Part shown: positions 1 to 64,000 of the stretch, piece after piece | Layout of the letters: the number at the start of each line of letters is the position of its first letter | Position numbering within the stretch: the first letter of the stretch is position 1 | From: Halorubrum cibi | Lineage (GTDB): Archaea > Halobacteriota > Halobacteria > Halobacteriales > Haloferacaceae | Direction of reading: 5' to 3' | NCBI RefSeq assembly: GCF_900182635.1 | Contig: NZ_FXTD01000003.1 | Span: 62,001-126,000, forward strand | Length of the DNA stretch: 64,000 nt | Notes under the pieces: generated by a model | The model's database searches: none | Seen by the model: the letters and a program-made list of their open reading frames with translations, nothing else | Told to the model about the DNA's origin: nothing | Made by a program: the position numbers and the translations under genes

Positions 1-1
1 C

Positions 2-460
2 GCGTACGACCTGCTCGTGATGAGCGTCGTCCGAGCAGTCCGGGCGGCGGCCCCGCACCTCCGCGCGGACGGCGGCGGCACGATCGTGAACATCGCCTCC
101 AGAACGGTCAAGGAGGCCGCACCGAGCAACGTCCTCTCGAGTTCCGTTCGCATGGGCGTCATCGGGTTGGAGAAGACCCTCTCGACGGAGCTGGCACCGG
201 AGGTGCGCACGAACGCCGTCCTGCCCGGTTCACACGAGACGCCGCGGATCGAGGAGCTGATCGAGTACGCCGTCGACCGCGGCGAACTCGAGAGCTACGA
301 GGCCGGCGTCGAGGCGCGGACGGAGGGCGTTCCGCTCGACCGTCTGGGCGATCCGAAGGAACTCGGCGATCTCGTGGCGTACCTCTCCTCGCCGCGGTCG
401 AGCTTCCTCAACGGGCAGGCCGTGACGATCGACGGGGGCGCGGGTTCCTCGACGCTGTAG
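2..460 (+). CDS. SDR-family oxidoreductase, C-terminal part (5' end outside window)
   Basis: The frame is open from the window edge, so the N-terminal NAD(P)-binding half is missing. What remains is the second half of a short-chain dehydrogenase/reductase: an NIAS stretch, the ELAPEVRTNAVLPG segment after the catalytic helix, and a C-terminal LNGQAVTIDGGAG motif typical of the family. The usual YxxxK catalytic pair is not intact. Aligning on the following GVIGL puts Ser and Arg where Tyr and Lys normally sit, so the reaction may differ from a classic ketoreductase, or catalysis may be lost. The membrane-protein gene after it is convergent, so no operon partner is visible. The substrate is unknown. 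Confidence 0.85.
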   Translation, partial: AYDLLVMSVVRAVRAAAPHLRADGGGTIVNIASRTVKEAAPSNVLSSSVRMGVIGLEKTLSTELAPEVRTNAVLPGSHETPRIEELIEYAVDRGELESYEAGVEARTEGVPLDRLGDPKELGDLVAYLSSPRSSFLNGQAVTIDGGAGSSTL

Positions 461-500
461 GATCGACGGCGGTGCGGGTTCCTCGACGCCGTTGGGTCGA

Positions 501-1388
501 TCACGCCCCGGCCGCGGCGCGTTCGAGCGCCGCGGGGTCGACGTCGGCCTCGAAGAGCCGCGCGCCGCAGGCCTCACACGTCGCCGCGAGCACGTCGTAC
601 CGCCGGCAGCAGGACTCCACGACGGTCGCGTCGAGCGTCACGACCCCGTCACACGTCGGGCACGCCTCCACGAACAGCCGGAGGCTCCCGAGCAGTTCGC
701 TGCGCCTGGCCGTCGAGAGACTCTCCCACCCGTCCCATCGGTCCGCGAGCGTCGACGCGGCGGCGAGGTCGGCGAGGAACGCCTGTCGGGACTCCCAGCG
801 ACCCGCGGGCTCGTTCTCGATGGACGCGACGTAGGCGTGACCGTGGTCCGTCAGGGCGACGGTCTCCGTCTCGGAGTCCGCCGCCGCGTCGAGATCCAGG
901 AACGCCGCGAGCGCGGCCTCGTCCTCGTCGGCGTCGGCGAGGTTCCGAGCCTCCCGCCGCCACGCGTCGTGGAACCGCTCCTCGAGGACGAAGTCGTCGA
1001 TCGCCGGATCCTCGAGGAGGACGCCGGCCTCGACGAGGGCGGTTGCGGGGTCGAACGGTCCTGACTCCGTCGACTCGGCGACCGACTCGGCGGGCGTCCC
1101 GCTCGCGAAGCCGTCCCGCTCCGGGCCCTTGTCGAACAGCGCGAGCACCCGGTCGGGGAGGTACCGCTTCGTCAGCGCCGGCGTCCCGGGAACGAGGTAG
1201 CCGCGGACCCCGATCGTCGCGGCGGCGACGGCGAGGACGGCGACCGCCCAGCCGACCGAGACGGTCGCGACGGCGATGGCGAGTCCGACGGCGATGACGA
1301 GGTTGACTATCGTACACGGGAGACAGCGGTTCGACCCGGTGTACCGCGGGTCCCGAAGCCAGATCGGGAGGCGAGATAACGCGTCCAT
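501..1388 (-). CDS. Haloarchaeal membrane protein with C-terminal cysteine-pair domain
   Basis: A 295-residue protein of unrecognised function. Near residues 20-65 there are two adjacent hydrophobic helices, preceded by a CLPC pair (residues about 23-26). The middle is acidic and soluble, rich in Asp, Glu and Ala. The C-terminal 50 residues contain CPTC, CC and CEAC clusters that look like a zinc ribbon or a redox cysteine set. The start is the ATG that gives a short N-terminus before the first helix. It is convergent with the upstream SDR gene. The CPTC...CEAC arrangement suggests metal binding, but this is inference; a role in membrane-linked thiol chemistry is equally possible. Confidence 0.75.
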   Translation of the reverse strand: MDALSRLPIWLRDPRYTGSNRCLPCTIVNLVIAVGLAIAVATVSVGWAVAVLAVAAATIGVRGYLVPGTPALTKRYLPDRVLALFDKGPERDGFASGTPAESVAESTESGPFDPATALVEAGVLLEDPAIDDFVLEERFHDAWRREARNLADADEDEAALAAFLDLDAAADSETETVALTDHGHAYVASIENEPAGRWESRQAFLADLAAASTLADRWDGWESLSTARRSELLGSLRLFVEACPTCDGVVTLDATVVESCCRRYDVLAATCEACGARLFEADVDPAALERAAAGA

Positions 1389-1660
1389 GCCTCATAGGGA
1401 GGCGACGACGGGACATAGGTATGACACCCCTACCGACGCGGACCCGTCACGGACCGAACCCGCGGGGTCGGTCCCGACGGGAGTCGGAGACGCCGCCGCC
1501 GTCGGCGAGGTTCGTCGACCGGATCGCGCATAATCGGTGATTGATCGGTGATCGATCGGTGGTTAATCGGATGTTCACGGAGGTTTATCAGCGATCGGGT
1601 CGGGTTCGAACGCGAAAAGGTCGAATTCGAACGCCGAAAAATCACGGTCGCGGGAACGAC
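1389..1660. other. Intergenic stretch with short ATCGGTGAT-type repeats
   Basis: No gene is visible here. Around 1530-1570 the unit ATCGGTG recurs three to four times with small variations, and around 1605-1645 TCGAA occurs twice in an AT-richer stretch. It lies downstream of the HTH gene (minus strand) and upstream of the membrane-protein gene (minus strand), so it may contain the promoter of the latter. Confidence 0.4.
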
Positions 1661-2194
1661 TCACCCGAAGAGCGCGTTGAGGTACACCCACCGGTCCGTC
1701 CACAGCTGGTAGCCGAGCGAGGCCGCGAACGAGGCCAGGAAGACGCTGACCCAGAGTACGGGGTCGAGCGCCGAGATCACCGGGACGCCGATCAGCGCGG
1801 CGAGGACGACGAAAAGCGAGAGCGTCCCGAGCAGGCTGTAGTACTCGCTCCAGGTGATCCCGTAGGGCGTCACGACCTCCATGTACACGTCGACGCAGCG
1901 GGCCTCCTCGGCGAGCCGGATCGTCTTCCGGTCCGACTCGTACTCGACGATCCCGCGTCTGTCGAGTTTCGGGAGATGCGTTTGGTGAAGCGAGTTGTAG
2001 ACGCTGTTGCGGACGTTCTTCGGCGGGGGTGACTCGCCGGTCTCGTGTTCGGCGATGGTCTCCGCGAGCTCCCGCAAGGTGGTCGTTCCGACGGTGTCCT
2101 GTAGATGCTTGATCGTTTGACACCTGCGCTCGTTGCGCAGCAGGTCGTGGATCTCCGTTTCGGGAAGCCCGCCGTATCGATCGGTTATCGCCAT
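1661..2194 (-). CDS. HTH (DUF7344-like) regulator with two C-terminal membrane helices, paralog 1
   Basis: A 177-residue protein. Residues about 10-90 form a winged-helix-like domain with the hallmark LLRNERRCQTIKHL start and the YNSLHQTHLPKLDRRGIVEY wing segment seen in haloarchaeal DUF7344-type domains (assigned from memory). Two hydrophobic helices follow at about residues 118-165. It is the first of four such proteins within 8.2 kb; the others start at 8131, 8753 and 9197. It faces away from the first surface-protein gene across a 500-bp gap. An in-frame GTG at 2239 would add 15 residues; the ATG at 2194 is preferred because it places the HTH domain close to the N-terminus. A membrane-tethered DNA-binding regulator is the likely role. 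Confidence 0.8.
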   Translation of the reverse strand: MAITDRYGGLPETEIHDLLRNERRCQTIKHLQDTVGTTTLRELAETIAEHETGESPPPKNVRNSVYNSLHQTHLPKLDRRGIVEYESDRKTIRLAEEARCVDVYMEVVTPYGITWSEYYSLLGTLSLFVVLAALIGVPVISALDPVLWVSVFLASFAASLGYQLWTDRWVYLNALFG

Positions 2195-2697
2195 GTCTCG
2201 TGATCCGACTCGTGTTCGGTCCGAGTCATCAATACCCACACTAGCCCCCCAAGTAAGTACGCGTTACCTACGGCGAGTCGGTTCTCGACAGACCCAGCCC
2301 GAAAGACGACAGGCAACGCGTGTCGGGTCCATCCGGAACGACGCGACCGCGGACGCGATCCACCCCTCCGTTCGCCCGACTCACGACCGGGACGTAATCG
2401 TCCGTTAGGGCCGCTCGTCGCGAGTAGCGTGTGCGTACTCGGAGGGAAACCTTCGATCGCTCCCACCGCCATCGGCGATTTTTGCCGACCCTCTCGACGT
2501 TCCGATCCGACGGAGCGGATCGCTCGGATCGGAAGCCAAAACGATCGTTTCACTCTGAAAAACGGCACGTTATCGGGAGAGAATCCGACGTTCAAGCCTT
2601 CAACGGCGACGTTTCAGCAGAAATGGTGTGATTGGCTAAGGGGGTGGGTATCGTGGCCATCTACCACGCCCGGCGAACGAGTCGGGGTCGATCCACG
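2195..2697. other. Divergent upstream region of HTH paralog 1 and surface gene 1
   Basis: A 500-bp gap with no convincing gene. AT-richer patches occur near 2235-2265 and 2470-2600. A hairpin with stem CGTGG/CCACG and a 7-base loop lies at 2652-2668, 30 bases before the ATG of the surface protein. It is a plausible long regulatory region for the surface-protein cluster. Confidence 0.5.
2652..2668 (+). promoter_or_regulatory. Leader hairpin before surface gene 1
   Basis: CGTGG (2652-2656) pairs with CCACG (2664-2668) around a 7-base loop. It sits where the more elaborate hairpins occur before surface genes 2 and 3, but the sequence is different, so a shared function is only a suggestion. Confidence 0.35.
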
Positions 2698-3903
2698 ATG
2701 TCAGACAAGAAAATCGAACTGTCACGGCGGAACGCACTGATCGGGCTCGGAACCGTGGGGGCCGCCTCCGCGGGAGCCGGGCTGGGAACGAGCGCGTACT
2801 TCAGCGACGAGGAGGAGTTCACCGGGAACATGATGACCGCCGGCGAGCTCGACCTCGCCGTCGATTTCGTCGTTCACGAGGACCAAGGCTCCGCGGGAAC
2901 GTACACGATCAACAGCTTCACGAACGAGGTGAACGGCACCGATCCGGGCGACGATCTGACGGTCAACGGTGACGGAACGGCGATGAGCCAGACGCTCGAC
3001 GACGTCAAGCCCGGCGATCACGGCCACTCGTACTTCTGTTTCACCATCGACGACAACCCGGCGTACATCTGGGCGTGCGGGGAGCTAACGGACACGAGCG
3101 AGAACGGTTATACCGAACCGGAGCCGGAAGACGACAACGGCGAGGGAGAACTGGAAGAGCACATCGAGGTCGACGTCACGTACTGTACCCTCGACGATCA
3201 GGGAGAGCAGACGGACACTGGCGAGATGATCTTCTCCGGTACGCTCCGAGAGGTGCTCGAACTGCTTCAGGCGGGAGTCCCGCTCGATGGTAGCGGAGAC
3301 GGCGACGCAGCTGCGGGCGATCAGGCTCCCTTCGCCGGTACGGGCACGGACGATGCCGAGAACGCCTGCCTCTGTTTCGACTGGGAACTCCCAACCACGG
3401 TCGGCAACGTGATCCAGGGCGATTCCCTCGAGTTCGACCTATCCTTCCACGCGATCCAGTCCCGGCACAACGACGGTACCACGAACCCGTGTATTGGCGA
3501 TCTCGTCCTCCTCGAGAACAACGAGGACTCGCCCGGACTCGAGGATAACGGACCGGAAGGCACGGAACCGTACATCGAGTGGACGCTCGGGACGGACTCC
3601 GCCACGGACTCACTTGAGGATAACCAGATGGAGGTCACGTTCAATAATCCCGCTAACGGGACCATGGTCTTCGATTACCGAGTCGACGGCGAATCTGGTG
3701 ACGACAGCCAATATACAGGCCAAACAATCGGATCTGGCCCTCTTGCCGGGCAAGACTTCGGGAAAAGATACAATTGGGTCGTGGTCTCCTCCGGAGGGAG
3801 CGAGACAGTGACGCTGACCGCCTTCGACGGGGTCGAACTCGGTGCTCGCGTGGGTGCCGAGCAAAATTACTACATCGACTGGATCCGGTTCGACGTGGTA
3901 TAG
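2698..3903 (+). CDS. SipW-type (TasA-like) exported surface protein 1 with extra C-terminal domain
   Basis: A 401-residue protein. The N-terminus has a twin-arginine-like LSRRNALIGLG motif, a hydrophobic core and the AYFSDEE cleavage zone followed by AGELDL, the pattern of SipW-cognate signal peptides (TasA/CalY class). An acidic beta-rich body follows, with a DDVKPGDHGH segment and the CLCFDWELPTTVGNVIQGDS block shared with the two following genes. After SRHND there is a private tail of about 130 residues (from about 3505), predicted beta-rich, which the paralogs lack. The start was chosen at 2698 because it directly precedes the signal peptide; an in-frame start at 2632 would add 22 unlikely residues. 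Expected location: cell surface, possibly a fibre or matrix subunit. Confidence 0.85.
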   Translation: MSDKKIELSRRNALIGLGTVGAASAGAGLGTSAYFSDEEEFTGNMMTAGELDLAVDFVVHEDQGSAGTYTINSFTNEVNGTDPGDDLTVNGDGTAMSQTLDDVKPGDHGHSYFCFTIDDNPAYIWACGELTDTSENGYTEPEPEDDNGEGELEEHIEVDVTYCTLDDQGEQTDTGEMIFSGTLREVLELLQAGVPLDGSGDGDAAAGDQAPFAGTGTDDAENACLCFDWELPTTVGNVIQGDSLEFDLSFHAIQSRHNDGTTNPCIGDLVLLENNEDSPGLEDNGPEGTEPYIEWTLGTDSATDSLEDNQMEVTFNNPANGTMVFDYRVDGESGDDSQYTGQTIGSGPLAGQDFGKRYNWVVVSSGGSETVTLTAFDGVELGARVGAEQNYYIDWIRFDVV

Positions 3904-3906
3904 TCC

Positions 3907-3919
3907 GATAATTAATTAC
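3907..3919 (+). promoter_or_regulatory. AT-rich promoter-like element before surface gene 2
   Basis: The stretch ATAATTAATTA just after the stop of surface gene 1 resembles a TATA element. Initiation about 25 bases later would give a leader that carries the T-arm-like and SD hairpins before the ATG at 4009. Confidence 0.4.
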
Positions 3920-3934
3920 GCCTCCGCAGGTGCC

Positions 3935-4002
3935 GGACGCGACCGCTCGGTCGTGTCCGCGGCGGTTCGACTCCGACGGTGGGTTTCCCCCTTGGGGGGT
4001 GA
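3935..4002 (+). promoter_or_regulatory. Three-hairpin leader of surface gene 2, third stem masking the SD
   Basis: Stem 1: GGACGCGACC (3935-3944) with GGTCGTGTCC (3949-3958), one G-U pair. Stem 2: GGCGG (3961-3965), 7-base loop TTCGACT, then CCGAC (3973-3977), which resembles a tRNA T-arm with one broken pair. Stem 3: CCCCC (3987-3991) with GGGGG (from 3994). The GGGG of stem 3 is the Shine-Dalgarno of the ATG at 4009, so folding would hide it. The same layout recurs before surface gene 3. Confidence 0.55.
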
Positions 4003-4008
4003 ACGCAA

Positions 4009-5694
4009 ATGAGCGACAACAACGGATTCAAGATATCGCGGCGGAAGGCGCTCGCCGGGCTCGGCGGCATCGGCGTCGCGAGCGCGGGAGCGGGCCTCGG
4101 CACGAGTGCCTACTTCAGTGACACGGAATCGTTCGAGAACAACTCGATCACCGCGGGTGAACTGGACCTGAAGGTCGATTGGCAGCAGTCGTACTACGGC
4201 GCGGCGGAGACGATCGTCCCCGTCAACGCGTACCCGGACCACGACGGAGACGGGCTCCAATCGATCGACGACAACACGGAGTACGTGCTCGACAACGAGG
4301 ACGGTGGAAACGACCCGATCGAGCTCACGTGTGAAGACCTCGAGAGCGGTGCGGACCTTCCAGAGAATGTCTTCTCCTCTCCGGATCGGTCGGCAGACAA
4401 CGGCGGGCCGATCGACCAGGACTCGCTCGTGGCGCTCGACGACGTGAAACCCGGCGACTGGGGAGAGATCACGTTCAGTCTCCACCTCTGTGACAATCCG
4501 GGCTACGTCTGGCTCACCGCCGACAACTACAGTCAGAGCGGCGGGACGCTGACCGAACCGGAACAGGTGTCGATGAACTCGTCGGATCCGGGCTCCGTCA
4601 CGGAGAGCGACGACACGGGCGACCTCGCCGACAACACGTACGTCGAACTCTGGTACGACGACGACTGCGACAACATCCGCGACACGGGCGGCGGCGAGGG
4701 CGAAGGCGAGGCCGCCGACGTCGTCATCGTCATGGACCGGTCCGGATCGATGAGCGGCTCGCTCAACGAGGCACAGCAGGGCGCGAACGCACTCATCTCC
4801 GCGCTCAGCCCGGACGATCAGGTCGGTCTCGTCTCGTTCTCGACGGGCGGACAGGACGGTAGCGGCGGCACGAACGACTCGACGCTTGACGCGGACCTGA
4901 CCACCGATCACGGCTCGGTCCAGACGGAGGTGAACAACCTCACGGCCGGCGGACGGACGAACATGGAGGCCGCTGTTGAGCGAGCTCACGAGGAACTCAC
5001 GGTTGGAGACACGTTCGATCCAGAATACAGCGAGAGCGGGAACGCACGTTCCGGCGCGCGGAAGATCATGGTCGTCCTCGGCGACGGCTCGCCGAATGAG
5101 GGTACGGCCGTGACCGATCCGATCGGAAACACGGATCCGACCGAGGAGGCCACCAACGCGAAGAACGACGACATCGAGATCTTCACCATCGCCTACGGTA
5201 GCGGAAGTCCGAGCGGCATCCTCGGCGACATGGCGAGCGATCCCGCGAACTACCCCGACATCGATCAGTTCGCGTTCGACGCGGACGTCTCGAACGTCGT
5301 CTCGGTCTTCCAGGACATCGGCGGTGTCGTCGGCGGCAGCGAGCAGCTGATCCTCGGCGAGGGCGACGGCGAGCACGATTCCCCCGTGACGCTCGCGGAG
5401 GCCATGGCGATCATGGACCGCAACGACGGCCGGATCCCGCTCGACGGGACCGGGGACATGGGATACGGCGACGGAGCCACCTCGCCGGAGCGCGACTGCT
5501 TCCCGGCGGGTGCCCAGAAGTGTATCGGCATGAAGTGGTGGGTGCCGACCGAGGTCGGCAACGTGATCCAGGGCGACTCCGTCGAGTTCGATCTCGGTTT
5601 CTACACCGAACAGTGCCGCCATAACGACGGCAGCGGGCAGACGATGAACGGCACCGATTCCGACGGCGGATCGGGTAACACGACGGCATCGTAG
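4009..5694 (+). CDS. SipW-type surface protein 2 with inserted von Willebrand A domain
   Basis: A 561-residue exported protein. Residues 1-45 form the SipW-type signal (SRRKALAGLG, AYFSDTESF, AGELDLKVDW). A TasA-like part follows to about residue 235, with DDVKPGDWGEITFSLHLCDNPGYVWL. A complete vWA domain at about 238-445 shows the MIDAS elements: VIVMDRSGSMSG (DxSxS), GGRTNMEAA (Thr) and VVLGDGSPNEG (Asp). The body then resumes with CIGMKWWVPTEVGNVIQGDS and CRHND, as in the neighbouring paralogs. A metal-dependent adhesion domain inside a fibre-type subunit suggests a tip or adhesive minor subunit; that role is inference. It lies between two paralogs, probably in one operon, with a hairpin leader in front of the start. 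Confidence 0.87.
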   Translation: MSDNNGFKISRRKALAGLGGIGVASAGAGLGTSAYFSDTESFENNSITAGELDLKVDWQQSYYGAAETIVPVNAYPDHDGDGLQSIDDNTEYVLDNEDGGNDPIELTCEDLESGADLPENVFSSPDRSADNGGPIDQDSLVALDDVKPGDWGEITFSLHLCDNPGYVWLTADNYSQSGGTLTEPEQVSMNSSDPGSVTESDDTGDLADNTYVELWYDDDCDNIRDTGGGEGEGEAADVVIVMDRSGSMSGSLNEAQQGANALISALSPDDQVGLVSFSTGGQDGSGGTNDSTLDADLTTDHGSVQTEVNNLTAGGRTNMEAAVERAHEELTVGDTFDPEYSESGNARSGARKIMVVLGDGSPNEGTAVTDPIGNTDPTEEATNAKNDDIEIFTIAYGSGSPSGILGDMASDPANYPDIDQFAFDADVSNVVSVFQDIGGVVGGSEQLILGEGDGEHDSPVTLAEAMAIMDRNDGRIPLDGTGDMGYGDGATSPERDCFPAGAQKCIGMKWWVPTEVGNVIQGDSVEFDLGFYTEQCRHNDGSGQTMNGTDSDGGSGNTTAS

Positions 5695-5730
5695 ACTATC
5701 GTCGACGAAACCATCGCCCGACACGGGTGT

Positions 5731-5796
5731 GCGTCCGGGGTCGAACCCGGACGCGGCGGTTCGACTCCGCCGGCGGGTTTCCCCCGAGGGGGATGA
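5731..5796 (+). promoter_or_regulatory. Three-hairpin leader of surface gene 3, third stem masking the SD
   Basis: Stem 1: GCGTCCGGG (5731-5739) with CCCGGACGC (5746-5754). Stem 2: GGCGG (5755-5759), loop TTCGACT, CCGCC (5767-5771). Stem 3: CCCCC (5781-5785) with GGGGG (5788-5792), whose G-run overlaps the SD-like GGGGGATGA before the ATG at 5803. Stem 1 differs in sequence from the one before surface gene 2 but still pairs; stems 2 and 3 are nearly identical in sequence to those of gene 2. Confidence 0.55.
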
Positions 5797-5802
5797 GCAC
5801 GA

Positions 5803-7254
5803 ATGAGCAACCACGACAAATTCGAACTCTCGCGTCGGAAGGCGCTCGCGAGCCTCGGTGCGGTCGGCGTCGCGAGCGCCGGCGCTGGACTCGGCACGAG
5901 CGCCTACTTCAGCGACGAGGAGTCGTTCGAGGGCAACTCGCTGACGGCCGGGCAACTCGATCTGAAGATCGACTGGCAGCAACGGTACCACGGCCCCGAG
6001 AGCGGCGACCTCTCGATGTACGGCGACGCCGGACGGCCGTGGGTCAACGCCCACCCCGATCACGACGACGACGGGATCCAGTCGCTCGACTTGGGCGAGT
6101 ACGACTCCCTCGGCGGTGACGAGGTGGTCACCTACGAAGATCAGGGGGCGAACATCCAGCGGTACCTCACCTGCGAGACGCTCACCCACGAATACGAGTT
6201 CGGCGACCGCGAGGCGCTCGTGGAACTCGACGACGTCAAACCCGGTGATTCGGGGGAGATAACGTTCAGCTATCACCTGTGTGACAATCCGGGGTACGTC
6301 TGGCTCTGCGGGGACCTCGTCGACGCCAGCGAGAACGGCCTGACTGAGCCGGAGGCGAACGCCGAGGACGAGGAGGACGGCGTCGTCGAGCTGCTGGACG
6401 CGATCCACGTCCAGGCCTGGTACGACGTGGACTGCGACAACGAGTTCGACGAGACGGACGAACAAGGCGTACTCGCCGGCTCCCCGACGACGCTCCGTTC
6501 GTTTCTGGACGAGTTCGAGGAGGTTCCGGAGAACTGTCGGATGTTGAACCCGGGCGTTTACCCGGGGATCGAACCCACCACGGGGTGTCGTCAGCTCGCT
6601 CCGATCGAGTTCACGTCCGACGGCCTGACAGTCGACGGTGCCGGCGACGTCGTCAGGGTGGAGGAGGGGACCGCCGGCGACGACGAGGACAACCTCGTCG
6701 TGTGGGTCCGGTTGGAGGATCCCGACAACGACCTGATCGACGGGCTGATCGTCAAATTCGACGACATGTACGTGTCCGGCATGCTCCGTCCGAACGCCGA
6801 GAGCGACCTCGAGGACGTCATCCAGTTCGACTGGACGCGGGTCGACGAAGTCGAGGGTGACGACGGGCAGACCTACAGATCGGACGACCTCGGGATGTGC
6901 GAGTTGGTGTTGGAGGACACTGACGGTGACATCCGAGCGGATCTGGAAGGGGCGAGCTGTTCGACCGGGGAGAACAACGTCGTCACGCCGAACGGGAACG
7001 GCGGGGGGACCTTCGTCTCCGCCCGTTTCTCCTACTGTGACCCGAACGAGGGCGAACCGGTGTGTTTCCCGGCCGAGTGGACGTTCTGTCTCGGCTTCGA
7101 GTGGTGGATCCCCGATCACGTCGGCAACGAGGTCCAGAGCGATTCGGCGAGCTTCGATCTCGGCTTCTACACCGAGCAGTGTCGCCACAACGACGCTCCC
7201 GGATCGACGCTCGGAGGCGGTAACGGAACCGACGACGGCTCCGGGTCCGCCTGA
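5803..7254 (+). CDS. SipW-type (TasA-like) exported surface protein 3
   Basis: A 483-residue paralog of the two preceding proteins. The signal segment reads LSRRKALASLG...AYFSDEESF...AGQLDLKIDW. The conserved DDVKPGDSGEITFSYHLCDNPGYVWL block lies near residues 143-170, and the C-terminal FCLGFEWWIPDHVGN...FYTEQCRHND block ends the fold before a Gly/Ser/Asp-rich tail. Between them sits an acidic, cysteine-containing insert (about residues 215-410) with no recognisable domain, in the place that holds the vWA domain in protein 2. It is likely co-transcribed with its neighbours and exported through a SipW-type signal peptidase that is not encoded in this window. Confidence 0.85.
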   Translation: MSNHDKFELSRRKALASLGAVGVASAGAGLGTSAYFSDEESFEGNSLTAGQLDLKIDWQQRYHGPESGDLSMYGDAGRPWVNAHPDHDDDGIQSLDLGEYDSLGGDEVVTYEDQGANIQRYLTCETLTHEYEFGDREALVELDDVKPGDSGEITFSYHLCDNPGYVWLCGDLVDASENGLTEPEANAEDEEDGVVELLDAIHVQAWYDVDCDNEFDETDEQGVLAGSPTTLRSFLDEFEEVPENCRMLNPGVYPGIEPTTGCRQLAPIEFTSDGLTVDGAGDVVRVEEGTAGDDEDNLVVWVRLEDPDNDLIDGLIVKFDDMYVSGMLRPNAESDLEDVIQFDWTRVDEVEGDDGQTYRSDDLGMCELVLEDTDGDIRADLEGASCSTGENNVVTPNGNGGGTFVSARFSYCDPNEGEPVCFPAEWTFCLGFEWWIPDHVGNEVQSDSASFDLGFYTEQCRHNDAPGSTLGGGNGTDDGSGSA

Positions 7255-7338
7255 CCAGTCGGGATGTCCATCCGCCGGACCCCGACTTCCCGCGTCGAGG
7301 GGACGCGGGGCGGCTTCGAGGATAGGTGAAGACAAGCG

Positions 7339-7509
7339 ATGAAACCGAACGACCCGTCGGACGGTCCGCGCCGTGCCGGGACCGGACGCCTTCGCGTCGA
7401 CGGCGGCCGGATCGGCGGCTACCGGCTCGTGACGAAACGGAACGTGCTGCGGCTTCTGATCCTGTTGTTGATCCTGATCCCCATCGTCGATTACCTCTGG
7501 AGCCTGTAA
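7339..7509 (+). CDS. 56-residue single-pass membrane protein, last gene of the surface cluster
   Basis: A short open frame starting at an ATG with an AGGTGA ribosome binding site nine bases upstream. The first 35 residues are Arg/Gly-rich and basic (GRIGGYRLVTKRN). They are followed by one strongly hydrophobic helix LRLLILLLILIPIVDYLW and two terminal residues. It begins 84 bases after the surface protein 3 stop on the same strand. Its basic cytosolic tail and C-terminal helix contrast with the acidic proteome. It may be an anchor, assembly or export partner of the surface proteins; no family is recognised. Confidence 0.6.
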   Translation: MKPNDPSDGPRRAGTGRLRVDGGRIGGYRLVTKRNVLRLLILLLILIPIVDYLWSL

Positions 7510-7558
7510 GGTCGAGATCCGGGCGTTCGATCGGTGTGACGTCTCGCTTGGATCGCCG

Positions 7559-8131
7559 TCACTCCTCCTCGAGACCGGCCCCCAGGCGGTTCCGGTTCGT
7601 CGCCCGGACGTAGACCGTGGACGAGAGCAGGAACGCGAGGACGATGAGTCCGAGGAGGACGGCCACGGAGACCGAACCGAACGGCGGGACGCCGAGCGCC
7701 TTCATCCCGAGGAGGGCGACGCCGACGAGCGAGAGCCCGAGGAAGTAGTAGCTCCACGGAAGCCGGCTCTCGGGGACGGGTTCGAGGTAGAACTCCACCC
7801 GGCGGACCTTGCCCGTGAGGGCGACGCGTCCCGTCCCGGGGTCGTATCGGATCACGCCGCACTCCTCCAGCATGGGGAGGTGCGTCTGCGTCAGTCCGGA
7901 GTAGACGCGTTTGCGCTGCGTCGCGGTGAGTTCTGCGGGCGGAACGTCGTTCTCGCGGGCGGCCACGTACTCGACGAGGTCGTCGAACGCGACCGGGCGG
8001 TCGGCGTGCGCCTTCAGATACCTGAGCACGTGTCGCCGCCGCTCGTTGCGGAGGATCTCGAAGACCGTCTCGCGAGGAACCGACTCCTTCGCGGCCGCGG
8101 ATCGAAGCGTCCGGCGGAGCGGTGAGGGCAT
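7559..8131 (-). CDS. HTH (DUF7344-like) membrane regulator, paralog 2
   Basis: A 190-residue protein with the same plan as the gene at 1661-2194. The winged-helix-like domain at about residues 18-110 contains EILRNERRRHVLRYL, RKRVYSGLTQTHLPMLEECGVIRYD and an acidic/aromatic linker (PWSYYFLGLS). Two hydrophobic helices follow at about 128-172. The ATG at 8131 gives a compact N-terminus. The stop of paralog 3 lies only ten bases upstream on the same strand, so the two are almost certainly co-transcribed. It is convergent with the small membrane protein of the surface cluster. It is likely a membrane-anchored transcription regulator. Confidence 0.82.
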   Translation of the reverse strand: MPSPLRRTLRSAAAKESVPRETVFEILRNERRRHVLRYLKAHADRPVAFDDLVEYVAARENDVPPAELTATQRKRVYSGLTQTHLPMLEECGVIRYDPGTGRVALTGKVRRVEFYLEPVPESRLPWSYYFLGLSLVGVALLGMKALGVPPFGSVSVAVLLGLIVLAFLLSSTVYVRATNRNRLGAGLEEE

Positions 8132-8141
8132 CGTCGATCAC

Positions 8142-8753
8142 TCAGGTTCTCCCGAAGGGTCGTCGGTGAAGCGCGTTTCGGCGGGTGCGATACATGTGAA
8201 CGCTCGAGGAGACGAGAAACGCCGTGACGACGAGCGCCGCGGTGGTGAACGAGACGACGCCGAAGGCCGTCCCGACGACCACCGCTCCGAGAAGGAGCAG
8301 GACCGCGAGGAGCGAGAGCCCGAGGTAGTACTGCGCCCAGGATATCTCGTTTTCGGGGACGTAATCGAGATAGAACTCGACGTCGGCCATGCCGTCGGTC
8401 GGTCGGAGCTCCCCGCGCCGACTGTCGTACTCGATCACGCCGGTCTCGTCGAGCTTCGGGAGGTGCGTCTGTCGGAGCGCCGTGTACACCCGCTTCCGGT
8501 CCGCGTACTCGACGTCAACGACCCGCTTGTCGTTCTCCCAGGCGGCGATCGTCTCGACCATGTCCCGGAGTTGGAGCCGATCCTCCGGAGACTCCCGGAG
8601 GTACTCGAGCACGTAGCGTCGTCGCTCGTTACAGAGGACGTCGAAGATCTCGTCGCGCGTCGGACCCTCCGATCCGGCCGTCCCCGCCGAGCCGATGTCT
8701 GAGAGGTCCGCCGCCTCCTCGGTCGTCTTGAGGTCGGTGTGTCCCCCCATCAT
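8142..8753 (-). CDS. HTH (DUF7344-like) membrane regulator, paralog 3
   Basis: A 203-residue protein: an N-terminal 35-residue linker, then the HTH domain with EIFDVLCNERRRYVLEYL and RKRVYTALRQTHLPKLDETGVIEYD, then EISWAQYYLGLS and two helices at the C-terminus. The start at 8753 is the first of two consecutive ATGs. A TTG seven codons upstream is less likely, because an AT-rich TATA-like stretch (about 8778-8795) stands about 30 bases before the ATG, as expected for a leaderless message. It forms a two-gene unit with paralog 2 and is divergent from paralog 4. Confidence 0.82.
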   Translation of the reverse strand: MMGGHTDLKTTEEAADLSDIGSAGTAGSEGPTRDEIFDVLCNERRRYVLEYLRESPEDRLQLRDMVETIAAWENDKRVVDVEYADRKRVYTALRQTHLPKLDETGVIEYDSRRGELRPTDGMADVEFYLDYVPENEISWAQYYLGLSLLAVLLLLGAVVVGTAFGVVSFTTAALVVTAFLVSSSVHMYRTRRNALHRRPFGRT

Positions 8754-9196
8754 CCCGGGGACTACAGAAAGCAATCACTAATAATTAATTAATTTCACAT
8801 TAAATAGTCTATGAATCTGACGACGGGGAGCCGGTCGGAGTCAGTGCGACGCGAGCGCGGCCGCTTTCGGCCACATCGAGTGCTCAAGCGCCGACAGGGG
8901 CGAACGGATCGGTGGCGAAATGTTCGATTTCGGCGTATTAATGTATGGATAAAAAAATATGGGAACGGTTAATATGTGACGATGTGTCTGACAGCGTGAC
9001 GATACGCGGCGGATCCGCGCTCGCCCGCGCTCGGCCGGCATGTGCCATCGGAGGCGGAAATTTCCCGGAAACGACCTCCTCCCGCGGGAGCGGCCGCCGC
9101 TCGCGACCGTTCGGTCGTTCGGCCTCCGAACGCGGTCGAACCACGGCCGAACCGGTCCGATCGGAACCTACGGGCGAACAGGAGACGACTACCCAA
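8754..9196. other. Divergent promoter region between HTH paralogs 3 and 4
   Basis: A 443-bp gap with two AT-rich islands: 8775-8815, serving the minus-strand gene, and 8935-8975, containing ATAAAAAAATATG in plus orientation. The frame of paralog 4 stays open back to 8945, but that stretch is Arg/Ser/Pro-rich and looks non-coding. If transcription starts just after the plus-strand island, paralog 4 would have a leader of more than 200 bases. Confidence 0.5.
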
Positions 9197-9859
9197 ATGG
9201 ATCAGATATCATCGGAACGAGACGACGTATCGGACGGCGATCCCAGCGAGTCGATGGATCCCGTGGCGGCCGAAGACGAGGCAGCGGACGATGAGAGGGT
9301 GCCCGACGACGAAGACCCGACCGGCGGGGACGCGGCCGGCGACGGCGGCGATCCGAACCACATTCCGACCGACGAGGTGTTCGCGCTGTTGAGCAACGGA
9401 CGCCGCAGACACGTGCTGCGGTTCCTCCGGCGAAACGACGGCGAGATCAAGCTCCGCGAACTGGCGACGGCGATCGCCGCCGAGGAGAACGGTCTCGACC
9501 CCGTCGAAGTGACGTACACGCAGCGGAAACGGCTCTACACGTCCTTGTATCAGTCACACCTCCCGCGGATGGAGCGCAGCGGCGTGGTCGAGTACGACCG
9601 GAACTCGGGGTTGGTGTCGCTCGCGCCGGCGGCGGACGACTTCGAGGCGTATCTCGAGGTCGTCGGCGAGAACGAGTTCACCTGGTCCGAGTTCTATCTC
9701 GGATTGACCGCGCTCTTCGTCGCGATTACCCTCGCGTACGCCACCGGAACGCCGCCGTTCGCCGCGCTCGGTCCGGCCGTCGTGATGGCCGCGATGACGG
9801 CCCTGCTTCTCGTCGCGGCGGTCGCACACGTTCGGTACACTCGCGGGCGACAGCTCTGA
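9197..9859 (+). CDS. HTH (DUF7344-like) membrane regulator, paralog 4
   Basis: A 220-residue protein. Residues 1-55 are a highly acidic linker. The HTH domain follows, with EVFALLSNGRRRHVLRFL and RKRLYTSLYQSHLPRMERSGVVEYD, then NEFTWSEFYLGLT and two helices ending near residue 210. The start was set at the ATG at 9197, which begins the acidic linker; an in-frame ATG at 8945 would add 84 residues of non-haloarchaeal-looking composition. It is divergent from paralogs 3 and 2. Its proximity to the surface-protein cluster makes these genes a likely target, though this is inference. Confidence 0.8.
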   Translation: MDQISSERDDVSDGDPSESMDPVAAEDEAADDERVPDDEDPTGGDAAGDGGDPNHIPTDEVFALLSNGRRRHVLRFLRRNDGEIKLRELATAIAAEENGLDPVEVTYTQRKRLYTSLYQSHLPRMERSGVVEYDRNSGLVSLAPAADDFEAYLEVVGENEFTWSEFYLGLTALFVAITLAYATGTPPFAALGPAVVMAAMTALLLVAAVAHVRYTRGRQL

Positions 9860-9897
9860 TCGACGGGCGACGCTCGAGGGTCGAGGGTCGAGGTCGC

Positions 9898-9931
9898 CGC
9901 GCGGGGACCGCCACCGCGCGGGGACCGCCAC
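9898..9931. repeat. Two tandem copies of a 17-bp GC-rich unit
   Basis: The unit CGCGCGGGGACCGCCAC occurs at 9898-9914 and 9915-9931, followed by a partial third copy, between HTH paralog 4 and the photolyase. It is preceded by a GGGTCGA triplication at 9878-9893. It is probably slippage-generated. Confidence 0.7.
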
Positions 9932-9983
9932 CGCGCGAGCGACGTGACGGTGGTTTCACGGTCCCGGCCGCCGTGGGACCTCC

Positions 9984-11477
9984 ATGGAACTGTTCTGGCA
10001 TCGACGCGATCTCCGGGTCGCGGACAACGTCGGGCTCGCGGCCGCGGCCGACCGCGACGCGGTCGCGCCCGTCTTCGTCTTCGATCCCGACGTGCTCGCA
10101 CACGCGAGCGACGTCCGCGTTCGGCGCCTGCTCGACGGCTTGCGGGCGCTTCTCGACGCCTACCGCGACCGCGGGAGCGACCTCCTCGTCGCCCGCGGCG
10201 ACCCGGAAACCGTTCTCCCGGCGGTCGCCGCCGACCTCGACGCGGAGCGCGTGGTGTGGAACCGGGACTACTCGGGGCTGGCCCGCGACCGCGACGCGGC
10301 GGTGCGGCGGGCACTCGACGCGGCCGGGATCGCCCGCGAGGCGCACCACGACAGGGTGTTACACGAACCCGACTCGATCCGGACGAACGCCGGCGACCCC
10401 TACTCCGTCTACTCCTACTACCGGAAGAAGTGGCGGGATCGTGAGAAGGACGCGCCGGTTCCGACGCCCGAGGAGCCGGATCTGCTCGACGAGAAAGAGC
10501 TCGCAGGAAGCGGTCTCGCGGAGAGGGTGACGGGCGTCCTCGAAGCGGACGACGCGAACGTCGCCGTCGGCGACCTCCCGACGCCCGCCGATTTGGGGTT
10601 CGCGGAGCCAGAGGCCGCCGTCGGCCCGGCCGGAACCGAGGCGGCCAGAGAGCGGCTCGAGGCGTTCCTCGCCGAGGACGTGTTCTCCTACGAGGACGAC
10701 CGCGACCACCCGACCCGCGAGGGGACCTCCCGGCTCTCGACGTTCCTGAAGTACGGCGAGATCGGGATCCGGGAAGTGTACGCCGCCACGGAGGAGTCGA
10801 TGGCGGCCGCGGAGTCCGGCGATCGACCCGAGGACGACGCCGCGGGGAGCGTCGAGGAGTTCCGGGCGCAGCTCGCGTGGGGCGAGTTCTACGCGCAGGT
10901 GCTGTTTCACAACCCGTCGGTAGTCACGAAGAACTACAAGGAGTACGAGGCGGGGATCGACTGGCGCGACGATCCCGAGGAGATCGCGGCGTGGAAGCGC
11001 GGTGAGACGGGGTATCCGATCGTCGACGCGGGAATGCGCCAGCTCCGCGAGGAGGCGTACGTCCATAACCGCGTCCGGATGATCGTGGCCTCCTTCCTGA
11101 CGAAGGACCTGCTCGCAGACTGGCGACACGGCTACGACCACTTCCGCGAGACGTTGGCCGACCACGACACGGCCAACGACAACGGCGGGTGGCAGTGGGC
11201 GGCCTCGACCGGGACCGACGCACAGCCGTACTTCCGGATCTTCAACCCGATGACGCAGGGCGAACGCTACGACCCGGACGCCGAGTACATCGCGAGATAC
11301 GTCCCCGAGCTTCGCGGCGTCGCAAGCGAGGTCGTCCACGGCTGGCACGAATGCTCGCCGACCCAACGGACAAACGCCGCGCCAGACTATCCCGATCCGA
11401 TCGTCGACCACTCGGCGCGCCGCGAGGAAGCGCTCGCGATGTACAAGCGCGCCCGCGGCGAGGACCCCGAGGAGTAG
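9984..11477 (+). CDS. phr: Deoxyribodipyrimidine photolyase (cryptochrome/photolyase family)
   Basis: A 497-residue flavoprotein that repairs UV-induced pyrimidine dimers using blue light. The N-terminal alpha/beta antenna domain starts MELFWHRRDLRVADN. The C-terminal FAD domain carries the family signatures: TSRLSTFLKYGEIGIREV, QLAWGEFYAQVLFHNP, WKRGETGYPIVDAGMRQL, YVHNRVRMIVASFLTKDLL and NDNGGWQWAASTGTDAQPYFRIFNP. Length and motif order are those of class I CPD photolyases. The ATG start gives the canonical N-terminus. It is a single gene with no operon partner; a strong hairpin lies downstream. Expected substrate: cyclobutane pyrimidine dimers in DNA. Confidence 0.96.
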   Translation: MELFWHRRDLRVADNVGLAAAADRDAVAPVFVFDPDVLAHASDVRVRRLLDGLRALLDAYRDRGSDLLVARGDPETVLPAVAADLDAERVVWNRDYSGLARDRDAAVRRALDAAGIAREAHHDRVLHEPDSIRTNAGDPYSVYSYYRKKWRDREKDAPVPTPEEPDLLDEKELAGSGLAERVTGVLEADDANVAVGDLPTPADLGFAEPEAAVGPAGTEAARERLEAFLAEDVFSYEDDRDHPTREGTSRLSTFLKYGEIGIREVYAATEESMAAAESGDRPEDDAAGSVEEFRAQLAWGEFYAQVLFHNPSVVTKNYKEYEAGIDWRDDPEEIAAWKRGETGYPIVDAGMRQLREEAYVHNRVRMIVASFLTKDLLADWRHGYDHFRETLADHDTANDNGGWQWAASTGTDAQPYFRIFNPMTQGERYDPDAEYIARYVPELRGVASEVVHGWHECSPTQRTNAAPDYPDPIVDHSARREEALAMYKRARGEDPEE

Positions 11478-11525
11478 AGCCGGCCGAACGCCGAGGAACG
11501 GAGACTCCGTCGAGAGCCGTTGAGG

Positions 11526-11541
11526 GTGACGTCTTCGTCAC
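11526..11541. terminator. Small hairpin after the photolyase gene
   Basis: GTGACG (11526-11531), loop TCTT, CGTCAC (11536-11541). It lies 50 bases after the photolyase stop and is a possible terminator or processing site. Confidence 0.4.
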
Positions 11542-11669
11542 TTCCTTCGATCAGTACGGAGAATCACGTACCGTAGAGCACCGCCCCACTGGCACCGCAC
11601 CGGAGATCCGTTCGGTACAGCGTTCGAATCGTACGAGTCGCCCGAAGCACAGTGTGACCCACGTCCGTC

Positions 11670-11707
11670 GCTCACTCGACCACACGACGGTGTGCGGTCG
11701 AGTGAGC
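11670..11707. terminator. Perfect 12-bp inverted repeat between convergent genes
   Basis: GCTCACTCGACC (11670-11681) pairs perfectly with GGTCGAGTGAGC (11696-11707), and an inner ACAC/GTGT pairing extends the hairpin. It lies between the convergent photolyase and DUF4242 genes. A bidirectional terminator or a protein-binding palindrome are both possible. Confidence 0.5.
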
Positions 11708-11754
11708 AGATGCGCGATCAGCCGCACACGCTGCGGTGTCTCGGCGGGCCGACT

Positions 11755-12003
11755 TCACTCACCCTGTTCGACCTCGAAGATCTCGTCCGCGGTGAGGCCG
11801 TGGGCCTCCTTGTGGACCAGTTCTCCTGCTTCTTTGTTCGGACCCTCAAAGAGGCAGAAAACGGCCCCTTCGTCAGGATCCACCCAGTAGTTCAGGTATT
11901 TCACGCCGTGTTTTTCCTGCGTCTCGACGTCCTTTTTGTGGGCTTCCACAACGTCCTCGACGCTTGCATCGACATCCCTGTGAACGTCCATATAGAGTGG
12001 CAT
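11755..12003 (-). CDS. DUF4242 (nickel-binding SCO4226-like) small protein
   Basis: An 82-residue acidic protein starting MPLYMDVHRDVD, with the typical AHKKDVETQEKHGVKYLNYWVDPDEGAVFCLFEGPN core and VHKEAHGLTADEIFEVEQGE ending. This matches the DUF4242 ferredoxin-like fold, whose Streptomyces member SCO4226 was described as nickel-binding. His at residues 8 and near 57 and 61 and the Cys near 46 could ligate metal. A GTG nine codons upstream is an alternative start; the ATG gives the family N-terminus. The cellular role is unknown. It is monocistronic, convergent with the photolyase. Confidence 0.85.
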   Translation of the reverse strand: MPLYMDVHRDVDASVEDVVEAHKKDVETQEKHGVKYLNYWVDPDEGAVFCLFEGPNKEAGELVHKEAHGLTADEIFEVEQGE

Positions 12004-12334
12004 ATCCACGTCTACATGAGACAGGAGCACGGTTAGTTATTGAGCGTCATTTTCCAGTACGACGCGATTATTTGAGTGACCGTACGTCCGTCTGGGATTC
12101 TCGGAGATCTTCGATCGGTATGGGCCGACTACGGGGATTACTACGGGAACCGGCAACAGGAGTCGCGCGGTACGTCTCACACGGCTATCCGATCGCTCCA
12201 CCTGGCGAAGCTCTCGACGGCAATACGCACGTCTCGTCGATCGATCGACTCGGACCGAAATACCCACCGGAGAGCCGGACGAGTCGATGTCATCCGTCGC
12301 GGGAGTTTATGCCGCCGCGGCGACAGTCGGATCC
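12004..12334. other. Divergent upstream region, DUF4242 gene and trans-sulfuration gene
   Basis: About 330 bases without a gene. A slightly AT-rich stretch around 12035-12075 (GCGATTATTTGAG) lies close to the start of the minus-strand DUF4242 gene and probably includes its promoter. Nothing else stands out. Confidence 0.4.
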
Positions 12335-13540
12335 ATGACCGACGAGCGAGGAGACGGGCCGGACCGCGACCGGAGATCCGACGGGCGGGACTTCGAGACG
12401 CGGGAGGTTCACGCGAGCGCGCGGACCGACCAGTACGGCGCGCTCGCGACGCCGATATACGCCAACTCGACGTACGAGTACGACGCGATGGACGGCCCCC
12501 GCGGAGACCACCGCTACTCGCGGATCTCGGGGCCGACGCGGGGAGAACTCGAGGTGGCGTTCGCCGACCTCGAGAGTGCGAGCCACGCGAGCGCGTTCGC
12601 CAGCGGCATGGCCGCCATCGACGCGGTGTGCTCGCTCCTGACCGCCGGCGACCACGTCGTCGTCGGCGAGAGCGTCTACGCCGAGACCCACGAGCTTTTG
12701 ACCCGCGTGTACGCCGACTACGGGATCGAGACGACGGTCGTCGACTCGACCGACCCCGACGCGATCGCCGACGCCATGCGCCCGGAGACCGCGATGGTGT
12801 ACGCCGAGACGCCGACGAACCCGACGCTCCGAGTCGTCGACCTCGAGGCGACCGCCGCCGTCGTCGACGCTCACGAGGAGGATCCCCTGCTCGTCGTCGA
12901 CAACACCTTCGCGTCGCCGTACCTCCAGCGCCCGATCGAGTACGGGGCCGACCTGGTGGTCGAGTCGCTCACGAAGTACGTCGGCGGCCACTCCGACCTC
13001 GTCGCCGGCGCGGTCGCCACCCGCGATTCCGACCTCGCCGAGGAGATCGCCTACTACCAGTACCTCCGCGGCGGCACGCCCGGCCCGTTCGCCTCCTTTC
13101 TCGCGCTCCGCGGGATCAAGACGCTCTCCGCGCGGATGGAGCGGCACTGCCGGAACGCGACGGCGATCGCGGCGCTCTGTGACGGCCACGAGGCCGTCGA
13201 GCGAGTGTACTATCCGGGCCTGGAGTCGCACCCGAACCACGCGGTCGCCCGCGAACAGATGGCCGACTTCGGCGGCATGGTGAGCGTCGAGTTCTCGGGC
13301 GGCCGGGAGGCGGCCGCGGCCTTCGCCGCCGACCTCGACGTGTTCGTCCTCGCGGAGAGCCTCGGCGGCGTCGAGAGCCTCGCGGAGCACCCGGCGACGA
13401 TGACTCACCAGGACTTCTCGCGGGAGCAGCTGGAACGGGCCGGGATCCCGCCGGGGCTCGTCCGGCTGAGCGTCGGCACCGAGGCGCGCGACGACCTGCT
13501 TCGGGACGTAGAGGCGTCTCTCGACCGGCTTATGGAGTGA
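12335..13540 (+). CDS. Cys/Met metabolism PLP enzyme (cystathionine gamma-synthase/lyase family)
   Basis: A 401-residue PLP-dependent trans-sulfuration enzyme. It has the family blocks TREVHASARTDQYGALATPIYANSTY-like substrate loop, RYSRISGPTRGELE, ASAFASGMAAID, ETPTNPTLRVVD, DNTFASPYLQRP and the PLP-lysine region ESLTKYVGGHSD, then VSVEFSGG and LGGVESLAEHPATMTH. The start is the ATG at 12335; an upstream in-frame codon at 12287 would add an Ala-rich segment with no family match. Cystathionine gamma-synthase, gamma-lyase and O-acetylhomoserine sulfhydrylase share these motifs, so the exact reaction in methionine/cysteine metabolism cannot be fixed here. Confidence 0.9.
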   Translation: MTDERGDGPDRDRRSDGRDFETREVHASARTDQYGALATPIYANSTYEYDAMDGPRGDHRYSRISGPTRGELEVAFADLESASHASAFASGMAAIDAVCSLLTAGDHVVVGESVYAETHELLTRVYADYGIETTVVDSTDPDAIADAMRPETAMVYAETPTNPTLRVVDLEATAAVVDAHEEDPLLVVDNTFASPYLQRPIEYGADLVVESLTKYVGGHSDLVAGAVATRDSDLAEEIAYYQYLRGGTPGPFASFLALRGIKTLSARMERHCRNATAIAALCDGHEAVERVYYPGLESHPNHAVAREQMADFGGMVSVEFSGGREAAAAFAADLDVFVLAESLGGVESLAEHPATMTHQDFSREQLERAGIPPGLVRLSVGTEARDDLLRDVEASLDRLME

Positions 13541-13565
13541 ATCGCTACCGGGGCGCGGGTCCCGG

Positions 13566-14162
13566 CTACAACCCCTCGAGCGTGCCCCGATCGACCGCCT
13601 CCGCGTCCATCGGCTGGCCGCCGTACTCGGCGACGAACGCCTCGACGTCCGACTCCTCGCTGAAGGGGATCGGATCCGGTCCCATCGATCCGACCACGTC
13701 GCTGCCGGCGACCACCGTGAGTTCGGTCGTTCGCGCGAACGCCGACGACTCGACGTGCGAGGAGAACATGACGTCTCCGCCCTCCTCGAAGACTTCCTGG
13801 TCGACGGTCGAGTAGTCCGTGAGGAAGGTCGCGAGGGGGTCACGCCCGCCGTCCTCGGCGTCGAACCGGTAGGTGTACGTACAGACGCTGCTACAGAACT
13901 GTGCCGGCCTGCCGCCCTCGGGCTCGTCGTCCGCGAAGTGGACCTGCCCGACCGGACCGGGGTGGTCGCGGACGATCATCCCGCACTGGTCGCAGGCCCG
14001 TTCGCCGTCGAGTGACACCGGCGAGATCGACGCCCCGCCGTCCCCGCCCGAACCGCCGCCGAGACAGCCGGCCAGCGCCAGCGGGACCGCGCTCGCGACA
14101 CCGCCCAACACCCGTCGCCGCGACCGCGGAGCCGACGCCGCCGAACCGGTACGTTCCTTCAT
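13566..14162 (-). CDS. nosL: NosL-type copper-binding lipoprotein
   Basis: A 198-residue lipoprotein. RSRRRVLGG (Tat-like) leads into a hydrophobic stretch and a lipobox ending LAGC (Cys at about residue 33). The mature part carries the NosL hallmark CDQCGM motif, a second PAQFCSSVCTY cysteine cluster and the C-terminal PIPFSEESDVEAFVAEYGG segment. NosL proteins bind Cu(I) and help mature the CuZ centre of nitrous-oxide reductase; here it would work outside the membrane. The start is the ATG at 14162, close to the signal. It is divergent from nosD-nosF-nosY, sharing a short promoter region of about 105 bases. Confidence 0.88.
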   Translation of the reverse strand: MKERTGSAASAPRSRRRVLGGVASAVPLALAGCLGGGSGGDGGASISPVSLDGERACDQCGMIVRDHPGPVGQVHFADDEPEGGRPAQFCSSVCTYTYRFDAEDGGRDPLATFLTDYSTVDQEVFEEGGDVMFSSHVESSAFARTTELTVVAGSDVVGSMGPDPIPFSEESDVEAFVAEYGGQPMDAEAVDRGTLEGL

Positions 14163-14268
14163 CGGCCGAACCTTCGAATCCGGGCGCCTTAGCCCCTCGG
14201 AACGGATCCGCACGCTCGTTCGAGGAACGAACCAGATCGGCTATACGCCGGGGGATCGAACCCTCAAC

Positions 14269-16368
14269 GTGGCGATCATCGACCCCTACGGCGAGCGGTT
14301 CGGACGGGCCTTCCTCGTGGTCGCGGTCCTCGCGGTCCTCGCCGGGGTCGCGACCGCCGGCGCGTACGCGGCTGACCCCTCGACGGCGACTCCCGATCCC
14401 GTCGCCTACGACGACGCCGTCGAGCTCGGGCTCTCCTCGGAGACCGACGAGCTGATGGCCGGATCGGCGCGGATCCCCCGCGTCCAGGTCTTCTACTCGC
14501 AGCTCCAGTACGTGGTCGGCTACAACGGGATCGAGTCGTTCGCGACGACGCTCGACGGCGACCGGACCGAGCGCCAGTTCGGCTACCCGCTCGTCGTCTA
14601 CGTCGAGACGTTCGACGACGGGAACCCCGGCGTGACCGACGGGGGACTCTTCGAGGCCGAGCGGGCGACTGAGTGGGTCCCCGCAGACGACGCGGCCTAC
14701 GTCGTCGGGAGCGCGGCCAGCAGTCCGGCGGGTGAGACCGTCGTCCCCTTCTCGGAGCGCGCGAACGCCGAGCGGTTCGCGGCCGAACACGGCGGGCGCG
14801 TCGTCGACTGGAGGGCCGTCCGGGACCGGTCGTTCGACGTCGACTCGGCGGCGACCGTTCGATCGATGGCTCCCGCCCGCTGGGTCGAGGCCGACGAGCG
14901 GATCGCGGACGCGACCGCGAAGGAGCGTTCCGGCGAGGACGGCGGCGGCGACCGCGTCGGCGACGTGATCGTCGTCGGCGAGGACGCGCCGACGATCGAC
15001 GCGGCGGCTCGCGCCGCGCCGCCGAACGCGACCGTGGTCGTCCCGCCGGGCACCTACGAGGAGACGGTCACGGTGAACGAGTCGGTGACGATCGCGGGCG
15101 AGGACGCGCGGGTCCGCGGCGACGGGAACGGCTCGGTGATCGCGGTCCGTGCGCCGAACGTGACCCTCTCCGGGCTGTCGATAGACGGCGTGGGGAACCG
15201 GACGCGCGACCCCGAGGCCGCACGCGAGGCGGCCGAGGAGGACGGGACCTGGGACACGAACATCCAGCTCGGGTACGGCCACGGCGACGCAGGGATCCTC
15301 GCCGTCGACGCGCCCGGACTCCTCGTCGACGACGTCGCGGTCGAGACGAACGCGAGCGGCGTGCTCCTGCGGGAGGGTTCCGACGCGGTGATCCGCGACC
15401 TCCGCGTCGACGGCAGCGACGACTGGCGCGACGGGTTCATGGGCGTCACCGGGATGGAGTCGCGGGTGACCGTGACCGACAGCCGGTTCGAGGGCGGCCG
15501 CGACGGGGTCTACCTCCACCGCGCCGACGGCTCCGTGATCCGGAACTCGACGTTCGTCGGCAATCGGTACGGCACCCACCTCATGTACACCGGCGACGCC
15601 CTGATCGCGGACAACGCCTTCCGGAACGCCGAGTTCGGCGGGATCACGGTGATGACCCGGCCGTCCGGGAACGCGATCGTCGGCAACGACGTCCGCGACT
15701 CCGGCGCGGGGATCCAGGCGTCCGGCACGCGGTCGTACGTCGGCTACAACACGCTCGCGGACAACGGGCTCGGGTTCTCGACCAGCGCGCGCGGGTCGCT
15801 GTACGAGCGCAACGTCGCCGTCGACAACGAGGTGGGCGCGCACGCGACCACGGTGGTTCCCTCGAGCCGGGTCGTGGCGAACGACTTCGTCGGCAACGAC
15901 CGTCACGCGGAGGCCGGCCCCGGCGCGCTGCGGGTCTGGGCCGCCGGCGACCGCGGGAACTACTGGGAGGGCGCGAACGTCGGGCTCCACGAGCCCGGCG
16001 AGCGGGCGTACCGGCCGACCGCCCCGGTCGACGCCGCGCTCCACCGCGAGCCCGCCGCGGCGGCGGTGCGGGAGTCGCCCGCGGCGGCCCTCCTCGACCG
16101 GCTCTACGGGACAGTCCCCGGCGCGCGGTCCGGGAGCATCGTCGACCCCTCGCCGGCTCCGGAGCCGTACGCTCCCGAGCGTGTCGCGGCTGCATCGGAT
16201 CCGGACTCCGCGCCGATCCGTCCCGACTGGCGAGAGGAACTCGACCCCGCGACGACCGCAGCCACCAACGGAATGAACACACACGATCGGAACGCGACGA
16301 ACGAGACCGTGAGCCAGGTAGCGACCGCGGGACCGCGACGCCCCGCCGACGCGGAGGGCCGCCGATGA
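14269..16368 (+). CDS. nosD: NosD with an N-terminal NosL-like domain
   Basis: A protein of about 699 residues. A membrane helix at about residues 13-32 (LVVAVLAVLAGVATAGAYA) is followed by a NosL-like region of about 150 residues (VFYSQLQYVVGYNGIESF, GYPLVVYVETF, DAAYVVGS, VVPFSERANAERFAAEHGGRVVDW) that lacks the CxxCGM metal motif. A right-handed beta-helix with carbohydrate-binding/NosD repeats then runs from about residue 235 to 570 (TIDAAARAAPPNATVVVPPGTYEETVTV, then many N-x-F/G repeats). No ATG precedes the transmembrane segment closely; the GTG at 14269 was chosen, so the start is uncertain. It overlaps nosF by four bases. With NosF and NosY it supports maturation of N2O reductase. 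Confidence 0.85.
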   Translation: MAIIDPYGERFGRAFLVVAVLAVLAGVATAGAYAADPSTATPDPVAYDDAVELGLSSETDELMAGSARIPRVQVFYSQLQYVVGYNGIESFATTLDGDRTERQFGYPLVVYVETFDDGNPGVTDGGLFEAERATEWVPADDAAYVVGSAASSPAGETVVPFSERANAERFAAEHGGRVVDWRAVRDRSFDVDSAATVRSMAPARWVEADERIADATAKERSGEDGGGDRVGDVIVVGEDAPTIDAAARAAPPNATVVVPPGTYEETVTVNESVTIAGEDARVRGDGNGSVIAVRAPNVTLSGLSIDGVGNRTRDPEAAREAAEEDGTWDTNIQLGYGHGDAGILAVDAPGLLVDDVAVETNASGVLLREGSDAVIRDLRVDGSDDWRDGFMGVTGMESRVTVTDSRFEGGRDGVYLHRADGSVIRNSTFVGNRYGTHLMYTGDALIADNAFRNAEFGGITVMTRPSGNAIVGNDVRDSGAGIQASGTRSYVGYNTLADNGLGFSTSARGSLYERNVAVDNEVGAHATTVVPSSRVVANDFVGNDRHAEAGPGALRVWAAGDRGNYWEGANVGLHEPGERAYRPTAPVDAALHREPAAAAVRESPAAALLDRLYGTVPGARSGSIVDPSPAPEPYAPERVAAASDPDSAPIRPDWREELDPATTAATNGMNTHDRNATNETVSQVATAGPRRPADAEGRR

Positions 16369-17129
16369 CTGACGACCCGATCGCGGAGCTGTCGGACGTC
16401 GCTCGGACCTACGGCGGCGTCGCAGTCCTCGAGGACGTCTCGCTTTCGGTCCCGCCCGGCGTGACCGCCGTGATCGGGCCGAACGGGTCGGGGAAGTCGA
16501 CCCTGCTCGGCGTCCTCGCCGGCGCGGTCGAGCCGACCGACGGAGGCGCGCGGTACGTCGGGCCGGACGCCGACAGGCCGATCGGGTACCTCCCCCAGCG
16601 CGTCCCGTTCCGCGAGGAGTTCACGGCGCGCGAGACGCTCGCGTTCTACGCCCGGCTCGCGGGCGGCGATCCCGACGACGCGCTCGCTCGGGTTGGGCTC
16701 TCCGACGCGGCCGATCGACGGGTCGGTGCGCTCTCCGGCGGCATGCGCCGGTTGCTCGGGATCGCTCAGGCCACAGTCGGCGATCCGCCGCTCGTCGTGC
16801 TCGACGAGCCGACGAGCGGGCTCGATCCGGGGATGCGTGAGCGGGCGTTCGGGACCGCGGTCGACGCGTCCGGAACCGACACCGCCGTCGTCGTCAGTTC
16901 CCACGATCTCGACCTCGTGGACCGACACGCGGACCGGGTCGCGATCCTCGACCGCGGGCGTGTCGCCGCGGCGGGACTCCGAGAGAGGCTGTGCTCGGAA
17001 CGCGGCGTCGGCGACGTGGCAGGACTCTATCGGGCGGTCGTCGCCGGCGACGCGCCCGACGCCCGTTCCGATGACACCGACGGCGACGAGCCGAGCGCGG
17101 TCCACGTGACGGGGGTGTCGGAGCGATGA
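16365..17129 (+). CDS. nosF: ABC transporter ATP-binding protein NosF
   Basis: A 254-residue ATPase: Walker A GPNGSGKS, Q-loop LPQRVPF, signature LSGGMRR, Walker B PLVVLDEPTSGLDPG and switch His SSHD. The start overlaps the nosD stop (ATGA), and the end overlaps nosY in the same way, showing translational coupling. In the Nos system NosF powers the NosY membrane subunit, with NosD as the extracytoplasmic partner, for copper or sulfur delivery to N2O reductase. The assignment to Nos rests on the neighbours; the ATPase alone would be a generic ABC-2 type. Confidence 0.92.
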   Translation: MTDDPIAELSDVARTYGGVAVLEDVSLSVPPGVTAVIGPNGSGKSTLLGVLAGAVEPTDGGARYVGPDADRPIGYLPQRVPFREEFTARETLAFYARLAGGDPDDALARVGLSDAADRRVGALSGGMRRLLGIAQATVGDPPLVVLDEPTSGLDPGMRERAFGTAVDASGTDTAVVVSSHDLDLVDRHADRVAILDRGRVAAAGLRERLCSERGVGDVAGLYRAVVAGDAPDARSDDTDGDEPSAVHVTGVSER

Positions 17130-18010
17130 GGGGGATCGGGAAGACGGGCGATCGGACTGCTCCCGTCGCCACGGTGTTCCGCCGCGAGCTGGCGACCGTT
17201 CTCCGGACGCCGGGATACGGCGTCCTCGCGCTCGGGCTGTTCGTCGTCCTCGGGGGGACCCTCGCCGTCGGCGGCGGGGGGCGTACCGGGTTCGTCCCCG
17301 CGGTCGTCGACCTGCTTTCCGTGACCGAGGTCGTGGTGCCGCTCGCGGCGTTCGTGGTCGGGTACCGCGCGCTGCTCGTCGACGCGGAGAGCGGCGAGCT
17401 CGCGGTGATCCGAACGTACCCAGTGAGCGTCGCCGGCTACGTCGCCGGCGTGGTTCTCGCGCGCACCCTCGCGTTCCTGGCGATCGTCGTCGTCCCGTAC
17501 GCACTGATCGGCGGGGTAGTCTGGGCGACCGCCGCCCCCGACACGGGGATCTTCGCGACCCACTCCGGGGTCGACTCCCCGCTCCTGTACCTCCGATTTC
17601 TCGGTCTGCTCGTCCCGTTCGGCGCGGCGTACCTCTCGCTCGCGACCGCCGTCTCGGCGGTGGCCTCGAGCCGGCGCGGCGCGGTCGCGATCGCGGTCCT
17701 CGCGCTCGTCGCCGGCGTCCTCGGCGGTGACCTCGCGCTCCTTCGGTCGCTGGCGAGCGGGACGCCGCCGTCGGCGATCCCCGGACTGCTCGCTTCCGCC
17801 CCGAACGGGGCGTTCCGCGGACTCGTCTTCGAGGGAGTGATCGGCGTTTCGTTCGCGCCGGCGGGGGAGTTCGTCGACGTCGGTCGGGCGGTCGGGGCGC
17901 TTCTCGGCTGGACCGTCGGTGGCCTCGTCGTCTCGACCATGTCGCTCGCGTACGGCGACCGGATCGGCGTCCTCTTCGAGGGGGTCCGGGCGCGACTCCC
18001 GTCCCCGTGA
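17126..18010 (+). CDS. nosY: ABC-2 type permease NosY
   Basis: A 294-residue integral membrane protein with about six hydrophobic helices. It begins with a cytoplasmic ATVFRRELATVLRTPGYGVL entry typical of ABC-2 permeases and ends with a helix and a short basic tail. It overlaps nosF by four bases and is the last gene of nosD-nosF-nosY. Its role is the membrane channel partner of NosF and NosD. No nosZ (catalytic subunit) lies in the window; it may be further away, or the system may serve another cuproenzyme. Confidence 0.88.
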   Translation: MRGIGKTGDRTAPVATVFRRELATVLRTPGYGVLALGLFVVLGGTLAVGGGGRTGFVPAVVDLLSVTEVVVPLAAFVVGYRALLVDAESGELAVIRTYPVSVAGYVAGVVLARTLAFLAIVVVPYALIGGVVWATAAPDTGIFATHSGVDSPLLYLRFLGLLVPFGAAYLSLATAVSAVASSRRGAVAIAVLALVAGVLGGDLALLRSLASGTPPSAIPGLLASAPNGAFRGLVFEGVIGVSFAPAGEFVDVGRAVGALLGWTVGGLVVSTMSLAYGDRIGVLFEGVRARLPSP

Positions 18011-18023
18011 TCCGCGCCCGGCG

Positions 18024-18365
18024 TTACTCCGACGCGCTCGGGATCGACCCCGGCGCGTACGCGTACACCGCGTAGAGCACGGTCGCGGCGATCAGGAAGT
18101 CGAGACTGTGTGAGAGGAAGTGATGGATCGGCATCGGCACGTAGCCGAGAACGGTTCCCGCGCCGACGACGGAACGAGCCAACAGCGCCCCGACCGCGAC
18201 GCTTATCAGGAAGTGCCGACCGGTTCGGCGACGGCGGTACGCGACGAGGCTCACGAGAAACAGGAGGCCGGTCCCGATCCCCGCCACGACGACGACGGCC
18301 AGTATCGGCAGTGACCCTTCGACGCCCCACGTGGCGGTCGAGAGCGGCGCGATCCCCGGAACCAT
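18024..18365 (-). CDS. Small conserved haloarchaeal membrane protein
   Basis: A 113-residue protein with three or four hydrophobic helices (about 15-38, 50-72 and 85-108) and an RRRRTGRH cytoplasmic loop. The start is the ATG at 18365; a longer frame would add 12 basic residues. It is convergent with nosY, only 13 bases between stops. No catalytic motif is visible. Its position between the nos genes and a halocyanin suggests a link to copper or respiratory electron transfer, but only by neighbourhood. Confidence 0.72.
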   Translation of the reverse strand: MVPGIAPLSTATWGVEGSLPILAVVVVAGIGTGLLFLVSLVAYRRRRTGRHFLISVAVGALLARSVVGAGTVLGYVPMPIHHFLSHSLDFLIAATVLYAVYAYAPGSIPSASE

Positions 18366-18536
18366 GTGTCGGGAGTTACGCGTGCTCCGGTATGAAACCA
18401 CCCCGGAGCCACCTGCGAGCGATCCGCGTCTCTCGGAGCCGACCGAGAGGATCCGTCCCGAACGGCTCCAGTTCGCGTTCCCAGGCGGACGGAACGTATC
18501 GGGAGCTTAAATACGACGACCGTCCGACGTGTACGT

Positions 18537-19217
18537 ATGACAGCGAACGTCGACGAGGCGTCGATGAGTCGTCGCCGGCTCCTGCGGACGGGAGGAGCGA
18601 GCGCCGCGGCGGCGGCGGGGCTCGCCGCCGGAACGGGGTCCGCGGCCGCCCAGTACGACGGCTGGCTGGACGACGTGAGCAACTACGACGGCACCCACGA
18701 CTACCGCGGGGAAAGCGAGGTCACCATCGAGGTCGGCGCGGGCGACACGGGCCTGCTTTTCGCCCCGGCCGCGATCCTGATCGACCCCGGAACGACCGTG
18801 GTCTGGGAGTGGACCGGCCAGGGCGGCGCGCACAACGTGGTCGCCGACGGCGGAACGTTCGACAGCGGCGAGCCGGTCGACTCGGAGGGGACGACCTTCG
18901 AGTACACCTTCGAGGACGCGAGCGAGGGGGACGTCTTCAACTACCTCTGTGTGCCCCACGAGGCGGTCGGGATGAAGGGCTCGGTCGCGATCGGGAGCGT
19001 CGACGACGACCTCGTGAGTGAGGGCGACGGTGGAGGCGGCGAGGGTGATGGAAGCGGCGGCGATGGAGGCGACGGTAACGAGTCGACGACCGGCGGGGGC
19101 GGCCGCGAGCTCTCCTCGAGCGACGTCGGCGCGCTCGCGCTCGGCCTCGGCGTCGCCGGCTCCCTCCTCGTGCCGCTGTTCTACGCGGCCCACCGAAAGG
19201 CGGAGAAGAACCGGTAG
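18537..19217 (+). CDS. Halocyanin (blue copper protein) with Tat signal and C-terminal membrane helix
   Basis: A 226-residue protein. Residues 8-40 are a Tat signal (MSRRRLLRTGGASAAAAAGLAAG...AAAQ). The cupredoxin domain at about 55-155 has all type-1 copper ligands: His in GGAHNVV, then Cys, His and Met in YLCVPHEAVGMKG. A Gly/Asp/Ser-rich linker follows, then a helix LALGLGVAGSLLVPLFYAA with a basic tail (AHRKAEKNR) that anchors it with the copper domain outside. It is probably an electron carrier between the cytochrome complex and a terminal reductase such as N2O reductase; the adjacent nos genes support this. Confidence 0.93.
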   Translation: MTANVDEASMSRRRLLRTGGASAAAAAGLAAGTGSAAAQYDGWLDDVSNYDGTHDYRGESEVTIEVGAGDTGLLFAPAAILIDPGTTVVWEWTGQGGAHNVVADGGTFDSGEPVDSEGTTFEYTFEDASEGDVFNYLCVPHEAVGMKGSVAIGSVDDDLVSEGDGGGGEGDGSGGDGGDGNESTTGGGGRELSSSDVGALALGLGVAGSLLVPLFYAAHRKAEKNR

Positions 19218-19288
19218 CGACGGAACCGCCCGCGGTCACGACCTCGTCGCCGTCGGACCGAACGCATGGTCCTGTCTCGATCGCGCCG

Positions 19289-19849
19289 TCAGAACGCGTG
19301 ATACAACATGACGTAGACGCCGATCCCCATCGCGAAGGAGACGAGCCAGAGGACGGCGGCGATGGAGCCGACCTGCGCGTGGCGGGTGTGGTACAGTTCG
19401 GCGTACGGACGAGTGGCCCCGAGGAGCAGCGCGTAGAAGACGAAGGGGAGACAGACGATCGCGAACAGGATATGGATCGCGAGAAACGGGAGGTAGAGGT
19501 AGGTGTAGACGGTCTCCGGGCCGGGGAACGTCGCGGTCCCGACGAGTATCAGTCGGTAGAGGTAGCCGGCGAGGAACGCCGAGAAGAGCGCGAACGACGC
19601 CAGCATGAACGCCCGGTGTCTCCGGACGTTCTCACGGGAGATCGCCCGCCAGCCGAGGAGGATCGTGCCGATCGCGGTCGCGGAGATCGCGGCGTTCAGG
19701 TGCGGGATCGCGGCGAGGGCGGCGTCGCTCGCGCGGGGGAGGAGGCTGCTCGGGATGACCCCGCCGACGGCTCCGAAGACGAGCGCGAGCGAGACGACGG
19801 AGGCGGCGGCGGTCAGTGCCGGGACGTTCTCGCGGGCCCACTCTCGCAT
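19289..19849 (-). CDS. DUF420 membrane protein (CtaM-like)
   Basis: A 186-residue protein with five or six helices. It has the family's NAAISATAIGTILLGW start of the core, RRHRAFMLASFALFSAFLAGYLYR, LPFLAIHILFAIVCLPFVFYALLLG and the terminal HARVG-like HAQVGSIAAVLWLVSFAMGIGVYVMLY. DUF420 proteins occur beside cytochrome oxidase assembly genes; the B. subtilis member CtaM is needed for oxidase maturation. Conserved His residues in helices could bind heme or copper. Start: ATG at 19849. It is convergent with the halocyanin gene, which supports a respiratory-chain role. Confidence 0.85.
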   Translation of the reverse strand: MREWARENVPALTAAASVVSLALVFGAVGGVIPSSLLPRASDAALAAIPHLNAAISATAIGTILLGWRAISRENVRRHRAFMLASFALFSAFLAGYLYRLILVGTATFPGPETVYTYLYLPFLAIHILFAIVCLPFVFYALLLGATRPYAELYHTRHAQVGSIAAVLWLVSFAMGIGVYVMLYHAF

Positions 19850-20014
19850 GGATCGCGGATCGGTCCGGAGCGGCAAACCGCTGCCGGTCGCGGCGCGGAG
19901 AACCGCCGTCGATTCGGCCCGCGTCCGCCGGTGTCATCGGTCGGCACGCCGGTATCGAATGGAAGGGCTTTTAATCTGGGACGGGGTACGACGAAACGCG
20001 ACAGAACGCAGCGA

Positions 20015-20099
20015 GCGTGGGTAGCCAAGCCAGGCCAACGGCGCAGCGTTGAGGGCGCTGTCCTGTAGAGGTCCGCCGGTTCAAATCCGGTCCCACGCA
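20015..20099 (+). tRNA. tRNA-Leu (anticodon GAG)
   Basis: Acceptor GCGTGGG (20015-20021) pairs with CCCACGC (20092-20098), discriminator A. The anticodon stem CAGCG/CGCTG encloses loop TTGAGGG, giving GAG. There is a long type-II variable arm, and the T-arm has loop TTCAAAT. CCA is not encoded. A TTTTAAT box near 19968-19975 is a plausible promoter. No intron is seen. Confidence 0.95.
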
Positions 20100-20332
20100 T
20101 CGCACGGCGGCACACCCGCCACACCGATGCACGGTGTTGTCTCTACGACAGCACCCACGCACAATTCCTACGGACGCTACGTGAGTAGTGCCGACGCCGT
20201 CAGTTTCTCCGGGTATGTATAAAGAAGCGAGCGGCGTCGCTGGCGATCGACTTTTGGTTGCTAGCGCGGAAGTCCGTCACCGGTCCTCGGGCGTTCATGT
20301 ATCGTTTCTGACGTAGTGATCGGTGATCACCG
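20100..20332. other. Gap between tRNA-Leu and structured repeat A, with an orphan promoter-like box
   Basis: No gene is found. GTATGTATAAAG at about 20213-20224 looks like a good TATA element on the plus strand, with no open frame just downstream; it points into structured repeat A (20333 on). A perfect palindrome CGGTGATCACCG stands at 20321-20332, touching the repeat. Confidence 0.45.
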
Positions 20333-20627
20333 CCAAAGCCCCAGTCGCGAGGACTCGCGCGCTTTGCTGTGCTCCTCGGTCGCTCGTTCCACTCGCTCCC
20401 TGCGGTTGCTTGCTACAGCGTGCTTCGCCCTCGCGACAGCGAGGCGCTCCGCTCCTCTGGCAGCCGGCGGCGGAGCCGCCGGCGACTGCCCCTTTGTGTC
20501 TCACCCCGCAACGCACAGCCCCGCACCTCATGCCTCCCCAACCTCGTCGCTGGCGCGGTTCCGCGCCAGCGACTCCCTCGCGGACGGTTCGTGCCGCTTC
20601 GCGGCACTCACCGGCGCGCCACCGCCA
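20333..20627 (+). repeat. Structured intergenic repeat, copy A
   Basis: Begins with CCAAAGCCCCAG and ends with GGCGCGCCACCGCC. Closing stem CAGTCGC (20342-20348) with GCGACTG (20482-20488). Second stem GTCGCTGGCGCGG (20546-20558) with CCGCGCCAGCGAC (20561-20573). Third stem GTGCCGC (20591-20597) with GCGGCAC (20601-20607). Shared blocks with copies B and C: CTGCGGTTGCTT, CTGCCCCTTTG, CCTCCCCAACCTCG and GACTCCCTCGCG. Open frames across it are Arg/Ala/Pro-rich and not credible. It lies 114 bases upstream of gatE. Confidence 0.8.
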
Positions 20628-20740
20628 CTGAATTATATGCCACGTCGCCGGCGGCAGTTCGTGACCCTCGCACCCGCGATCGATCGCCGTCACCCGCGAA
20701 CTGCCACCCTTTTAGTCGCACGCCGTCGGAGTGGGGCGTA

Positions 20741-22624
20741 ATGAGTACGGACGCGACCCCCGAGTACGATCACGAGGAGTTGGGCCTCGTCGCCGGGCTG
20801 GAGATCCATCAGCAGCTCGACACGGCGACGAAGCTGTTCTGTGACTCCCCGACCGTCGAGCGCGACCCCGACGAGGCCGACCGGGAGCTCACCCGGCGGC
20901 TCCACCCGACGAAGAGCGAACTCGGCGAACTCGACCAGGCCGCCGTAGAGGAGAGCCGGGTCGACCGCGAGTTCACCTACCTCGCGTACGACACGACCTG
21001 TCTGGTCGAGGAGGACGACGAGCCGCCCCGCCGCGTCGACGACGAGGCGCTGTCGGTGGCGCTCCAGATCGCCGACTTACTCGACGTGAGCGTCGTCGAC
21101 CAGGCGCACGTGATGCGAAAGCTCGTGATCGACGGCTCGAACACCTCCGGCTTCCAGCGGTCGATCCTGCTCGGACAGGGCGGCGAGATCGAGACGAGCG
21201 AGGGGACCGTCTCCATCGATGACCTCATGCTCGAGGAGGAGTCCGCAAAGCGCGTCGAGGAGACGGACGACGGCGTCGTCTACTCGCTCGACCGCCTCGG
21301 CGTCCCGCTCGTCGAGATCGGGACCGGCCCGGACGTCCGGAGCCCCGAACAGGCGAAGGAGGCCGCCGAACGCATCGGCATGCTGCTCCGCTCGACGGGG
21401 GCGGTGAAACGCGGACTCGGCACCATCCGCCAGGACGTCAACGTCTCGATCGCCGAGGGGGCGCGCGTCGAGGTGAAGGGCGTCCAGGACCTCCAGGGGA
21501 TCGAGGACATCGTCCGCGGCGAGGTGGGACGACAGGCGGAACTGCTCGCGATCCGCGACGAACTCCGCGATCGTGACGCCGTGGTCGGGGACGTCCGCGA
21601 CGCCACCGAGGTCTTCTCCGACACCGACTCCGGCGTGATCCGGGGTGCGCTCGATTCGGGCGGAAAGGTGACCGCGGTCCCGCTGTACGGGTTCGACGGA
21701 CTCGTGGGCCGGGAGATCCAGCCGGACCGCCGGCTCGGCACGGAACTGTCGGACCACGCGAAACGCCACGGCGCGGGCGGGATCTTCCACACCGACGAGC
21801 TGCCCGCCTACGGCGTGACGGAGGGGGAAGTCGAGGCCCTCCGCGAGGCGGTCGGCGCGGGCGAGGACGACGCCGTGGCGATCGTCGCCGCCGACCCGGA
21901 GACGGCCGACCTCGCGATCGAGGCCGCCGCGGACCGCGCGGCCGCCGCCATCGAGGGCGTCCCCGAGGAGACCCGCGGCGCGAACGACGACGGGACGACC
22001 CGATACCTCCGGCCGCTGCCGGGCGCGGCGCGGATGTACCCCGAGACCGACGTGCCGCCGGTCGAGCCCGACCCGTCGGACGTCGACCGGCCCGAACTGC
22101 TCGACGAGAAGACCGACCGCTACGTCGAGTCGTTCGGTCTGGACCGCGGGCTCGCCGAACAGGTGGCGTTCGGCCGGCGGTTCCCGCTGTTCGAGACCGC
22201 CGTCGAGCGCGGCGTCGACCCCACCTTCGCCGCTTCCACGCTGGAGTCGACGACGACGGAGATCAGACGCGACGGCGCACCCGTCGAGAACCTCACGGAC
22301 GACCACTTCCTCGCGATCTTCGAGCTCGTCGAGTCGGACGACCTCGCGAAGGAGGGCGTTCCGGAGGTGCTCGCGACGCTCGCCGAGGATCCCGACCTGA
22401 CGGCGGCGGAAGCCGTCGAGGCCGCGGGACTCTCGGGCGTGAGCGACGAGGCGGTCCGTGAGGCGGTCCGCGAGGTCGTCGATCGCAACGCCGACCAGGT
22501 CGAAGCCGAGGGGATGGGCGCGTTCTCCGGACTGATGGGCGAGGCGATGGGGGCGCTCCGCGGGAAGGCGGACGGCGAGGTCGTCTCCGACGCCCTCCGC
22601 GAGGAGATCGGCAAGCGGACGTAG
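20741..22624 (+). CDS. gatE: Glu-tRNA(Gln) amidotransferase subunit E
   Basis: A 627-residue subunit of the archaeal GatDE amidotransferase, which converts Glu-tRNA(Gln) to Gln-tRNA(Gln). The cradle domain begins LVAGLEIHQQLDT and contains LTRRLHPTKSELGELDQAA, TSGFQRSILLGQGG, VPLVEIGTGPD and TIRQDVNVSI. An AspRS-like insert lies in the middle (about 300-420), and the C-terminal helical and YqeY-like tail domain contains DDHFLAIFELV and GLMGEAMGALRGKADG. The start is the ATG at 20741; the frame is open upstream through the repeat but composition changes sharply. gatD is not adjacent. Confidence 0.96.
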   Translation: MSTDATPEYDHEELGLVAGLEIHQQLDTATKLFCDSPTVERDPDEADRELTRRLHPTKSELGELDQAAVEESRVDREFTYLAYDTTCLVEEDDEPPRRVDDEALSVALQIADLLDVSVVDQAHVMRKLVIDGSNTSGFQRSILLGQGGEIETSEGTVSIDDLMLEEESAKRVEETDDGVVYSLDRLGVPLVEIGTGPDVRSPEQAKEAAERIGMLLRSTGAVKRGLGTIRQDVNVSIAEGARVEVKGVQDLQGIEDIVRGEVGRQAELLAIRDELRDRDAVVGDVRDATEVFSDTDSGVIRGALDSGGKVTAVPLYGFDGLVGREIQPDRRLGTELSDHAKRHGAGGIFHTDELPAYGVTEGEVEALREAVGAGEDDAVAIVAADPETADLAIEAAADRAAAAIEGVPEETRGANDDGTTRYLRPLPGAARMYPETDVPPVEPDPSDVDRPELLDEKTDRYVESFGLDRGLAEQVAFGRRFPLFETAVERGVDPTFAASTLESTTTEIRRDGAPVENLTDDHFLAIFELVESDDLAKEGVPEVLATLAEDPDLTAAEAVEAAGLSGVSDEAVREAVREVVDRNADQVEAEGMGAFSGLMGEAMGALRGKADGEVVSDALREEIGKRT

Positions 22625-22655
22625 GGATCCGCACGTCCGGCGTTCCTCTCTCGGC

Positions 22656-23324
22656 TCACCCGTCCAGATACGCGTCGACGAGCGCCGCCTCCGCCTTCCG
22701 GAGGTGTGTGCCCGCCGTCGAGGAGGAGCAGTCGAGCGCGTCGGCGACGTCGGCGACTGACCCGGTCCGCGGCACGTCGTAGTACCCCGTCCGTCGCGCC
22801 GCGCGGAGCGCCTCGGCCTGCCGGTCGGTCACTTCGACGCCGGCGAGCCGGCTCCCGCCGTCGTACGAGCCGATCCGGTCGACGTCGACGTCGATCGCGT
22901 CCGGGAGCGCCGAGAGCGCGCCGCGCAGTTGGTCGGGCGGGCCGACGACGCCGAGCGAGAGCCGACCCTCGGAACGGTACACGACGGGTGGAACGGAGAG
23001 GAACTCGGTCTCGAGGAACGCGCCGAGGAACGCGTCGAGGGGACCGTCGAGCGTCTCGTGTGCCCTGAGGTAGAACGTCCCGTCGGTGGAAGCGGGTCCG
23101 CTCGTCGGTCCGACCTCGAACCGCTCGATCGAGTCGACCGCCCGCAGCCGTTCGAGGTACGGCTCTCGCGGCGCGGTGATCCGGAACAGCGTCGCGAGCG
23201 TCCCGTCGTCGAGCCGTCGCCAGGTCAGAAGCTCCGAACGCCACCCTTCCCCGCCGTCGAGGAAGTCGTGCATCGGATGTCGGATCGACGGCGGGAACCG
23301 GAACTCGACGTGGACGTACCGCAT
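22656..23324 (-). CDS. Bacterio-opsin-activator-type HTH regulator
   Basis: A 222-residue protein. The N-terminal 150 residues form an alpha/beta sensor-like region (MRYVHVEFRFPPSIRHPMHDFL...) seen before HTH_10 domains in haloarchaea. The C-terminal 60 residues are the HTH_10 domain: VTDRQAEALRAARRTGYYDVPRTGSVADVADALDCSSSTAGTHLRKAE. Regulators of this class are very numerous in haloarchaea and their ligands are mostly unknown. It is divergent from the cytochrome P450 gene across 120 bases, so P450 is a possible target, and convergent with gatE. Confidence 0.9.
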   Translation of the reverse strand: MRYVHVEFRFPPSIRHPMHDFLDGGEGWRSELLTWRRLDDGTLATLFRITAPREPYLERLRAVDSIERFEVGPTSGPASTDGTFYLRAHETLDGPLDAFLGAFLETEFLSVPPVVYRSEGRLSLGVVGPPDQLRGALSALPDAIDVDVDRIGSYDGGSRLAGVEVTDRQAEALRAARRTGYYDVPRTGSVADVADALDCSSSTAGTHLRKAEAALVDAYLDG

Positions 23325-23445
23325 GCGGGGGTCATCGGCCGCCGGCGACTTGAAGGTACGAGCCGATCCGCACGCGTCAACTCAATAAAAACACGCGGAC
23401 GTGTCCGCCCCAAGCGTCAGCACGCGGGCGGATCGATCCTGACAC

Positions 23446-24942
23446 ATGAGCGATTCCGTTCGGCGACACGATGGCGGAAGCGATCGACCCGCGACCGGCG
23501 CGGCGAGTCGCGACGACGAGGGGAGTGAGACGCCCGTTCGCCCGCCGGAGCCGGACGGGCTCCCGGTCCTCGGAAACGTCCACTCCATCGCCGCCGACGG
23601 GCTCGACTTCTACGAGCGTCGGGCCGCCGAACGCGGCGGCGTCGCGCGATACGACGTGTTCGGTACGGAGAGCTACCTCCTCACCGATCCGGACGCGATC
23701 CGGCGGGTCCTCGTCGAGGACCACGCGACCTACGTCAAAGGGGAGATGCCCCGCGAGCAGCTCGGGAACCTCCTCGGCGACGGGCTCTTCCTCGCGGAGG
23801 GGGAGCGGTGGCACGAACAGCGGACCGCGATGCGGTCGGCGTTCTTCCGCGAGCGCGTCGACGAGTACGGCGACGCCATGGTCGAACACGCCCGGCGGAC
23901 GGTCGACGGGTGGGACGACGGCGACGCGGTCGACCTCCACGAGACGGCCACGGGGTACGCGTTCTCGGTCCTCGCAGAGAGTCTCCTCGGCGACGATATC
24001 GAGCGCGAACGCGAAACGGTGCGCGCGGCCGCGGAGAGCATCACCGAGCGATTCGACATGCGGCGGCTGGCCTCCTTTCTGCCGGAATGGGTTCCGACGC
24101 CGACGAACCGACGGTATCGCCGGCGTCTCGACGCGCTACGGGGAGCGATCGCGGACCTCGTCGCCGAGCGACGCGCGGCGGGGCCGCCCGCCGATCCCGG
24201 ATCGGCGGACGACCTGCTCGGAACGCTCGTGGCCGCCGCGGAGCTGGGCGCGCTCAACGACGACGAGCTCGTCGACAACGCGGTGACGTTCCTGTTCGCC
24301 GGCCACGAGACGAGCGCGCTCGGACTGACCTACACGCTCCACGCGCTCGCGACGCACCCCGACATCCAGGAACGGGTCCGCCGGGAGGTCGCGGCGTTCG
24401 ACGACGACCCTTCCCCGGCCGAGGTCCGAGGCTGCCCGGCGCTGACCGCCGCGGTCGACGAGGCGCTCAGGCTATACCCGCCGGTTCACACGTTCTTCCG
24501 GGAGCCGACCGAACCGGTGACGCTCGGTGGGTATCGGATCCCCGCCGGCGTGGTGGTGTCGCTCTCGCCGTGGGTGGTCCACCGCGACGACCGGTGGTGG
24601 GACGACCCGGAGACGTACCGGCCGGAGCGGTGGCTTCACGAGTCGCCGTCGGGGAGCGCCCCGTCGGGAGACGGGTCCGCGTCGGGAGAGGTCGCGGTCG
24701 GCGACGACGCGCCCGGCCCGGCCGTCGGCGAGCGGCCGGAGTACGCGTACTTCCCCTTCGGCGGCGGGCCGCGCCACTGTATCGGCATGCGGTTCGCCCG
24801 CCAGGAGCTACGGCTCGCGACGGCGACGCTCCTCCGGCGGGTCCGACTGGAGGCGGTGGACGAGGAGATCGAACTCCGCGCCAGCGCGAACACGCGCCCG
24901 GCGGGACCGGTCCGCGTCCGGATCCACGAACTCGCGGAGTGA
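23446..24942 (+). CDS. Cytochrome P450
   Basis: A 498-residue haem monooxygenase. Visible motifs: helix C GERWHEQRTAMRSAFF, I-helix AGHETSALGLTYTLHAL, K-helix EALRLYPP, PERF-like YRPERWL and the haem-binding FPFGGGPRHCIGMRFA with the axial Cys at about residue 445. There is no membrane anchor; residues 1-40 are a polar, acidic extension. A Gly/Ser/Asp insert of about 30 residues separates YRPERWL from the haem loop. Substrate and redox partner cannot be deduced. The neighbouring divergent HTH_10 gene may regulate it. Confidence 0.94.
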   Translation: MSDSVRRHDGGSDRPATGAASRDDEGSETPVRPPEPDGLPVLGNVHSIAADGLDFYERRAAERGGVARYDVFGTESYLLTDPDAIRRVLVEDHATYVKGEMPREQLGNLLGDGLFLAEGERWHEQRTAMRSAFFRERVDEYGDAMVEHARRTVDGWDDGDAVDLHETATGYAFSVLAESLLGDDIERERETVRAAAESITERFDMRRLASFLPEWVPTPTNRRYRRRLDALRGAIADLVAERRAAGPPADPGSADDLLGTLVAAAELGALNDDELVDNAVTFLFAGHETSALGLTYTLHALATHPDIQERVRREVAAFDDDPSPAEVRGCPALTAAVDEALRLYPPVHTFFREPTEPVTLGGYRIPAGVVVSLSPWVVHRDDRWWDDPETYRPERWLHESPSGSAPSGDGSASGEVAVGDDAPGPAVGERPEYAYFPFGGGPRHCIGMRFARQELRLATATLLRRVRLEAVDEEIELRASANTRPAGPVRVRIHELAE

Positions 24943-24956
24943 CGGAAATAAGCGAG

Positions 24957-25754
24957 CTAGATATACGCCAGCGGGACCATCACCGCCGCGCCGAGGAGGA
25001 CCCCGCCGACCAGTTCGCGCTTGCCGCCGTGGGGGAGCCCCTCGCCGGCCTCGAGCGCTTCCGGCACGAACTCCGTGAGGACGAGGTATATCATCGCGCC
25101 GGCCGCAAAGCCGAACCCGTACGGGAGGAACTCCCTGGCGACCCGGACGAACGCGAACGCGATCACCGCGCCGATCGGCTGCGGGAGACTCGAGAACACC
25201 GCCCACCACACCATCCTCCACTCGGGGACGTCCATCGCGCGCAGCGGGATCGAGATGGCGGTCCCCTCGGGGACGTTGTGGATCGAGATCGCGACGGTCA
25301 TGAACACCGCGAGCGCGGGCACGGTGAATCCCAGGACGGAGACGCCTCCATCCAGTCCGAGGTCGGCGAACGAGACGCCCACGGCGACGCCCTCGGGGAA
25401 GCTGTGGACCGTGAGGACGCCGAGGATCAATACGAGCTTGCGGAAGTCCGCCTCCTCGTACTCGTGCGGGTCGACCTCCGCGTCCGCGAGGACGCGGTGT
25501 GCCACGACCACGAGGACGACGCCGACCGCCATCCCGACCGCGACCTCCGTGATCGTCCCCTCGGCCAATCCCTCGTCGATCAGCCCGAACAGCGACGCGG
25601 TCACCATGATTCCGGAGGAGAGTCCCCAGAGAATCACGTTTCCGCGGTCGCTGATGGACTCGAAGAAGAAGAACGGGAGCGCGCCGAGCCCGGTCGCGAG
25701 CGCCGTGACGAGTCCCGCGAGGAAGACGAATGTGAGGTTCTCGAGAAGGGCCAT
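24957..25754 (-). CDS. ZIP-family metal transporter
   Basis: A 265-residue membrane protein with about eight helices. The ZIP metal-binding signatures are intact: HSFPEGVAVGVSF in helix 4 and SIHNVPEGTAISIPL in helix 5, the His/Glu residues forming the binuclear metal site. A short acidic loop with HRVLADAEVDPHEYEE carries further potential ligands. Start: ATG at 25754, just before the first helix; a longer frame adds a basic segment unlike the family. It is expected to import zinc or another divalent metal. It is convergent with the P450 gene, 14 bases between stops. Confidence 0.93.
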   Translation of the reverse strand: MALLENLTFVFLAGLVTALATGLGALPFFFFESISDRGNVILWGLSSGIMVTASLFGLIDEGLAEGTITEVAVGMAVGVVLVVVAHRVLADAEVDPHEYEEADFRKLVLILGVLTVHSFPEGVAVGVSFADLGLDGGVSVLGFTVPALAVFMTVAISIHNVPEGTAISIPLRAMDVPEWRMVWWAVFSSLPQPIGAVIAFAFVRVAREFLPYGFGFAAGAMIYLVLTEFVPEALEAGEGLPHGGKRELVGGVLLGAAVMVPLAYI

Positions 25755-25947
25755 CCGTGTCGATACTTCTCTCCGCACCGACAAACCCGTGACGGATGAG
25801 GCGGTCCGATCCGGATCGAACCGACCGACTCGGTCGGTGGCCGCCACGAGTCACGTCCGTATCGACCGGGCTCCGTCTCGAGGCGTTCGAAGGGGTTGGG
25901 ACCCGTCTCGACGTCACAGACGACGACCCGCACCGCCGGCGACGACC

Positions 25948-26796
25948 TCACTCGACGACGATCGCGCCGCGGTGGCCGAGGGCACGATGGGGCCGACAGG
26001 CGTACCGGAACACGCCGGTCTCGTTGAACGTGTGCTCGAAGTGGATCCCTGGTTCGACGGCTATCCCCTCGCTTCCGACGTCCACGTCCTCGAAGACGAC
26101 GTCGTGGCCGCCGCCCTCGCCGGTCCACGCCCAGCGGACGGTCGTGCCGGCCGAGATCTTCACCGCGTGCGGCTCGAAGGCGAGGTGGCCGCCGTTGCCG
26201 TCGGCCCCGGTGACGACCTCGACGAGGTCCTCGTCAGTCCGGTCGGCGATCGTCCCGTCGTACCCGTTCGTATCGACCAGCCACTCGTCGACCGCCGGGT
26301 ACTCGCTGGAAGGGGCGGGTTCGGCGACGACGACGCCCTTCATCCCCGCGTCGGCCTGCGGCTCGCTCACGTAGCGGTAGGTACCGGCCTCCTCGACGGC
26401 GTGTTCGAACGTCGTCCCCGCCTCGGACTCGGCGGGGCCGCTGTCGAATTCACCGTCGACGGCGACGACGTTGTGTTCGTCGTCGTCGGTCCACTCCCAC
26501 GTCACCGTCGTTCCCGGTTCCACCTTGATCGCGGGCGGTGAGAACGACTTCGAGTCGGAGACGTCGAGGTACACCGTCGGCGGGTCGTCGAACCGGAAGT
26601 CGCGGACCTGCGGCGTCCGCGGATCGTTAGCGGTCGCGAGCCAATCGTCGAGCGACTCGTCGGCATCGAGCGCTTCGTCGTGGTCGCTCGCCTCCGATCC
26701 TGCGCGTACGTTTCGAACGGCGTCGACCCCGAAGAGGGCTCCGAGGCCCACTGCCGTGCTCGCTCCGAGGAACGTGCGTCGATCACTGGAGGGCAT
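25948..26796 (-). CDS. Tandem halocyanin-like protein with altered copper ligands
   Basis: A 282-residue exported protein with a Tat-type signal (SSDRRTFLGASTAVGLGALFG). Two cupredoxin domains lie at about residues 65-165 and 185-282. Domain 1 keeps DEHNVV (His) and a final GMKG (Met) but reads YRYVSEPQADAGMKG where the copper loop normally has Cys and His, so it likely cannot form a type-1 site. Domain 2 has GGHDVV, then YACRPHRALGHRG, keeping Cys and His but with His where the axial Met is expected. Its spectroscopy and potential should therefore differ from standard halocyanin. No membrane helix follows. It is monocistronic. Confidence 0.88.
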   Translation of the reverse strand: MPSSDRRTFLGASTAVGLGALFGVDAVRNVRAGSEASDHDEALDADESLDDWLATANDPRTPQVRDFRFDDPPTVYLDVSDSKSFSPPAIKVEPGTTVTWEWTDDDEHNVVAVDGEFDSGPAESEAGTTFEHAVEEAGTYRYVSEPQADAGMKGVVVAEPAPSSEYPAVDEWLVDTNGYDGTIADRTDEDLVEVVTGADGNGGHLAFEPHAVKISAGTTVRWAWTGEGGGHDVVFEDVDVGSEGIAVEPGIHFEHTFNETGVFRYACRPHRALGHRGAIVVE

Positions 26797-26945
26797 GTGC
26801 GAGTCAATATTTGCCGGAATAGGTACAAAACGCCACGACGATTCCAAGAAATCTGGAATCGCAGTCGCCAGGGCACTCAGACTCGTTCAAGCGCCGGCAT
26901 CAACCGCGACTGGAACGTCATGCGATCGGCGACCGCGATCGCCGA

Positions 26946-27707
26946 TCAGTCCGGCGCCCGCTCCGCCAACACCGGAATGTCGGCCACGCGCTCCTCGTCG
27001 ATCGCGTCCCAGTCGACGCCCGGGGGGCGCTCGGCGTCGGACCCCGTTCGGACCGTGCGTTCGGGGGTCACGACGAGGTCGAGCGGCACGTCGTGGCGGT
27101 CGGGGTCGGGAAGGCGGCCGGCGGGAGCGTCGGCGTCGGGGGCGATGCCGTCGACCGGCGACGGCGGCTCGTCGACGACCTGTAGCTCGTGGACCGTCGT
27201 CGCCACCGTCGTCTCGTCGTCGACGGCGTCGAGTTCGCGGAGGACGGCCCATTCCAGGTCGCTGTACCCCTCGCCCTTGCCGATCCGAGCCCCGTCCGTC
27301 CGCACCGCGACGGAGCCGGAGACGATCAGGTCGATCCCGGCGACGTCCTCGGGGGCGGTCGGGACGCCGTGCTCGGAGATGCCCGAAACGGTCGTGGCCG
27401 CGTCGACGTCGTCGATCTCGGCGGGGTCGAGCCGGAGGAACGGGTCCGGGTCCCGGAGCCGCGGCTGGGCCACGTAGACGGTCTTGCCGGCGCGGAGGGC
27501 GGCCCGCCGGACCGGGAGTTGCGGGGCGTCGGGGTTGGCCTTCACCGTCTCCGCCGACCTCCACTCCGACGTCTCGGTCAGTCGATCACGGGCTTCGTTC
27601 GCGCCCGCGAAGTTGGGGATCCGGTCGTGCGGCGGGAACGGAAACCGGGCGATTCCACGCTCCTCCAGAGCGTCCCAGAGCGCCTGCCGGACCGCCTGTT
27701 TGTCCAT
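26946..27707 (-). CDS. 5-formyltetrahydrofolate cyclo-ligase-like protein
   Basis: A 253-residue protein of the 5-FTHF cyclo-ligase (MTHFS) superfamily: N-terminal MDKQAVRQALWDALEERG, a central ADP-ribose-like LDPAEIDDV and IDLIVSGSVAVRTDGARIGKGEGYSDLEWAVL segment equivalent to the conserved G-x-G-K-G-Y-Y-D motif, then VHELQVVDEPPS. Canonical enzymes convert 5-formyl-THF to 5,10-methenyl-THF with ATP. In this subfamily the YYD part is YSD, so substrate or activity may differ. ATG at 27707; the gene is divergent from the downstream membrane protein gene. Confidence 0.85.
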   Translation of the reverse strand: MDKQAVRQALWDALEERGIARFPFPPHDRIPNFAGANEARDRLTETSEWRSAETVKANPDAPQLPVRRAALRAGKTVYVAQPRLRDPDPFLRLDPAEIDDVDAATTVSGISEHGVPTAPEDVAGIDLIVSGSVAVRTDGARIGKGEGYSDLEWAVLRELDAVDDETTVATTVHELQVVDEPPSPVDGIAPDADAPAGRLPDPDRHDVPLDLVVTPERTVRTGSDAERPPGVDWDAIDEERVADIPVLAERAPD

Positions 27708-27794
27708 ACCGAGCGTGGGACCGGCGGGCGATTAAGCGATTCGGCGGAGAGCGAATCGAGATCGGCTCGGCACCGCCTCGTCCGCTCCCACGCT

Positions 27795-27852
27795 GATCCC
27801 ATCCGTCCGGACGATCCCACTCGGCCCGGGGGATCCCATCCGTCCGGGCGAT
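27795..27852. repeat. Two 21-bp near-identical direct repeats before the DUF4013 gene
   Basis: GATCCCATCCGTCCGG-A/G-CGAT occurs at 27795-27815 and 27832-27852, 37 bases apart, just upstream of the TATA box at 27873. It may be a tandem operator or a local duplication. Confidence 0.6.
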
Positions 27853-27872
27853 TCGCCGCGGATTGTCGACGC

Positions 27873-27882
27873 AAATTTATAT
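27873..27882 (+). promoter_or_regulatory. Strong TATA box for the DUF4013 gene
   Basis: AATTTATATAC, about 28 bases before the ATG at 27906, is close to the archaeal consensus and fits a leaderless transcript. Confidence 0.65.
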
Positions 27883-27905
27883 ACTTCCTGTGAGATCCGT
27901 CGGGT

Positions 27906-28628
27906 ATGCTCGAAGACGGACTCTCGTACCCGGTGCGCGGCGACTGGATAGGACGCATCCTCATCGGCGGGGTGTTGGGGTTCCTCTCGGTGCTCCTCCT
28001 CCCGGCGTTCGTCATCCTCGGCTACCTGGTCCGGGTGCTCGAAACCACGGTGGAGGGGGCCGAGGACCCACCGGAGTTCGAAGACTGGGGCGACCTCCTC
28101 GTGAAGGGGATCATCGGGACCGTGATAACGGTCGCGTACACGTTCGTTCCGGTACTCGCGTACGGGATCCTGGTCTTCCTGGTCATCGGCACGGGCGGGG
28201 CGATCGGCGGCGACGCGGGCGCGATAGTGGGCGTGTTCGGCGTCCTGCTCGCGCTCGCGTTCCTCCCGGTGTTGCTGTTGGTCTACTACGCGGTGCCCGC
28301 GGCGCTGACCGCCTACGCGGCCCGCGGCGAGATCGGCGCGGCCTTCGACGTCGACCTCCTGAAGCCCACCCTGTTGAGCACCGACTACCTCGTCGCGATC
28401 CTCATGCCGCTCGTCGTGACGTTCGTCCTCTGGATCGCGACCGGGATCCTCGCAGTCACGGTCGTCGGCCTGCTCCTCGTTCCCTTCCTCCAGTTCTACG
28501 GGCAGGTTGCGGTGTTCCGGATGTTCGGGTCCGCGTTCTCGAGTCAGAGCGACGAGATCGACGCCGGCTCCGCGGGATCCGACGACGCACCCGGACCCGC
28601 GGACCCGGCCGAGCCCGCGGCGAACTGA
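27906..28628 (+). CDS. DUF4013 membrane protein
   Basis: A 240-residue membrane protein with about six helices and the haloarchaeal DUF4013 pattern: the start MLEDGLSYPVRGDW-IGRILIGG, an amphipathic PPEFEDWGDLLVKGIIG segment between helices 1 and 2, and Ala/Gly/Leu-rich helices, ending with a disordered acidic Pro/Ala tail. Function is unknown. A strong TATA box and direct repeats precede it. The following engB gene starts 70 bases downstream and has its own TATA-like CTTTAAC, so they need not be co-transcribed. Confidence 0.85.
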   Translation: MLEDGLSYPVRGDWIGRILIGGVLGFLSVLLLPAFVILGYLVRVLETTVEGAEDPPEFEDWGDLLVKGIIGTVITVAYTFVPVLAYGILVFLVIGTGGAIGGDAGAIVGVFGVLLALAFLPVLLLVYYAVPAALTAYAARGEIGAAFDVDLLKPTLLSTDYLVAILMPLVVTFVLWIATGILAVTVVGLLLVPFLQFYGQVAVFRMFGSAFSSQSDEIDAGSAGSDDAPGPADPAEPAAN

Positions 28629-28698
28629 GCACGACTCGCGGCCAGAGGGGTCGCCTCCGCGACGCGTCCTTTAACCCGTTCGGCGGTCGAGTGCGGGT

Positions 28699-29319
28699 AT
28701 GTTCGAAGACCGGCCGGACCGCGACGCGGAGGTCGTCCTCGTCGGACGGTCGAACGTCGGGAAGTCCACCATCATGCGCGAACTGACGGGCCACGACGTC
28801 TCCGTCGGGGGGAAACCCGGCGTGACTCGCCAGCCGAACCACTTCGACTGGGCGAGCGAGTCGTTCATGTTCACGGACCTGCCCGGCTTCGGATTCATGT
28901 CCGGCGTCGAGGAGGACCGCCGCGAGCAGATCAAGACGGACGTGATACGGTACGTCGAGGAGAACGCGGAGCGGATCCTCGCGGGCGTGGTCGTTCTCGA
29001 CGGCAAGAGTGCGGTCGACATCATCGACCGCCACCGCGAGCGCGGGAACGTCCCGCACGACGTGGAGATGTTCGCGTTCCTCGAGGACGTCGGCGTCGAC
29101 CCGATCGTTGCCGTGAACAAGACCGACAAGATCGACGACCTCGACGAGCGGCTCGACGAGATCTGCGACCGGCTCGGGCTGTACCCACCGTGGCAGCAGT
29201 GGTCCGACACGGTCGCGCCGATCTGCGCGAAGCGCGGCGATATCGACGCGCTCGAGGAGTGCCTGCGCGACCGCTTTCACGACCACAACCGCGACGACCT
29301 GCTGAAGTTCGTCTCCTAG
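28699..29319 (+). CDS. engB: EngB-type GTP-binding protein
   Basis: A 206-residue TrmE-Era-EngA-EngB-like GTPase. G1 GRSNVGKS, G2 region GVTRQPN, G3 TDLPGFGF, G4 NKTDK and G5 [13 protein letters not shown] are all present. The archaeal version lacks long extensions. EngB proteins act in large ribosomal subunit assembly in bacteria; the archaeal role is presumed similar. The start is the ATG at 28699, 27 bases after a TATA-like CTTTAAC, so leaderless. Structured repeat copy B starts 76 bases after its stop. Confidence 0.93.
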
Positions 29320-29394
29320 ATCGAAAACGGGCCGGCATCAACACCTCAGCCGATCGGCAATACGAAGCGGGAATGACGATCGCGGAGGACACCT

Positions 29395-29648
29395 CCAAAG
29401 CCCCAGCCGGCTCCGGTTGAGGGCCTCGCTGCGCTCCTTGGTCGGTCACTCACTTCGTTCGCTCCCTCCCTGCGGTGCTTACGTCGGCCGTCTTCCCGGA
29501 GACGGCTGCCCCTTTGAGTCCCACCCGACCGCAACCGCAGCCTCACCCCTCCCCAGCCTCGTCGGCCGCCCTCCGCGTCGCTCCGAGCGGCCGACTCCCT
29601 CGCGGGCTCCTCGCGAGCCGACGGCTCGCTCGAAGGCGCGCCGACCGC
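29395..29648 (+). repeat. Structured intergenic repeat, copy B
   Basis: Begins CCAAAGCCCCAG, ends GGCGCGCCGACCGC. Closing stem CAGCCG (29404-29409) with CGGCTG (29503-29508). Second stem GTCGGCCGC (29561-29569) with GCGGCCGAC (29587-29595). Third stem GCGAGCC (29613-29619) with GGCTCGC (29623-29629). Compared with copy A the closing stem has changed T-A to C-G on both sides. It lies between engB and the convergent enolase-like gene and ends 9 bases from that gene's stop. Confidence 0.8.
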
Positions 29649-29656
29649 ACTGCGGT

Positions 29657-30703
29657 CTAGAACTCGAAGCCGACGGCGTCGACGTCGGGTCTCAGCGGGC
29701 TCCTCGGGTACGGCGGCGACGCGTCGGGGTCGTTGAACGCGCCGGGCGCGACGTCGTTGGGGCCGTCCGGGTAGAACAGCGCCGCGAGCGTCTGGATCGC
29801 GGTCCGCCCGCTCGCCAGTTCGAACTGGCCGCCGCCGTACAGCTCGATCCCCTCCTCGCGACAGTAGGCGATCGTCTCGAACAGCGACTCGAGCGTCCCG
29901 AACCGGGAGGGCTTGACGTTACACCACCCCGGCTCGACGGGCAGCGACTCGAGCGCGTCGACCCCGTCGATCGGGTAGTCGAAGGAGAGCCGGTCGGCTT
30001 GCGGTTCGAGGAGGGGCCGGGTCTCGGTCGTGAACGCCGCGTCCTCGATCACGGCGGCGGGGAACGCGGCGAGGACGTCGCGGTACAGTTCGGGGTCGGC
30101 GGGCACGTCCACGTCGGTCCCCTCGTACCAGCCCTTGAGGTCGGCGATGCGGACCGCGCCGGTCTCGCGCAGCCGCTCGAAGACCGAGTCGGGCCAGTCG
30201 GGGGTCGGGTCGAGTTTGAACTCCAGGTCGTCGTCGAGCGCGAGCAGTTCCTCGACGCGATCGGCGGAGGGCGGATCGCCGAGCCGCGTCGAGACGACGA
30301 ACTCGACAGGTTCGGGCTCGATCCCGAGGAACTCCCCGAGGCTCTCGTCGGCCTGTCGAAGGCCCAGATCCAGCGCCGCGCTCTCGACCGCCCACCGTCG
30401 ATAGTGTCGGGAGGTCTCCCGTTCGGGCGGTTTCGCCGCGAACAGGTCGACCTCGTCGAGCGCGGCCGAGAGCTCGTCGATCGTCCACTCGCCCTCGAGG
30501 TCGATCGGGTCGGTCCCGGCCAACGCGTCGTGGTCGGGCGTGTCGTAGGTGACGTCCTCGCCGCGGCCGACGAGACCGTCGCCGGCGAGCCGGAACTCGG
30601 TCGTCGTCCGCTCGAACCCGCTCGTCGTGTCCGCGGTGTACCGTCGTCTCCCGACCGACTCGATCGTGACGGAGAGGTCCGCGATCCGCTCGTACGCGCT
30701 CAT
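29657..30703 (-). CDS. Enolase-superfamily enzyme (o-succinylbenzoate synthase / MLE-like)
   Basis: A 348-residue protein with the enolase-superfamily plan: an N-terminal capping domain (GFERTTTEFRLAGDGLVGRGEDV) and a (beta/alpha)7-beta barrel. Candidate catalytic and metal residues: KLDPTPDW, VRIADLKGWYEG, AAVIEDAAF, DRLSFDYPIDG and the terminal CNVKPSRFG...GIELYGGGQFELASGR. The motifs lie near o-succinylbenzoate synthase and muconate cycloisomerase groups, but the KxK and DEK spacing is unusual, so the reaction is open. No menaquinone genes are nearby. Repeat copy B abuts its 3' end. Confidence 0.8.
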   Translation of the reverse strand: MSAYERIADLSVTIESVGRRRYTADTTSGFERTTTEFRLAGDGLVGRGEDVTYDTPDHDALAGTDPIDLEGEWTIDELSAALDEVDLFAAKPPERETSRHYRRWAVESAALDLGLRQADESLGEFLGIEPEPVEFVVSTRLGDPPSADRVEELLALDDDLEFKLDPTPDWPDSVFERLRETGAVRIADLKGWYEGTDVDVPADPELYRDVLAAFPAAVIEDAAFTTETRPLLEPQADRLSFDYPIDGVDALESLPVEPGWCNVKPSRFGTLESLFETIAYCREEGIELYGGGQFELASGRTAIQTLAALFYPDGPNDVAPGAFNDPDASPPYPRSPLRPDVDAVGFEF

Positions 30704-30772
30704 GGGTCGTTCGACGCCGGCCGGGGACTTAAACGGGTGTCGTGGGGTGGGGTCCGCGCGACCCTCGACCGC

Positions 30773-31480
30773 TCACTCCCGAGCCCGAAGCGTCTCGACG
30801 CGGGTCGCGAGCGCGAGAAACAGCGGCACGACGGTGAGTACGACCGCGCCCGCGGCGGCGACCTGGAGGACGGTCGTCGTGAACCAGGGTTGAGGGTCCG
30901 GATACGGCAGCGACGTGTGGGTGACCCCGCCGATCACCGGGACGAAGTAGTCCATCAGCAGGTCGACGGTGTACCACGCGGTCGCGACGGCGACCGCCCG
31001 AACCGGGAAGTCGGTCATCCGGTGGAGCACGAACGCCTGAAGCACCATCCCGAGGTGGCTCACGAACAGGAACGCGTACAGCGGCGGCCCCGCGTTCGCG
31101 AGGAACTCCGGGTAGAAGACGACGAGCACGTACGGCGTCCACAGCCCGAGTTTGATGTTTCCGAAGAAGGCGAGCGCCGCGAGGGTGTCGCTGGAGCGGC
31201 CGACCGCCCACGAGGCGAGCGCCAGCGCGATGAGCAGCGTCGCCCCCGGACTGTCCGGGACGAACGCCCACATCTCGACGGGCACCCGCGCGAACTGGAA
31301 GCGGTAGTACCAGAAGCCGAAGGCGGTCCCGAGGAGGTTGATCGCGACGACGACCCAGACGAACCGGTAGGCGACGTCCTCCAGCGCCGCCGGCAGCGGC
31401 GCGACCCACCGGGGGAGCCGGCCGTCCTCCGCGGGTCCGCGCTCGGGCGGGTCGCGGCCGAGCGCGCCGACGATGTCCAT
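30773..31480 (-). CDS. DUF1405 membrane protein
   Basis: A 235-residue integral membrane protein with six or seven helices. Typical DUF1405 blocks: NLLGTAFGFWYYRFQFARVPVEMWAFVPDSPGATLL, GNIKLGLWTPYVLV and HLGMVLQAFVLHRM. The start is the ATG at 31480; the frame stays open for another 160 codons upstream but that part is Arg/Ser-rich and overlaps fxsA on the other strand. Function is unknown. It is divergent from fxsA. Confidence 0.88.
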   Translation of the reverse strand: MDIVGALGRDPPERGPAEDGRLPRWVAPLPAALEDVAYRFVWVVVAINLLGTAFGFWYYRFQFARVPVEMWAFVPDSPGATLLIALALASWAVGRSSDTLAALAFFGNIKLGLWTPYVLVVFYPEFLANAGPPLYAFLFVSHLGMVLQAFVLHRMTDFPVRAVAVATAWYTVDLLMDYFVPVIGGVTHTSLPYPDPQPWFTTTVLQVAAAGAVVLTVVPLFLALATRVETLRARE

Positions 31481-31625
31481 GACCGTGGCTCGGCCCGCCG
31501 GTTCAAAGCCGTGGCGGTCGCGGACGGGAGCGACGGGAAACCCGTTGAGTGACGAGGGGTCGCGCCGGCTGGTGACCCCGACCGCGACGAAAAGGGCTAT
31601 GGGGGCCGGGACGGAACCCAGGGGC

Positions 31626-32291
31626 ATGCGCCCGCGAACGCTGCTCGCGTTGCTCCTCGTCGTCCCCCTCGCCGACGCCCTGTTCCTCGTCTTCGTCGCG
31701 ACGCGACTCGGGTGGGTGATGACGGTCGGACTCGTCGTGTTGACGGCGATCCTCGGGATGCTGCTCCTCCGTGCGGAGGGACGCGCGACGCTCGCGCGGG
31801 TCCAACGGAAACTGGCCCGCGGGGAGCCGCCGACGGATGAGCTGCTCGACGGCGGGCTCCTCATCGCCGCGGGCGCGTTCCTGCTCACGCCGGGACTCGT
31901 CACCGACGCGCTAGGGTTCCTCCTCGCGCTGCCGATCACGCGGGTCCCGATCCGGATGGCGGTCAAGCGGTACGTCGTCGTGCCCTACATCGACAGCGAG
32001 ACCGGCGGCTTCGCCACCGGTAACGTGTACATCGGCGGCTTCCCCGGCGGGGAGGGGTTCGGAGGCCAGGGCGACTTCTCCGGCGACCCAGAGGACTTTC
32101 CCGGCGGATTTCCCGGTCCGCCCGAAGACGACGGAAACGACGGCGACCCCGCGGGCGGCGTCGGTGGTGTCGGTGGCTCCGGTGGCTCCGGATCGGAGGG
32201 ACGCGGATCCGACGACGATCGAGACGACGTCGTCGACGTGGAGTACACGGTCGAGGACGACGATCCGGAGCGCGAGGAGCACTCCGGGTGA
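31626..32291 (+). CDS. fxsA: FxsA-family membrane protein
   Basis: A 221-residue protein. The first 110 residues form the FxsA domain with three or four helices (LLALLLVVPLADALFLVFVA, VGLVVLTAILGMLLLRAEG, GGLLIAAGAFLLTPGLVTDALGFLLALP). A long Gly/Asp/Pro-rich tail follows, with several PGG repeats and an acidic end. In E. coli FxsA (YtfM region, suppressor of F exclusion of phage T7) is a membrane protein of unclear mechanism. Start: ATG at 31626. The intergenic region to tRNA-Ile is about 110 bases. Confidence 0.88.
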   Translation: MRPRTLLALLLVVPLADALFLVFVATRLGWVMTVGLVVLTAILGMLLLRAEGRATLARVQRKLARGEPPTDELLDGGLLIAAGAFLLTPGLVTDALGFLLALPITRVPIRMAVKRYVVVPYIDSETGGFATGNVYIGGFPGGEGFGGQGDFSGDPEDFPGGFPGPPEDDGNDGDPAGGVGGVGGSGGSGSEGRGSDDDRDDVVDVEYTVEDDDPEREEHSG

Positions 32292-32402
32292 GCCCCGACT
32301 CCGTTCAGTCTCGCGATCCCGTCACAAACCGCGTGACGGCGGCGCGCTACTGAAAGGAAACCCTTAAAATCCTACCCACAAATTCATCTAATGCGCTCAC
32401 CT

Positions 32403-32476
32403 GGGCCAATAGCTCAGTCAGGTTGAGCGCTCGGCTGATAACCGGGAGGTCCACGGTTCAAATCCGTGTTGGCCCA
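32403..32476 (+). tRNA. tRNA-Ile (anticodon GAT)
   Basis: Acceptor GGGCCAA (32403-32409) pairs with TTGGCCC (32469-32475), discriminator A. The anticodon stem CTCGG/CCGGG encloses loop CTGATAA, giving GAT. T-loop TTCAAAT. CCTTAAAAT at about 32360-32369 is a promoter candidate. The 3' side borders the integrated-element remnant. Confidence 0.96.
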
Positions 32477-32690
32477 CCTACAACGTCCACGGTCTTTGGC
32501 CGTGGCGTGTTAGGGGCCGGGAACTCCCCAGCCACCTAATTCCGTCCTAACTCTCAATAGTTAGAACCCTCTGTAGCAGTAGAGTTCAACCGTAGCTTCC
32601 ACGCACCTTCCCTACTTCGTGGACTATCGATTAGCTCCCCACCCTTATCGCTGATTTCAAGCGAAAAGAAACATCATTTCAAAGAATCAC
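32477..32690. other. Low-GC flank of tRNA-Ile with terminator-like hairpin
   Basis: A hairpin CCACGG (32487-32492) with CCGTGG (32500-32505) follows the tRNA by ten bases. The rest of the stretch is AT-richer than the chromosome and holds no gene. It belongs to the element remnant that extends to about 34.1 kb. I see no second copy of the tRNA 3' end that would mark the far attachment site. Confidence 0.55.
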
Positions 32691-33497
32691 TCACAAACTT
32701 CCCTTGAGTAGATGGTTCAGGTTTTCCAGTTCTTCTTCAGCGGAGGCATTACCATGCCCTTCCTCTGCTTGTTGGTCATTCAATTCCGGTAATTCATTCG
32801 CGAGATCCTCCAGCTCTTTCGGCGTTGAATTAGATCTATCGCAGTGAGCAGAATGTCCGTTCTTTGCTGCCTTTGAGTCGAACGACGCACCACATTTCCC
32901 ACAGATATGGGTAGGTTTGTCCTCATCGCCTGTTTTCTGAGATTTACTCTTCCCTCTCGAATCAAGGAAATTAGATAACGAGTTGCCAACTTTGGCCAGT
33001 TTATTTTTTAGTTCATCACGCTCACCACGTAGCTTTTCATTCTCGGCGCGAAGTTCACGGACAAGATCTCGTAATTCGGCTGTATCCAGGGTCGTTAGAT
33101 CCTCCTCCCAAACTTCAGGTAGTTCATACTCCGGAGGAAGCCAGATTGGGTCATCTGTTTCCTTCCATTTAATTCCAAGTTCCTCAAGGGTTTTTCGAGG
33201 TACTTTCCGGACATTTCCACGAGGTTCTTCAAAATAGTCCTTGTATTTAGGAAGGGTTCCGGGAAGGTCAGCGCACTTCTCCTTATGTTTCTCTTTCTTT
33301 TCGTAGAAATGGTTGTAGTGACGAGCAAGCGGAGACCTATCTGTATCATCCGCTGTTGCTGATGACTGTTCTAATACGGGACCTACGAATCGAACTCCAT
33401 CGACGTATAACCAATATGCTTCATACAGGTCAATTCGGCCGCCGAAGATGGAATCTTCTGTTGACGAATTGCTACCAGAGGGCAAGTCAATGTCCAT
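32691..33497 (-). CDS. Hypothetical protein with coiled coil and C2H2-like zinc finger (element-borne)
   Basis: A 268-residue protein encoded in low-GC DNA. Residues about 140-175 (TAELRDLVRELRAENEKLRGERDELKNKLAK) form a coiled coil. Residues about 203-225 (HICGKCGASFDSKAAKNGHSAHC) look like a zinc finger. The rest is charged and Lys-rich, unusual for a haloarchaeal core protein. A TATA-like TAAATAAA at 33531-33538 stands upstream. Its position between tRNA-Ile and an integrase remnant indicates a virus or plasmid origin. Function is unknown; a DNA-binding role is possible. Confidence 0.75.
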   Translation of the reverse strand: MDIDLPSGSNSSTEDSIFGGRIDLYEAYWLYVDGVRFVGPVLEQSSATADDTDRSPLARHYNHFYEKKEKHKEKCADLPGTLPKYKDYFEEPRGNVRKVPRKTLEELGIKWKETDDPIWLPPEYELPEVWEEDLTTLDTAELRDLVRELRAENEKLRGERDELKNKLAKVGNSLSNFLDSRGKSKSQKTGDEDKPTHICGKCGASFDSKAAKNGHSAHCDRSNSTPKELEDLANELPELNDQQAEEGHGNASAEEELENLNHLLKGSL

Positions 33498-33620
33498 GTT
33501 ACTCCTATACGAATAGATGACAGGTAAAGATAAATAAAAATGAGGATGTCATCATATAACGTGATTTGGAATTTCTGGGTTCAGCAACTATATTTTATTA
33601 TCTATTTGAATTAAACCTGA

Positions 33621-34118
33621 TTATAAATCATCTATATAATCGCGTCGTTGCTCTGCTTTCTTTTGCTCACCCCGCCGGTCGTAGTGCTTCTCAAGGACAT
33701 CCAGACTCACATTCATCCGGTCACTAACGACTTTCTCTGGCACGTCTTCAGACAAGTGGTGCGTGATTGACCCACGACGTATCGCGTGTGGACTCACACT
33801 CGATGGGCAGGTACTCGCCTTGTTATTTTCCATCGCCTCACAGGAGTCTATCTCGCGGTCGTGTGGACATTCACCTGTGTACTGGCAGGGACGGGTGATC
33901 CGATAGATGCTATCTCGAAGCGAAGACTTGGCCGGGCGTCCCTGTTGGGATGTGAACAACGATTTCCGGTCGTAATCGTCGTCGGCCTTATCGCGGTTGT
34001 ACTTGAGGTAGCCATCCAGCGCGTCACAAAATTCGGGACTCAAAGCGACGTACCGCTCGCCGGCGTCCTCGATCTCGTCGGGGTCGACGCCGATCTCCTC
34101 GAGGAACCCCTTCGTCGG
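33621..34118 (-). pseudogene. Truncated tyrosine recombinase (integrase) C-terminal part
   Basis: The frame covers about 165 codons of a haloviral/plasmid-type integrase catalytic domain: GERYVALSPEFCDALDGYLKYNR, SLFTSQQGRP, CQYTGECPHD, then the active-site block SPHAIRRGSITHHL (H-x-x-R and H) and the nucleophile region VSDRMNVSLDVLEKHYDRR (Tyr). The N-terminal half, including the first catalytic Arg, is missing: the frame runs into a TGA at about 34119, and the DNA beyond is high-GC chromosome. Only non-ATG starts are available. It is probably inactive. Confidence 0.8.
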
Positions 34119-34344
34119 TCACGGGCTCGTCGCCACCTATGTTCTGTGATACAACGGTGGTACACAAAACGGATCGACCGACCGAATACCATCCGAAACC
34201 GCCCAGAACCTCACGGAACAAGCTAAACCGGCACCGATCACCAGCGGTCGAGGCGGCTTCGAAGCACCCGTCGGGACGTAGCACACCAACGACGGAATTC
34301 CACACCGATCCCGTCGCGGAAGGGTTTCACGCCGAACCGGCCCC
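34119..34344. other. Element/chromosome junction region without genes
   Basis: About 225 bases with no gene and mixed composition. It presumably contains the old junction of the integrated element. Nothing repeats the tRNA-Ile end here. Confidence 0.4.
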
Positions 34345-35670
34345 TCAACAGGAGCAGTAGTACTCGCGGTCGACGAACTCCGTCTCGAACAGCTTCGCGG
34401 CCGGGGCCGGGTCGGACGGGCGGTAGACCCCGGTGGTCAGGTCGCCCTCGCGCTCGAAGGAGCCGGCGACGAGCCGCCGCCAGTCGTCGCCCGAAAGCAG
34501 GTCCCAGAAGGCGTCGTCGCCGGCGAGAAGCGAGAGATAGTCGCGCAGGTACACCCAGCGGGTCGTCTCGGCCGGGTCCACGCCCTCGGACTCGTACTCC
34601 GCGTCGGTGACGGCGGCGTACGCCGCCATCGGGAGGTTCGCGCCGGCGGCGACCGGCAGCGAGATCCACTTCCACGGCCGGGTGTTGACGTCGAGCAACA
34701 GGAACTCCTCGCGCTCGTCGTCGTAGACGAACTCCGCCTCGCTGATCCCGTGGTAGCCGGCGTTCTCGAGCACGGCGAGCGCGCGCTCCTCGATCGCGGG
34801 CTCGTCCGCCGTCTCGACGAGACAGGAGGTCCCGAACTGGAGCGGGTAGCGAACCGCGGCGTTGCCGACGACCGCGAGGGCATCGTCGACGCCCGAGGGC
34901 GGGACGTACGACGCCAGCGAGTGATCCCTCCCGGTCGCGACGTCGACGCGCTTCTGGGCCATCACCTCGACGCCCTCGGCGGCCGCGCTCGCGACGACCT
35001 CCTCGAACTCCCCGCGGTCCGCGACGATCAGCACGTTCGTGCCGAACGCTTCCTCGAACTCGCGTTTTCGGGCGGGCTTCACCACGAGCGGGAAGCCGAG
35101 CGAGTCGGCCGCCTCCTCGAGCGCGTCTTCGTCGATCTCCCCGGTATCGCCGGCCTCTCCGTCCGTCTCGCCCGCCCCGCCCCCGAGGCGGTGCGTCTCC
35201 GGGTAGGGAATCCCGAGGTCCTCGCAGGTGGCGTACAGCCGCGACTTGTTCAACACGTCGTCGATCGTGTCGATCCCCGAGTAGGGGAGCCGGACGCCGT
35301 CGGGGTCGGCCTCGGCGTACGCGAGCGCCCACTCGTCCATACAGCCGAACGCGACCGCCTCGGTCCCGGCGGCGTCGACGATCGCCTCCACGTCCTCGCG
35401 GAAGCCGTCGAGGTCCTCGAGCGGGTAGGTGACCGCGCCGGCGAAGTCGACGGCGTCGGACGGGGGCGCGAGCCCGTCGTGGACCACCGGTTCCGTCCCG
35501 TCGCCGGCCGCGCGGTCGAGCGCGATCACGGGCACGCCGTGGGCATCGAGCGCGCGGGCGACGCCGAGGCCGGTGACGTGGGCGTTGCTGACGAGCGCGG
35601 GCGGCCGGTCGAACGACGCGTCCGCGAGCGCGTCGATCAACCCCTCCGTCGAGCGGAATCGGTCTGCCAT
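34345..35670 (-). CDS. ATP-grasp carboxylate-amine ligase-like protein
   Basis: A 441-residue ATP-grasp enzyme. The N-terminal Rossmann-like part (PPALVSNAHVTGLGVARALDAHGVPVIALD) is followed by ATP-grasp blocks: LGFPLVVKPARKREFEEAFGTNVLIV (ATP-binding Lys), GVEVMAQKRVD and the metal-binding GISEAEFVYDDEREEFLLLDVNTRPWKW (Glu/Asp/Asn). The C-terminus ends in YYCSC, an unusual cysteine pair. It resembles PylC/carbamoyl-phosphate-synthase-like ligases that join a carboxylate and an amine. The substrate is unknown. The chosen ATG at 35670 gives the family N-terminus. It is divergent from the DUF5813 gene. Confidence 0.85.
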   Translation of the reverse strand: MADRFRSTEGLIDALADASFDRPPALVSNAHVTGLGVARALDAHGVPVIALDRAAGDGTEPVVHDGLAPPSDAVDFAGAVTYPLEDLDGFREDVEAIVDAAGTEAVAFGCMDEWALAYAEADPDGVRLPYSGIDTIDDVLNKSRLYATCEDLGIPYPETHRLGGGAGETDGEAGDTGEIDEDALEEAADSLGFPLVVKPARKREFEEAFGTNVLIVADRGEFEEVVASAAAEGVEVMAQKRVDVATGRDHSLASYVPPSGVDDALAVVGNAAVRYPLQFGTSCLVETADEPAIEERALAVLENAGYHGISEAEFVYDDEREEFLLLDVNTRPWKWISLPVAAGANLPMAAYAAVTDAEYESEGVDPAETTRWVYLRDYLSLLAGDDAFWDLLSGDDWRRLVAGSFEREGDLTTGVYRPSDPAPAAKLFETEFVDREYYCSC

Positions 35671-35826
35671 ACGGCCCCTCACGCGGCCGGATACAAAGGC
35701 ACACCAGTACCGGTTCGACGTGCCCCCATCGGTGACGCCCGGCAGCCGTCGCCCAGGTGGTGCCCTCGACGACGACCGGTCCGCCGCCGACGCGGTCCTT
35801 TTGAGGACGCGGGCCCTTCCCGAGGT

Positions 35827-36354
35827 ATGAGCGAGAGCGAACGCGAGGACGACACTGACGAGATTCCGGGGCGCGTCCGGCGGGCCTTCCGCGACCACGG
35901 CTCGTTCGAACCCGCCGACGAGGGCGTCTGGACCGCGACGACGACGGCCTTCGACGCCGAGGTCGAGGCCGAACCCGCCTCCGAGGACGGTCGGATCCGC
36001 TTTTCGGTCAGCGTCCGCGTTCCGAGGCTGTCGGCGGTGGCCGTCGACGACGTGGCCGACGTGGTCGAGACGGGCTGGTGCGAGACGTTCGAGCGGCGCG
36101 TCGTCGACGTCGGCGGCGTCACCCGCGGGAACCACGAGTTCGACCCGCGGGTCGAACTCGACGGCGACGAGATCGTCGTGGAGTTCGCGCTCACCGACGT
36201 CAACGAGCGACGCGGCGTTGACGACGCGGGCGCGCTGGTCGATTTCGTCGAAGGGACCTACGTCCAGGGCGTGATCCCCGGCTACGAGTACACCGATCCC
36301 GTCGAGGGGCTGATCTCCTCGGCCAGACGGCAGGGTGACGGAGGGATGTTCTGA
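35827..36354 (+). CDS. DUF5813 haloarchaeal protein
   Basis: A 175-residue acidic cytoplasmic protein with no membrane segment. The N-terminal helix IPGRVRRAFRDHGSFEP is followed by beta-rich FSVSVRVPRLSAVAVDDVADVVETGWCETFERRVVDVGGVT and a C-terminal FVEGTYVQGVIPGYEYTDPVEGLISSARRQG. The conserved pattern matches haloarchaeal DUF5813 (from memory). Function is unknown. It is followed after 67 bases by a small membrane-protein gene on the same strand. Confidence 0.82.
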   Translation: MSESEREDDTDEIPGRVRRAFRDHGSFEPADEGVWTATTTAFDAEVEAEPASEDGRIRFSVSVRVPRLSAVAVDDVADVVETGWCETFERRVVDVGGVTRGNHEFDPRVELDGDEIVVEFALTDVNERRGVDDAGALVDFVEGTYVQGVIPGYEYTDPVEGLISSARRQGDGGMF

Positions 36355-36421
36355 GAGGTGACCCGGACGTGCGCCGGACGCGCAGCGATAGGCGCAAAAG
36401 CGCGGGGCCCGTAGCGTGGAT

Positions 36422-36742
36422 ATGATCGCGCTCTTCGGGTTCGCGAGCCTCGTCGGACTCGTCGTCCTCCACACGCTGGTCGCCGGCGTGACGACACGCT
36501 TTTTCAGGCTCCGGCTGGCCACGTCGTGGGGGTGGGTGGTGTACACGGTCGTCCTGACGCCGATGCTGCTTTTCGTCTCGACGCTGTTTTTCACCGGCAT
36601 CGGGGTCGGCGCGGGCGTCGACCTCGTGAGCCCGACGATCGTCGTCTCGGCGCTCGTCGGGCTCCCGATCGTTCTCGGCGTCGCGATCGACTACCTCTAC
36701 GTGCCGCCGCCGGAGGAGTACGAGCTTCCGGACACGCGGTGA
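36422..36742 (+). CDS. Small haloarchaeal membrane protein
   Basis: A 106-residue protein with three hydrophobic helices (residues about 2-24, 33-56 and 64-92) and a short C-terminal [12 protein letters not shown] tail. The start was taken as the ATG at 36422; a GTG two codons earlier is possible. No motif suggests a function. A purine-rich tract separates its stop from the convergent tmk gene. Confidence 0.75.
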
Positions 36743-36776
36743 GAAGGGAGAGAAGGGAAAGAAGAGAGAGAGGAGA
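36741..36776. repeat. Polypurine tract between convergent genes
   Basis: About 36 bases with only A and G (one strand), made of AGAG and GGGA units, between the small membrane-protein gene and tmk. It is probably part of the termination region. Confidence 0.6.
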
Positions 36777-36806
36777 TACAGAGCGGTCGGCGGCGAGGCG
36801 AGCCCC

Positions 36807-37406
36807 TTACTCCGCGTCCGCGAGGAGGCCGGCGACGACGTCCTCGACGCGGGCGATCACGTCCTCGAGGGGTCGCGTGGCGTCGACGCGGACGAATCGC
36901 TCCGGTTCGTCGTCGATCAGCCGCTCGTAGTTCTCCCTGACTGCGGCGAGGTAGCCGTCGCGCTCGAACTTGTCGGTGCGACCGGCGCGCTCGGCGGCGG
37001 CGGCCGCGTCGAGATCGAGGTAGATCGTCGCGTCGGGCGGGCGCGAGAAGGCGGTGTGGATCTCCCGGACGTACTCCATCGGACTATCGACGTCGAGGTC
37101 GCTCTCGGCGAGCGTCGCCCCCTGGTAGGCGAACCGGGAGTCGGAGTACCGGTCCGAGACGACGAGGTTGCCCTCGGCGAGCGCGGGCCGAACCGTCCCC
37201 GAGAGGTGGTCGGCGTGGTCGGCGGTGTACAAGAAGAGCTCCGCGAGCGGGTCGGCCTCCTCGTCCCCCATGGATCGGTACACCGCGTCGCCGTACCAGC
37301 TGTCGGTCGGCTCGCGAGTGAAGACCGCCTCCGGGTGGACGTCCTGGAGCGCCTCCCACACGGTCGTCTTCCCGCTCCCGTCCAGCCCCTCCAGCGTGAT
37401 CAGCAT
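36807..37406 (-). CDS. tmk: Thymidylate kinase
   Basis: A 199-residue dTMP kinase that phosphorylates dTMP to dTDP. P-loop EGLDGSGKT, then the [14 protein letters not shown] substrate loop, the DR(Y/F) motif [15 protein letters not shown] and [16 protein letters not shown] in the LID region. The start is the ATG at 37406, directly before the P-loop, with a normal length for the family. An upstream frame extension is made of tandem repeats and is not coding. It is divergent from gcvH. Confidence 0.95.
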
Positions 37407-37443
37407 GGTCGCGCTCCGACCCGCCGGGAGAATAAAGCGTCGG

Positions 37444-37506
37444 GATTCGATCGGTGGGGTTCGAGACTCGATCTGTGGGATTCGAAATCCGATCGGCGGA
37501 GTCAGA
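37444..37506. repeat. Three imperfect 21-bp tandem repeats upstream of tmk and gcvH
   Basis: Units 37444-37464, 37465-37485 and 37486-37506, each of the form G-A-T/C-TCGATC-G/T-GTGGG-(G/A)TTCGA, with the third more degenerate. They lie in the divergent region between tmk and gcvH. Confidence 0.65.
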
Positions 37507-37691
37507 TTCGGGATGGAACCGTCCCGCACTCACGCCGATCGGCCGCCGGGAACACACCTTTTATTTCCCCGTCCTCGGTAGGGACACGCACGCGAATCGC
37601 GGACACGACGCGGCCGAGCCGACGTTTGAACCGAGCCCAGACGCTCGATTCGAGCGCCGTCGGGTCGACGTGTGCCGCGATCGATCCCACA

Positions 37692-38075
37692 ATGAGCTTC
37701 GAAGTTCCCGACGAGTTACGATACCTGGAATCGCACGAGTGGACCACCGTCGACGACGAAACCGTCCGCGTCGGAATCTCCGACTTCGCACAGGACGAGC
37801 TCGGTGACGTGGTCTTCGTCGAGCTTCCCGACGCCGGCGACGAGGTCGTCGCCGGCGAGGCGTTCGGCGTGGTGGAGTCGATCAAGGCGGTCTCGGACGT
37901 GTATTCGCCGGTCTCCGGCGAGGTTCTCGCAGTCAACGAGGAGCTCTTCGACCGACCCGAACTGGTCAACGAGGACCCCTACGGCGACGGCTGGCTGATC
38001 GAGGTCGCCCCGAGTGACGGCGTCGGACACGACGAGCTGCTCGATGCCGACGAGTACGACGCGCAGATCGCCTGA
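37692..38075 (+). CDS. gcvH: Glycine cleavage system H protein
   Basis: A 127-residue lipoyl carrier of the glycine cleavage system. The lipoylated Lys lies in [20 protein letters not shown] (residue about 63). N-terminal [38 protein letters not shown] and C-terminal [19 protein letters not shown] are textbook family blocks. A TATA-like CTTTTATTT near 37558-37566 would give a leader of about 100 bases. It is followed by the two glycine dehydrogenase subunits; gcvT is not in the window. Confidence 0.97.
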
Positions 38076-38106
38076 AGACCGCTCCGAAACACCGAACCGA
38101 CACCAC

Positions 38107-38199
38107 ATGACGAGCCACCAAACCCAACCGGAGTCACTCGGACAGAACGAACGACCCCGACCGCACGTCACGGTCGACACCGACCCGGAGAACCAATGA
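38107..38199 (+). CDS. Possible 30-residue ORF between gcvH and gcvPA
   Basis: A short frame [20 protein letters not shown]... whose TGA overlaps the ATG of gcvPA (ATGA). The overlap could couple translation to gcvPA. The peptide is Gln/Pro/Arg-rich with no resemblance known to me. It may be a chance frame in an intercistronic region. Confidence 0.3.
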
Positions 38200-39515
38200 G
38201 CGGGAGTCCGTACGCACCCCACACCGACGCCGAGACCGCGGCGATGCTCGAGACGATCGGCGTCGCCGACGAGGAGTCGCTCTTCGACATCCCCGGGGAC
38301 GTCGCCTTCGACGGTGAGTTCGGGATCGACGCCCGGACCGAACGCGGCATCCGCGACGAGTGCGCCCGGATCTTCGCGCGTAACGACGACGCGACCGAGT
38401 TCCTCGGCCGCGGCCACTACGGCCACTACGTGCCGAGCGTCGTCGACCACCTCGCCGACCGAGCGGAGTTCCTCACGAGCTACACCCAGTACCAGCCGGA
38501 GATCTCACAGGGGTTCCTCCAGGCGCTCTTCGAGTACCAGTCGATGCTCGTGGAGCTGACGGGCCTCCCGATCGCGAACTGCTCGATGTACGACGCCGCG
38601 ACTGCGCTCGCGGAGGCCGCGACGCTCGCCGATCGAACGCGCTCGACGTCCGGCGACGTCGTCCTCGTCCCCGAACACCTGCGGGAGGGGAAGCGGGCGG
38701 TCCTCGAGAACTACTGTGCCGGCGCGGACCTGACCGTCGAGTCGTACCCGATGGACGACGGGATCGCCGACGTCGACGCCCTCGCCGACCGCGTCGGCGA
38801 CGACGTCGTCATGGTGTACGCGGAGAACCCCACGCTGCGCGGCTGTATCGAGGAGAACCTCGCCGCGATCGGCGAGCTCGCCGAGGACGACGACGCGCTG
38901 TTCACGCTGGGGTCTGACGTCGTCGCGCTGTCGGTGCTCGAGGAGCCCGCGAGCGTCGGGGCCGACGTCGTCGTCGGTGAGGCCGGCGCGCTCGGGCTCC
39001 CGACGTCCTACGGCATGGGACTGGGGATCTTCGCCTGCCGCGAGGAGCATCTCCGGCAGGTACCCGGCCGGCTCGTGGGCGCGAGCGAGGACGCCGCGGG
39101 CGACCGGGCGTTCACGCTCACGCTCCAGACGCGCGAACAGCACATCCGCAAGGAGCGGGCGACCTCGAACATCTGTACGAACCAGGCGTGGGTGGCGCTG
39201 CGCGCGGCGATCCACGCCGCGTGGCTCGGGCCGGACGGGCTCGTCGACCTCGCGAACGATTGCGTGCGCGAGGCGGCCGCGCTCGCCGGCCGCCTCGACG
39301 ACCTCTCGGGGGCGGCCGCGCCGGTCCACGACCGCCACCACGTCCGGGAGTTCGCGGTCCGAACCGACCAGCCGGCGGTTCCGATCGCGGACGACCTCGC
39401 GGACGCGGGGTTCCTCGTCCATGTCGTCGGCGAGCACCTGCTTCAGGTGTGCGTGTCCGACCTCACCGCAGGACGGACCGACGACCTCGTCGCGGCGTTC
39501 GAGGAGGTGATCTGA
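38196..39515 (+). CDS. gcvPA: Glycine dehydrogenase (decarboxylating) subunit 1
   Basis: A 439-residue N-terminal-type subunit of the split P protein, which decarboxylates glycine with PLP and passes the aminomethyl group to GcvH. Family blocks: [81 protein letters not shown] and [21 protein letters not shown]. It starts 120 bases after gcvH and ends one base before gcvPB. Together the three encode three of the four components; gcvT must lie elsewhere. Confidence 0.97.
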
Positions 39516-39516
39516 C

Positions 39517-40947
39517 GTGATCCACGATCAGGCCGACTACACGCGTGAGGGAGAGGGCGTTCACGAGCCGCTGCTCTCCGAGAAGGGCGAGGAGACGGTC
39601 GACGTGCGCGAGGAGTCGCCCCTGCCCGACGATCTGACCCGCGAGGAGCTCGCGCTTCCCGTCCCGTCGGAGCCGGAGATAGCCCGCCACTACACCCGGC
39701 TCTCGCAGATGAACTGGGCGATCGACTCCGGCCCGTACCCGCTCGGGAGCTGTACGATGAAGTACAATCCCAAGTTCACCGAGGATGTGGCCGCGGACCC
39801 GAACGCGGCGGTCCACCCGGACCGCCCGGACCGGTCGATCCAGGGGAATCTCGAGTTACAGTACCGGCTCCAGGAGTTCCTCGCTGACATCGGCGGGATG
39901 GACGCCGTCACGCTCCAGCCGCCCGCGGGCGCGGCCGGCGAACTCACGGGGATCCTGATCGCGAAGGCGTACCACGAGCACCACGGCAACGACCGCTCGG
40001 AGGTGGTGATCCCGGCGTCCGCACACGGGACCAACTTCGCGACCGCCGCGACCGCCGGATACGACGTGGTCGAACTCCCCTCCGGGGAGGACGGCCGCGT
40101 CGACCTGGAGGCGCTCGAGGCCGCCGTCGGCGACGACACCGCCGCCCTGATGTTAACGAACCCGAACACGGTCGGGCTCTTCGAGCGCGACATCACGGAG
40201 ATCGCCGAGATCGTCCACGATGCGGGCGGACTGCTCTACTACGACGGGGCGAACCTCAACGCGCTGCTCGGCCGCGGCCGCCCCGGCGACATGGGGTTCG
40301 ACGTGATGCACTACAACGTCCACAAGACGTTCGCGACGCCCCACGGCGGCGGCGGTCCCGGCGCGGGACCGGTCGGTGTCACCGAGGAGCTGGCCGAGTT
40401 CCTCCCGAGCCCGCGGGTCCGCGAGACGAACGGAGAGAAGGGGTACGAGCGCTTCGAGCCCGCCGAGTCGATCGGGAAGGTCCACGGCTTCGAGGGCAAC
40501 TGGCTCGTGTTGATCAAGACGTACGCGTACATTGCCCGCCTCGGCGACGGGGGGCTCTCGGACGCCGCGGCCAAGGCCGTACTCAACGCCAACTACCTCG
40601 CCGAGCGGATCGACCTCGAGGTCCCCTACGGGCCGTTCCACCACGAATTCGCGGCGACCGCGGGCGACCGCGACGCGGCCGACGTCGCCAAGCGCATGCT
40701 GGATTTCGGCGTCCATCCGCCGACGACGAAGTGGCCCGAGATGGTGCCGGAGGCGATGTTGACCGAGCCGACGGAGATCGAGAATCGGTCCTCGCTCGAC
40801 GACCTCGCGGAGGCCTTCGACCTCGCGTACGCCGACGTCGACGAGGCGCTCGAGACCGCGCCGAACCGCACCGCCGCCGCCCGGATCGACCAGGTCGGGG
40901 CCGCGCGGAATCCGCGGCTCTCCTGGCAGGCACTCGACGAGGAGTAG
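39517..40947 (+). CDS. gcvPB: Glycine dehydrogenase (decarboxylating) subunit 2
   Basis: A 476-residue PLP-binding subunit of the split glycine dehydrogenase. Blocks: NWAIDSGPYPLGSCTMKYNPK, LQEFLADIGGMDAVTLQPPAGAAGE, PASAHGTNFATA, the PLP-lysine segment DVMHYNVHKTFATPHGGGGPGAGPVGV and FGVHPPTTKWPEMVPEAML. Start: GTG at 39517, one base after the gcvPA stop, in the usual position for the family N-terminus IHDQADYTREG. Works with GcvPA and GcvH in one-carbon metabolism. Confidence 0.97.
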   Translation: MIHDQADYTREGEGVHEPLLSEKGEETVDVREESPLPDDLTREELALPVPSEPEIARHYTRLSQMNWAIDSGPYPLGSCTMKYNPKFTEDVAADPNAAVHPDRPDRSIQGNLELQYRLQEFLADIGGMDAVTLQPPAGAAGELTGILIAKAYHEHHGNDRSEVVIPASAHGTNFATAATAGYDVVELPSGEDGRVDLEALEAAVGDDTAALMLTNPNTVGLFERDITEIAEIVHDAGGLLYYDGANLNALLGRGRPGDMGFDVMHYNVHKTFATPHGGGGPGAGPVGVTEELAEFLPSPRVRETNGEKGYERFEPAESIGKVHGFEGNWLVLIKTYAYIARLGDGGLSDAAAKAVLNANYLAERIDLEVPYGPFHHEFAATAGDRDAADVAKRMLDFGVHPPTTKWPEMVPEAMLTEPTEIENRSSLDDLAEAFDLAYADVDEALETAPNRTAAARIDQVGAARNPRLSWQALDEE

Positions 40948-41033
40948 TGCGGGTGCGGTAACGCCGGCTGGGCCGCGTCGCGCCCGGCGGCTCCGGTGGT
41001 TTTTCTACGATCCGCGCGTACTCCCCGACGACC

Positions 41034-41543
41034 ATGCTCGTCGGCATCGTCTCCGACACCCACGACGACCTCGACGTCGTCGAGGCGGCGGTCGACCTGT
41101 TCGAATCGCGGGGCGTCGACGCGGTGGTCCACTGCGGCGACTTCGTCGCCCCCTTCTCCGTGACCCCCTTCGACGCCGGGTTCGACTTCCACGCCGTCCG
41201 CGGCAACAACGACGGCGAGTGGGCGGTGGAATCCACGGTGAACTCGTTCGGAACCTACCTCGGCGAGGCGGGGACGCTCTCGTTCGGCACGGTCGAGGTG
41301 GCCGTCACCCACGGGACGAGCGAGGTCGTCGTCGACGCGCTCGTCGACTGCGGCGACTACGATTACGTCCTCCACGGCCACACCCACGCGAGCGGGGTCG
41401 AGGAGCGGGACGGCACCGTGCGGGTGAACCCCGGCGGCCTCCCGATCCCGGTCGCGGGCGCGGACGACTCCTTCCACGTCGCGACGCTCGATACGACGGA
41501 GCCGGGTGCCGCGGCCGTGACGCATCACCGGCTGGACCGCTGA
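41034..41543 (+). CDS. MJ0936/YfcE-type metallophosphoesterase
   Basis: A 169-residue phosphodiesterase of the calcineurin-like superfamily. Metal ligands are all visible: GIVSDTHDD (Asp, His), VHCGDFV (Asp), RGNNDGE (Asn), VTHGTSE (His) and LHGHTHAS (two His). Length and motifs match the MJ0936/YfcE family, which hydrolyses phosphodiester model substrates; the natural substrate is unknown. Start: ATG at 41034, just before the first metal motif. It is a single gene in its own transcript. Confidence 0.92.
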   Translation: MLVGIVSDTHDDLDVVEAAVDLFESRGVDAVVHCGDFVAPFSVTPFDAGFDFHAVRGNNDGEWAVESTVNSFGTYLGEAGTLSFGTVEVAVTHGTSEVVVDALVDCGDYDYVLHGHTHASGVEERDGTVRVNPGGLPIPVAGADDSFHVATLDTTEPGAAAVTHHRLDR

Positions 41544-41681
41544 GGCGGCGGAACGGGAGCCGCCGGCCGAAGCTAGGGTCGGGAGCCGGCACTGCGCGGC
41601 CCCTTCCCGAGGCGTTATGCCGCTCCGCCGGGAGCGTCGCGACATGTCCGAACAGACTGTCGACGAGGAGGCACGACGCGG

Positions 41682-42563
41682 ATGAGGGACGCTCGGCCGC
41701 CCGTCGAGACCGACGCCGACCTCGCGGAAGCGATCGACGCGATCGCCGAGCGGTTCGACGGCCACCTCGGCGTTTTCCTCGGCGTGCCGCGGGAGTCGAA
41801 CGCGTTCGACGTCCTCCATCGCCGCAACGCGGACGAGACGTTCGTCGCCGCGAGCACCATCAAGCTCCCGATCCTCTACGCCCTCTACGAGGAGTACGAC
41901 GGGCGGCTCGACGACCTCGCGGAGCCCCGCTCGATAGCCCCGGAGAATCGCGTGGGGGGAAGCGGGATGTTTCACCTGCTCGAGGACCCGACGCCGTCGC
42001 TGGAGGACCTCGCGCGGGCGATGATCGCGATCAGCGACAACGCCGCCACCAACCAGCTGATCGACGAGGTCGGCGCGGAGCGAGTCGAGGCGGCCGCGAG
42101 CCGACTCGGCATGAACGACACGCGGCTCCGGCGGAAGATGATGTCGACGCTCGAGGGACGCGATTTCGAGCCGCTCGGCGAGCAGCCCGAAGGGGAGCCG
42201 GCGAACGCCACCACGCCGGCCGACTGCGCCCGCTTCTTCGCCGACCTGATTCACGAGACGACGCTGTCGCCGGCGGCGTACGATCGGCTCCGCGTGCCGC
42301 TCGACGAGCAGAAGGACACGTCGCTCTTTGCCCGTTATCTCCCGTACGGGACGCCGATCGCACACAAGACCGGCGGTCTCCCGACGGCGGCGCTGGACGC
42401 CGGGATCGTTCGGGCCGACGACGGCGAGACGCCGGCGCTCGTGTTCGCGGCGTTCGCGACGCGCGCGGAGAATGGCGGCGACGCGGGCGACGCGGTCGCG
42501 GCGGTCGGCGACGCGGCGTTCGAGCGGTTCACGGCGCTACGGGAGGAACGCGGCGGGCGGTAA
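41682..42563 (+). CDS. Class A beta-lactamase-fold serine hydrolase
   Basis: A 293-residue serine hydrolase without a clear signal peptide, so cytoplasmic. SxxK motif ASTIKLPIL (nucleophile Ser), SDN motif ISDNAATNQ and KTG motif HKTGGLP are all present with the usual spacing. In the omega loop (TRLRRKMMS then ANATTPADCA) the general-base Glu166 of class A enzymes appears to be replaced by Met, so antibiotic hydrolysis is doubtful. It could act as an esterase or peptidase. It is convergent with the HDAC-family gene, 30 bases apart. Confidence 0.85.
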   Translation: MRDARPPVETDADLAEAIDAIAERFDGHLGVFLGVPRESNAFDVLHRRNADETFVAASTIKLPILYALYEEYDGRLDDLAEPRSIAPENRVGGSGMFHLLEDPTPSLEDLARAMIAISDNAATNQLIDEVGAERVEAAASRLGMNDTRLRRKMMSTLEGRDFEPLGEQPEGEPANATTPADCARFFADLIHETTLSPAAYDRLRVPLDEQKDTSLFARYLPYGTPIAHKTGGLPTAALDAGIVRADDGETPALVFAAFATRAENGGDAGDAVAAVGDAAFERFTALREERGGR

Positions 42564-42593
42564 CGGAAAACGGCGAGAGCCGCCGTCGTGGCG

Positions 42594-43763
42594 TCACCCG
42601 TCGTCGGACTCCGCCAGGACCGGCCAGTGTGCGCGGTGGTGATCGATCGCCTCATCGAGCCACGCGTCGACGAGTTCGGTCGGCTCGTCGAGCCACGCCA
42701 TCGGGTCGTCGTGGCCGTACCCCTCCAGGTCGACGAGCCGGTCGAGGACGCCCTCGAGGACGCCGAGGGTTGCGAAAGAGAGGTGCGACGGCTGGTAGCC
42801 GCCCTCCTGGATCAGCGCCAGGCGGCCGTCGGCGACGTCGTCTGCGAGCGTCCGGACCCGCGAGCCGAGCGTTCGGAACCCGCCGCGGGTGACGAGATTG
42901 CGGCCGTTGGGGTCGACCGTCCCCGCGTCCTGCCCGGCGCTCACGAGGACGAGGTCGGGGTCGTACGACCGGACGACCGGCTCGACGACGTCCTCGAACA
43001 GGCGCTCGTACCCGCGGTCGCCGGTGCCCGGCGGGAGCGGGACGTTGAGGGTGTACCCCGTTCCGTCCCCCTCGCCGACCTCCGCGAGCGACCCCTCCTG
43101 GGGATGGTACTCGGACCACGAGCCGTGGTCGTGGTGGGCGCTCACGAGGAGCGCGTCGTCGCGGTCGTAGAAGGCCTCCTGGGTTCCGTTGCCGTGGTGG
43201 ACGTCCCAGTCGACGATCGCGACCCGATCCGCGCCCGACGCGATCGCGTCTTCGGCGGCGATCGCCGCGTTGTTGAGGAAGCAGAACCCGTCCGCCTGCG
43301 TCGGCTGCGCGTGGTGGCCGCTCGGGCGACAGAGCGCGTACGGAAGCCCCGGTCGTCCCGACAGCGCGTGGTCGGCGGCGGCGACCGCGGCCCCGGCCGC
43401 GACGCGCGCCGCGTCGTACGTCGCCTCGTTCGCGCCGGTGGTGGTTCGGCCGATCCGCCCGCCGCCGTCGGCACAGAACTCCTCCAGCCAGTCGACGTAG
43501 TCGGCGTCGTGAACGCGCTCGATGGCCTCCATCGTTGCCCGTTCCGGCTCGAGGAAGCGACTCTCCTCGGGGAAGCCGTGCTCCACCGTCGCCACGATGT
43601 TCTCGACGCGCTCGCGGCGGTCCGGGTGCGTCTCGTCGGCGGCGACGATCGGCGTCGACGGGTGTTTGAACGCTCCCGCCGGCTGTTCGTGATCCAGCAT
43701 GCGCTCGTGCCAGTAGACCGTGAGATCGGCGTCCTCGGAGCGCCCCGTCGATTCAGCCGTCAC
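42594..43763 (-). CDS. Histone deacetylase / acetylpolyamine amidohydrolase family protein
   Basis: A 389-residue zinc amidohydrolase. Active-site blocks: RPSGHHAQPTQADGFCFLNNAAIAA (His-His dyad), VDWDVHHGNGTQEAFY (Asp and His metal ligands), SAHHDHGSWSEYHPQEG, SAGQDAGTVDP (Asp ligand position) and IQEGGYQ. Start: GTG at 43763, seven bases after a strong GGAGGTG ribosome binding site; an upstream frame extension is Arg-rich. Members deacetylate proteins, acetylpolyamines or small amides. A link to the adjacent osmolyte cluster (acetylated diamines) is possible but unproven. Confidence 0.92.
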   Translation of the reverse strand: MTAESTGRSEDADLTVYWHERMLDHEQPAGAFKHPSTPIVAADETHPDRRERVENIVATVEHGFPEESRFLEPERATMEAIERVHDADYVDWLEEFCADGGGRIGRTTTGANEATYDAARVAAGAAVAAADHALSGRPGLPYALCRPSGHHAQPTQADGFCFLNNAAIAAEDAIASGADRVAIVDWDVHHGNGTQEAFYDRDDALLVSAHHDHGSWSEYHPQEGSLAEVGEGDGTGYTLNVPLPPGTGDRGYERLFEDVVEPVVRSYDPDLVLVSAGQDAGTVDPNGRNLVTRGGFRTLGSRVRTLADDVADGRLALIQEGGYQPSHLSFATLGVLEGVLDRLVDLEGYGHDDPMAWLDEPTELVDAWLDEAIDHHRAHWPVLAESDDG

Positions 43764-44155
43764 CGTCTCGCACCTCCGTGAGTCGAGTCGCCTGCGCTCG
43801 ATCCGGTCGGATCCGGTTCCGTTCGGTTCGTCTCCGCGTCGGCGGTCGTCCGTTCGGACGATAGGTGTGTCGCGTGTCGCACGGTCTCGCTTTCGCGGGA
43901 GGTGTGAAAAAATCACGGCGTCGGATCGGCGTTCGGGAGTTTCCGGCACTGTGTGCCGGCTTTCCCGCCCGCTTGCGCAGACGTACACAACAACCGTGTA
44001 CTACGGGTACGAAAAAGAACAACATTTATGTAAGTTCCATTCAACAAGCGGACTGTGCTATCACGTATCACGGCAGTCGGCCGGCGAGGGGGATCGGACG
44101 ACGTCCGTCGCGTGCGCTCGAAATCGTTGAAGCGATTCGAGGGAGGTGACTCCGC
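43764..44155. other. Divergent region between HDAC-like gene and BCCT transporter
   Basis: About 390 bases. It contains the palindromic site at 43984-44000, a TATA-like CATTTATG at about 44023-44030 and, at its end, a perfect GGAGGTGA ribosome binding site (44142-44149) seven bases before the GTG start of the transporter. No gene is seen. Confidence 0.6.
43984..44000. promoter_or_regulatory. Palindromic operator TACAC-N7-GTGTA, BCCT promoter
   Basis: TACAC, spacer AACAACC, GTGTA, flanked by G and C that extend the arms. It lies about 20 bases upstream of the TATA-like box of the transporter. The same 17-bp pattern occurs at 45999-46015 and 48723-48739. Confidence 0.6.
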
Positions 44156-45865
44156 GTGAGCGACGCGGAGGACGCCGAGGGTCCGGTCGCGAGGTTCCGC
44201 GAGGAGATCGATCCGGTCGTCTTCGCGTTCGGCGCGCTGATAACCCTGGGCGTGATCGTCGCGTTCTTCATCAGTCCGTCCGCCGTCGAGGACGGCATCT
44301 CGTCGCTGAACGACCAGCTTCTCGGCGCGTTCAACTGGGCGCTGATGCTGATCGTCTTCCTGATCGTGTTGTTCCTGCTGTTCCTGATCGTTGGACCGTG
44401 GGGAGGGATCAAGCTCGGCGACGAGCCCCCGGAGTACAGCTTCCTCTCCTTCTTCGCGATGCTGTACTCGGCGGGATTCGCGGCCGGCGTCGTGTTCTGG
44501 GGGCCGACCGAGGCGCTGTTCTACTACGATAACCCCTCGCCGCTTTTCAGTACCGTCGAGGGCGGAACGGCCGAGGCGATGACGATCGCCGTCCAACAGA
44601 CGCTGTTCCACTGGGCGCTGCCGCAGCTCGCGGTGTTCACCATCATGGGCGTCGCGATCGGCTACTTCGCGTACAACTACGAGAACGTCCCGCTGCGCGT
44701 CTCCTCCGCGCTCACGCCGATCCTCGGTGCGGACAACCTCGACGGCCCGGCCGCGAAGGTCGTCGATATCCTCGCCGTCTTCGCGACGATCGGCGGCGTC
44801 GCCACGTCGCTCGGCTTCATCGGGAGCCAGTTCGTCACCGGGCTCGACTACCAGTGGGGGATCAACATGGGCGATCTCGGCATCCTGCTCGTGGTCACCA
44901 TGATGACCCTGCTTTTCACGACCTCGATGGTGCTCGGGGTCGACAAGGGGATCCGCCGGCTCTCGAATTTCAACATGGTCCTCTTCGTCGCGCTCATGCT
45001 CGTGACGTTCGTCGTCGGCCCGTCGCTGTTCCTCGTGCTGCTCGGGACGCAGGCGTTCGGCGGGATGATATCCGAGTTCGTCTCGATGAGCCTCTTCACC
45101 GGTGCCGGACCGATGGGTGCGGGCGACAGCGGTGCGACCGGGTGGGTGAACGCGTGGACGGTGTTCTACTGGGCGTGGGCGCTCTCGTGGTCGCCCTTCG
45201 CGGGGCTGTTCATCGCGCGGATCTCCAAGGGACGGACCGTCCGTGAGGTCGCGTTCACGGGGATCGTCGCGACCTCCGGTGCGACCATCCCGTGGTTCAC
45301 GTTCGTCGGCGGCACCGCGGTCTGGGCACAACACAACGGCATCGCCGATTTCGGCGCGGTGATCGCCGGCGAGGCCGGCCCGGAGGTGTCCGGCTTCATC
45401 CTCTTCGAGGCGCTAAACTTCACGTTGAACCTCGGCGGAGCGTCGATGACGATCCCGATCGGATCCGTGCTGATCTACGTGTTCATGATCCTCGTGACGA
45501 CCTTCTTCGTCACGTCCGCGGACTCCTCGACGCTCGCCGTCTCGATGATGACGACCGGCGGGAAGGCGGAGCCGTCGAACATCAACCGGATCTTCTGGGG
45601 CGTCGTCCTCGGGATGACCGCGGCGATCCTGATGATCCTCGGCGGCACCGGCAGCGCGAACACGCTCCAGCAGGCGGCGATCATCACCGGGACCCCGTTC
45701 GCCTTCGTCTGCTTCCTCGCGATGCTGGCGCTGATCAAGGACTTCGGTGAGAACTACGACCAGGTGCTCTTCCAGAACGAGACCACGCTGTACGGATCAC
45801 GGGACGACTCCGGATCACAGACCGGATCGCGGACCGGATCCGCCGTCGAATCCGACGACGACTGA
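44156..45865 (+). CDS. BCCT-family osmolyte transporter (betaine/choline/ectoine type)
   Basis: A 569-residue secondary transporter with about twelve helices. BCCT marks: GPWGGIKLGDEPPEYSFLSFFAMLYSAGFAAGVVFWGPTEALFYY, QQTLFHWALPQLAVFTI, and in helix 8 WTVFYWAWALSWSPFAGLFIARISKGRTVREV with the Trp box for quaternary-ammonium or ectoine binding. The acidic C-terminal tail has SDSGSQTGS repeats. Start: GTG at 44156 with a perfect SD. The substrate is not fixed by the sequence; the downstream ectoine-hydrolase-like gene and the shared operator favour ectoine or a similar compatible solute. Confidence 0.93.
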   Translation: MSDAEDAEGPVARFREEIDPVVFAFGALITLGVIVAFFISPSAVEDGISSLNDQLLGAFNWALMLIVFLIVLFLLFLIVGPWGGIKLGDEPPEYSFLSFFAMLYSAGFAAGVVFWGPTEALFYYDNPSPLFSTVEGGTAEAMTIAVQQTLFHWALPQLAVFTIMGVAIGYFAYNYENVPLRVSSALTPILGADNLDGPAAKVVDILAVFATIGGVATSLGFIGSQFVTGLDYQWGINMGDLGILLVVTMMTLLFTTSMVLGVDKGIRRLSNFNMVLFVALMLVTFVVGPSLFLVLLGTQAFGGMISEFVSMSLFTGAGPMGAGDSGATGWVNAWTVFYWAWALSWSPFAGLFIARISKGRTVREVAFTGIVATSGATIPWFTFVGGTAVWAQHNGIADFGAVIAGEAGPEVSGFILFEALNFTLNLGGASMTIPIGSVLIYVFMILVTTFFVTSADSSTLAVSMMTTGGKAEPSNINRIFWGVVLGMTAAILMILGGTGSANTLQQAAIITGTPFAFVCFLAMLALIKDFGENYDQVLFQNETTLYGSRDDSGSQTGSRTGSAVESDDD

Positions 45866-45983
45866 ATCGGTTACCGGCCGAATCAGTTCCGGCCGAATCG
45901 ATCGATCGAATCCGATTGCGGATCGGGATCTCGTTTTCGCGTTCACGTCTCCGCTCTCACCCGTCTCACGCATCGGGAGAAGA

Positions 45984-45990
45984 TTTTAAT
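45984..45990 (+). promoter_or_regulatory. TATA box of the aminotransferase gene
   Basis: TTTTAAT centred 28 bases before the ATG at 46015, so the message is probably leaderless. The palindromic operator lies between this box and the start. Confidence 0.6.
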
Positions 45991-45998
45991 GGACACTA

Positions 45999-46015
45999 TA
46001 CACACTTACTGTGTA
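45999..46015. promoter_or_regulatory. Palindromic operator TACAC-N7-GTGTA overlapping the aminotransferase start
   Basis: TACAC, spacer ACTTACT, GTGTA; arms extend to ATACACA/TGTGTAT. Its last A is the first base of the start codon. The position between TATA box and start suits a repressor. Confidence 0.62.
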
Positions 46016-47376
46016 TGGACAGGGACACCGCGGAGCCGGACACCGGCGGATTGCCGGGACCGAACGCCGAGAAGTGGGTCGAACACTACGGCGAGCACGC
46101 CGCGCCCAGCGAGTACTCCCACGAGTTCGTCTGGGACGTCACGGAGGAGGCGGACGGCCCCTTCGTCACCGACGTCGACGGCAACGTCCTCATGGACTTC
46201 ACGTGTCACATCGGGGCCGCGCCGCTCGGCTACAACAACGAGAAGGTGCTCGGCACGCTCCGGGAGTTCGACCTCGTCGAGCCGATGAAGATCGCGGGCC
46301 AGGACATGTACTTCGGCTCCGGACCGGACCCCGACGACGCGCCCTTCCCGGGCTCGACACAGCTGATGGAGAAGCTCACGGAGGTCTCCGCGTCGTTCGG
46401 GCTCGACACGGTCTTCCTCTCGAACTCCGGGGCCGAGGCGATCGAGAACGCGATGAAGGTCGCACACGACCACAAGCCGGCCGCGAAGTACGGCTTCGCG
46501 TTCGGCGGAAGCTTCCACGGCCGCACCCTCGGGACGCTCTCTCTCACCAACTCCAAGGACGTGTATACCCGTCACTATCCCGAGATCGCCGGGATCGAGA
46601 CGGTCCCGTTCTGTGCGGACCGCGAGTGTACCCCCGAGACGTGCGACTGTGGCTTCTTCGCCGGCGGCGGCTCACAGCTGCGGAACTCGCTCTCGCCGGA
46701 GGGCGGCCACGTCGACCCCGCCGAGGTCGCGTTCGTCGTTCTCGAGCCGATCCAGGGCGTCGGCGGCTACCGCTTCCCGAGCGAGCCGTTCATGGCGGAG
46801 GTCGGCACGGTGGCCGACGAGTACGACATCCCCCTGATCGTCGACGAGATCCAGTCCGGCGTCGGTCGCACCGGGAGGTTCTGGGCGTCGGAACACTACG
46901 ACCTCGAGCCCGACGTGATCGGGGCCGCGAAGGCGCTCCGCGTCGGCGCGACGGTCGGGCGCTCGGAGCTGTTTCCCGACGAGAAGAACCGGCTCGGCTC
47001 CACGTTCGGCGGCGGCGACCTCCTCGGGTCGATGACCGGCGCGCTCACGATCGAGGCAATCGAGGAGCACGACCTGCTCGCGAACGCGCGGACGCGCGGG
47101 CGGCAGGCGAAGGAACTGCTCGCGGACGACGCGGGCGACCACGTCGTCGACGTGCGCGGCAAGGGCCTCATGCTCGCCGTCGAGTTCGACACGCCCGACC
47201 GCCGCGACGACGTGGTCGCGGAGGCGCTGGAGCGCGGCCTGCTCACGCTCGGCTGCGGCAAGAAGACGATCCGACTGTTGCCCCCGCTCGATTCGACCGA
47301 ACGCGAGATCGACCTGGGGATCTCGATCTTCCTCGATGCGGTCGCGGCCGCGGGTCCGACGCCGACGACCGCCTGA
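46015..47376 (+). CDS. Class III aminotransferase (candidate diaminobutyrate/omega-amino acid transaminase)
   Basis: A 453-residue PLP enzyme of the acetylornithine/GABA/lysine-epsilon aminotransferase group. Blocks: MDFTCHIGAAPLGYNN, FLSNSGAEAIENAMKVAH, FGGSFHGRTLGTLSLTNSK, EPIQGVGGYRFP, LIVDEIQSGVGRTGRFWA and the PLP-Lys segment GAAKALRVGATVGR, then LGSTFGGGDLLGS, which resembles lysine 6-transaminases. A Cys-rich insert CADRECTPETCDC (about residues 200-212) could bind metal. By context it may transaminate L-2,4-diaminobutyrate (DoeD role). It has its own leaderless promoter with an overlapping operator. Confidence 0.88.
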   Translation: MDRDTAEPDTGGLPGPNAEKWVEHYGEHAAPSEYSHEFVWDVTEEADGPFVTDVDGNVLMDFTCHIGAAPLGYNNEKVLGTLREFDLVEPMKIAGQDMYFGSGPDPDDAPFPGSTQLMEKLTEVSASFGLDTVFLSNSGAEAIENAMKVAHDHKPAAKYGFAFGGSFHGRTLGTLSLTNSKDVYTRHYPEIAGIETVPFCADRECTPETCDCGFFAGGGSQLRNSLSPEGGHVDPAEVAFVVLEPIQGVGGYRFPSEPFMAEVGTVADEYDIPLIVDEIQSGVGRTGRFWASEHYDLEPDVIGAAKALRVGATVGRSELFPDEKNRLGSTFGGGDLLGSMTGALTIEAIEEHDLLANARTRGRQAKELLADDAGDHVVDVRGKGLMLAVEFDTPDRRDDVVAEALERGLLTLGCGKKTIRLLPPLDSTEREIDLGISIFLDAVAAAGPTPTTA

Positions 47377-47409
47377 GTCCGGAGCCGACCCTCTCCCGAC
47401 GAAGGCCCG

Positions 47410-48690
47410 TTATCGCCCCGCGTCGCCGACGCCGAGGACCGCCTCGGTCAATACCTCGACGCCGATGGGAAGGCTCTCCTCGTCGACGTCAAACGTCGGT
47501 GAGTGGTGGCCGGTGGGGTGGTCGGTGCCGACGATCATGTACGTCGCGAGTCCGCCGTTCGACTGGACGCGGTCCATCAGGTACGTCGCGTCCTCGCTCG
47601 CGCCGAAGTCCGCGACCGGCAGCACCTCGGTCACGCCCTCGACCCCCTCGGCGACGGAGGCGACGTGGTCTGCGAGTTCCGGATCGCTGTCCGCCCGCGG
47701 ACACTCGGTCGTGACCTCGAACTCGAGCTCGCAGCCGTGCGACTCGGCGGCCCCGCGGAACGCCCGCTTCAGCCGCGATTTGCCGTACTCCTTGAGCGCC
47801 GTCGTCTCGCCGCGGGCCTCCGCCTCGACGCGCGCGCGGTCGGCGATCACGTTGCTCGCGGTCCCGGCCTCCGCACGTCCCACGTTCACGCGGGTCATTC
47901 CCTCGCTGTGTCTGGGGATCCCATACGCGTTCGAGATGGCGGTACCGAGCGCCTGCATCGCGTTGTCGCCCTCCTCCGGGGACTTCCCGGCGTGCGCCGA
48001 CGTGCCGTGGAAGGTGGCCTCGACGTGGGCGATCGCGAGCGCCCGCTCGATCCCGGCGACGACCCGACCGGTGGGGTGGCCGAGACCGACGTGGACCGCG
48101 AACAGGTAGTCGATCCCGTCGATGAACCGGCTCTCGGCCATCGGATGGCCGCCGCCGCCGAGCTCCTCCGCGGGCTGGAAGAAGGCGACGAACCGCCCGG
48201 AGAAGTCGCTCTCCTTCACGGCCTCGAGCGTCGCGAGCCCCATGGTCATGTGGGCGTCGTGGCCGCAGGCGTGCATCACGCCGTCCGTCTCCGACCGGAA
48301 GCCCTCGCGGACGGGGGCGTGGTCGTCGTCGGTCGACTCCTCGATGAACAGGCCGTCGATGTCGACGCGGAGCCCGACGGTCGGTCCCTCACCGCGCTCG
48401 AGGACGGCCACGCAGCCGGTGACGCCGCCGGCGGTTCGTTCGAGCACGTCCTCGCGCGCGCCGAGGTCGCGGGCGCGTTCGACCCACTCGTCGTAGGCGT
48501 CGTCCTCGAGGACGCCCATCCGATCGTCGGGATCGTACGCCTCGCGGCCGACCGCGAGCTCGTCGACGCCGATCCGCTCTATCTCCTCGACCAGTCGGCT
48601 CGTCGTGTAGAACTCGCGCCAGCCGGGCTCGGGGTGTTCGTGGAACTCTCGGCGCGTCTCGACGAGCCGCTCGGCGACGGACCCTGTCAT
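47410..48690 (-). CDS. M20D amidohydrolase (candidate N-acetyl-diaminobutyrate deacetylase)
   Basis: A 426-residue metallo-amidohydrolase of the hippurate/IAA-amino acid hydrolase group. Motifs: RREFHEHPEPGWREFYTT, GLRVDIDGL, HACGHDAHMTMGLA (metal ligands), FFQPAEELGGGG, FHGTSAHAGKSPEEGDNAMQAL (dimerisation domain) and GTDHPTGHHSPTFDVDEES. Start: ATG at 48690 with a TATA-like CTTAAG about 27 bases upstream, hence leaderless. Such enzymes release acyl groups from N-acyl amino acids. Beside an ectoine-hydrolase-like gene it could do the deacetylation step that DoeB/EutE (a different fold) does in bacteria; that is inference. Confidence 0.9.
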   Translation of the reverse strand: MTGSVAERLVETRREFHEHPEPGWREFYTTSRLVEEIERIGVDELAVGREAYDPDDRMGVLEDDAYDEWVERARDLGAREDVLERTAGGVTGCVAVLERGEGPTVGLRVDIDGLFIEESTDDDHAPVREGFRSETDGVMHACGHDAHMTMGLATLEAVKESDFSGRFVAFFQPAEELGGGGHPMAESRFIDGIDYLFAVHVGLGHPTGRVVAGIERALAIAHVEATFHGTSAHAGKSPEEGDNAMQALGTAISNAYGIPRHSEGMTRVNVGRAEAGTASNVIADRARVEAEARGETTALKEYGKSRLKRAFRGAAESHGCELEFEVTTECPRADSDPELADHVASVAEGVEGVTEVLPVADFGASEDATYLMDRVQSNGGLATYMIVGTDHPTGHHSPTFDVDEESLPIGVEVLTEAVLGVGDAGR

Positions 48691-48722
48691 GTGTGTCCGT
48701 GGCGCCCGAACCCACTTAAGCA

Positions 48723-48739
48723 TACACGATGATCGTGTA
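48723..48739. promoter_or_regulatory. Perfect palindromic operator TACAC-N7-GTGTA between divergent genes
   Basis: TACACGAT-G-ATCGTGTA, eight perfect base pairs around a single centre base. It lies just upstream of the TATA-like element of the amidohydrolase and about 20 bases before the A-rich promoter stretch of the dehydrogenase gene, so it can serve both directions. Confidence 0.68.
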
Positions 48740-48822
48740 CGAGAGCTACAAGAACTACAAAAAAGGTAAGTAGCGTACCGTCGAATCCGCGGACGTCACC
48801 GCCGCACGGCGGCGGATCCACC

Positions 48823-49806
48823 ATGAGCGACCAGCCAGATATCGTCGTCCTCCGTCAGGGGACCGAGGGACTGTCGATGGGATCGTACGCCGAGACGCTC
48901 CGCGAGCGCCTGCCCGACCGCGAGGTCGCGCTGGCGCGGACGCCCGCGGAGGAGCGCGAACTCGTCCCGCGGGCGCGAGTCGTTACCGGGATCACGGTCG
49001 ACGAGGCGCAGATCGCCGACGCGGACCACCTGGAGCTGTTCGCGTGTACCTTCGCCGGCACCGATCACGTGCCCGTCGAGGCGCTCGCGGACCGCGGCGT
49101 GGCCGTCACCAACGCCGGCGGGATCCACGCGCCGGGGATCGCGGAGCAGTCGATCGCCAACATGCTCGTGTTCGCCCGCCGGCTCCACGAGGGGTGGCGG
49201 CGCAAGTCGAACGCGGAGTGGCGGCACTTCCAGTCGTACGAGTTCACGGGCAGCACCGTCACCGTGATCGGCCTCGGCTCCATCGGCCAGCACGTCGTCG
49301 ACCGCCTCGAGGGGTTCGACGTGGAGACGATCGGGGTCCGCTACACCCCCTCGAAGGGCGGCCCGACGGACGAGGTGGTCGGCTTCGAGGAGGACGCGAT
49401 CCACGACGCGCTCTCCCGCAGCGACTACGTCGTGATCGCGTGCCCGCTCAACGACCTCACCCGCGGGCTGATCGGCGAGGCGGAGCTGGCGACGCTGCCG
49501 CCGCACGCGGTCGTCGTCAACGCCGCCCGCGGCGGGATCGTCGACACCGACGCCCTGGTGTCCGCGCTCCGATCCAGCGGACTCCGCGGGGCCGCCCTCG
49601 ACGTCACGGACCCGGAGCCGCTGCCCGCGGACCACCCGCTGTGGGACCTCGAGAACTGCCTGATCACGCCCCACACCGGCGGCCACACCCCGAAACACTG
49701 GGACCGGCTCGCCGACATCGTCGCCGACAACGTCGCCGCGCTCGATTCCGGCGGCGACCCCGCCGACCTCCGGAACCTCGTCGCCGCGCCCGACGACGGG
49801 AACTGA
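48823..49806 (+). CDS. D-2-hydroxyacid dehydrogenase
   Basis: A 327-residue NAD(P)-dependent dehydrogenase of the D-isomer 2-hydroxyacid family. The dinucleotide-binding motif is VTVIGLGSIGQHVV, and catalytic Arg in NAARGGIVDT, Glu in VTDPEPLPADHPLW and His in LITPHTGGHTP are in place. It reduces 2-oxoacids or oxidises D-2-hydroxyacids; the substrate is open. It starts 133 bases from the divergent amidohydrolase, sharing the palindrome, so it may take part in the same pathway, for instance handling an oxoacid side product. Start: ATG at 48823. Confidence 0.93.
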   Translation: MSDQPDIVVLRQGTEGLSMGSYAETLRERLPDREVALARTPAEERELVPRARVVTGITVDEAQIADADHLELFACTFAGTDHVPVEALADRGVAVTNAGGIHAPGIAEQSIANMLVFARRLHEGWRRKSNAEWRHFQSYEFTGSTVTVIGLGSIGQHVVDRLEGFDVETIGVRYTPSKGGPTDEVVGFEEDAIHDALSRSDYVVIACPLNDLTRGLIGEAELATLPPHAVVVNAARGGIVDTDALVSALRSSGLRGAALDVTDPEPLPADHPLWDLENCLITPHTGGHTPKHWDRLADIVADNVAALDSGGDPADLRNLVAAPDDGN

Positions 49807-49928
49807 GTTACCGTGCGGTGACGTCGCCGGCGACACCGAGGGGGCGGAGCCGCCGAGCGTCGTCCGTCTGTAATTCGTCATCCGTCTTTAATACCTCAGC
49901 GAGCGTATGTGTTCTCGGTGTACTATCA

Positions 49929-50453
49929 ATGGTAACCGATCGGTCAACCGCCGGAGACGCCGTCGACGCCGCCGTCGAGGAATCGACGAGCGACCCGCTC
50001 GCGGGAGAGAAATCGATGGGTGCGGAGGCGGTTGATCCGCAGACGACGGAGTCGGAAGCGGCCGCGACGCCCGCCGACACGGCGACGGGTACCGGGCTCG
50101 AATCCAACGTCGCGGGCGCGCTCAGCTACCTGCTCGGGCCGATCACGGGCGTGCTGTTCTACGTCCTGGAACCCGAGGACGCGTTCGTCCGGTTCCACGC
50201 GGTCCAGAGCACGCTCGTCTTCGGCGGGCTGTTCGCGGCCTCGCTGGTGCTTTCGGTCGGTCTCACACTGCTCTCGTTCCTGCCCGGTGTCGGGTGGATC
50301 GCGGCGGCGGTGTTGGGGATCGGAGGCCTGCTCCTCACGCCGGTCGCGCTCCTCGCGTGGGCGTTCCTGCTGTACAAGGCCTACATCGGCGAGGAGTACG
50401 CGGTGCCGCTCGTGGGCTCGTACGCCCGGTCGTACGCGACCGTCGACGAGTGA
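49929..50453 (+). CDS. DUF4870-type small membrane protein
   Basis: A 174-residue protein: about 60 acidic, disordered N-terminal residues, then three helices (NVAGALSYLLGPITGVLFYVLEPEDAFVRFHAVQST, LFAASLVLSVGLTLLSFLPGVGWIAAAVLG and LLTPVALLAWAFLLYKAYIGEEYAVPLVG). The EPEDxFVRFHAxQS loop and the final GEEYxxPLxG are hallmarks of DUF4870/Tic20-like proteins. Function is unknown. It is convergent with the ectoine-hydrolase-like gene, 21 bases between stops. It may be a bystander in the osmolyte cluster. Confidence 0.85.
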   Translation: MVTDRSTAGDAVDAAVEESTSDPLAGEKSMGAEAVDPQTTESEAAATPADTATGTGLESNVAGALSYLLGPITGVLFYVLEPEDAFVRFHAVQSTLVFGGLFAASLVLSVGLTLLSFLPGVGWIAAAVLGIGGLLLTPVALLAWAFLLYKAYIGEEYAVPLVGSYARSYATVDE

Positions 50454-50474
50454 GTCCTCGCCGCCGTCCGCCCT

Positions 50475-51653
50475 CTATGCCGTGAACAGCCGGCGCGGGA
50501 AGTCCGCGAGGGTCTCCGCGCCCGTCGAGGTGACTCGGAACGTCTCGCTGAGTTCGACGCCGAACTCGTCCTCCCACAGCCCCGGGATCATGTGGAAGGT
50601 CATCCCCTCCTCCATGACGGTCTCGTCGCCGGGACGGATGCTGGCGGTGTGTTCACCCCAGTCCGGCGGGTAGCCGAGCCCCATCGAGTAGCCGATCCGG
50701 TCCTCCTTTTCCACGCCGTACTTCGCTATCGTCTCGCGCCACTCCCGCTCGACGCGCTCGCAGGTGACGCCGGGTTCGACGACGTCGAGAGCGGCCTCGA
50801 TCCCCTCGACGACGATGTCCGCGGTCTCCTGAACGGCGTCCGGCGGGTCGCCGACGAACGTCGTCCGCGCGAGCGGCGAGTGGTAGCGGTGGCGACAGCC
50901 CGACAGTTCGATGAGGACGGGATCGCCCTCCTCGAACTCGCGGTCGGTCCAGGTGAGGTGTGGCGTGCCCGTGTGGTCGCCGGAGGGCATGAGCGGGACG
51001 ATCGCGGGGTAGTCGCCGCCGTACTCGTCGGTGCCACGGACCAGCCGGTCGTAGATCGCGGCGGCGGCCTCGTACTCCGGGACGCCCGCTTCGATGGCGT
51101 CGAGCCCCGCTAACATCGCCTCCTCGGAGATGCGGGCGGCCTCCTCCATGTAGGCGATCTCGCGGTCGGATTTGTGTATCCGAAGCCAGTTCACGAGGAG
51201 GTCGGCGTCGACGAACTCCGCGTTCGGGAGTTGCGACTGGAGTCGGGTGTACGACTTCGCCGTGAAGTAGGAGGCGTCCATCTCGAGGCCGATCCGGCCG
51301 CCGTCAACCTCCAGGTCCTCGAGCACGTCGGCGAGGAAGTCCATCGGGTGGAGGTCGTACGGGGAGTGGACGTGGTCGTCGCTGTACGCGCGCATGTTCT
51401 CCTCGGCGAGCCACGTCGTGGCGCGCGCCCCGTTGCGGTCCATGTCCCGCCCGACCCACACCGGCTCGGGGTAGTCGCGCGTGACGACGACGGCCTGGTG
51501 GACGTAGAAGGACCAGCCGTCGTAGCCCGCGAGGTAGTTCATGTTCGCCGGGTCCGAGACGACGATGGCGTCGAGGTCGCGCTCGTGGAGGCGCTCCTTG
51601 GTGCGTTCGACCCGCGATTCGTACTCCGACCGTGGGAAGACATCTTGTGGCAT
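50475..51653 (-). CDS. doeA: M24-family ectoine hydrolase-like enzyme (DoeA/EutD)
   Basis: A 392-residue creatinase/prolidase-fold enzyme. Besides the generic fold it carries the segments I know from DoeA/EutD ectoine hydrolases: MNYLAGYDGWSFYVHQ, PVWVGRDMDRNGARATTW, GGDYPAIVPLMPSGDHTGTPHLTW, GYSMGLGYPPDWGEHTASIRPGD, MTFHMIPGLWEDEFGVELSETF and DFPRRLF at the end. DoeA opens the ectoine ring to N-acetyl-diaminobutyrate. Start: ATG at 51653; a TATA-like AATATTTTAC (minus strand, about 51689-51698) lies about 40 bases upstream with a GTGTA half-site above it. Recognition is from memory of the family; specificity needs an assay. Confidence 0.82.
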   Translation of the reverse strand: MPQDVFPRSEYESRVERTKERLHERDLDAIVVSDPANMNYLAGYDGWSFYVHQAVVVTRDYPEPVWVGRDMDRNGARATTWLAEENMRAYSDDHVHSPYDLHPMDFLADVLEDLEVDGGRIGLEMDASYFTAKSYTRLQSQLPNAEFVDADLLVNWLRIHKSDREIAYMEEAARISEEAMLAGLDAIEAGVPEYEAAAAIYDRLVRGTDEYGGDYPAIVPLMPSGDHTGTPHLTWTDREFEEGDPVLIELSGCRHRYHSPLARTTFVGDPPDAVQETADIVVEGIEAALDVVEPGVTCERVEREWRETIAKYGVEKEDRIGYSMGLGYPPDWGEHTASIRPGDETVMEEGMTFHMIPGLWEDEFGVELSETFRVTSTGAETLADFPRRLFTA

Positions 51654-51699
51654 GGTCCGGGCTCTACCGGTCGTCTCTCGCACGGATGTAAAATATTTC

Positions 51700-51704
51700 G
51701 TGTA
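51700..51704. promoter_or_regulatory. Half-site GTGTA in the doeA-like / asparaginase divergent promoter
   Basis: GTGTA at 51700-51704, preceded by GTAAA at the position of the second arm, so only half of the palindrome is kept. Seven bases after it follows TAC then A/G-rich DNA, a feature also seen after the operators of the BCCT and dehydrogenase genes. Confidence 0.35.
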
Positions 51705-51794
51705 TCAGAACTACGGAAACCGTTTATTCTCGCCACGGCTGACGCTCCCGCGGAGGGGAGAACGCTTATGCGAGTCCGCCGGACAGGAGGTGGC

Positions 51795-52760
51795 ATGACA
51801 GTCACTGTCGTCTCGACCGGCGGCACGATCGCCTCGACGCCGGACACCGGCGGGGACGCGAGCCCGGAGCTCACCGGCGAGGACCTCGTCTCCGCCGTTC
51901 CCGAGCTGGACGGCGTCGCGGACGTCGACACGCGGGAGTTCTCAAACGTCCCGAGCCCGCACTTCACGATCGAACAGATGGGAGACCTCGCGCGGTTCCT
52001 CGCGGAACTCGACGCCGACGAGGACGTCGAGGGGATCGTCGTCACGCAGGGAACGGACGTGCTCGAGGAGTCGGCGTACTTCGTCGACCTCTGTTATCGC
52101 GGCGAGACGCCGGTCGTCTTCACGGGCGCGATGCGGAACCCCTCGCTCCCGAGCCCGGACGGCCCCGCTAACCTCCTCGCGAGCGTGAGAGCGGCGACGA
52201 GCGAGCGCGCGTCCGGCCGCGTGCTCGTCGCGTTCAACGACCGGATCCACGCGGCCCGGGAGGTGACGAAGACGAACTCGATGAACCTCGACACGTTCCG
52301 GTCGCCGGAGTTCGGCCCGCTCGCCGTCGTCGACGAGTCGCGCGTCACGTGGCGGCGGACGCCCGAGTCGCCCGATCCGGACCTCGACGTGGCGTACGAC
52401 GACCTCACGAACGACGTCCACGCTGCCTTCGTGACCGCGGACATGCCGCCGGCACAGCTCGCTCCCGCCCGCGAGAGCGATGCGCTCTGTCTCGCGGCGA
52501 CGGGCGCCGGCCACATCCCCCCGACGATCATCCCCGAGTTGGAGTCCATCGCGGAAAACGGCGTCCCGATCGTCGCGACCACGCGGTGTCCGGAGGGTCG
52601 TCTCGCGCGGGACACCTACGGCTTCCGCGGAAGCGAGCAGACCCTTCAGGATCTCGGGTGTCACTACAGCGACCTGAACCTCCAGAAGACGCGGATCCGG
52701 ACGATCGTCGGGCTCGCGGCTGAGCGTTTGGAGGAGGTCTTCGAACGACCGGGGGAGTGA
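51795..52760 (+). CDS. L-asparaginase family protein
   Basis: A 321-residue type I/II asparaginase. The first catalytic Thr is in VSTGGTIAST, the second in VVTQGTDVLEESAY, with GAMRNPSLPSPDGPANL and the C-terminal GAGHIPPTIIPELESIAENGVPIVATTRCPEG. A GGAGGTGG ribosome binding site stands before the ATG at 51795. It hydrolyses asparagine to aspartate, or a related amide. It is divergent from the doeA-like gene. Aspartate is also the end product of ectoine breakdown, so the pairing may be meaningful. Repeat copy C follows its stop. Confidence 0.93.
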   Translation: MTVTVVSTGGTIASTPDTGGDASPELTGEDLVSAVPELDGVADVDTREFSNVPSPHFTIEQMGDLARFLAELDADEDVEGIVVTQGTDVLEESAYFVDLCYRGETPVVFTGAMRNPSLPSPDGPANLLASVRAATSERASGRVLVAFNDRIHAAREVTKTNSMNLDTFRSPEFGPLAVVDESRVTWRRTPESPDPDLDVAYDDLTNDVHAAFVTADMPPAQLAPARESDALCLAATGAGHIPPTIIPELESIAENGVPIVATTRCPEGRLARDTYGFRGSEQTLQDLGCHYSDLNLQKTRIRTIVGLAAERLEEVFERPGE

Positions 52761-52819
52761 TCGACGCGATACGAAGAAGATCGTTGCTGGGGCGGTGAAC
52801 ACGACCGCGGTGAACTCCT

Positions 52820-53060
52820 CCAAAGCCCCAGTCGCGACGGCTCGCGCGGCTCCTTGCGCGCCTCCTCGCTCGCTTCGCTCGTTCCTGCGGTGCTTACGTC
52901 GCTGGGCGTCGCCCTCGCGACTGCCCCGTTGAGTCCCACCTCGCCCCGCAACCGCCCCGTACCTCACGCCTCCCCAACCTCGCGGCTCGCGGTTTCACCG
53001 CTCGCCGCGTCCCTCGCGTGCTGCTCGCGCCCTGCCGGGCGCTCGCAGGCGCGCCACCGC
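52820..53060 (+). repeat. Structured intergenic repeat, copy C
   Basis: Begins CCAAAGCCCCAG, ends GGCGCGCCACCGC. Closing stem CAGTCGCGA (52829-52837) with TCGCGACTG (52915-52923). Second stem CGCGGC (52981-52986) with GCCGCG (53004-53009), plus an inner GCGGT/ACCGC. Third stem GCGCCC (53027-53032) with GGGCGC (53037-53042). Block CCTGCGGTGCTTACGTCG is identical to copy B. It lies between the convergent asparaginase and purC genes. Confidence 0.8.
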
Positions 53061-53123
53061 AACCGATCACTCCTCCATCTGTACTGAACGATCGGGGGAC
53101 GAACTCACCGCGACGAACCGACT

Positions 53124-54185
53124 CTACTCCCCCAACGATCGGACGGCCGAGACCGCCTCGTCGACGGGGGGCGCGTCGAACCAGTCGGTCCCGGTGTAGG
53201 CGTTCGCGCCGGCGGCGTACATCGCCGAGACCGCCTCGAGGACCTCGTCTGGAAGCTCGATCGGCTCCTCCTCGCAGAGTTCGCGCCAATCGGCGAGGTC
53301 GCGGTCGGCGACCGCCGCCTTCGCCTCGCCGACCGCCGCGACCCACTCGGGGTCGGCGCGCTTGTACCACTGGCGGACGACCTCCTTCGAGACCTGCTGG
53401 CCGCCGTAGGAGAACCGGTTCTCGTCGAAGGTGCCGACCACGTCGGCGACGCGGAGTTCCCCGTCGACGTACAGACACTCGATCTTGCCGTCCTCGTGGA
53501 CGAACCCGGTCTCCTCGGCGCGGTCGGTGACGACGCGGTTCACGTCGCGGGCGAGGTCCGCGAGCGCGTCGACGTCGGCACGACCGGCGATCCGGTCGGC
53601 CTCCTCGCGGGAGAGGTAGCGGTCCTGCTCCTCGTACTTCGTCGAGAACTCCACGACGGGGTCGGGCAGGTCGACCGACTCGTCCGGCCACTCCTCGAAG
53701 GGCAGGTCGAAGTCGGCGGGGTCGCGCCGGCTCCGGAGGCTGGAGCCCACGGGGACCGTGTTCCGGAAGACGACCTCGAGGGGGACGAGGTAGTTCGCCC
53801 CGCCCGCGGCGTGGAACGCGTCGTAGTCGTACCCCGCGTCGGGACCGTCATACGGGAGGTCGGGCACCTGCGTCAACGCGATCGCCATCTCGGTCGGCGG
53901 CGCGTCGGCCTCGGCGAGGGGGACGACCGCGTCCTCGGGATCGGTCCCGGACTCGACCGCGACGGGGTCGACGACGCCGCGGTAGTGGGTCGGGACGCCG
54001 GCGTCGGCCAGCCGCTCGAAGTTGAACGCGCCCATCACGCAGAGGCTCGCGCCCTTGAGCGGGATCGCGTCGGGCATCTGCCCCCAGTCGAACACGGAAT
54101 AGGCGTCGGTGAACGCGAACCGGCCGCGGCCGAGGGCCTCGGCGGTCGCGGGCTCGACGACGCGGAACTCCTTGACGCTCGTCAT
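53124..54185 (-). CDS. purC: Phosphoribosylaminoimidazole-succinocarboxamide synthase
   Basis: A 353-residue haloarchaeal SAICAR synthetase, joining CAIR and aspartate in purine synthesis. Visible blocks: [117 protein letters not shown]. It is longer than the bacterial enzyme (about 240 residues), as usual for haloarchaea. Start: ATG at 54185. Monocistronic. Confidence 0.95.
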
Positions 54186-54351
54186 ACCGGATCCGCGACC
54201 GCCTCCCAAATGAATCTTTCAGTTACGTGGTCACCTCGACGCGTCGGCAACCGGATCGATCCAGTTTCGTGGATCGTACTCGTGAGGTGACGGCGATCGG
54301 CGGGCCGACGCCATCGAAAGGCCCTCACGCCTCCCCGTCGCAGGTGGGCGT

Positions 54352-54969
54352 ATGACCGAGAAACGCGAGGTCGCCGTCCTCCGGTACGGCCACCGTCCCG
54401 GACGGGACGACCGCATGACGACGCACGTGGGTCTGACTGCCCGGGCGCTCGGTGCGGATCGGGTGATTCTCCCGGACAACGCCGGGCAGTCGGCGGAGAC
54501 GGTGCGGGACATCACGGACCGGTTCGGCGGTCCCTTCGACGTCGAGTTGCGCGACGACCAGAAGGCGATCGTCCGGAACTGGGAGGGAGTCGTCGTCCAT
54601 CTCACCATGTACGGCGAGCGGATCCAGGACGTCGAAACCGAGATCCGCGAGGCGGTCGCCGGTGACGGGCGAGCCGGCGACGAGGCCACCGACGGCGAGG
54701 AAGTGATCGACGGCGACGATGACGGCGAGGAGGGCCGGGACCTGCTCGTCGTCGTCGGCGGCGAGAAGGTTCCGTGGGCGCTCTACGAGCGGGCCGACTT
54801 CAACGTGGGCGTGACGAACCAGCCGCACTCGGAGGTCGCCGGCCTCGCGGTCTTCCTCGACCGCCTCTTCGAGGGCGCGGAACTCGACCGCGAGTGGAGC
54901 GACGCCGACCGCCGTGTGGTGCCCGAGGCGACCGGCAAGACGGTAGTCGACGCGGACGACGACGGGTAG
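54352..54969 (+). CDS. trm56: tRNA (cytidine(56)-2'-O)-methyltransferase
   Basis: A 205-residue SPOUT methyltransferase that methylates the ribose of C56 in the T-loop of archaeal tRNAs. Family blocks: VAVLRYGHRPGRDDRMTTHVGLTARALGADRVIL, VVHLTMYGERIQDVE, VVVGGEKVPWALYERADFNVGVTNQPHSEVAGLAVFLDRLFEG. An acidic loop of about 30 residues (GDGRAGDEATDGEEV...) interrupts the middle, typical of halophile insertions. Start: ATG at 54352. Confidence 0.96.
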   Translation: MTEKREVAVLRYGHRPGRDDRMTTHVGLTARALGADRVILPDNAGQSAETVRDITDRFGGPFDVELRDDQKAIVRNWEGVVVHLTMYGERIQDVETEIREAVAGDGRAGDEATDGEEVIDGDDDGEEGRDLLVVVGGEKVPWALYERADFNVGVTNQPHSEVAGLAVFLDRLFEGAELDREWSDADRRVVPEATGKTVVDADDDG

Positions 54970-55020
54970 TTCGGGATCCCTCGGAGTCCGATCGCTCGCT
55001 CGATTTCGGAGTCGGACCGC

Positions 55021-56502
55021 TCACCCGTCCTCGGCGTCTCCCCGTTCGTTCCGGCGATCGACGATCTCCGGGGTCCCGCTCAGGATCCCACGCATTCCCG
55101 ACATCGGCTCGCCGACCTTGATCCCGTGTTCCGTGATCTCGAACTCGCGGATCGTCCGCTCGAAGTCGCTGGTTCGCTTTTTCAACACGCCGATCGCCTT
55201 CCGCATCTCGCCGTGTAACTCCAAGTGCCGCAAGAAGACGATGTTGTCGGCGAGGTAGCTGATGTTCTCCATCGTCGCCTGGAACTCGCCCGTGACGTTT
55301 CGCGTCTCGTCGACGAAGATGGCGGTCGCGCCCATGTTCTTGAGGTACCGGCCGAGCGCGTGCATCTGTTGGAGCATCGTTCCTCCCTCGCCCCGGAGGG
55401 TGAGCCGGTAGCCCGAGATGCCGTCGACCATCACGATGTCGGCGTCCCGCTCTTCGACCTCCTCGCGGACCATCCGGGCGAACTCCTGGGGCGACCGTTC
55501 GAGAGCCTCGACCTCGTTCACCCGGAGCGTTCCCTTCTCGATCATCCGGTCGACGGGGATGTTGATCGCCCGCGACCGCTTAAGAAACGTCTCCTCGGTC
55601 TCCTCGAAGAGGTAGATCACCGAACGCTCCCCGCGGCCGGCCGCCTCCTTCATGAACTGCGTGGACAGCGTCGTCTTGCCGACCCCCGTCGGTCCGCTGA
55701 CGATGCTCACGGTCCCGCGCTTGAGCCCGCCGCCGAGCAGCTCGTCGACCTCGGGGATCCCGGAAGAGATCTGCTCGGACTCGTACTCGCCGACGTGCTC
55801 GCCCGGCTGGAGCGCCGGGTAGACCTCGATCCCCCGGTCGGTGATCCGGTAGGCGTGTTCGCCGCTCTGCGTCGAGGAACCGCGGAACTTCGGCACGCGG
55901 ATCGACTTCCCGTGGGCCTCGCTTCCCAACACGATCGTCCCGTCAGTGATGAACTCGAGGTCGTCGGTCGGCAGCGACTGCGTGTCCTGTACGGTGAACA
56001 GCACGGTCGCGTTCCGTCCCTTGAGAAAGCGCATGAACCCGACGACCTGCTTGCGGAACTGGTAGTCGTCGTCGGTCAGGAACCGTAACTGCGTCAGGGG
56101 GTCGACGACGACGCGGTCCGGATCGGCCTCGATGACCCCGTCGACGATCCGTTCCGTGAGCGACTCGCGTTCGACCTCCGAGGGGGCGAACACCTCGTAG
56201 GACCGGCCCTCGGTGAATACGTCAGCGTTCGGGCTCAGATCGAGGAAATCGATCGCGTCGGTGTCGAATCCGAGCGCTTCGGCGTTCGCCTTCAGGTCCT
56301 CGATGTCCTCCTCGAGGTTGATGAAGAGCACTCTCTCGCCTCGCTCGACGCCCTCCGCGAGGAAGTGGAGTCCGAGTATCGTCTTCCCGCTCCCCGCCCG
56401 CCCGCTGATCATGTAGCTCCGCTCCGGAACGAGTCCGCCGGCGAGGATCTCGTCGAGACCGACGACGCCGGTAGAGAGTCGCTCGGACAGTGCTGGTGAC
56501 AT
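55021..56502 (-). CDS. KaiC-like tandem RecA-fold ATPase
   Basis: A 493-residue protein with two KaiC/RecA domains. Domain 1 has Walker A SGRAGSGKT and Walker B RVVVDPLTQL. Domain 2 has Walker A SGPTGVGKT and Walker B DIVMVDGIS, with EE pairs NLEEDIEDL and LFEETEETF like the catalytic glutamates of KaiC. There is no KaiA or KaiB nearby. Start: ATG at 56502. It is divergent from a LOV-domain histidine kinase and shares a TATA-rich promoter region of about 55 bases, so the two may act in one signalling path. Confidence 0.92.
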   Translation of the reverse strand: MSPALSERLSTGVVGLDEILAGGLVPERSYMISGRAGSGKTILGLHFLAEGVERGERVLFINLEEDIEDLKANAEALGFDTDAIDFLDLSPNADVFTEGRSYEVFAPSEVERESLTERIVDGVIEADPDRVVVDPLTQLRFLTDDDYQFRKQVVGFMRFLKGRNATVLFTVQDTQSLPTDDLEFITDGTIVLGSEAHGKSIRVPKFRGSSTQSGEHAYRITDRGIEVYPALQPGEHVGEYESEQISSGIPEVDELLGGGLKRGTVSIVSGPTGVGKTTLSTQFMKEAAGRGERSVIYLFEETEETFLKRSRAINIPVDRMIEKGTLRVNEVEALERSPQEFARMVREEVEERDADIVMVDGISGYRLTLRGEGGTMLQQMHALGRYLKNMGATAIFVDETRNVTGEFQATMENISYLADNIVFLRHLELHGEMRKAIGVLKKRTSDFERTIREFEITEHGIKVGEPMSGMRGILSGTPEIVDRRNERGDAEDG

Positions 56503-56525
56503 CTCGTCGAACGTTCGGTGACTGA

Positions 56526-56540
56526 TAATATAAATGGATA
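56526..56540. promoter_or_regulatory. Shared AT-rich promoter, KaiC-like and LOV-kinase genes
   Basis: ATAATATAAATGGATAA can serve as a TATA element in both directions, about 25-30 bases before either start. Both messages would then be short-leader or leaderless. Confidence 0.5.
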
Positions 56541-56557
56541 ACACTTAGTGGACGTGC

Positions 56558-58054
56558 GTGCTCTCATTACTGGAGATGGTCTCGGGTTTCGAGGACGCCC
56601 AGTCGGGGACGAGCCGCGGCACCCCCGAACCCGAGCGTCAGCCCACGCTGTTGTTGTTCATGCGGCCGGGGCGCGACCGAGAGCTGCTGGCGGAGGCGCT
56701 GCGTGATCGATACCGGATCGAAACGGCGACCGACCCGGCGGCGCTCGAGTCGACGTTCGACTGTTGTCTCCTCGACGTCGACGGGTTCGAGCGGACGGCC
56801 GAGATCGCCGAATCCAGACGGCAGCGGTCGGACCCCGTGTTTCTCCCGTTCGTCCTGTTGATCCCGGAGAGAAAGAGCGACTCGGCCGTCGAGAACGCGT
56901 GGGACCGCGTCGACGACGTGATCGACCTCCCGGTGAAACGCGCCGAGCTGGCCGCCCGGATCTCGAACCTGATCGAGCGGCGCGAGACCTCCCTGCGGCT
57001 CGCCGAGCGCGAGCGACGGCTCGAGGAGACCGTCGATGAACTGCGGCTGAAAGAGCGGGTGATGGACGAAGCGCCGGTCGGGATCGCCCTCGCGGAGCCG
57101 GGAGCCGACGAGAACCCCATGACCTACGTGAACGCGCAGTTCGAGGAACTCACCGGCTACGGCTCTGAGATGCTCGGCGAGGACTGTCGGTTCCTTCAGG
57201 GCGAGGAGACCGACGCGGAGACGACGGCGCGGATCCGGGAGGCGATACGCGCCGAGGAGCCGATCGCCGTGGACGTCCTGAACTACCGGGCGAACGGCCG
57301 GAAGTTCTGGAACCGGCTCACGGTCGCGCCGATACGCGGAGACGACGGGACCGTCACGAACTACGTCGGGTTCCAAGTGGACATCACGGATCGCAAGATC
57401 CGCGAGCGAAGACTGGAGGTGATGAACCGAGTGCTCAATCACAACCTCCGGAACAAGATGAACCTCATCGACGGCTACACGGAGCTCTTACGCGAGGAAC
57501 TCGACGACGAGCACCGAAAACCGATCGAGGTGATCGAGGAAACGACGAACGACCTCATGCGGATCGCGGAGGCGGTCCGGAAGATCGATCACACGCTGTC
57601 GTCGACCGATTCGGCCGAAACTCGAGTCGCGTTACGTGACCGGCTCTCCGAACTGGTGAGCAGGTTCGAGGGGCGGTATCCGAACGCGACCTTCGAGCTG
57701 TCCGTTCCGGAGGGCGACCCCCTCGAGATCGTCGCGGTCGGCCTGCTGACGGCGCTCGAGGAGGGGATCGAGAACGCGGTCAAGCACAACGACGACGCGC
57801 ACCCGTCGGTCTCGATCCGGGTCGACCGCACGGATCCGGGGTGGCTCGCGATCGAGATCGAGGACGACGGACCCGGGATACCGGACCACGAGACGTACGT
57901 GCTCGAGCGCGGCGAGACGTCGCTGAAGCACGCGGATCGGCTGGGTCTCTGGCTGATGTACTGGGTCGTGAGCAAAGCCGGTGGCGACTTCTCCGTGAGG
58001 ACCGTCGAGGGGGAGGGAACGACCCTTCGGCTGTCCGTCCCGACCGAGCCGTGA
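56558..58054 (+). CDS. LOV/PAS histidine kinase with N-terminal receiver-like domain
   Basis: A protein of up to 498 residues (GTG at 56558, or ATG at 56576 six codons later). Residues about 28-140 form a receiver-like domain (CCLLDVDGF keeps an Asp); residues about 145-170 a coiled coil. The PAS domain at about 170-285 is of LOV type: NPMTYVNAQFEELTGY, GEDCRFLQGEETD (adduct Cys about residue 210, with Asp in place of the usual Asn before it), LNYRANGRKFWN and NYVGFQVDIT. The kinase part has H-box NHNLRNKMNLIDGY, N-box ENAVKHN and G-boxes DDGPGIP and LGLWLMYWVV. A blue-light or redox sensor is likely. Confidence 0.92.
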   Translation: MLSLLEMVSGFEDAQSGTSRGTPEPERQPTLLLFMRPGRDRELLAEALRDRYRIETATDPAALESTFDCCLLDVDGFERTAEIAESRRQRSDPVFLPFVLLIPERKSDSAVENAWDRVDDVIDLPVKRAELAARISNLIERRETSLRLAERERRLEETVDELRLKERVMDEAPVGIALAEPGADENPMTYVNAQFEELTGYGSEMLGEDCRFLQGEETDAETTARIREAIRAEEPIAVDVLNYRANGRKFWNRLTVAPIRGDDGTVTNYVGFQVDITDRKIRERRLEVMNRVLNHNLRNKMNLIDGYTELLREELDDEHRKPIEVIEETTNDLMRIAEAVRKIDHTLSSTDSAETRVALRDRLSELVSRFEGRYPNATFELSVPEGDPLEIVAVGLLTALEEGIENAVKHNDDAHPSVSIRVDRTDPGWLAIEIEDDGPGIPDHETYVLERGETSLKHADRLGLWLMYWVVSKAGGDFSVRTVEGEGTTLRLSVPTEP

Positions 58055-58091
58055 GAGCCTAGCTGTCCGTCCCGACCGAGTCGTGAGAGCC
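58030..58091. repeat. 32-bp tandem duplication at the end of the LOV-kinase gene
   Basis: Copies at 58030-58059 and 58062-58091 of GCTGTCCGTCCCGACCGAG-c/t-CGTGAGAGCC. The first copy contains the kinase stop; the second is outside the gene. Recent slippage or unequal crossing-over. Confidence 0.75.
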
Positions 58092-58136
58092 GAGAGCCCC
58101 CGGTGCGGCGGAGCGGTCGATGTCCTCCTCAACCCC

Positions 58137-59096
58137 CTACAACGCCCGTTTCGTTCGGAGCCTCGCGAGCCGAACGCGCGCCTCCTGTCGGCTCGTCCCG
58201 CGCACTCGACCTGTCTCGTCGTCCGCCATCGAGACGAGCGAGAGCCGGTCGAAAAGCGGCGGCCAGTCGGCCGACCCGGCGGCCTCTCCCGCGAACGCGA
58301 TCGCGTTCGCGAGTCCGTCGCGTTCCGCCTCGCCGGTCCGAGACACCGCGGCGTCGGCGGCGCGTCGACGGTCGCCGACGAACAGCCGGTCGCCGACGAC
58401 CGCCGGGATCCACGCCGGGAGCGCGACCAGCCAGACGAACAGGCCGGCGGCGGCGTACGCGGGCGCCGGGATCCGCTCGCGGTCGGGCTCGTAGCCGTGG
58501 ATCCGGTTGACGCGGCGGTCGGATGGACTGCGGTCCGATCGCCGTCCGACGAGTAGCGTCGCGAACAGCGTCACCCACTCGACGACGACGAGCCCGGGCA
58601 ACGCCGCCGTCGTGAACGCGGCCTCCCGGGTCCGAAGCCGGACCATCGCGTGGCGCAAGGCGGCGTCGCGGTCCGCCGCCGGCAGCGAGAGGAGCCGCGT
58701 GGAGACGACGAGCCGCGGTCCCCGGTGGCCGTCGGCGACGGCGACGTTGGCCGCCTCCGCCCGCACGGCCGTGACCGGCGGCGGATCGACGCCGACCGCC
58801 TTCGCGACCGCCTCGACCCGCGAGTCGATGAACGCCGCGGGGCGGTCGTCGAGGTCGGCCGCCGGGAGCCGCGCGATCCGTCGATCGACGAGGACCGGGC
58901 CGAGGACAGCGGCGGTCCCGAGCCCGACGACGACGGTCGCGAGCGCGACGGCCCCGGGGCCGAGGTCGACGCCGCCCGCGACGCCGAGGAGCCACGCGAG
59001 GGGAACGATCGGGATCGCCGCGAGGACGACCGGGACGGTCGCGAGCGCGAGCGCGCCGACGGCCGTGAACGCCCGTTCGATCGGACCGGAACTCAT
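58137..59096 (-). CDS. Degenerate M48-like (HtpX/Ste24-fold) membrane protein
   Basis: A 319-residue protein with two N-terminal helices (LALATVPVVLAAIPIVPLAWLLG and ALATVVVGLGTAAVLGPVLV) and two later ones. The layout AVAKAVGVDPPPVTAV...LVVSTRLLSLPAADRDAALRHAMVRLRTREAAF copies M48 peptidases, in which this stretch is V(S)xxLLxLLsxxELxAVLAHELgHvxnRD. Here the HExxH motif reads HAMVR, so the catalytic Glu and second His are gone. It is probably a non-peptidase scaffold or regulator. Ends convergent with the LOV-kinase gene. Confidence 0.72.
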   Translation of the reverse strand: MSSGPIERAFTAVGALALATVPVVLAAIPIVPLAWLLGVAGGVDLGPGAVALATVVVGLGTAAVLGPVLVDRRIARLPAADLDDRPAAFIDSRVEAVAKAVGVDPPPVTAVRAEAANVAVADGHRGPRLVVSTRLLSLPAADRDAALRHAMVRLRTREAAFTTAALPGLVVVEWVTLFATLLVGRRSDRSPSDRRVNRIHGYEPDRERIPAPAYAAAGLFVWLVALPAWIPAVVGDRLFVGDRRRAADAAVSRTGEAERDGLANAIAFAGEAAGSADWPPLFDRLSLVSMADDETGRVRGTSRQEARVRLARLRTKRAL

Positions 59097-59260
59097 ACGC
59101 GAGACCCGTGAGTCGGGCGGCGTATAGCTCTGCCGGAGCCGACGGGGCCGTCGGACCGGATCGTCCGGGAAGCCGTCGGTCCCGTCGGGGGCGGCCCGGC
59201 CGGAGCCGTCGGCTCCGCCTTCCGGAGCTTTTAACCTCGCTCCGCCGCCAGATCACGGTA

Positions 59261-59785
59261 ATGGCTTTTGAGGACCTGTTGAACGACCCCGTCATCCAGA
59301 AGTACCTCCACGAGCTCGTGGGGCCGACGGGGATGCCGGTCGCGGCCGCACCACCCGACGGCGAGGTGACCGACGAGGAGTTGGCCGAGGAGCTCGGACT
59401 GGAACTCAACGACGTCCGCCGCGCCCTCTTCATCCTCTACGAGAACGACCTCGCCACCTACCGGCGGGTCCGCGACGAGGACTCCGGCTGGCTCACGTAC
59501 CTCTGGACGTTCCACTACGACAACATCCCGGAGAACCTCCAGGAGGAGATGTACCGGCTGCTCGACGCGTTGGACGACCGCGAGGAGTACGAGCGAACCC
59601 ACGAGTTCTACCTCTGTGAGGTGTGCTCGCTCCGCTTCGAGTTCGGCGAGGCGATGGACTACGGCTTCGAGTGTCCCGAGTGCGGCTCGCCGCTCGACGC
59701 GATGGAGAACGACCGGCTCCAGGAGGCGCTGTCGATGCGTCTCGACGAGCTTCGAGACGAACTCAACGCGGACGTGACCGGCTGA
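59261..59785 (+). CDS. tfe: Transcription factor E (TFE alpha)
   Basis: A 174-residue basal transcription factor that helps RNA polymerase open promoters. The N-terminal winged helix (VIQKYLHELVGPTGMPVAAA...EVTDEELAEELGLELNDVRRALFILYENDLATYRRVRDEDSGWLTYLW) is followed by a zinc ribbon FYLCEVCSLRFEFGEAMDYGFECPECGSPL with four Cys. TATA-like CTTTTAAC stands about 30 bases before the ATG, so leaderless. It overlaps the next gene (TGATG) and is likely co-transcribed with it. Confidence 0.96.
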   Translation: MAFEDLLNDPVIQKYLHELVGPTGMPVAAAPPDGEVTDEELAEELGLELNDVRRALFILYENDLATYRRVRDEDSGWLTYLWTFHYDNIPENLQEEMYRLLDALDDREEYERTHEFYLCEVCSLRFEFGEAMDYGFECPECGSPLDAMENDRLQEALSMRLDELRDELNADVTG

Positions 59786-60480
59786 TGGTCGTTCTCGCGA
59801 CCAAGTGCTACGTCGAGGGCGACGCCCGCGACCGCGCGCTCGACGGGATGTCCTCGCTCGTCGACAACGACGTCGGGGAACTCGCCGTCGACTGGACGAT
59901 CGGCGTCCGCGACGACGGCTTCGTCCAGGTGGACGTGACCGGCGAGGACGCCACGGTCGCCCGGAACGTCCTCGCGGAGACGTGGGGCGAGATAGTCGCC
60001 CACGACGCGGGGCTCTCTCCCGGCGAGACGTACGTCGGCACCCTCGAGTCGTGGGACGACGAGGGGTTCGTCCTCGACGCGGGCGAGGAGGTCCACGTTC
60101 CGGCCGAGGAGCTGGGCCTCGGCGTCGGATCCCCCGAACAGGTCGTCGAGCGGTTCGGCCTCGTCCAGCACCTGCCGATGGAGTTCGTCTACGGCGGGGA
60201 AAGCGGCGGTCCGGACGCCGAGCCCCACCGGCTCTCCGACGCCGAGCGCGACCGCCTCTACGACTGGCAGCGTGGGCCAGGGCGGCTGAACGTCAACTCC
60301 GCGACGCGCGGGGAGGTGCGCGCGACCGTGAACCGCGCGGGCCACGCGCGGGACATCGTCACCGTCGAGCGGCTCGGCCTCCTCGAACAGAGCATCGTCT
60401 GTACCGAGAACACGGACCCGCCGGGGTTGCTCGCCGCGATCGGTTCGTATCTCCCGGCGGAGATGCGCTGTGTCGTCTGA
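59785..60480 (+). CDS. DUF2110 protein, coupled to tfe
   Basis: A 231-residue cytoplasmic protein starting VVLATKCYVEGDARDRALDGM, with the middle part ATVARNVLAETWGEI and GTLESWDDEGFVLDAGEEVHVPAEELGLG (OB-like) and the end VTVERLGLLEQSIVCTENTDPPGLLAAIG. DUF2110 proteins are common in archaea and usually sit beside tfe, suggesting a role with transcription or translation, but no biochemical function is known to me. Its ATG overlaps the tfe stop by one base. Confidence 0.9.
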   Translation: MVVLATKCYVEGDARDRALDGMSSLVDNDVGELAVDWTIGVRDDGFVQVDVTGEDATVARNVLAETWGEIVAHDAGLSPGETYVGTLESWDDEGFVLDAGEEVHVPAEELGLGVGSPEQVVERFGLVQHLPMEFVYGGESGGPDAEPHRLSDAERDRLYDWQRGPGRLNVNSATRGEVRATVNRAGHARDIVTVERLGLLEQSIVCTENTDPPGLLAAIGSYLPAEMRCVV

Positions 60481-60494
60481 GGTGAGCTGAACAC

Positions 60495-61271
60495 GTGAAC
60501 CGACGCTTCGCGCTCGCGGTGGCGCTGGTCGCGTTGCTCGCCGCCGGCGCCGGCTGTCTCGGGTACGCCACCGGCGGCGGCGAGGTCACGAACGAGACCC
60601 TCGACGCCGAGCCGCCGCGCGAGTACGACTTCGACGCCGACCGCGACGCCGTCTTCGAGCTCTCGACCGACGCCCGATACACGGTCGTCTACGACCTCTC
60701 CGGTCGCGACGAACTCCGTCTGTACCGACAGACGCCGTACGCGGGCGATCAACCCCTGGAGTTCGAGGCGTTCCGGTACCGCTACCCCGACGGCGAGGTG
60801 GTGACCGGGAGCGAGTTCCGCGCCCGCGGCGGCGAGGTCGATCGGACTCCCGACGAGACGTGGATCCGCCTCGCCGACGACATGGAGGGCGGAAAGGTCG
60901 CCTTCTCGGGTGCCGGCTCCCCCCGGCGCTTCACGTCGCTGGCGTACGTCGAGGGCTCCTACGCCGTGACGCTCCCGCCCGGATTCAGCACGGACTTCCC
61001 GCTCGTCGGGCACGTCTCGCCGCGGAGCTACGAGGTGGAGACGGTCGGCGACCGCGACCGGATCGTCTGGGAGGAGGTGACGGGGTCGATCGTCGTCCAG
61101 GCGTACCGCGAGACGGACCTCACCGTCTTCGGCGGGATCCTCGCCGTCGCGGTCCTCGTCGCGGTCGTGGGGACGCTCCGGTTCAAACGCCAGCTCGAGG
61201 AGCTCCGCGAGCGACGCCGCGAGATGGGCGTCGGCGTGTACGACGACGAGGACGACGACGGGTTCCTCTGA
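60495..61271 (+). CDS. DUF5803-type lipoprotein with C-terminal membrane helix
   Basis: A 258-residue protein starting with GTG. A signal peptide (RRFALAVALVALLAAGAGC) with a lipobox Cys at about residue 21 is followed by an extracytoplasmic beta-rich domain and a C-terminal helix (LTVFGGILAVAVLVAVVGTLRF), then a charged tail with RRREMGVGVYDDEDDDG. It would be held at both ends, by lipid and by helix. It starts 14 bases after the DUF2110 gene, so probably the third gene of the tfe unit. Confidence 0.82.
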   Translation: MNRRFALAVALVALLAAGAGCLGYATGGGEVTNETLDAEPPREYDFDADRDAVFELSTDARYTVVYDLSGRDELRLYRQTPYAGDQPLEFEAFRYRYPDGEVVTGSEFRARGGEVDRTPDETWIRLADDMEGGKVAFSGAGSPRRFTSLAYVEGSYAVTLPPGFSTDFPLVGHVSPRSYEVETVGDRDRIVWEEVTGSIVVQAYRETDLTVFGGILAVAVLVAVVGTLRFKRQLEELRERRREMGVGVYDDEDDDGFL

Positions 61272-61380
61272 AACGGCGGCCGAGCCGGATCGTCGCGCCG
61301 ACGGCCCGTCCGATCAACGACGACCCGTACTCGATCCGACCGCCGGCGACCTTTTTTACTCGCCGCGCGTGGGTCCGTCC

Positions 61381-62067
61381 ATGAACGCCGCGATCGTCAC
61401 CGTCGGGGACGAGCTCCTCGTCGGGGACACCGAGAACACGAACGCGACGTGGCTCTGCGGCCGCCTCGCCGACCGGGGCGTCGCGGTCCGTCGGGTGACG
61501 GTCGTCCCGGACGAGGTCGCGGAGATCGCCCGCGTCGTCAACGAGTACCACGCCGAGTACGACGCCGTGATCGTCACCGGCGGGCTCGGGCCGACCCACG
61601 ACGACGTGACGATGGAGGCGGTCGCCGCCGCGTTCGGCCGGGAGGTCGTCGAGAACGCGGAGGCGGCCGCGTGGCTCGAGGAGCGGGGGTACAGCGCCGA
61701 CGACCTCGCCGCGGAGACGACCCACCTGCCCGCGGGCTGCCGGCCGCTCCCCAACGACGAGGGCGTCGCTCCGGGCGCGGTCGTCGAGTCGACGTACGTC
61801 CTTCCGGGCGTCCCGGCGGAGATGAGAGCGATGTTCGGGCGCGTCGAGTCGGCGTTCGACGGCGTTCCGACCCACGCGGTCGTCGTCGCCGTCGACGAGC
61901 CCGAGAGCACGCTCATCGGTCGGTTTTCGGAACTCAGAGAACGGTTCGACGTGAGCGTGGGGTCCTACCCGGGCGAGAGCGTCAGGGTGAAGATAACGGC
62001 GGACGACGCGGCGGAGGCCGAACGGGCCGCCGCGTGGCTGCGGTACCGGGCGGAGTTGGTCGAGTGA
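61381..62067 (+). CDS. CinA/MoaB-like molybdopterin-binding domain protein
   Basis: A 228-residue protein with the MoCF-like fold: IVTVGDELLVGDTENTNATWLCGRL at the start, DAVIVTGGLGPTHDDVTMEAVAAAFG, and VLPGVPAEMRAMF. It corresponds to the N-terminal half of CinA; the C-terminal deamidase part is absent, as is usual in archaea. CinA-type enzymes act as ADP-ribose pyrophosphatases or in NAD salvage, but this haloarchaeal group is uncharacterised. A TTTTTTA box stands about 25 bases upstream of the ATG at 61381. Confidence 0.92.
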   Translation: MNAAIVTVGDELLVGDTENTNATWLCGRLADRGVAVRRVTVVPDEVAEIARVVNEYHAEYDAVIVTGGLGPTHDDVTMEAVAAAFGREVVENAEAAAWLEERGYSADDLAAETTHLPAGCRPLPNDEGVAPGAVVESTYVLPGVPAEMRAMFGRVESAFDGVPTHAVVVAVDEPESTLIGRFSELRERFDVSVGSYPGESVRVKITADDAAEAERAAAWLRYRAELVE

Positions 62068-62109
62068 CGAACGGGCCGTGAGGGGGACAGGGGATCGCGG
62101 TCGCCGCGG

Positions 62110-62223
62110 TCAGCGCGCGAGGTAGGCGACCCACACGGCGGTGACGATCAGGCTGACGGCGAGCACGGCGAGCGCGGTCGCCTCGATCGGGAGCGGCTCG
62201 GGCTGGACGGCGGACAGGATCAT
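62110..62223 (-). CDS. 37-residue membrane microprotein
   Basis: An ATG-started frame: ILSAVQPEPLPIEATALAVL then AVSLIVTAVWVAYLAR. It has a Pro/Glu N-terminus, one complete transmembrane helix and a single C-terminal Arg. It starts 25 bases after the stop of the M20 peptidase gene on the same strand and is convergent with the CinA-like gene. The compact helix with typical haloarchaeal codon use argues that it is real. Function is unknown. Confidence 0.55.
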   Translation of the reverse strand: MILSAVQPEPLPIEATALAVLAVSLIVTAVWVAYLAR

Positions 62224-62248
62224 GCCCGCAGGTTGTCCGGGTCCCGGC

Positions 62249-63505
62249 TTAAATGTTGATCTTCGTCTCGGAACGCAGGAACGACGAGACGGCGTCGGCG
62301 ATCACGTTCCGACTCGTCTCGACGTCGGACCAGCGGACCGACTCGTTCGGGAAGTGTCCCCGCTCGATGTTTCCGGGCCCGAAGAGCACCGTCGGGATCC
62401 CCGCCGCCTGATAGTGCCGCGAGTCGGCCCCGTAGGTGGCTCCGACCGGAGACGCGTCGGAGAGGCCGTTGCGCGACATCGCGCCCCGAACCGACCGGAC
62501 GACCGGTTCGTCGACGTCCACCGCCGCCGGTTCGAACTGGATCGAGAAGCGTTCGATCGACGGCGGGTGTTCGGCGAGCCAGTCGCTCTCGGCCGCGACG
62601 GCGTCGATCGTCGACCTCACCGCCGACTCGACCTCGTCGACGGTCTCGCCCGGCGCGACGCCGACGCGGATCTCGGCGGTGAGCGACGCCGCGACGGAGG
62701 ACGCCCACGCGCCCGCTTCGACGGTTCCTATCGATATCGGCCACGGGTTGTCGTACGCCTCGTACCGCGGGTGTGTGACCCGGTCGGCGCGAGTCGACTC
62801 GAGCTCACGGAGCGCGGTGCGGATCCGTTCGAAGTGGGGCAGCACCGACTCCCCGTTCCATCGCGTCGCCGCGTGTGCGGACCGCCCCTCGAGACCCACT
62901 CGGAGCATCACGGATCCCTCGACCGCCGTCACCGGCTTCAGCTCCGTCGGCTCGGCGACGATCGCGGCGTCACGGTCGAACGGATAGGGGTTGGAGACGG
63001 CGGCCGCGGCCGCGCCGATCCCGCCCTCCTCCTCGCCGACGACGCTCTCGACCACGACGCGCCCGTCGAGACCGGACGGGTCGCAGTCGGCGAGTTCCCT
63101 CGCGGCGAACACGCAGGCCGCGAGTCCGGACTTCATGTCGACCGCGCCGCGCGCGACGAGCCGGTCGCCGTCCCACGTCGGCGAGAACGGGTCCGTCTCC
63201 CACGCCTCGTCCTCGACCGGAACGACGTCGACGTGTCCGTTGAGGACCACGGTCGGGCCCCTTTCGGGGTCGCCGAACTCGAGGACGCCCGCGACGGACG
63301 GTCGACCCTCCACGTCGATCGCGTCGGGGTCCGACGGGAACGAGGGGTGTTCCGCGAGCTCGGCGGCGTCCGCGGTCCACCGGTACGTCTCGAAGCCGAA
63401 GGCGTCGAGCCGACCCTCGAGCCACTCCTGAGCGGATCCCTCGTTACCCGACGTCGTGCGGTGTGACAGCAGCTCCTCGGTGAAGCTCCGGAAGGCCTCG
63501 CTCAT
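62249..63505 (-). CDS. M20-family metallopeptidase (ArgE/DapE/carboxypeptidase-like)
   Basis: A 418-residue zinc aminoacylase or peptidase. Metal site blocks: VVLNGHVDVVPVEDEAWETDPFSP, GRGAVDMKSG-type ARGAVDMKSGLAACVFAA, VVGEEEGGIGA and VAEPTELKPVT, with dimerisation part SAHAATRWNGESVLPH and the last ligand in GPGNIERGHFPNESV (His). ArgE, DapE and carboxypeptidase G2 share these, so substrate is open. Start: ATG at 63505. A microprotein gene follows it. Confidence 0.92.
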   Translation of the reverse strand: MSEAFRSFTEELLSHRTTSGNEGSAQEWLEGRLDAFGFETYRWTADAAELAEHPSFPSDPDAIDVEGRPSVAGVLEFGDPERGPTVVLNGHVDVVPVEDEAWETDPFSPTWDGDRLVARGAVDMKSGLAACVFAARELADCDPSGLDGRVVVESVVGEEEGGIGAAAAAVSNPYPFDRDAAIVAEPTELKPVTAVEGSVMLRVGLEGRSAHAATRWNGESVLPHFERIRTALRELESTRADRVTHPRYEAYDNPWPISIGTVEAGAWASSVAASLTAEIRVGVAPGETVDEVESAVRSTIDAVAAESDWLAEHPPSIERFSIQFEPAAVDVDEPVVRSVRGAMSRNGLSDASPVGATYGADSRHYQAAGIPTVLFGPGNIERGHFPNESVRWSDVETSRNVIADAVSSFLRSETKINI

Positions 63506-63777
63506 CGTCCTCCCGCCGATCGTTCTTTCGCGGAGCGTTCCGGGTCGGTTCGGGCCTCGTCGTGTCCGGCGTGATCCCTCATACGCTTCGAGCCGAGAGA
63601 ACCAGTGAATATAAATCTATCTCAGAATCCGTATGTAATCGATAGATATACGTATAATTCCCGTTTGAATCCGATCCTGTTTCGTTTCAACCGAGTTTCG
63701 TTGTACACCGGCGCAGAGGAATTCGGACCGTCTCCCCGTCCGCGATCCGTTAAGTGGCCGCCGCCGAAACGTCGGGT
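63506..63777. other. Divergent intergenic region with an AT-rich island
   Basis: An AT-rich island at about 63600-63665 (TATAAATC, GATAGATATACG) probably holds the promoter of the minus-strand peptidase. GTTAAGTGG at about 63750 serves as TATA box of the plus-strand gene starting at 63778. No gene is seen. Confidence 0.5.
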
Positions 63778-64000
63778 ATGCACGTCGGCGTCGTGATGAA
63801 CCCGATCGCCGGGATGGGCGGTCGCGTGGGGCTGAAAGGGACCGACGGGAAGGTCGAGGAGGCTCGCGAGCGCGGGGCGAAGCCGCGCGCTCCCGACCGG
63901 GCGAGGCGGGCGATGGATCGGCTCGCCGCGGTCGCACCCGAGACCGCCGTCTCGACGGCGGCCGACCCGATGGGCGAGCGGATCGTCCGCGAGGCCGGCT
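63778..64000 (+). CDS. ATP-NAD kinase-like protein, N-terminal part (runs off window)
   Basis: The first 74 codons. VGVVMNPIAGMGGRVGLKGTDG is the start of archaeal ATP-NAD kinase-family proteins (PF01513-like), followed by EARERGAKPRAPDRARRAMDRLAAVAPETAVSTAADPMGERIVREAG. It would phosphorylate NAD or a related substrate with ATP; in haloarchaea such paralogs are often annotated as acetoin-catabolism-related NAD kinase-like proteins. The leaderless start fits the TATA box about 27 bases upstream. The rest lies beyond the window. Confidence 0.8.
   Translation, partial: MHVGVVMNPIAGMGGRVGLKGTDGKVEEARERGAKPRAPDRARRAMDRLAAVAPETAVSTAADPMGERIVREAG

Follow-up and report, generated by a model that had tools for sequence, protein, structure and literature searches.

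The leaders that precede two SipW-type surface genes in the window (by which we mean the whole stretch of 64,000 nucleotides analysed here) carry a compact tRNA-like element. Comparison of its sequences indicates that the conserved unit is an acceptor-like helix (P1) stacked on a T-arm, with a T-loop TTCGAYT, an unpaired GG and an optional insert. The element lies between cistrons and does not open the primary message in the manner of a leader. The surface genes concerned all score above the cut-off of 19 of TIGR04088 (SipW-dependent signal peptide proteins):

2701..3903, + strand: SipW-type surface gene 1, the first gene of the cluster (TIGR04088, 30.1 bits)
4009..5694, + strand: SipW-type surface gene 2, with a VWA domain (TIGR04088, 34.2 bits; PF00092, 1e-20)
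5803..7254, + strand: SipW-type surface gene 3 (TIGR04088, 29.7 bits)

A search with covariance model R1 found no tRNA-like element upstream of gene 1. By the protein of gene 3, Halorubrum aquaticum is among the closest named relatives. The genome, which belongs to the genus Halorubrum, encodes tRNase Z. Its nine SipW genes fall into two clusters, the second of which (L215; G000:C10:86500-98500, minus strand) has three elements between its genes, in the order gene, element, gene, gene, element, gene, element, gene, and ends with a hydrophobic ORF, starting at contig position 88655, which is a candidate for the signal peptidase. The cluster of the window is flanked by predicted winged-helix proteins that are alike and have C-terminal membrane segments (1661-2239, 7559-8131 and 8142-8774, all on the minus strand), and these may regulate it. 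Directly 3' of gene 3 lies a small ORF of 56 aa with a membrane segment (7339-7509, plus strand), for which no family match was found. The leaders before genes 2 and 3 comprise the following features:

3923..3927, + strand: leader 2, 5' strand of P1 (UCCGC), pairing weakly with 3979-3983 and including two G-U pairs
3929..3930, + strand: leader 2, conserved unpaired GG, in a position comparable to G18G19 of tRNA
3934..3959, + strand: leader 2, variable insert hairpin, the 'first stem' of the sequence-only reading (constrained fold)
3960..3978, + strand: leader 2, T-arm-like hairpin CGGCGG[UUCGACU]CCGACG, read from the sequence, with one G.A mismatch (3962/3976)
3979..3983, + strand: leader 2, 3' strand of P1 (GUGGG), directly abutting the T stem
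3987..3999, + strand: leader 2, Shine-Dalgarno hairpin P3, CCCCC/GGGGG (constrained fold)
5716..5720, + strand: leader 3, 5' strand of P1 (GCCCG), pairing with 5774-5778
5725..5727, + strand: leader 3, conserved GG(G), from comparison with relatives
5732..5753, + strand: leader 3, variable insert hairpin (constrained fold)
5754..5772, + strand: leader 3, T-arm-like hairpin CGGCGG[UUCGACU]CCGCCG (covariance model R1)
5774..5778, + strand: leader 3, 3' strand of P1 (CGGGU), the closing helix next to an A.G mismatch (constrained fold)
5780..5793, + strand: leader 3, Shine-Dalgarno hairpin P3, UCCCC/GGGGA (constrained fold)

The sequence-only reading had described the same order of hairpins in both leaders, and this was borne out: a variable hairpin is followed by the GGCGG/TTCGACT hairpin and then by the C5/G5 hairpin, whose G-run is the Shine-Dalgarno, as had been proposed, with 6-10 nt between it and the ATG start codons at 4009 and 5803. 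A T-arm-like stem with a 7-base TTCGACT loop had also been claimed, and it is found in both leaders, but the stem of leader 2 contains the G.A mismatch, which is absent from the orthologues. That reading missed a fourth helix, P1 (3923-3927/3979-3983 and 5716-5720/5774-5778), which is strong in relatives, weak in both window copies, and not significant in either leader alone when the upstream complement is compared with dinucleotide shuffles (p = 0.82 in leader 2 and p = 0.80 in leader 3). The position of its 5' strand in leader 2 agrees with the conserved CCCAC-N2-3-GG of relatives, and in leader 3 the orthologous position is kept in the loci L036 and L047, where the insert differs in sequence yet keeps its pairing. 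Folding of the two leaders as single sequences was only weakly better than that of shuffles (z between -1.2 and -2.2) and the minimum-energy fold of each differs from the structure described; the case therefore rests on the relatives and not on these two sequences by themselves. A covariance model built from relatives and run over the whole genome confirmed that both leaders are more than chance, the matches of model R1 being at 3941-4003 for leader 2 (44.0 bits, E = 2.6e-6) and at 5744-5797 for leader 3 (52.9 bits, E = 2.5e-8). Genome-wide there are four matches with E < 1, all in the two SipW clusters, and one further weak match (E = 3.5) likewise falls inside these clusters.

The pattern used in the search for relatives consisted of the T-arm plus GGNGGGTTTCCCCC, with up to 3 mismatches allowed and the 5' strand of P1 outside it, and it matched in 15 of the 52 genus genomes. 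Loci obtained through similarity to protein 3 showed the element before SipW-type genes in Natronococcus, Natronorubrum, Halobellus, Halomicroarcula, Halosimplex, Haloarchaeobius, Natronomonas and others, so that the search for the same leader before such genes, which had been proposed as a check, found it recurring across haloarchaea. In these loci, compared side by side, the upstream strand of P1 (consensus CCCAC) pairs with GTGGG directly 3' of the T-arm-like hairpin; this strand reads mostly (G/A/T)CCCAC and is followed by 2-3 nt and then by GG, an offset kept in 86/102 relatives, where the GG was itself partly used in choosing P1. The T-loop is TTCGACT or TTCGATT in 96/102 copies, the loop having been part of the search. 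Counting pairs outward from the loop over the 102 SipW-associated copies, 11 are essentially always formed, a 12th is enriched (0.73 vs 0.47 expected) and background is reached after position 13; P1 and the T-arm together form a stack of 11-12 bp, the length of the tRNA acceptor/T-arm stack. The 'first stem', which had been described in both leaders, turned out to be an optional insert: nothing stands between GG and T-arm in 56/102 copies, and the remainder carry up to about 70 nt. Among inserts with a junction of at least 25 nt, 27 of 39 fold better than 95% of shuffles. The claim of a kept three-hairpin structure thus holds in that structure is under selection, but the conserved core is the tRNA-like element and not three independent hairpins.

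Analysis of covariation pointed to the same architecture. RNAalifold, applied to a MAFFT alignment of 32 compact copies, predicted P1 stacked on the T-arm without any hint, and both-sided pair changes were found in 22 cells vs 7.3 in shuffles, a signal that was lost when the partners were slid by 1-3 columns. Circularity was avoided by scanning the 90 nt upstream of 30 pattern loci for a complement and comparing it with dinucleotide shuffles; the complement was found beyond shuffles in these loci (Fisher chi2 = 158.7, 60 df; 217.9 when GG was included), with p values that are optimistic, the elements of related species not being independent.

Identity of the element with a tRNA gene was rejected, as there is no D hairpin above chance (60 D-arm hairpins around GG observed vs 54.8 expected) and the compact copies have no anticodon arm. 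The complete cloverleaf of a tRNA gene was not found, and matches to the Rfam tRNA clan were below threshold only, among them tRNA-Sec at 5708-5779 in leader 3 (26.2 bits). ARAGORN called 8/102 elements tRNA, most of these calls beginning at P1; a control in which the 5' half was shuffled gave 1 call. Over positions 1-9000 of the window it found no tRNA genes. In Halorubrum aquaticum the same program reports a tRNA-Arg(CCG) at L047:1132-1219, the leader of the orthologue of gene 2, and public genomes may list elements of this kind as tRNA genes by mistake. Three properties of t-elements of the 5S type are present: a T-arm with a 7-nt UUCRANY loop, a stacked helix of ~12 bp (weak in the window copies) and no CCA, which follows the element in 0/102 copies. 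CCA is known to discourage tRNase Z.

A t-element upstream of 5S rRNA in Haloferax volcanii was reportedly described by Hoelzle in 2008, and Hoelzle 2012 (Biochimie 94:940) is said to have listed 47 other tRNA-like elements in Haloferax, selected ones of which remained uncut when tested in vitro. In many genomes the model built from SipW leaders alone also matches an element immediately 5' of 5S rRNA (L112-L115, L118, L119 and others), and this element shares the 11 bp, the GG and the T-loop. Both RNase P and tRNase Z accept t-elements as substrates in Haloferax, where processing of the 5S t-element by tRNase Z generates the 5' end of 5S (PMC4326828); placed in other transcripts, t-elements release crRNAs in vivo (PMC4326828; PMC4946936).

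A same-strand acidic ORF ends within 200 nt (median 32) upstream of 75/102 elements vs 80/1020 random positions; this ORF is itself SipW-like in 59/75, while a clear upstream cistron is missing for 27/102 copies. In the SipW clusters of 16 genus genomes the element precedes 24/39 later genes but none of the 13 first genes (Fisher p = 6e-5, with related species not independent), and we therefore conclude that it is intercistronic. No AT-rich promoter peak was found upstream of P1 across the elements, for which reason a promoter just upstream of P1 was rejected. The AT-rich stretch ATAATTAATTA at 3908-3918, between gene 1 and leader 2, may be a local exception, and it is a possible promoter for gene 2, which would offer an alternative to co-transcription. 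The intercistronic position points to processing or punctuation of the message at least as much as to ordinary control by leader folding. The earlier proposal that leader folding controls translation retains the Shine-Dalgarno-covering hairpin found after the element in most copies, but has to face the absence of the element before first genes.

A survey of the order gave matches at E <= 0.01 in 49/117 genomes (about 40% of sampled Halobacteriales), some of the weaker matches being 5S-upstream elements and one a tRNA. At E <= 1e-3, 148 genomes sampled from the phylum gave no match outside the order. In the 16 genus genomes, a TIGR04088 signal starts within 160 nt downstream of 20/23 matches with E <= 1e-5 and of 0/20 matches with E of 0.1-1; these signals were assigned by TIGR04088 coordinates, a strict regular expression having undercounted them. 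Other proteins behind the element match the NCBIfam fimbrial models TafA, TafC, TafE or TafF. No Rfam match to an mRNA leader, yjdF included, was found in the window and 13 relative loci, and our search of the literature found no earlier report of the element before SipW genes.

Copies of related build also occur in other settings. Elements of the same build precede non-SipW genes at L109 (complement of G046:C7:17855-17915) and L111 (complement of G108:C7:96887-96948), where the acceptor-like helix ends about 2-3 nt before the ATG and the predicted tRNase Z cut would leave a leader of about 1 nt. At L127 (G046:C7:29000-30800, minus strand) two tandem tRNA-like elements ~118 nt apart lie upstream of a gene with the HTH-like start MTDSDQSSTSKPYRDEERLRELYHDRGLTTREIADELG. 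A different closing helix, GCCGC/GCGGC, is found at L125 (G006:C2, two copies) and L169 (G062:C2), tens of nucleotides before the Shine-Dalgarno GGAGGTGAT, and the next gene there is small and not SipW-type.

The leaders had been proposed to mask the ribosome binding site; some copies (L099, L100, L110, L144 and L170) keep the element and have no Shine-Dalgarno or no C/G hairpin. A purine run follows the element in 90/102 copies; its G's are paired to the C-run upstream of it in 73% of them. Leaderless mRNAs are a common type in haloarchaea. In L099, L100 and L110 the ATG stands 6 nt after P1, so that about 4 nt would remain after the predicted cut and the message would be almost leaderless.

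From the conserved structure, the tRNA-like geometry, the genomic position and the gene specificity observed here, we infer a cleavage, the enzymes responsible and an effect on expression. That the element is a tRNA-like punctuation mark between SipW cistrons, at which tRNase Z (and perhaps RNase P) would cut and thereby split the surface-protein mRNA, seems to us the best explanation, at about even odds. In this mechanism the acceptor-like P1 would stack on the T-arm and the GG would be placed for docking with the T-loop, as in the elbow of tRNA. tRNase Z would cut just 3' of P1, as it does at the 5S rRNA element, and RNase P might cut 5' of P1. The geometry of the 5S-upstream elements predicts cuts at about 3985/3986 in leader 2 and about 5779/5780 in leader 3. 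The operon mRNA would in this way yield several shorter messages. Each would begin a few nucleotides 5' of the Shine-Dalgarno hairpin or, for some copies, directly before the start codon and nearly leaderless, and the hairpin would then set the translation or stability of the released message.

Against cleavage stand the other tRNA-like elements of Haloferax that reportedly remained uncut, and the 27 copies that have no clear cistron upstream. The Shine-Dalgarno hairpin right behind the predicted cut could also hinder tRNase Z, and the P1 of the window copies is weak, energy alone favouring another fold. In the main rival reading the element may instead be a tRNA-shaped cis-regulator that is not cleaved, the folded state of which, perhaps stabilised by a ligand, an ion or a protein that binds the tRNA elbow, would decide whether the adjoining Shine-Dalgarno is free. 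In yjdF there is precedent for a tRNA-like leader that is able to regulate translation and to enhance it (PMC9142559), and the Shine-Dalgarno hairpin adjoins the element in most copies. In unconstrained minimum-energy folds of the window copies, moreover, the T-arm can pair with the Shine-Dalgarno region instead. Such pairing was nevertheless rejected, the T-arm hairpin being favoured over it in 80% of the relatives' copies, and a competing hairpin of GTGGG (the 3' strand of P1) with the CCCC of the C-run was rejected as a switch, being favoured in 10% only. Since several copies also have no Shine-Dalgarno and the element is missing before first genes, where a translational switch would be equally useful, we consider regulation of this kind unlikely, although it deserves weight.

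The strictly intercistronic position within clusters and the great stability of the stacked helix would also suit a mechanical separator of cistrons, which could stop ribosome run-through or translational coupling, block exonucleases or mark the 3' end of the upstream message, recognition by RNases being incidental. A plain stem would suffice for this, whereas the invariant T-loop and GG, with a stack as long as that of tRNA, call for something that recognises a tRNA-like shape, and we regard such a separator as improbable. The resemblance of the T-arm sequence to tRNA 3' ends, together with the paralogy of the surface genes, could be read as a feature of the DNA, that is, tRNA gene remnants or integration sites spread with duplicated genes. 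The compensatory pair changes, a placement ahead of start codons that stays constant from family to family, and the absence of the element elsewhere in the genome make this reading highly implausible.

Returning to cleavage, the wider proposal, that tRNA-like marks of haloarchaea, cut by the enzyme that processes tRNA 3' ends, split the mRNAs of fimbria operons and so set subunit ratios, appears to us to fall slightly short of an even chance. The element may explain unequal amounts of fimbrial subunits from one operon. To our knowledge, archaeal mRNAs have yielded very few conserved structured RNA elements, and we know of essentially no archaeal tRNase Z substrates beyond tRNA and 5S rRNA. An element that is conserved across the order, goes with a single class of secreted surface proteins and is missing before the first gene of each cluster makes the use of tRNA machinery on archaeal mRNAs directly testable in laboratory strains of the Haloferax type.

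The mitochondrial transcripts, in which tRNA punctuation cuts polycistronic RNAs, offer one comparison, and if the proposal is true the SipW element would be a natural counterpart in archaeal mRNA. In both cases tRNA shapes between coding sequences would mark the cuts, but the SipW elements are not tRNAs and most are not called by ARAGORN. With the yjdF riboswitch (PMC9142559) the element shares a tRNA-like mRNA fold just upstream of the Shine-Dalgarno and a GG comparable to that of the tRNA D-loop; unlike yjdF, it is archaeal and intercistronic, has no Rfam yjdF match and has no conserved four-way ligand-binding junction. The 5S t-element is alike in its acceptor-like helix directly on the T-arm, its T-loop UUCGAYU, the GG after the acceptor 5' strand, the 11 bp and the lack of CCA. 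The SipW element differs from it in lying between protein-coding cistrons, usually with a Shine-Dalgarno hairpin, in its P1 (CCCAC/GUGGG vs CCGAY/RUCGG) and in its optional large inserts, and its cleavage would be a parallel that we draw from likeness. The t-element as such is known, and its intercistronic use in mRNA before SipW-type genes is the new part. Synthetic crRNAs flanked by t-elements are processed in vivo outside the rRNA context (PMC4326828, PMC4946936), and whereas those constructs are engineered, the SipW element may represent a natural and conserved use of the same device in mRNA.
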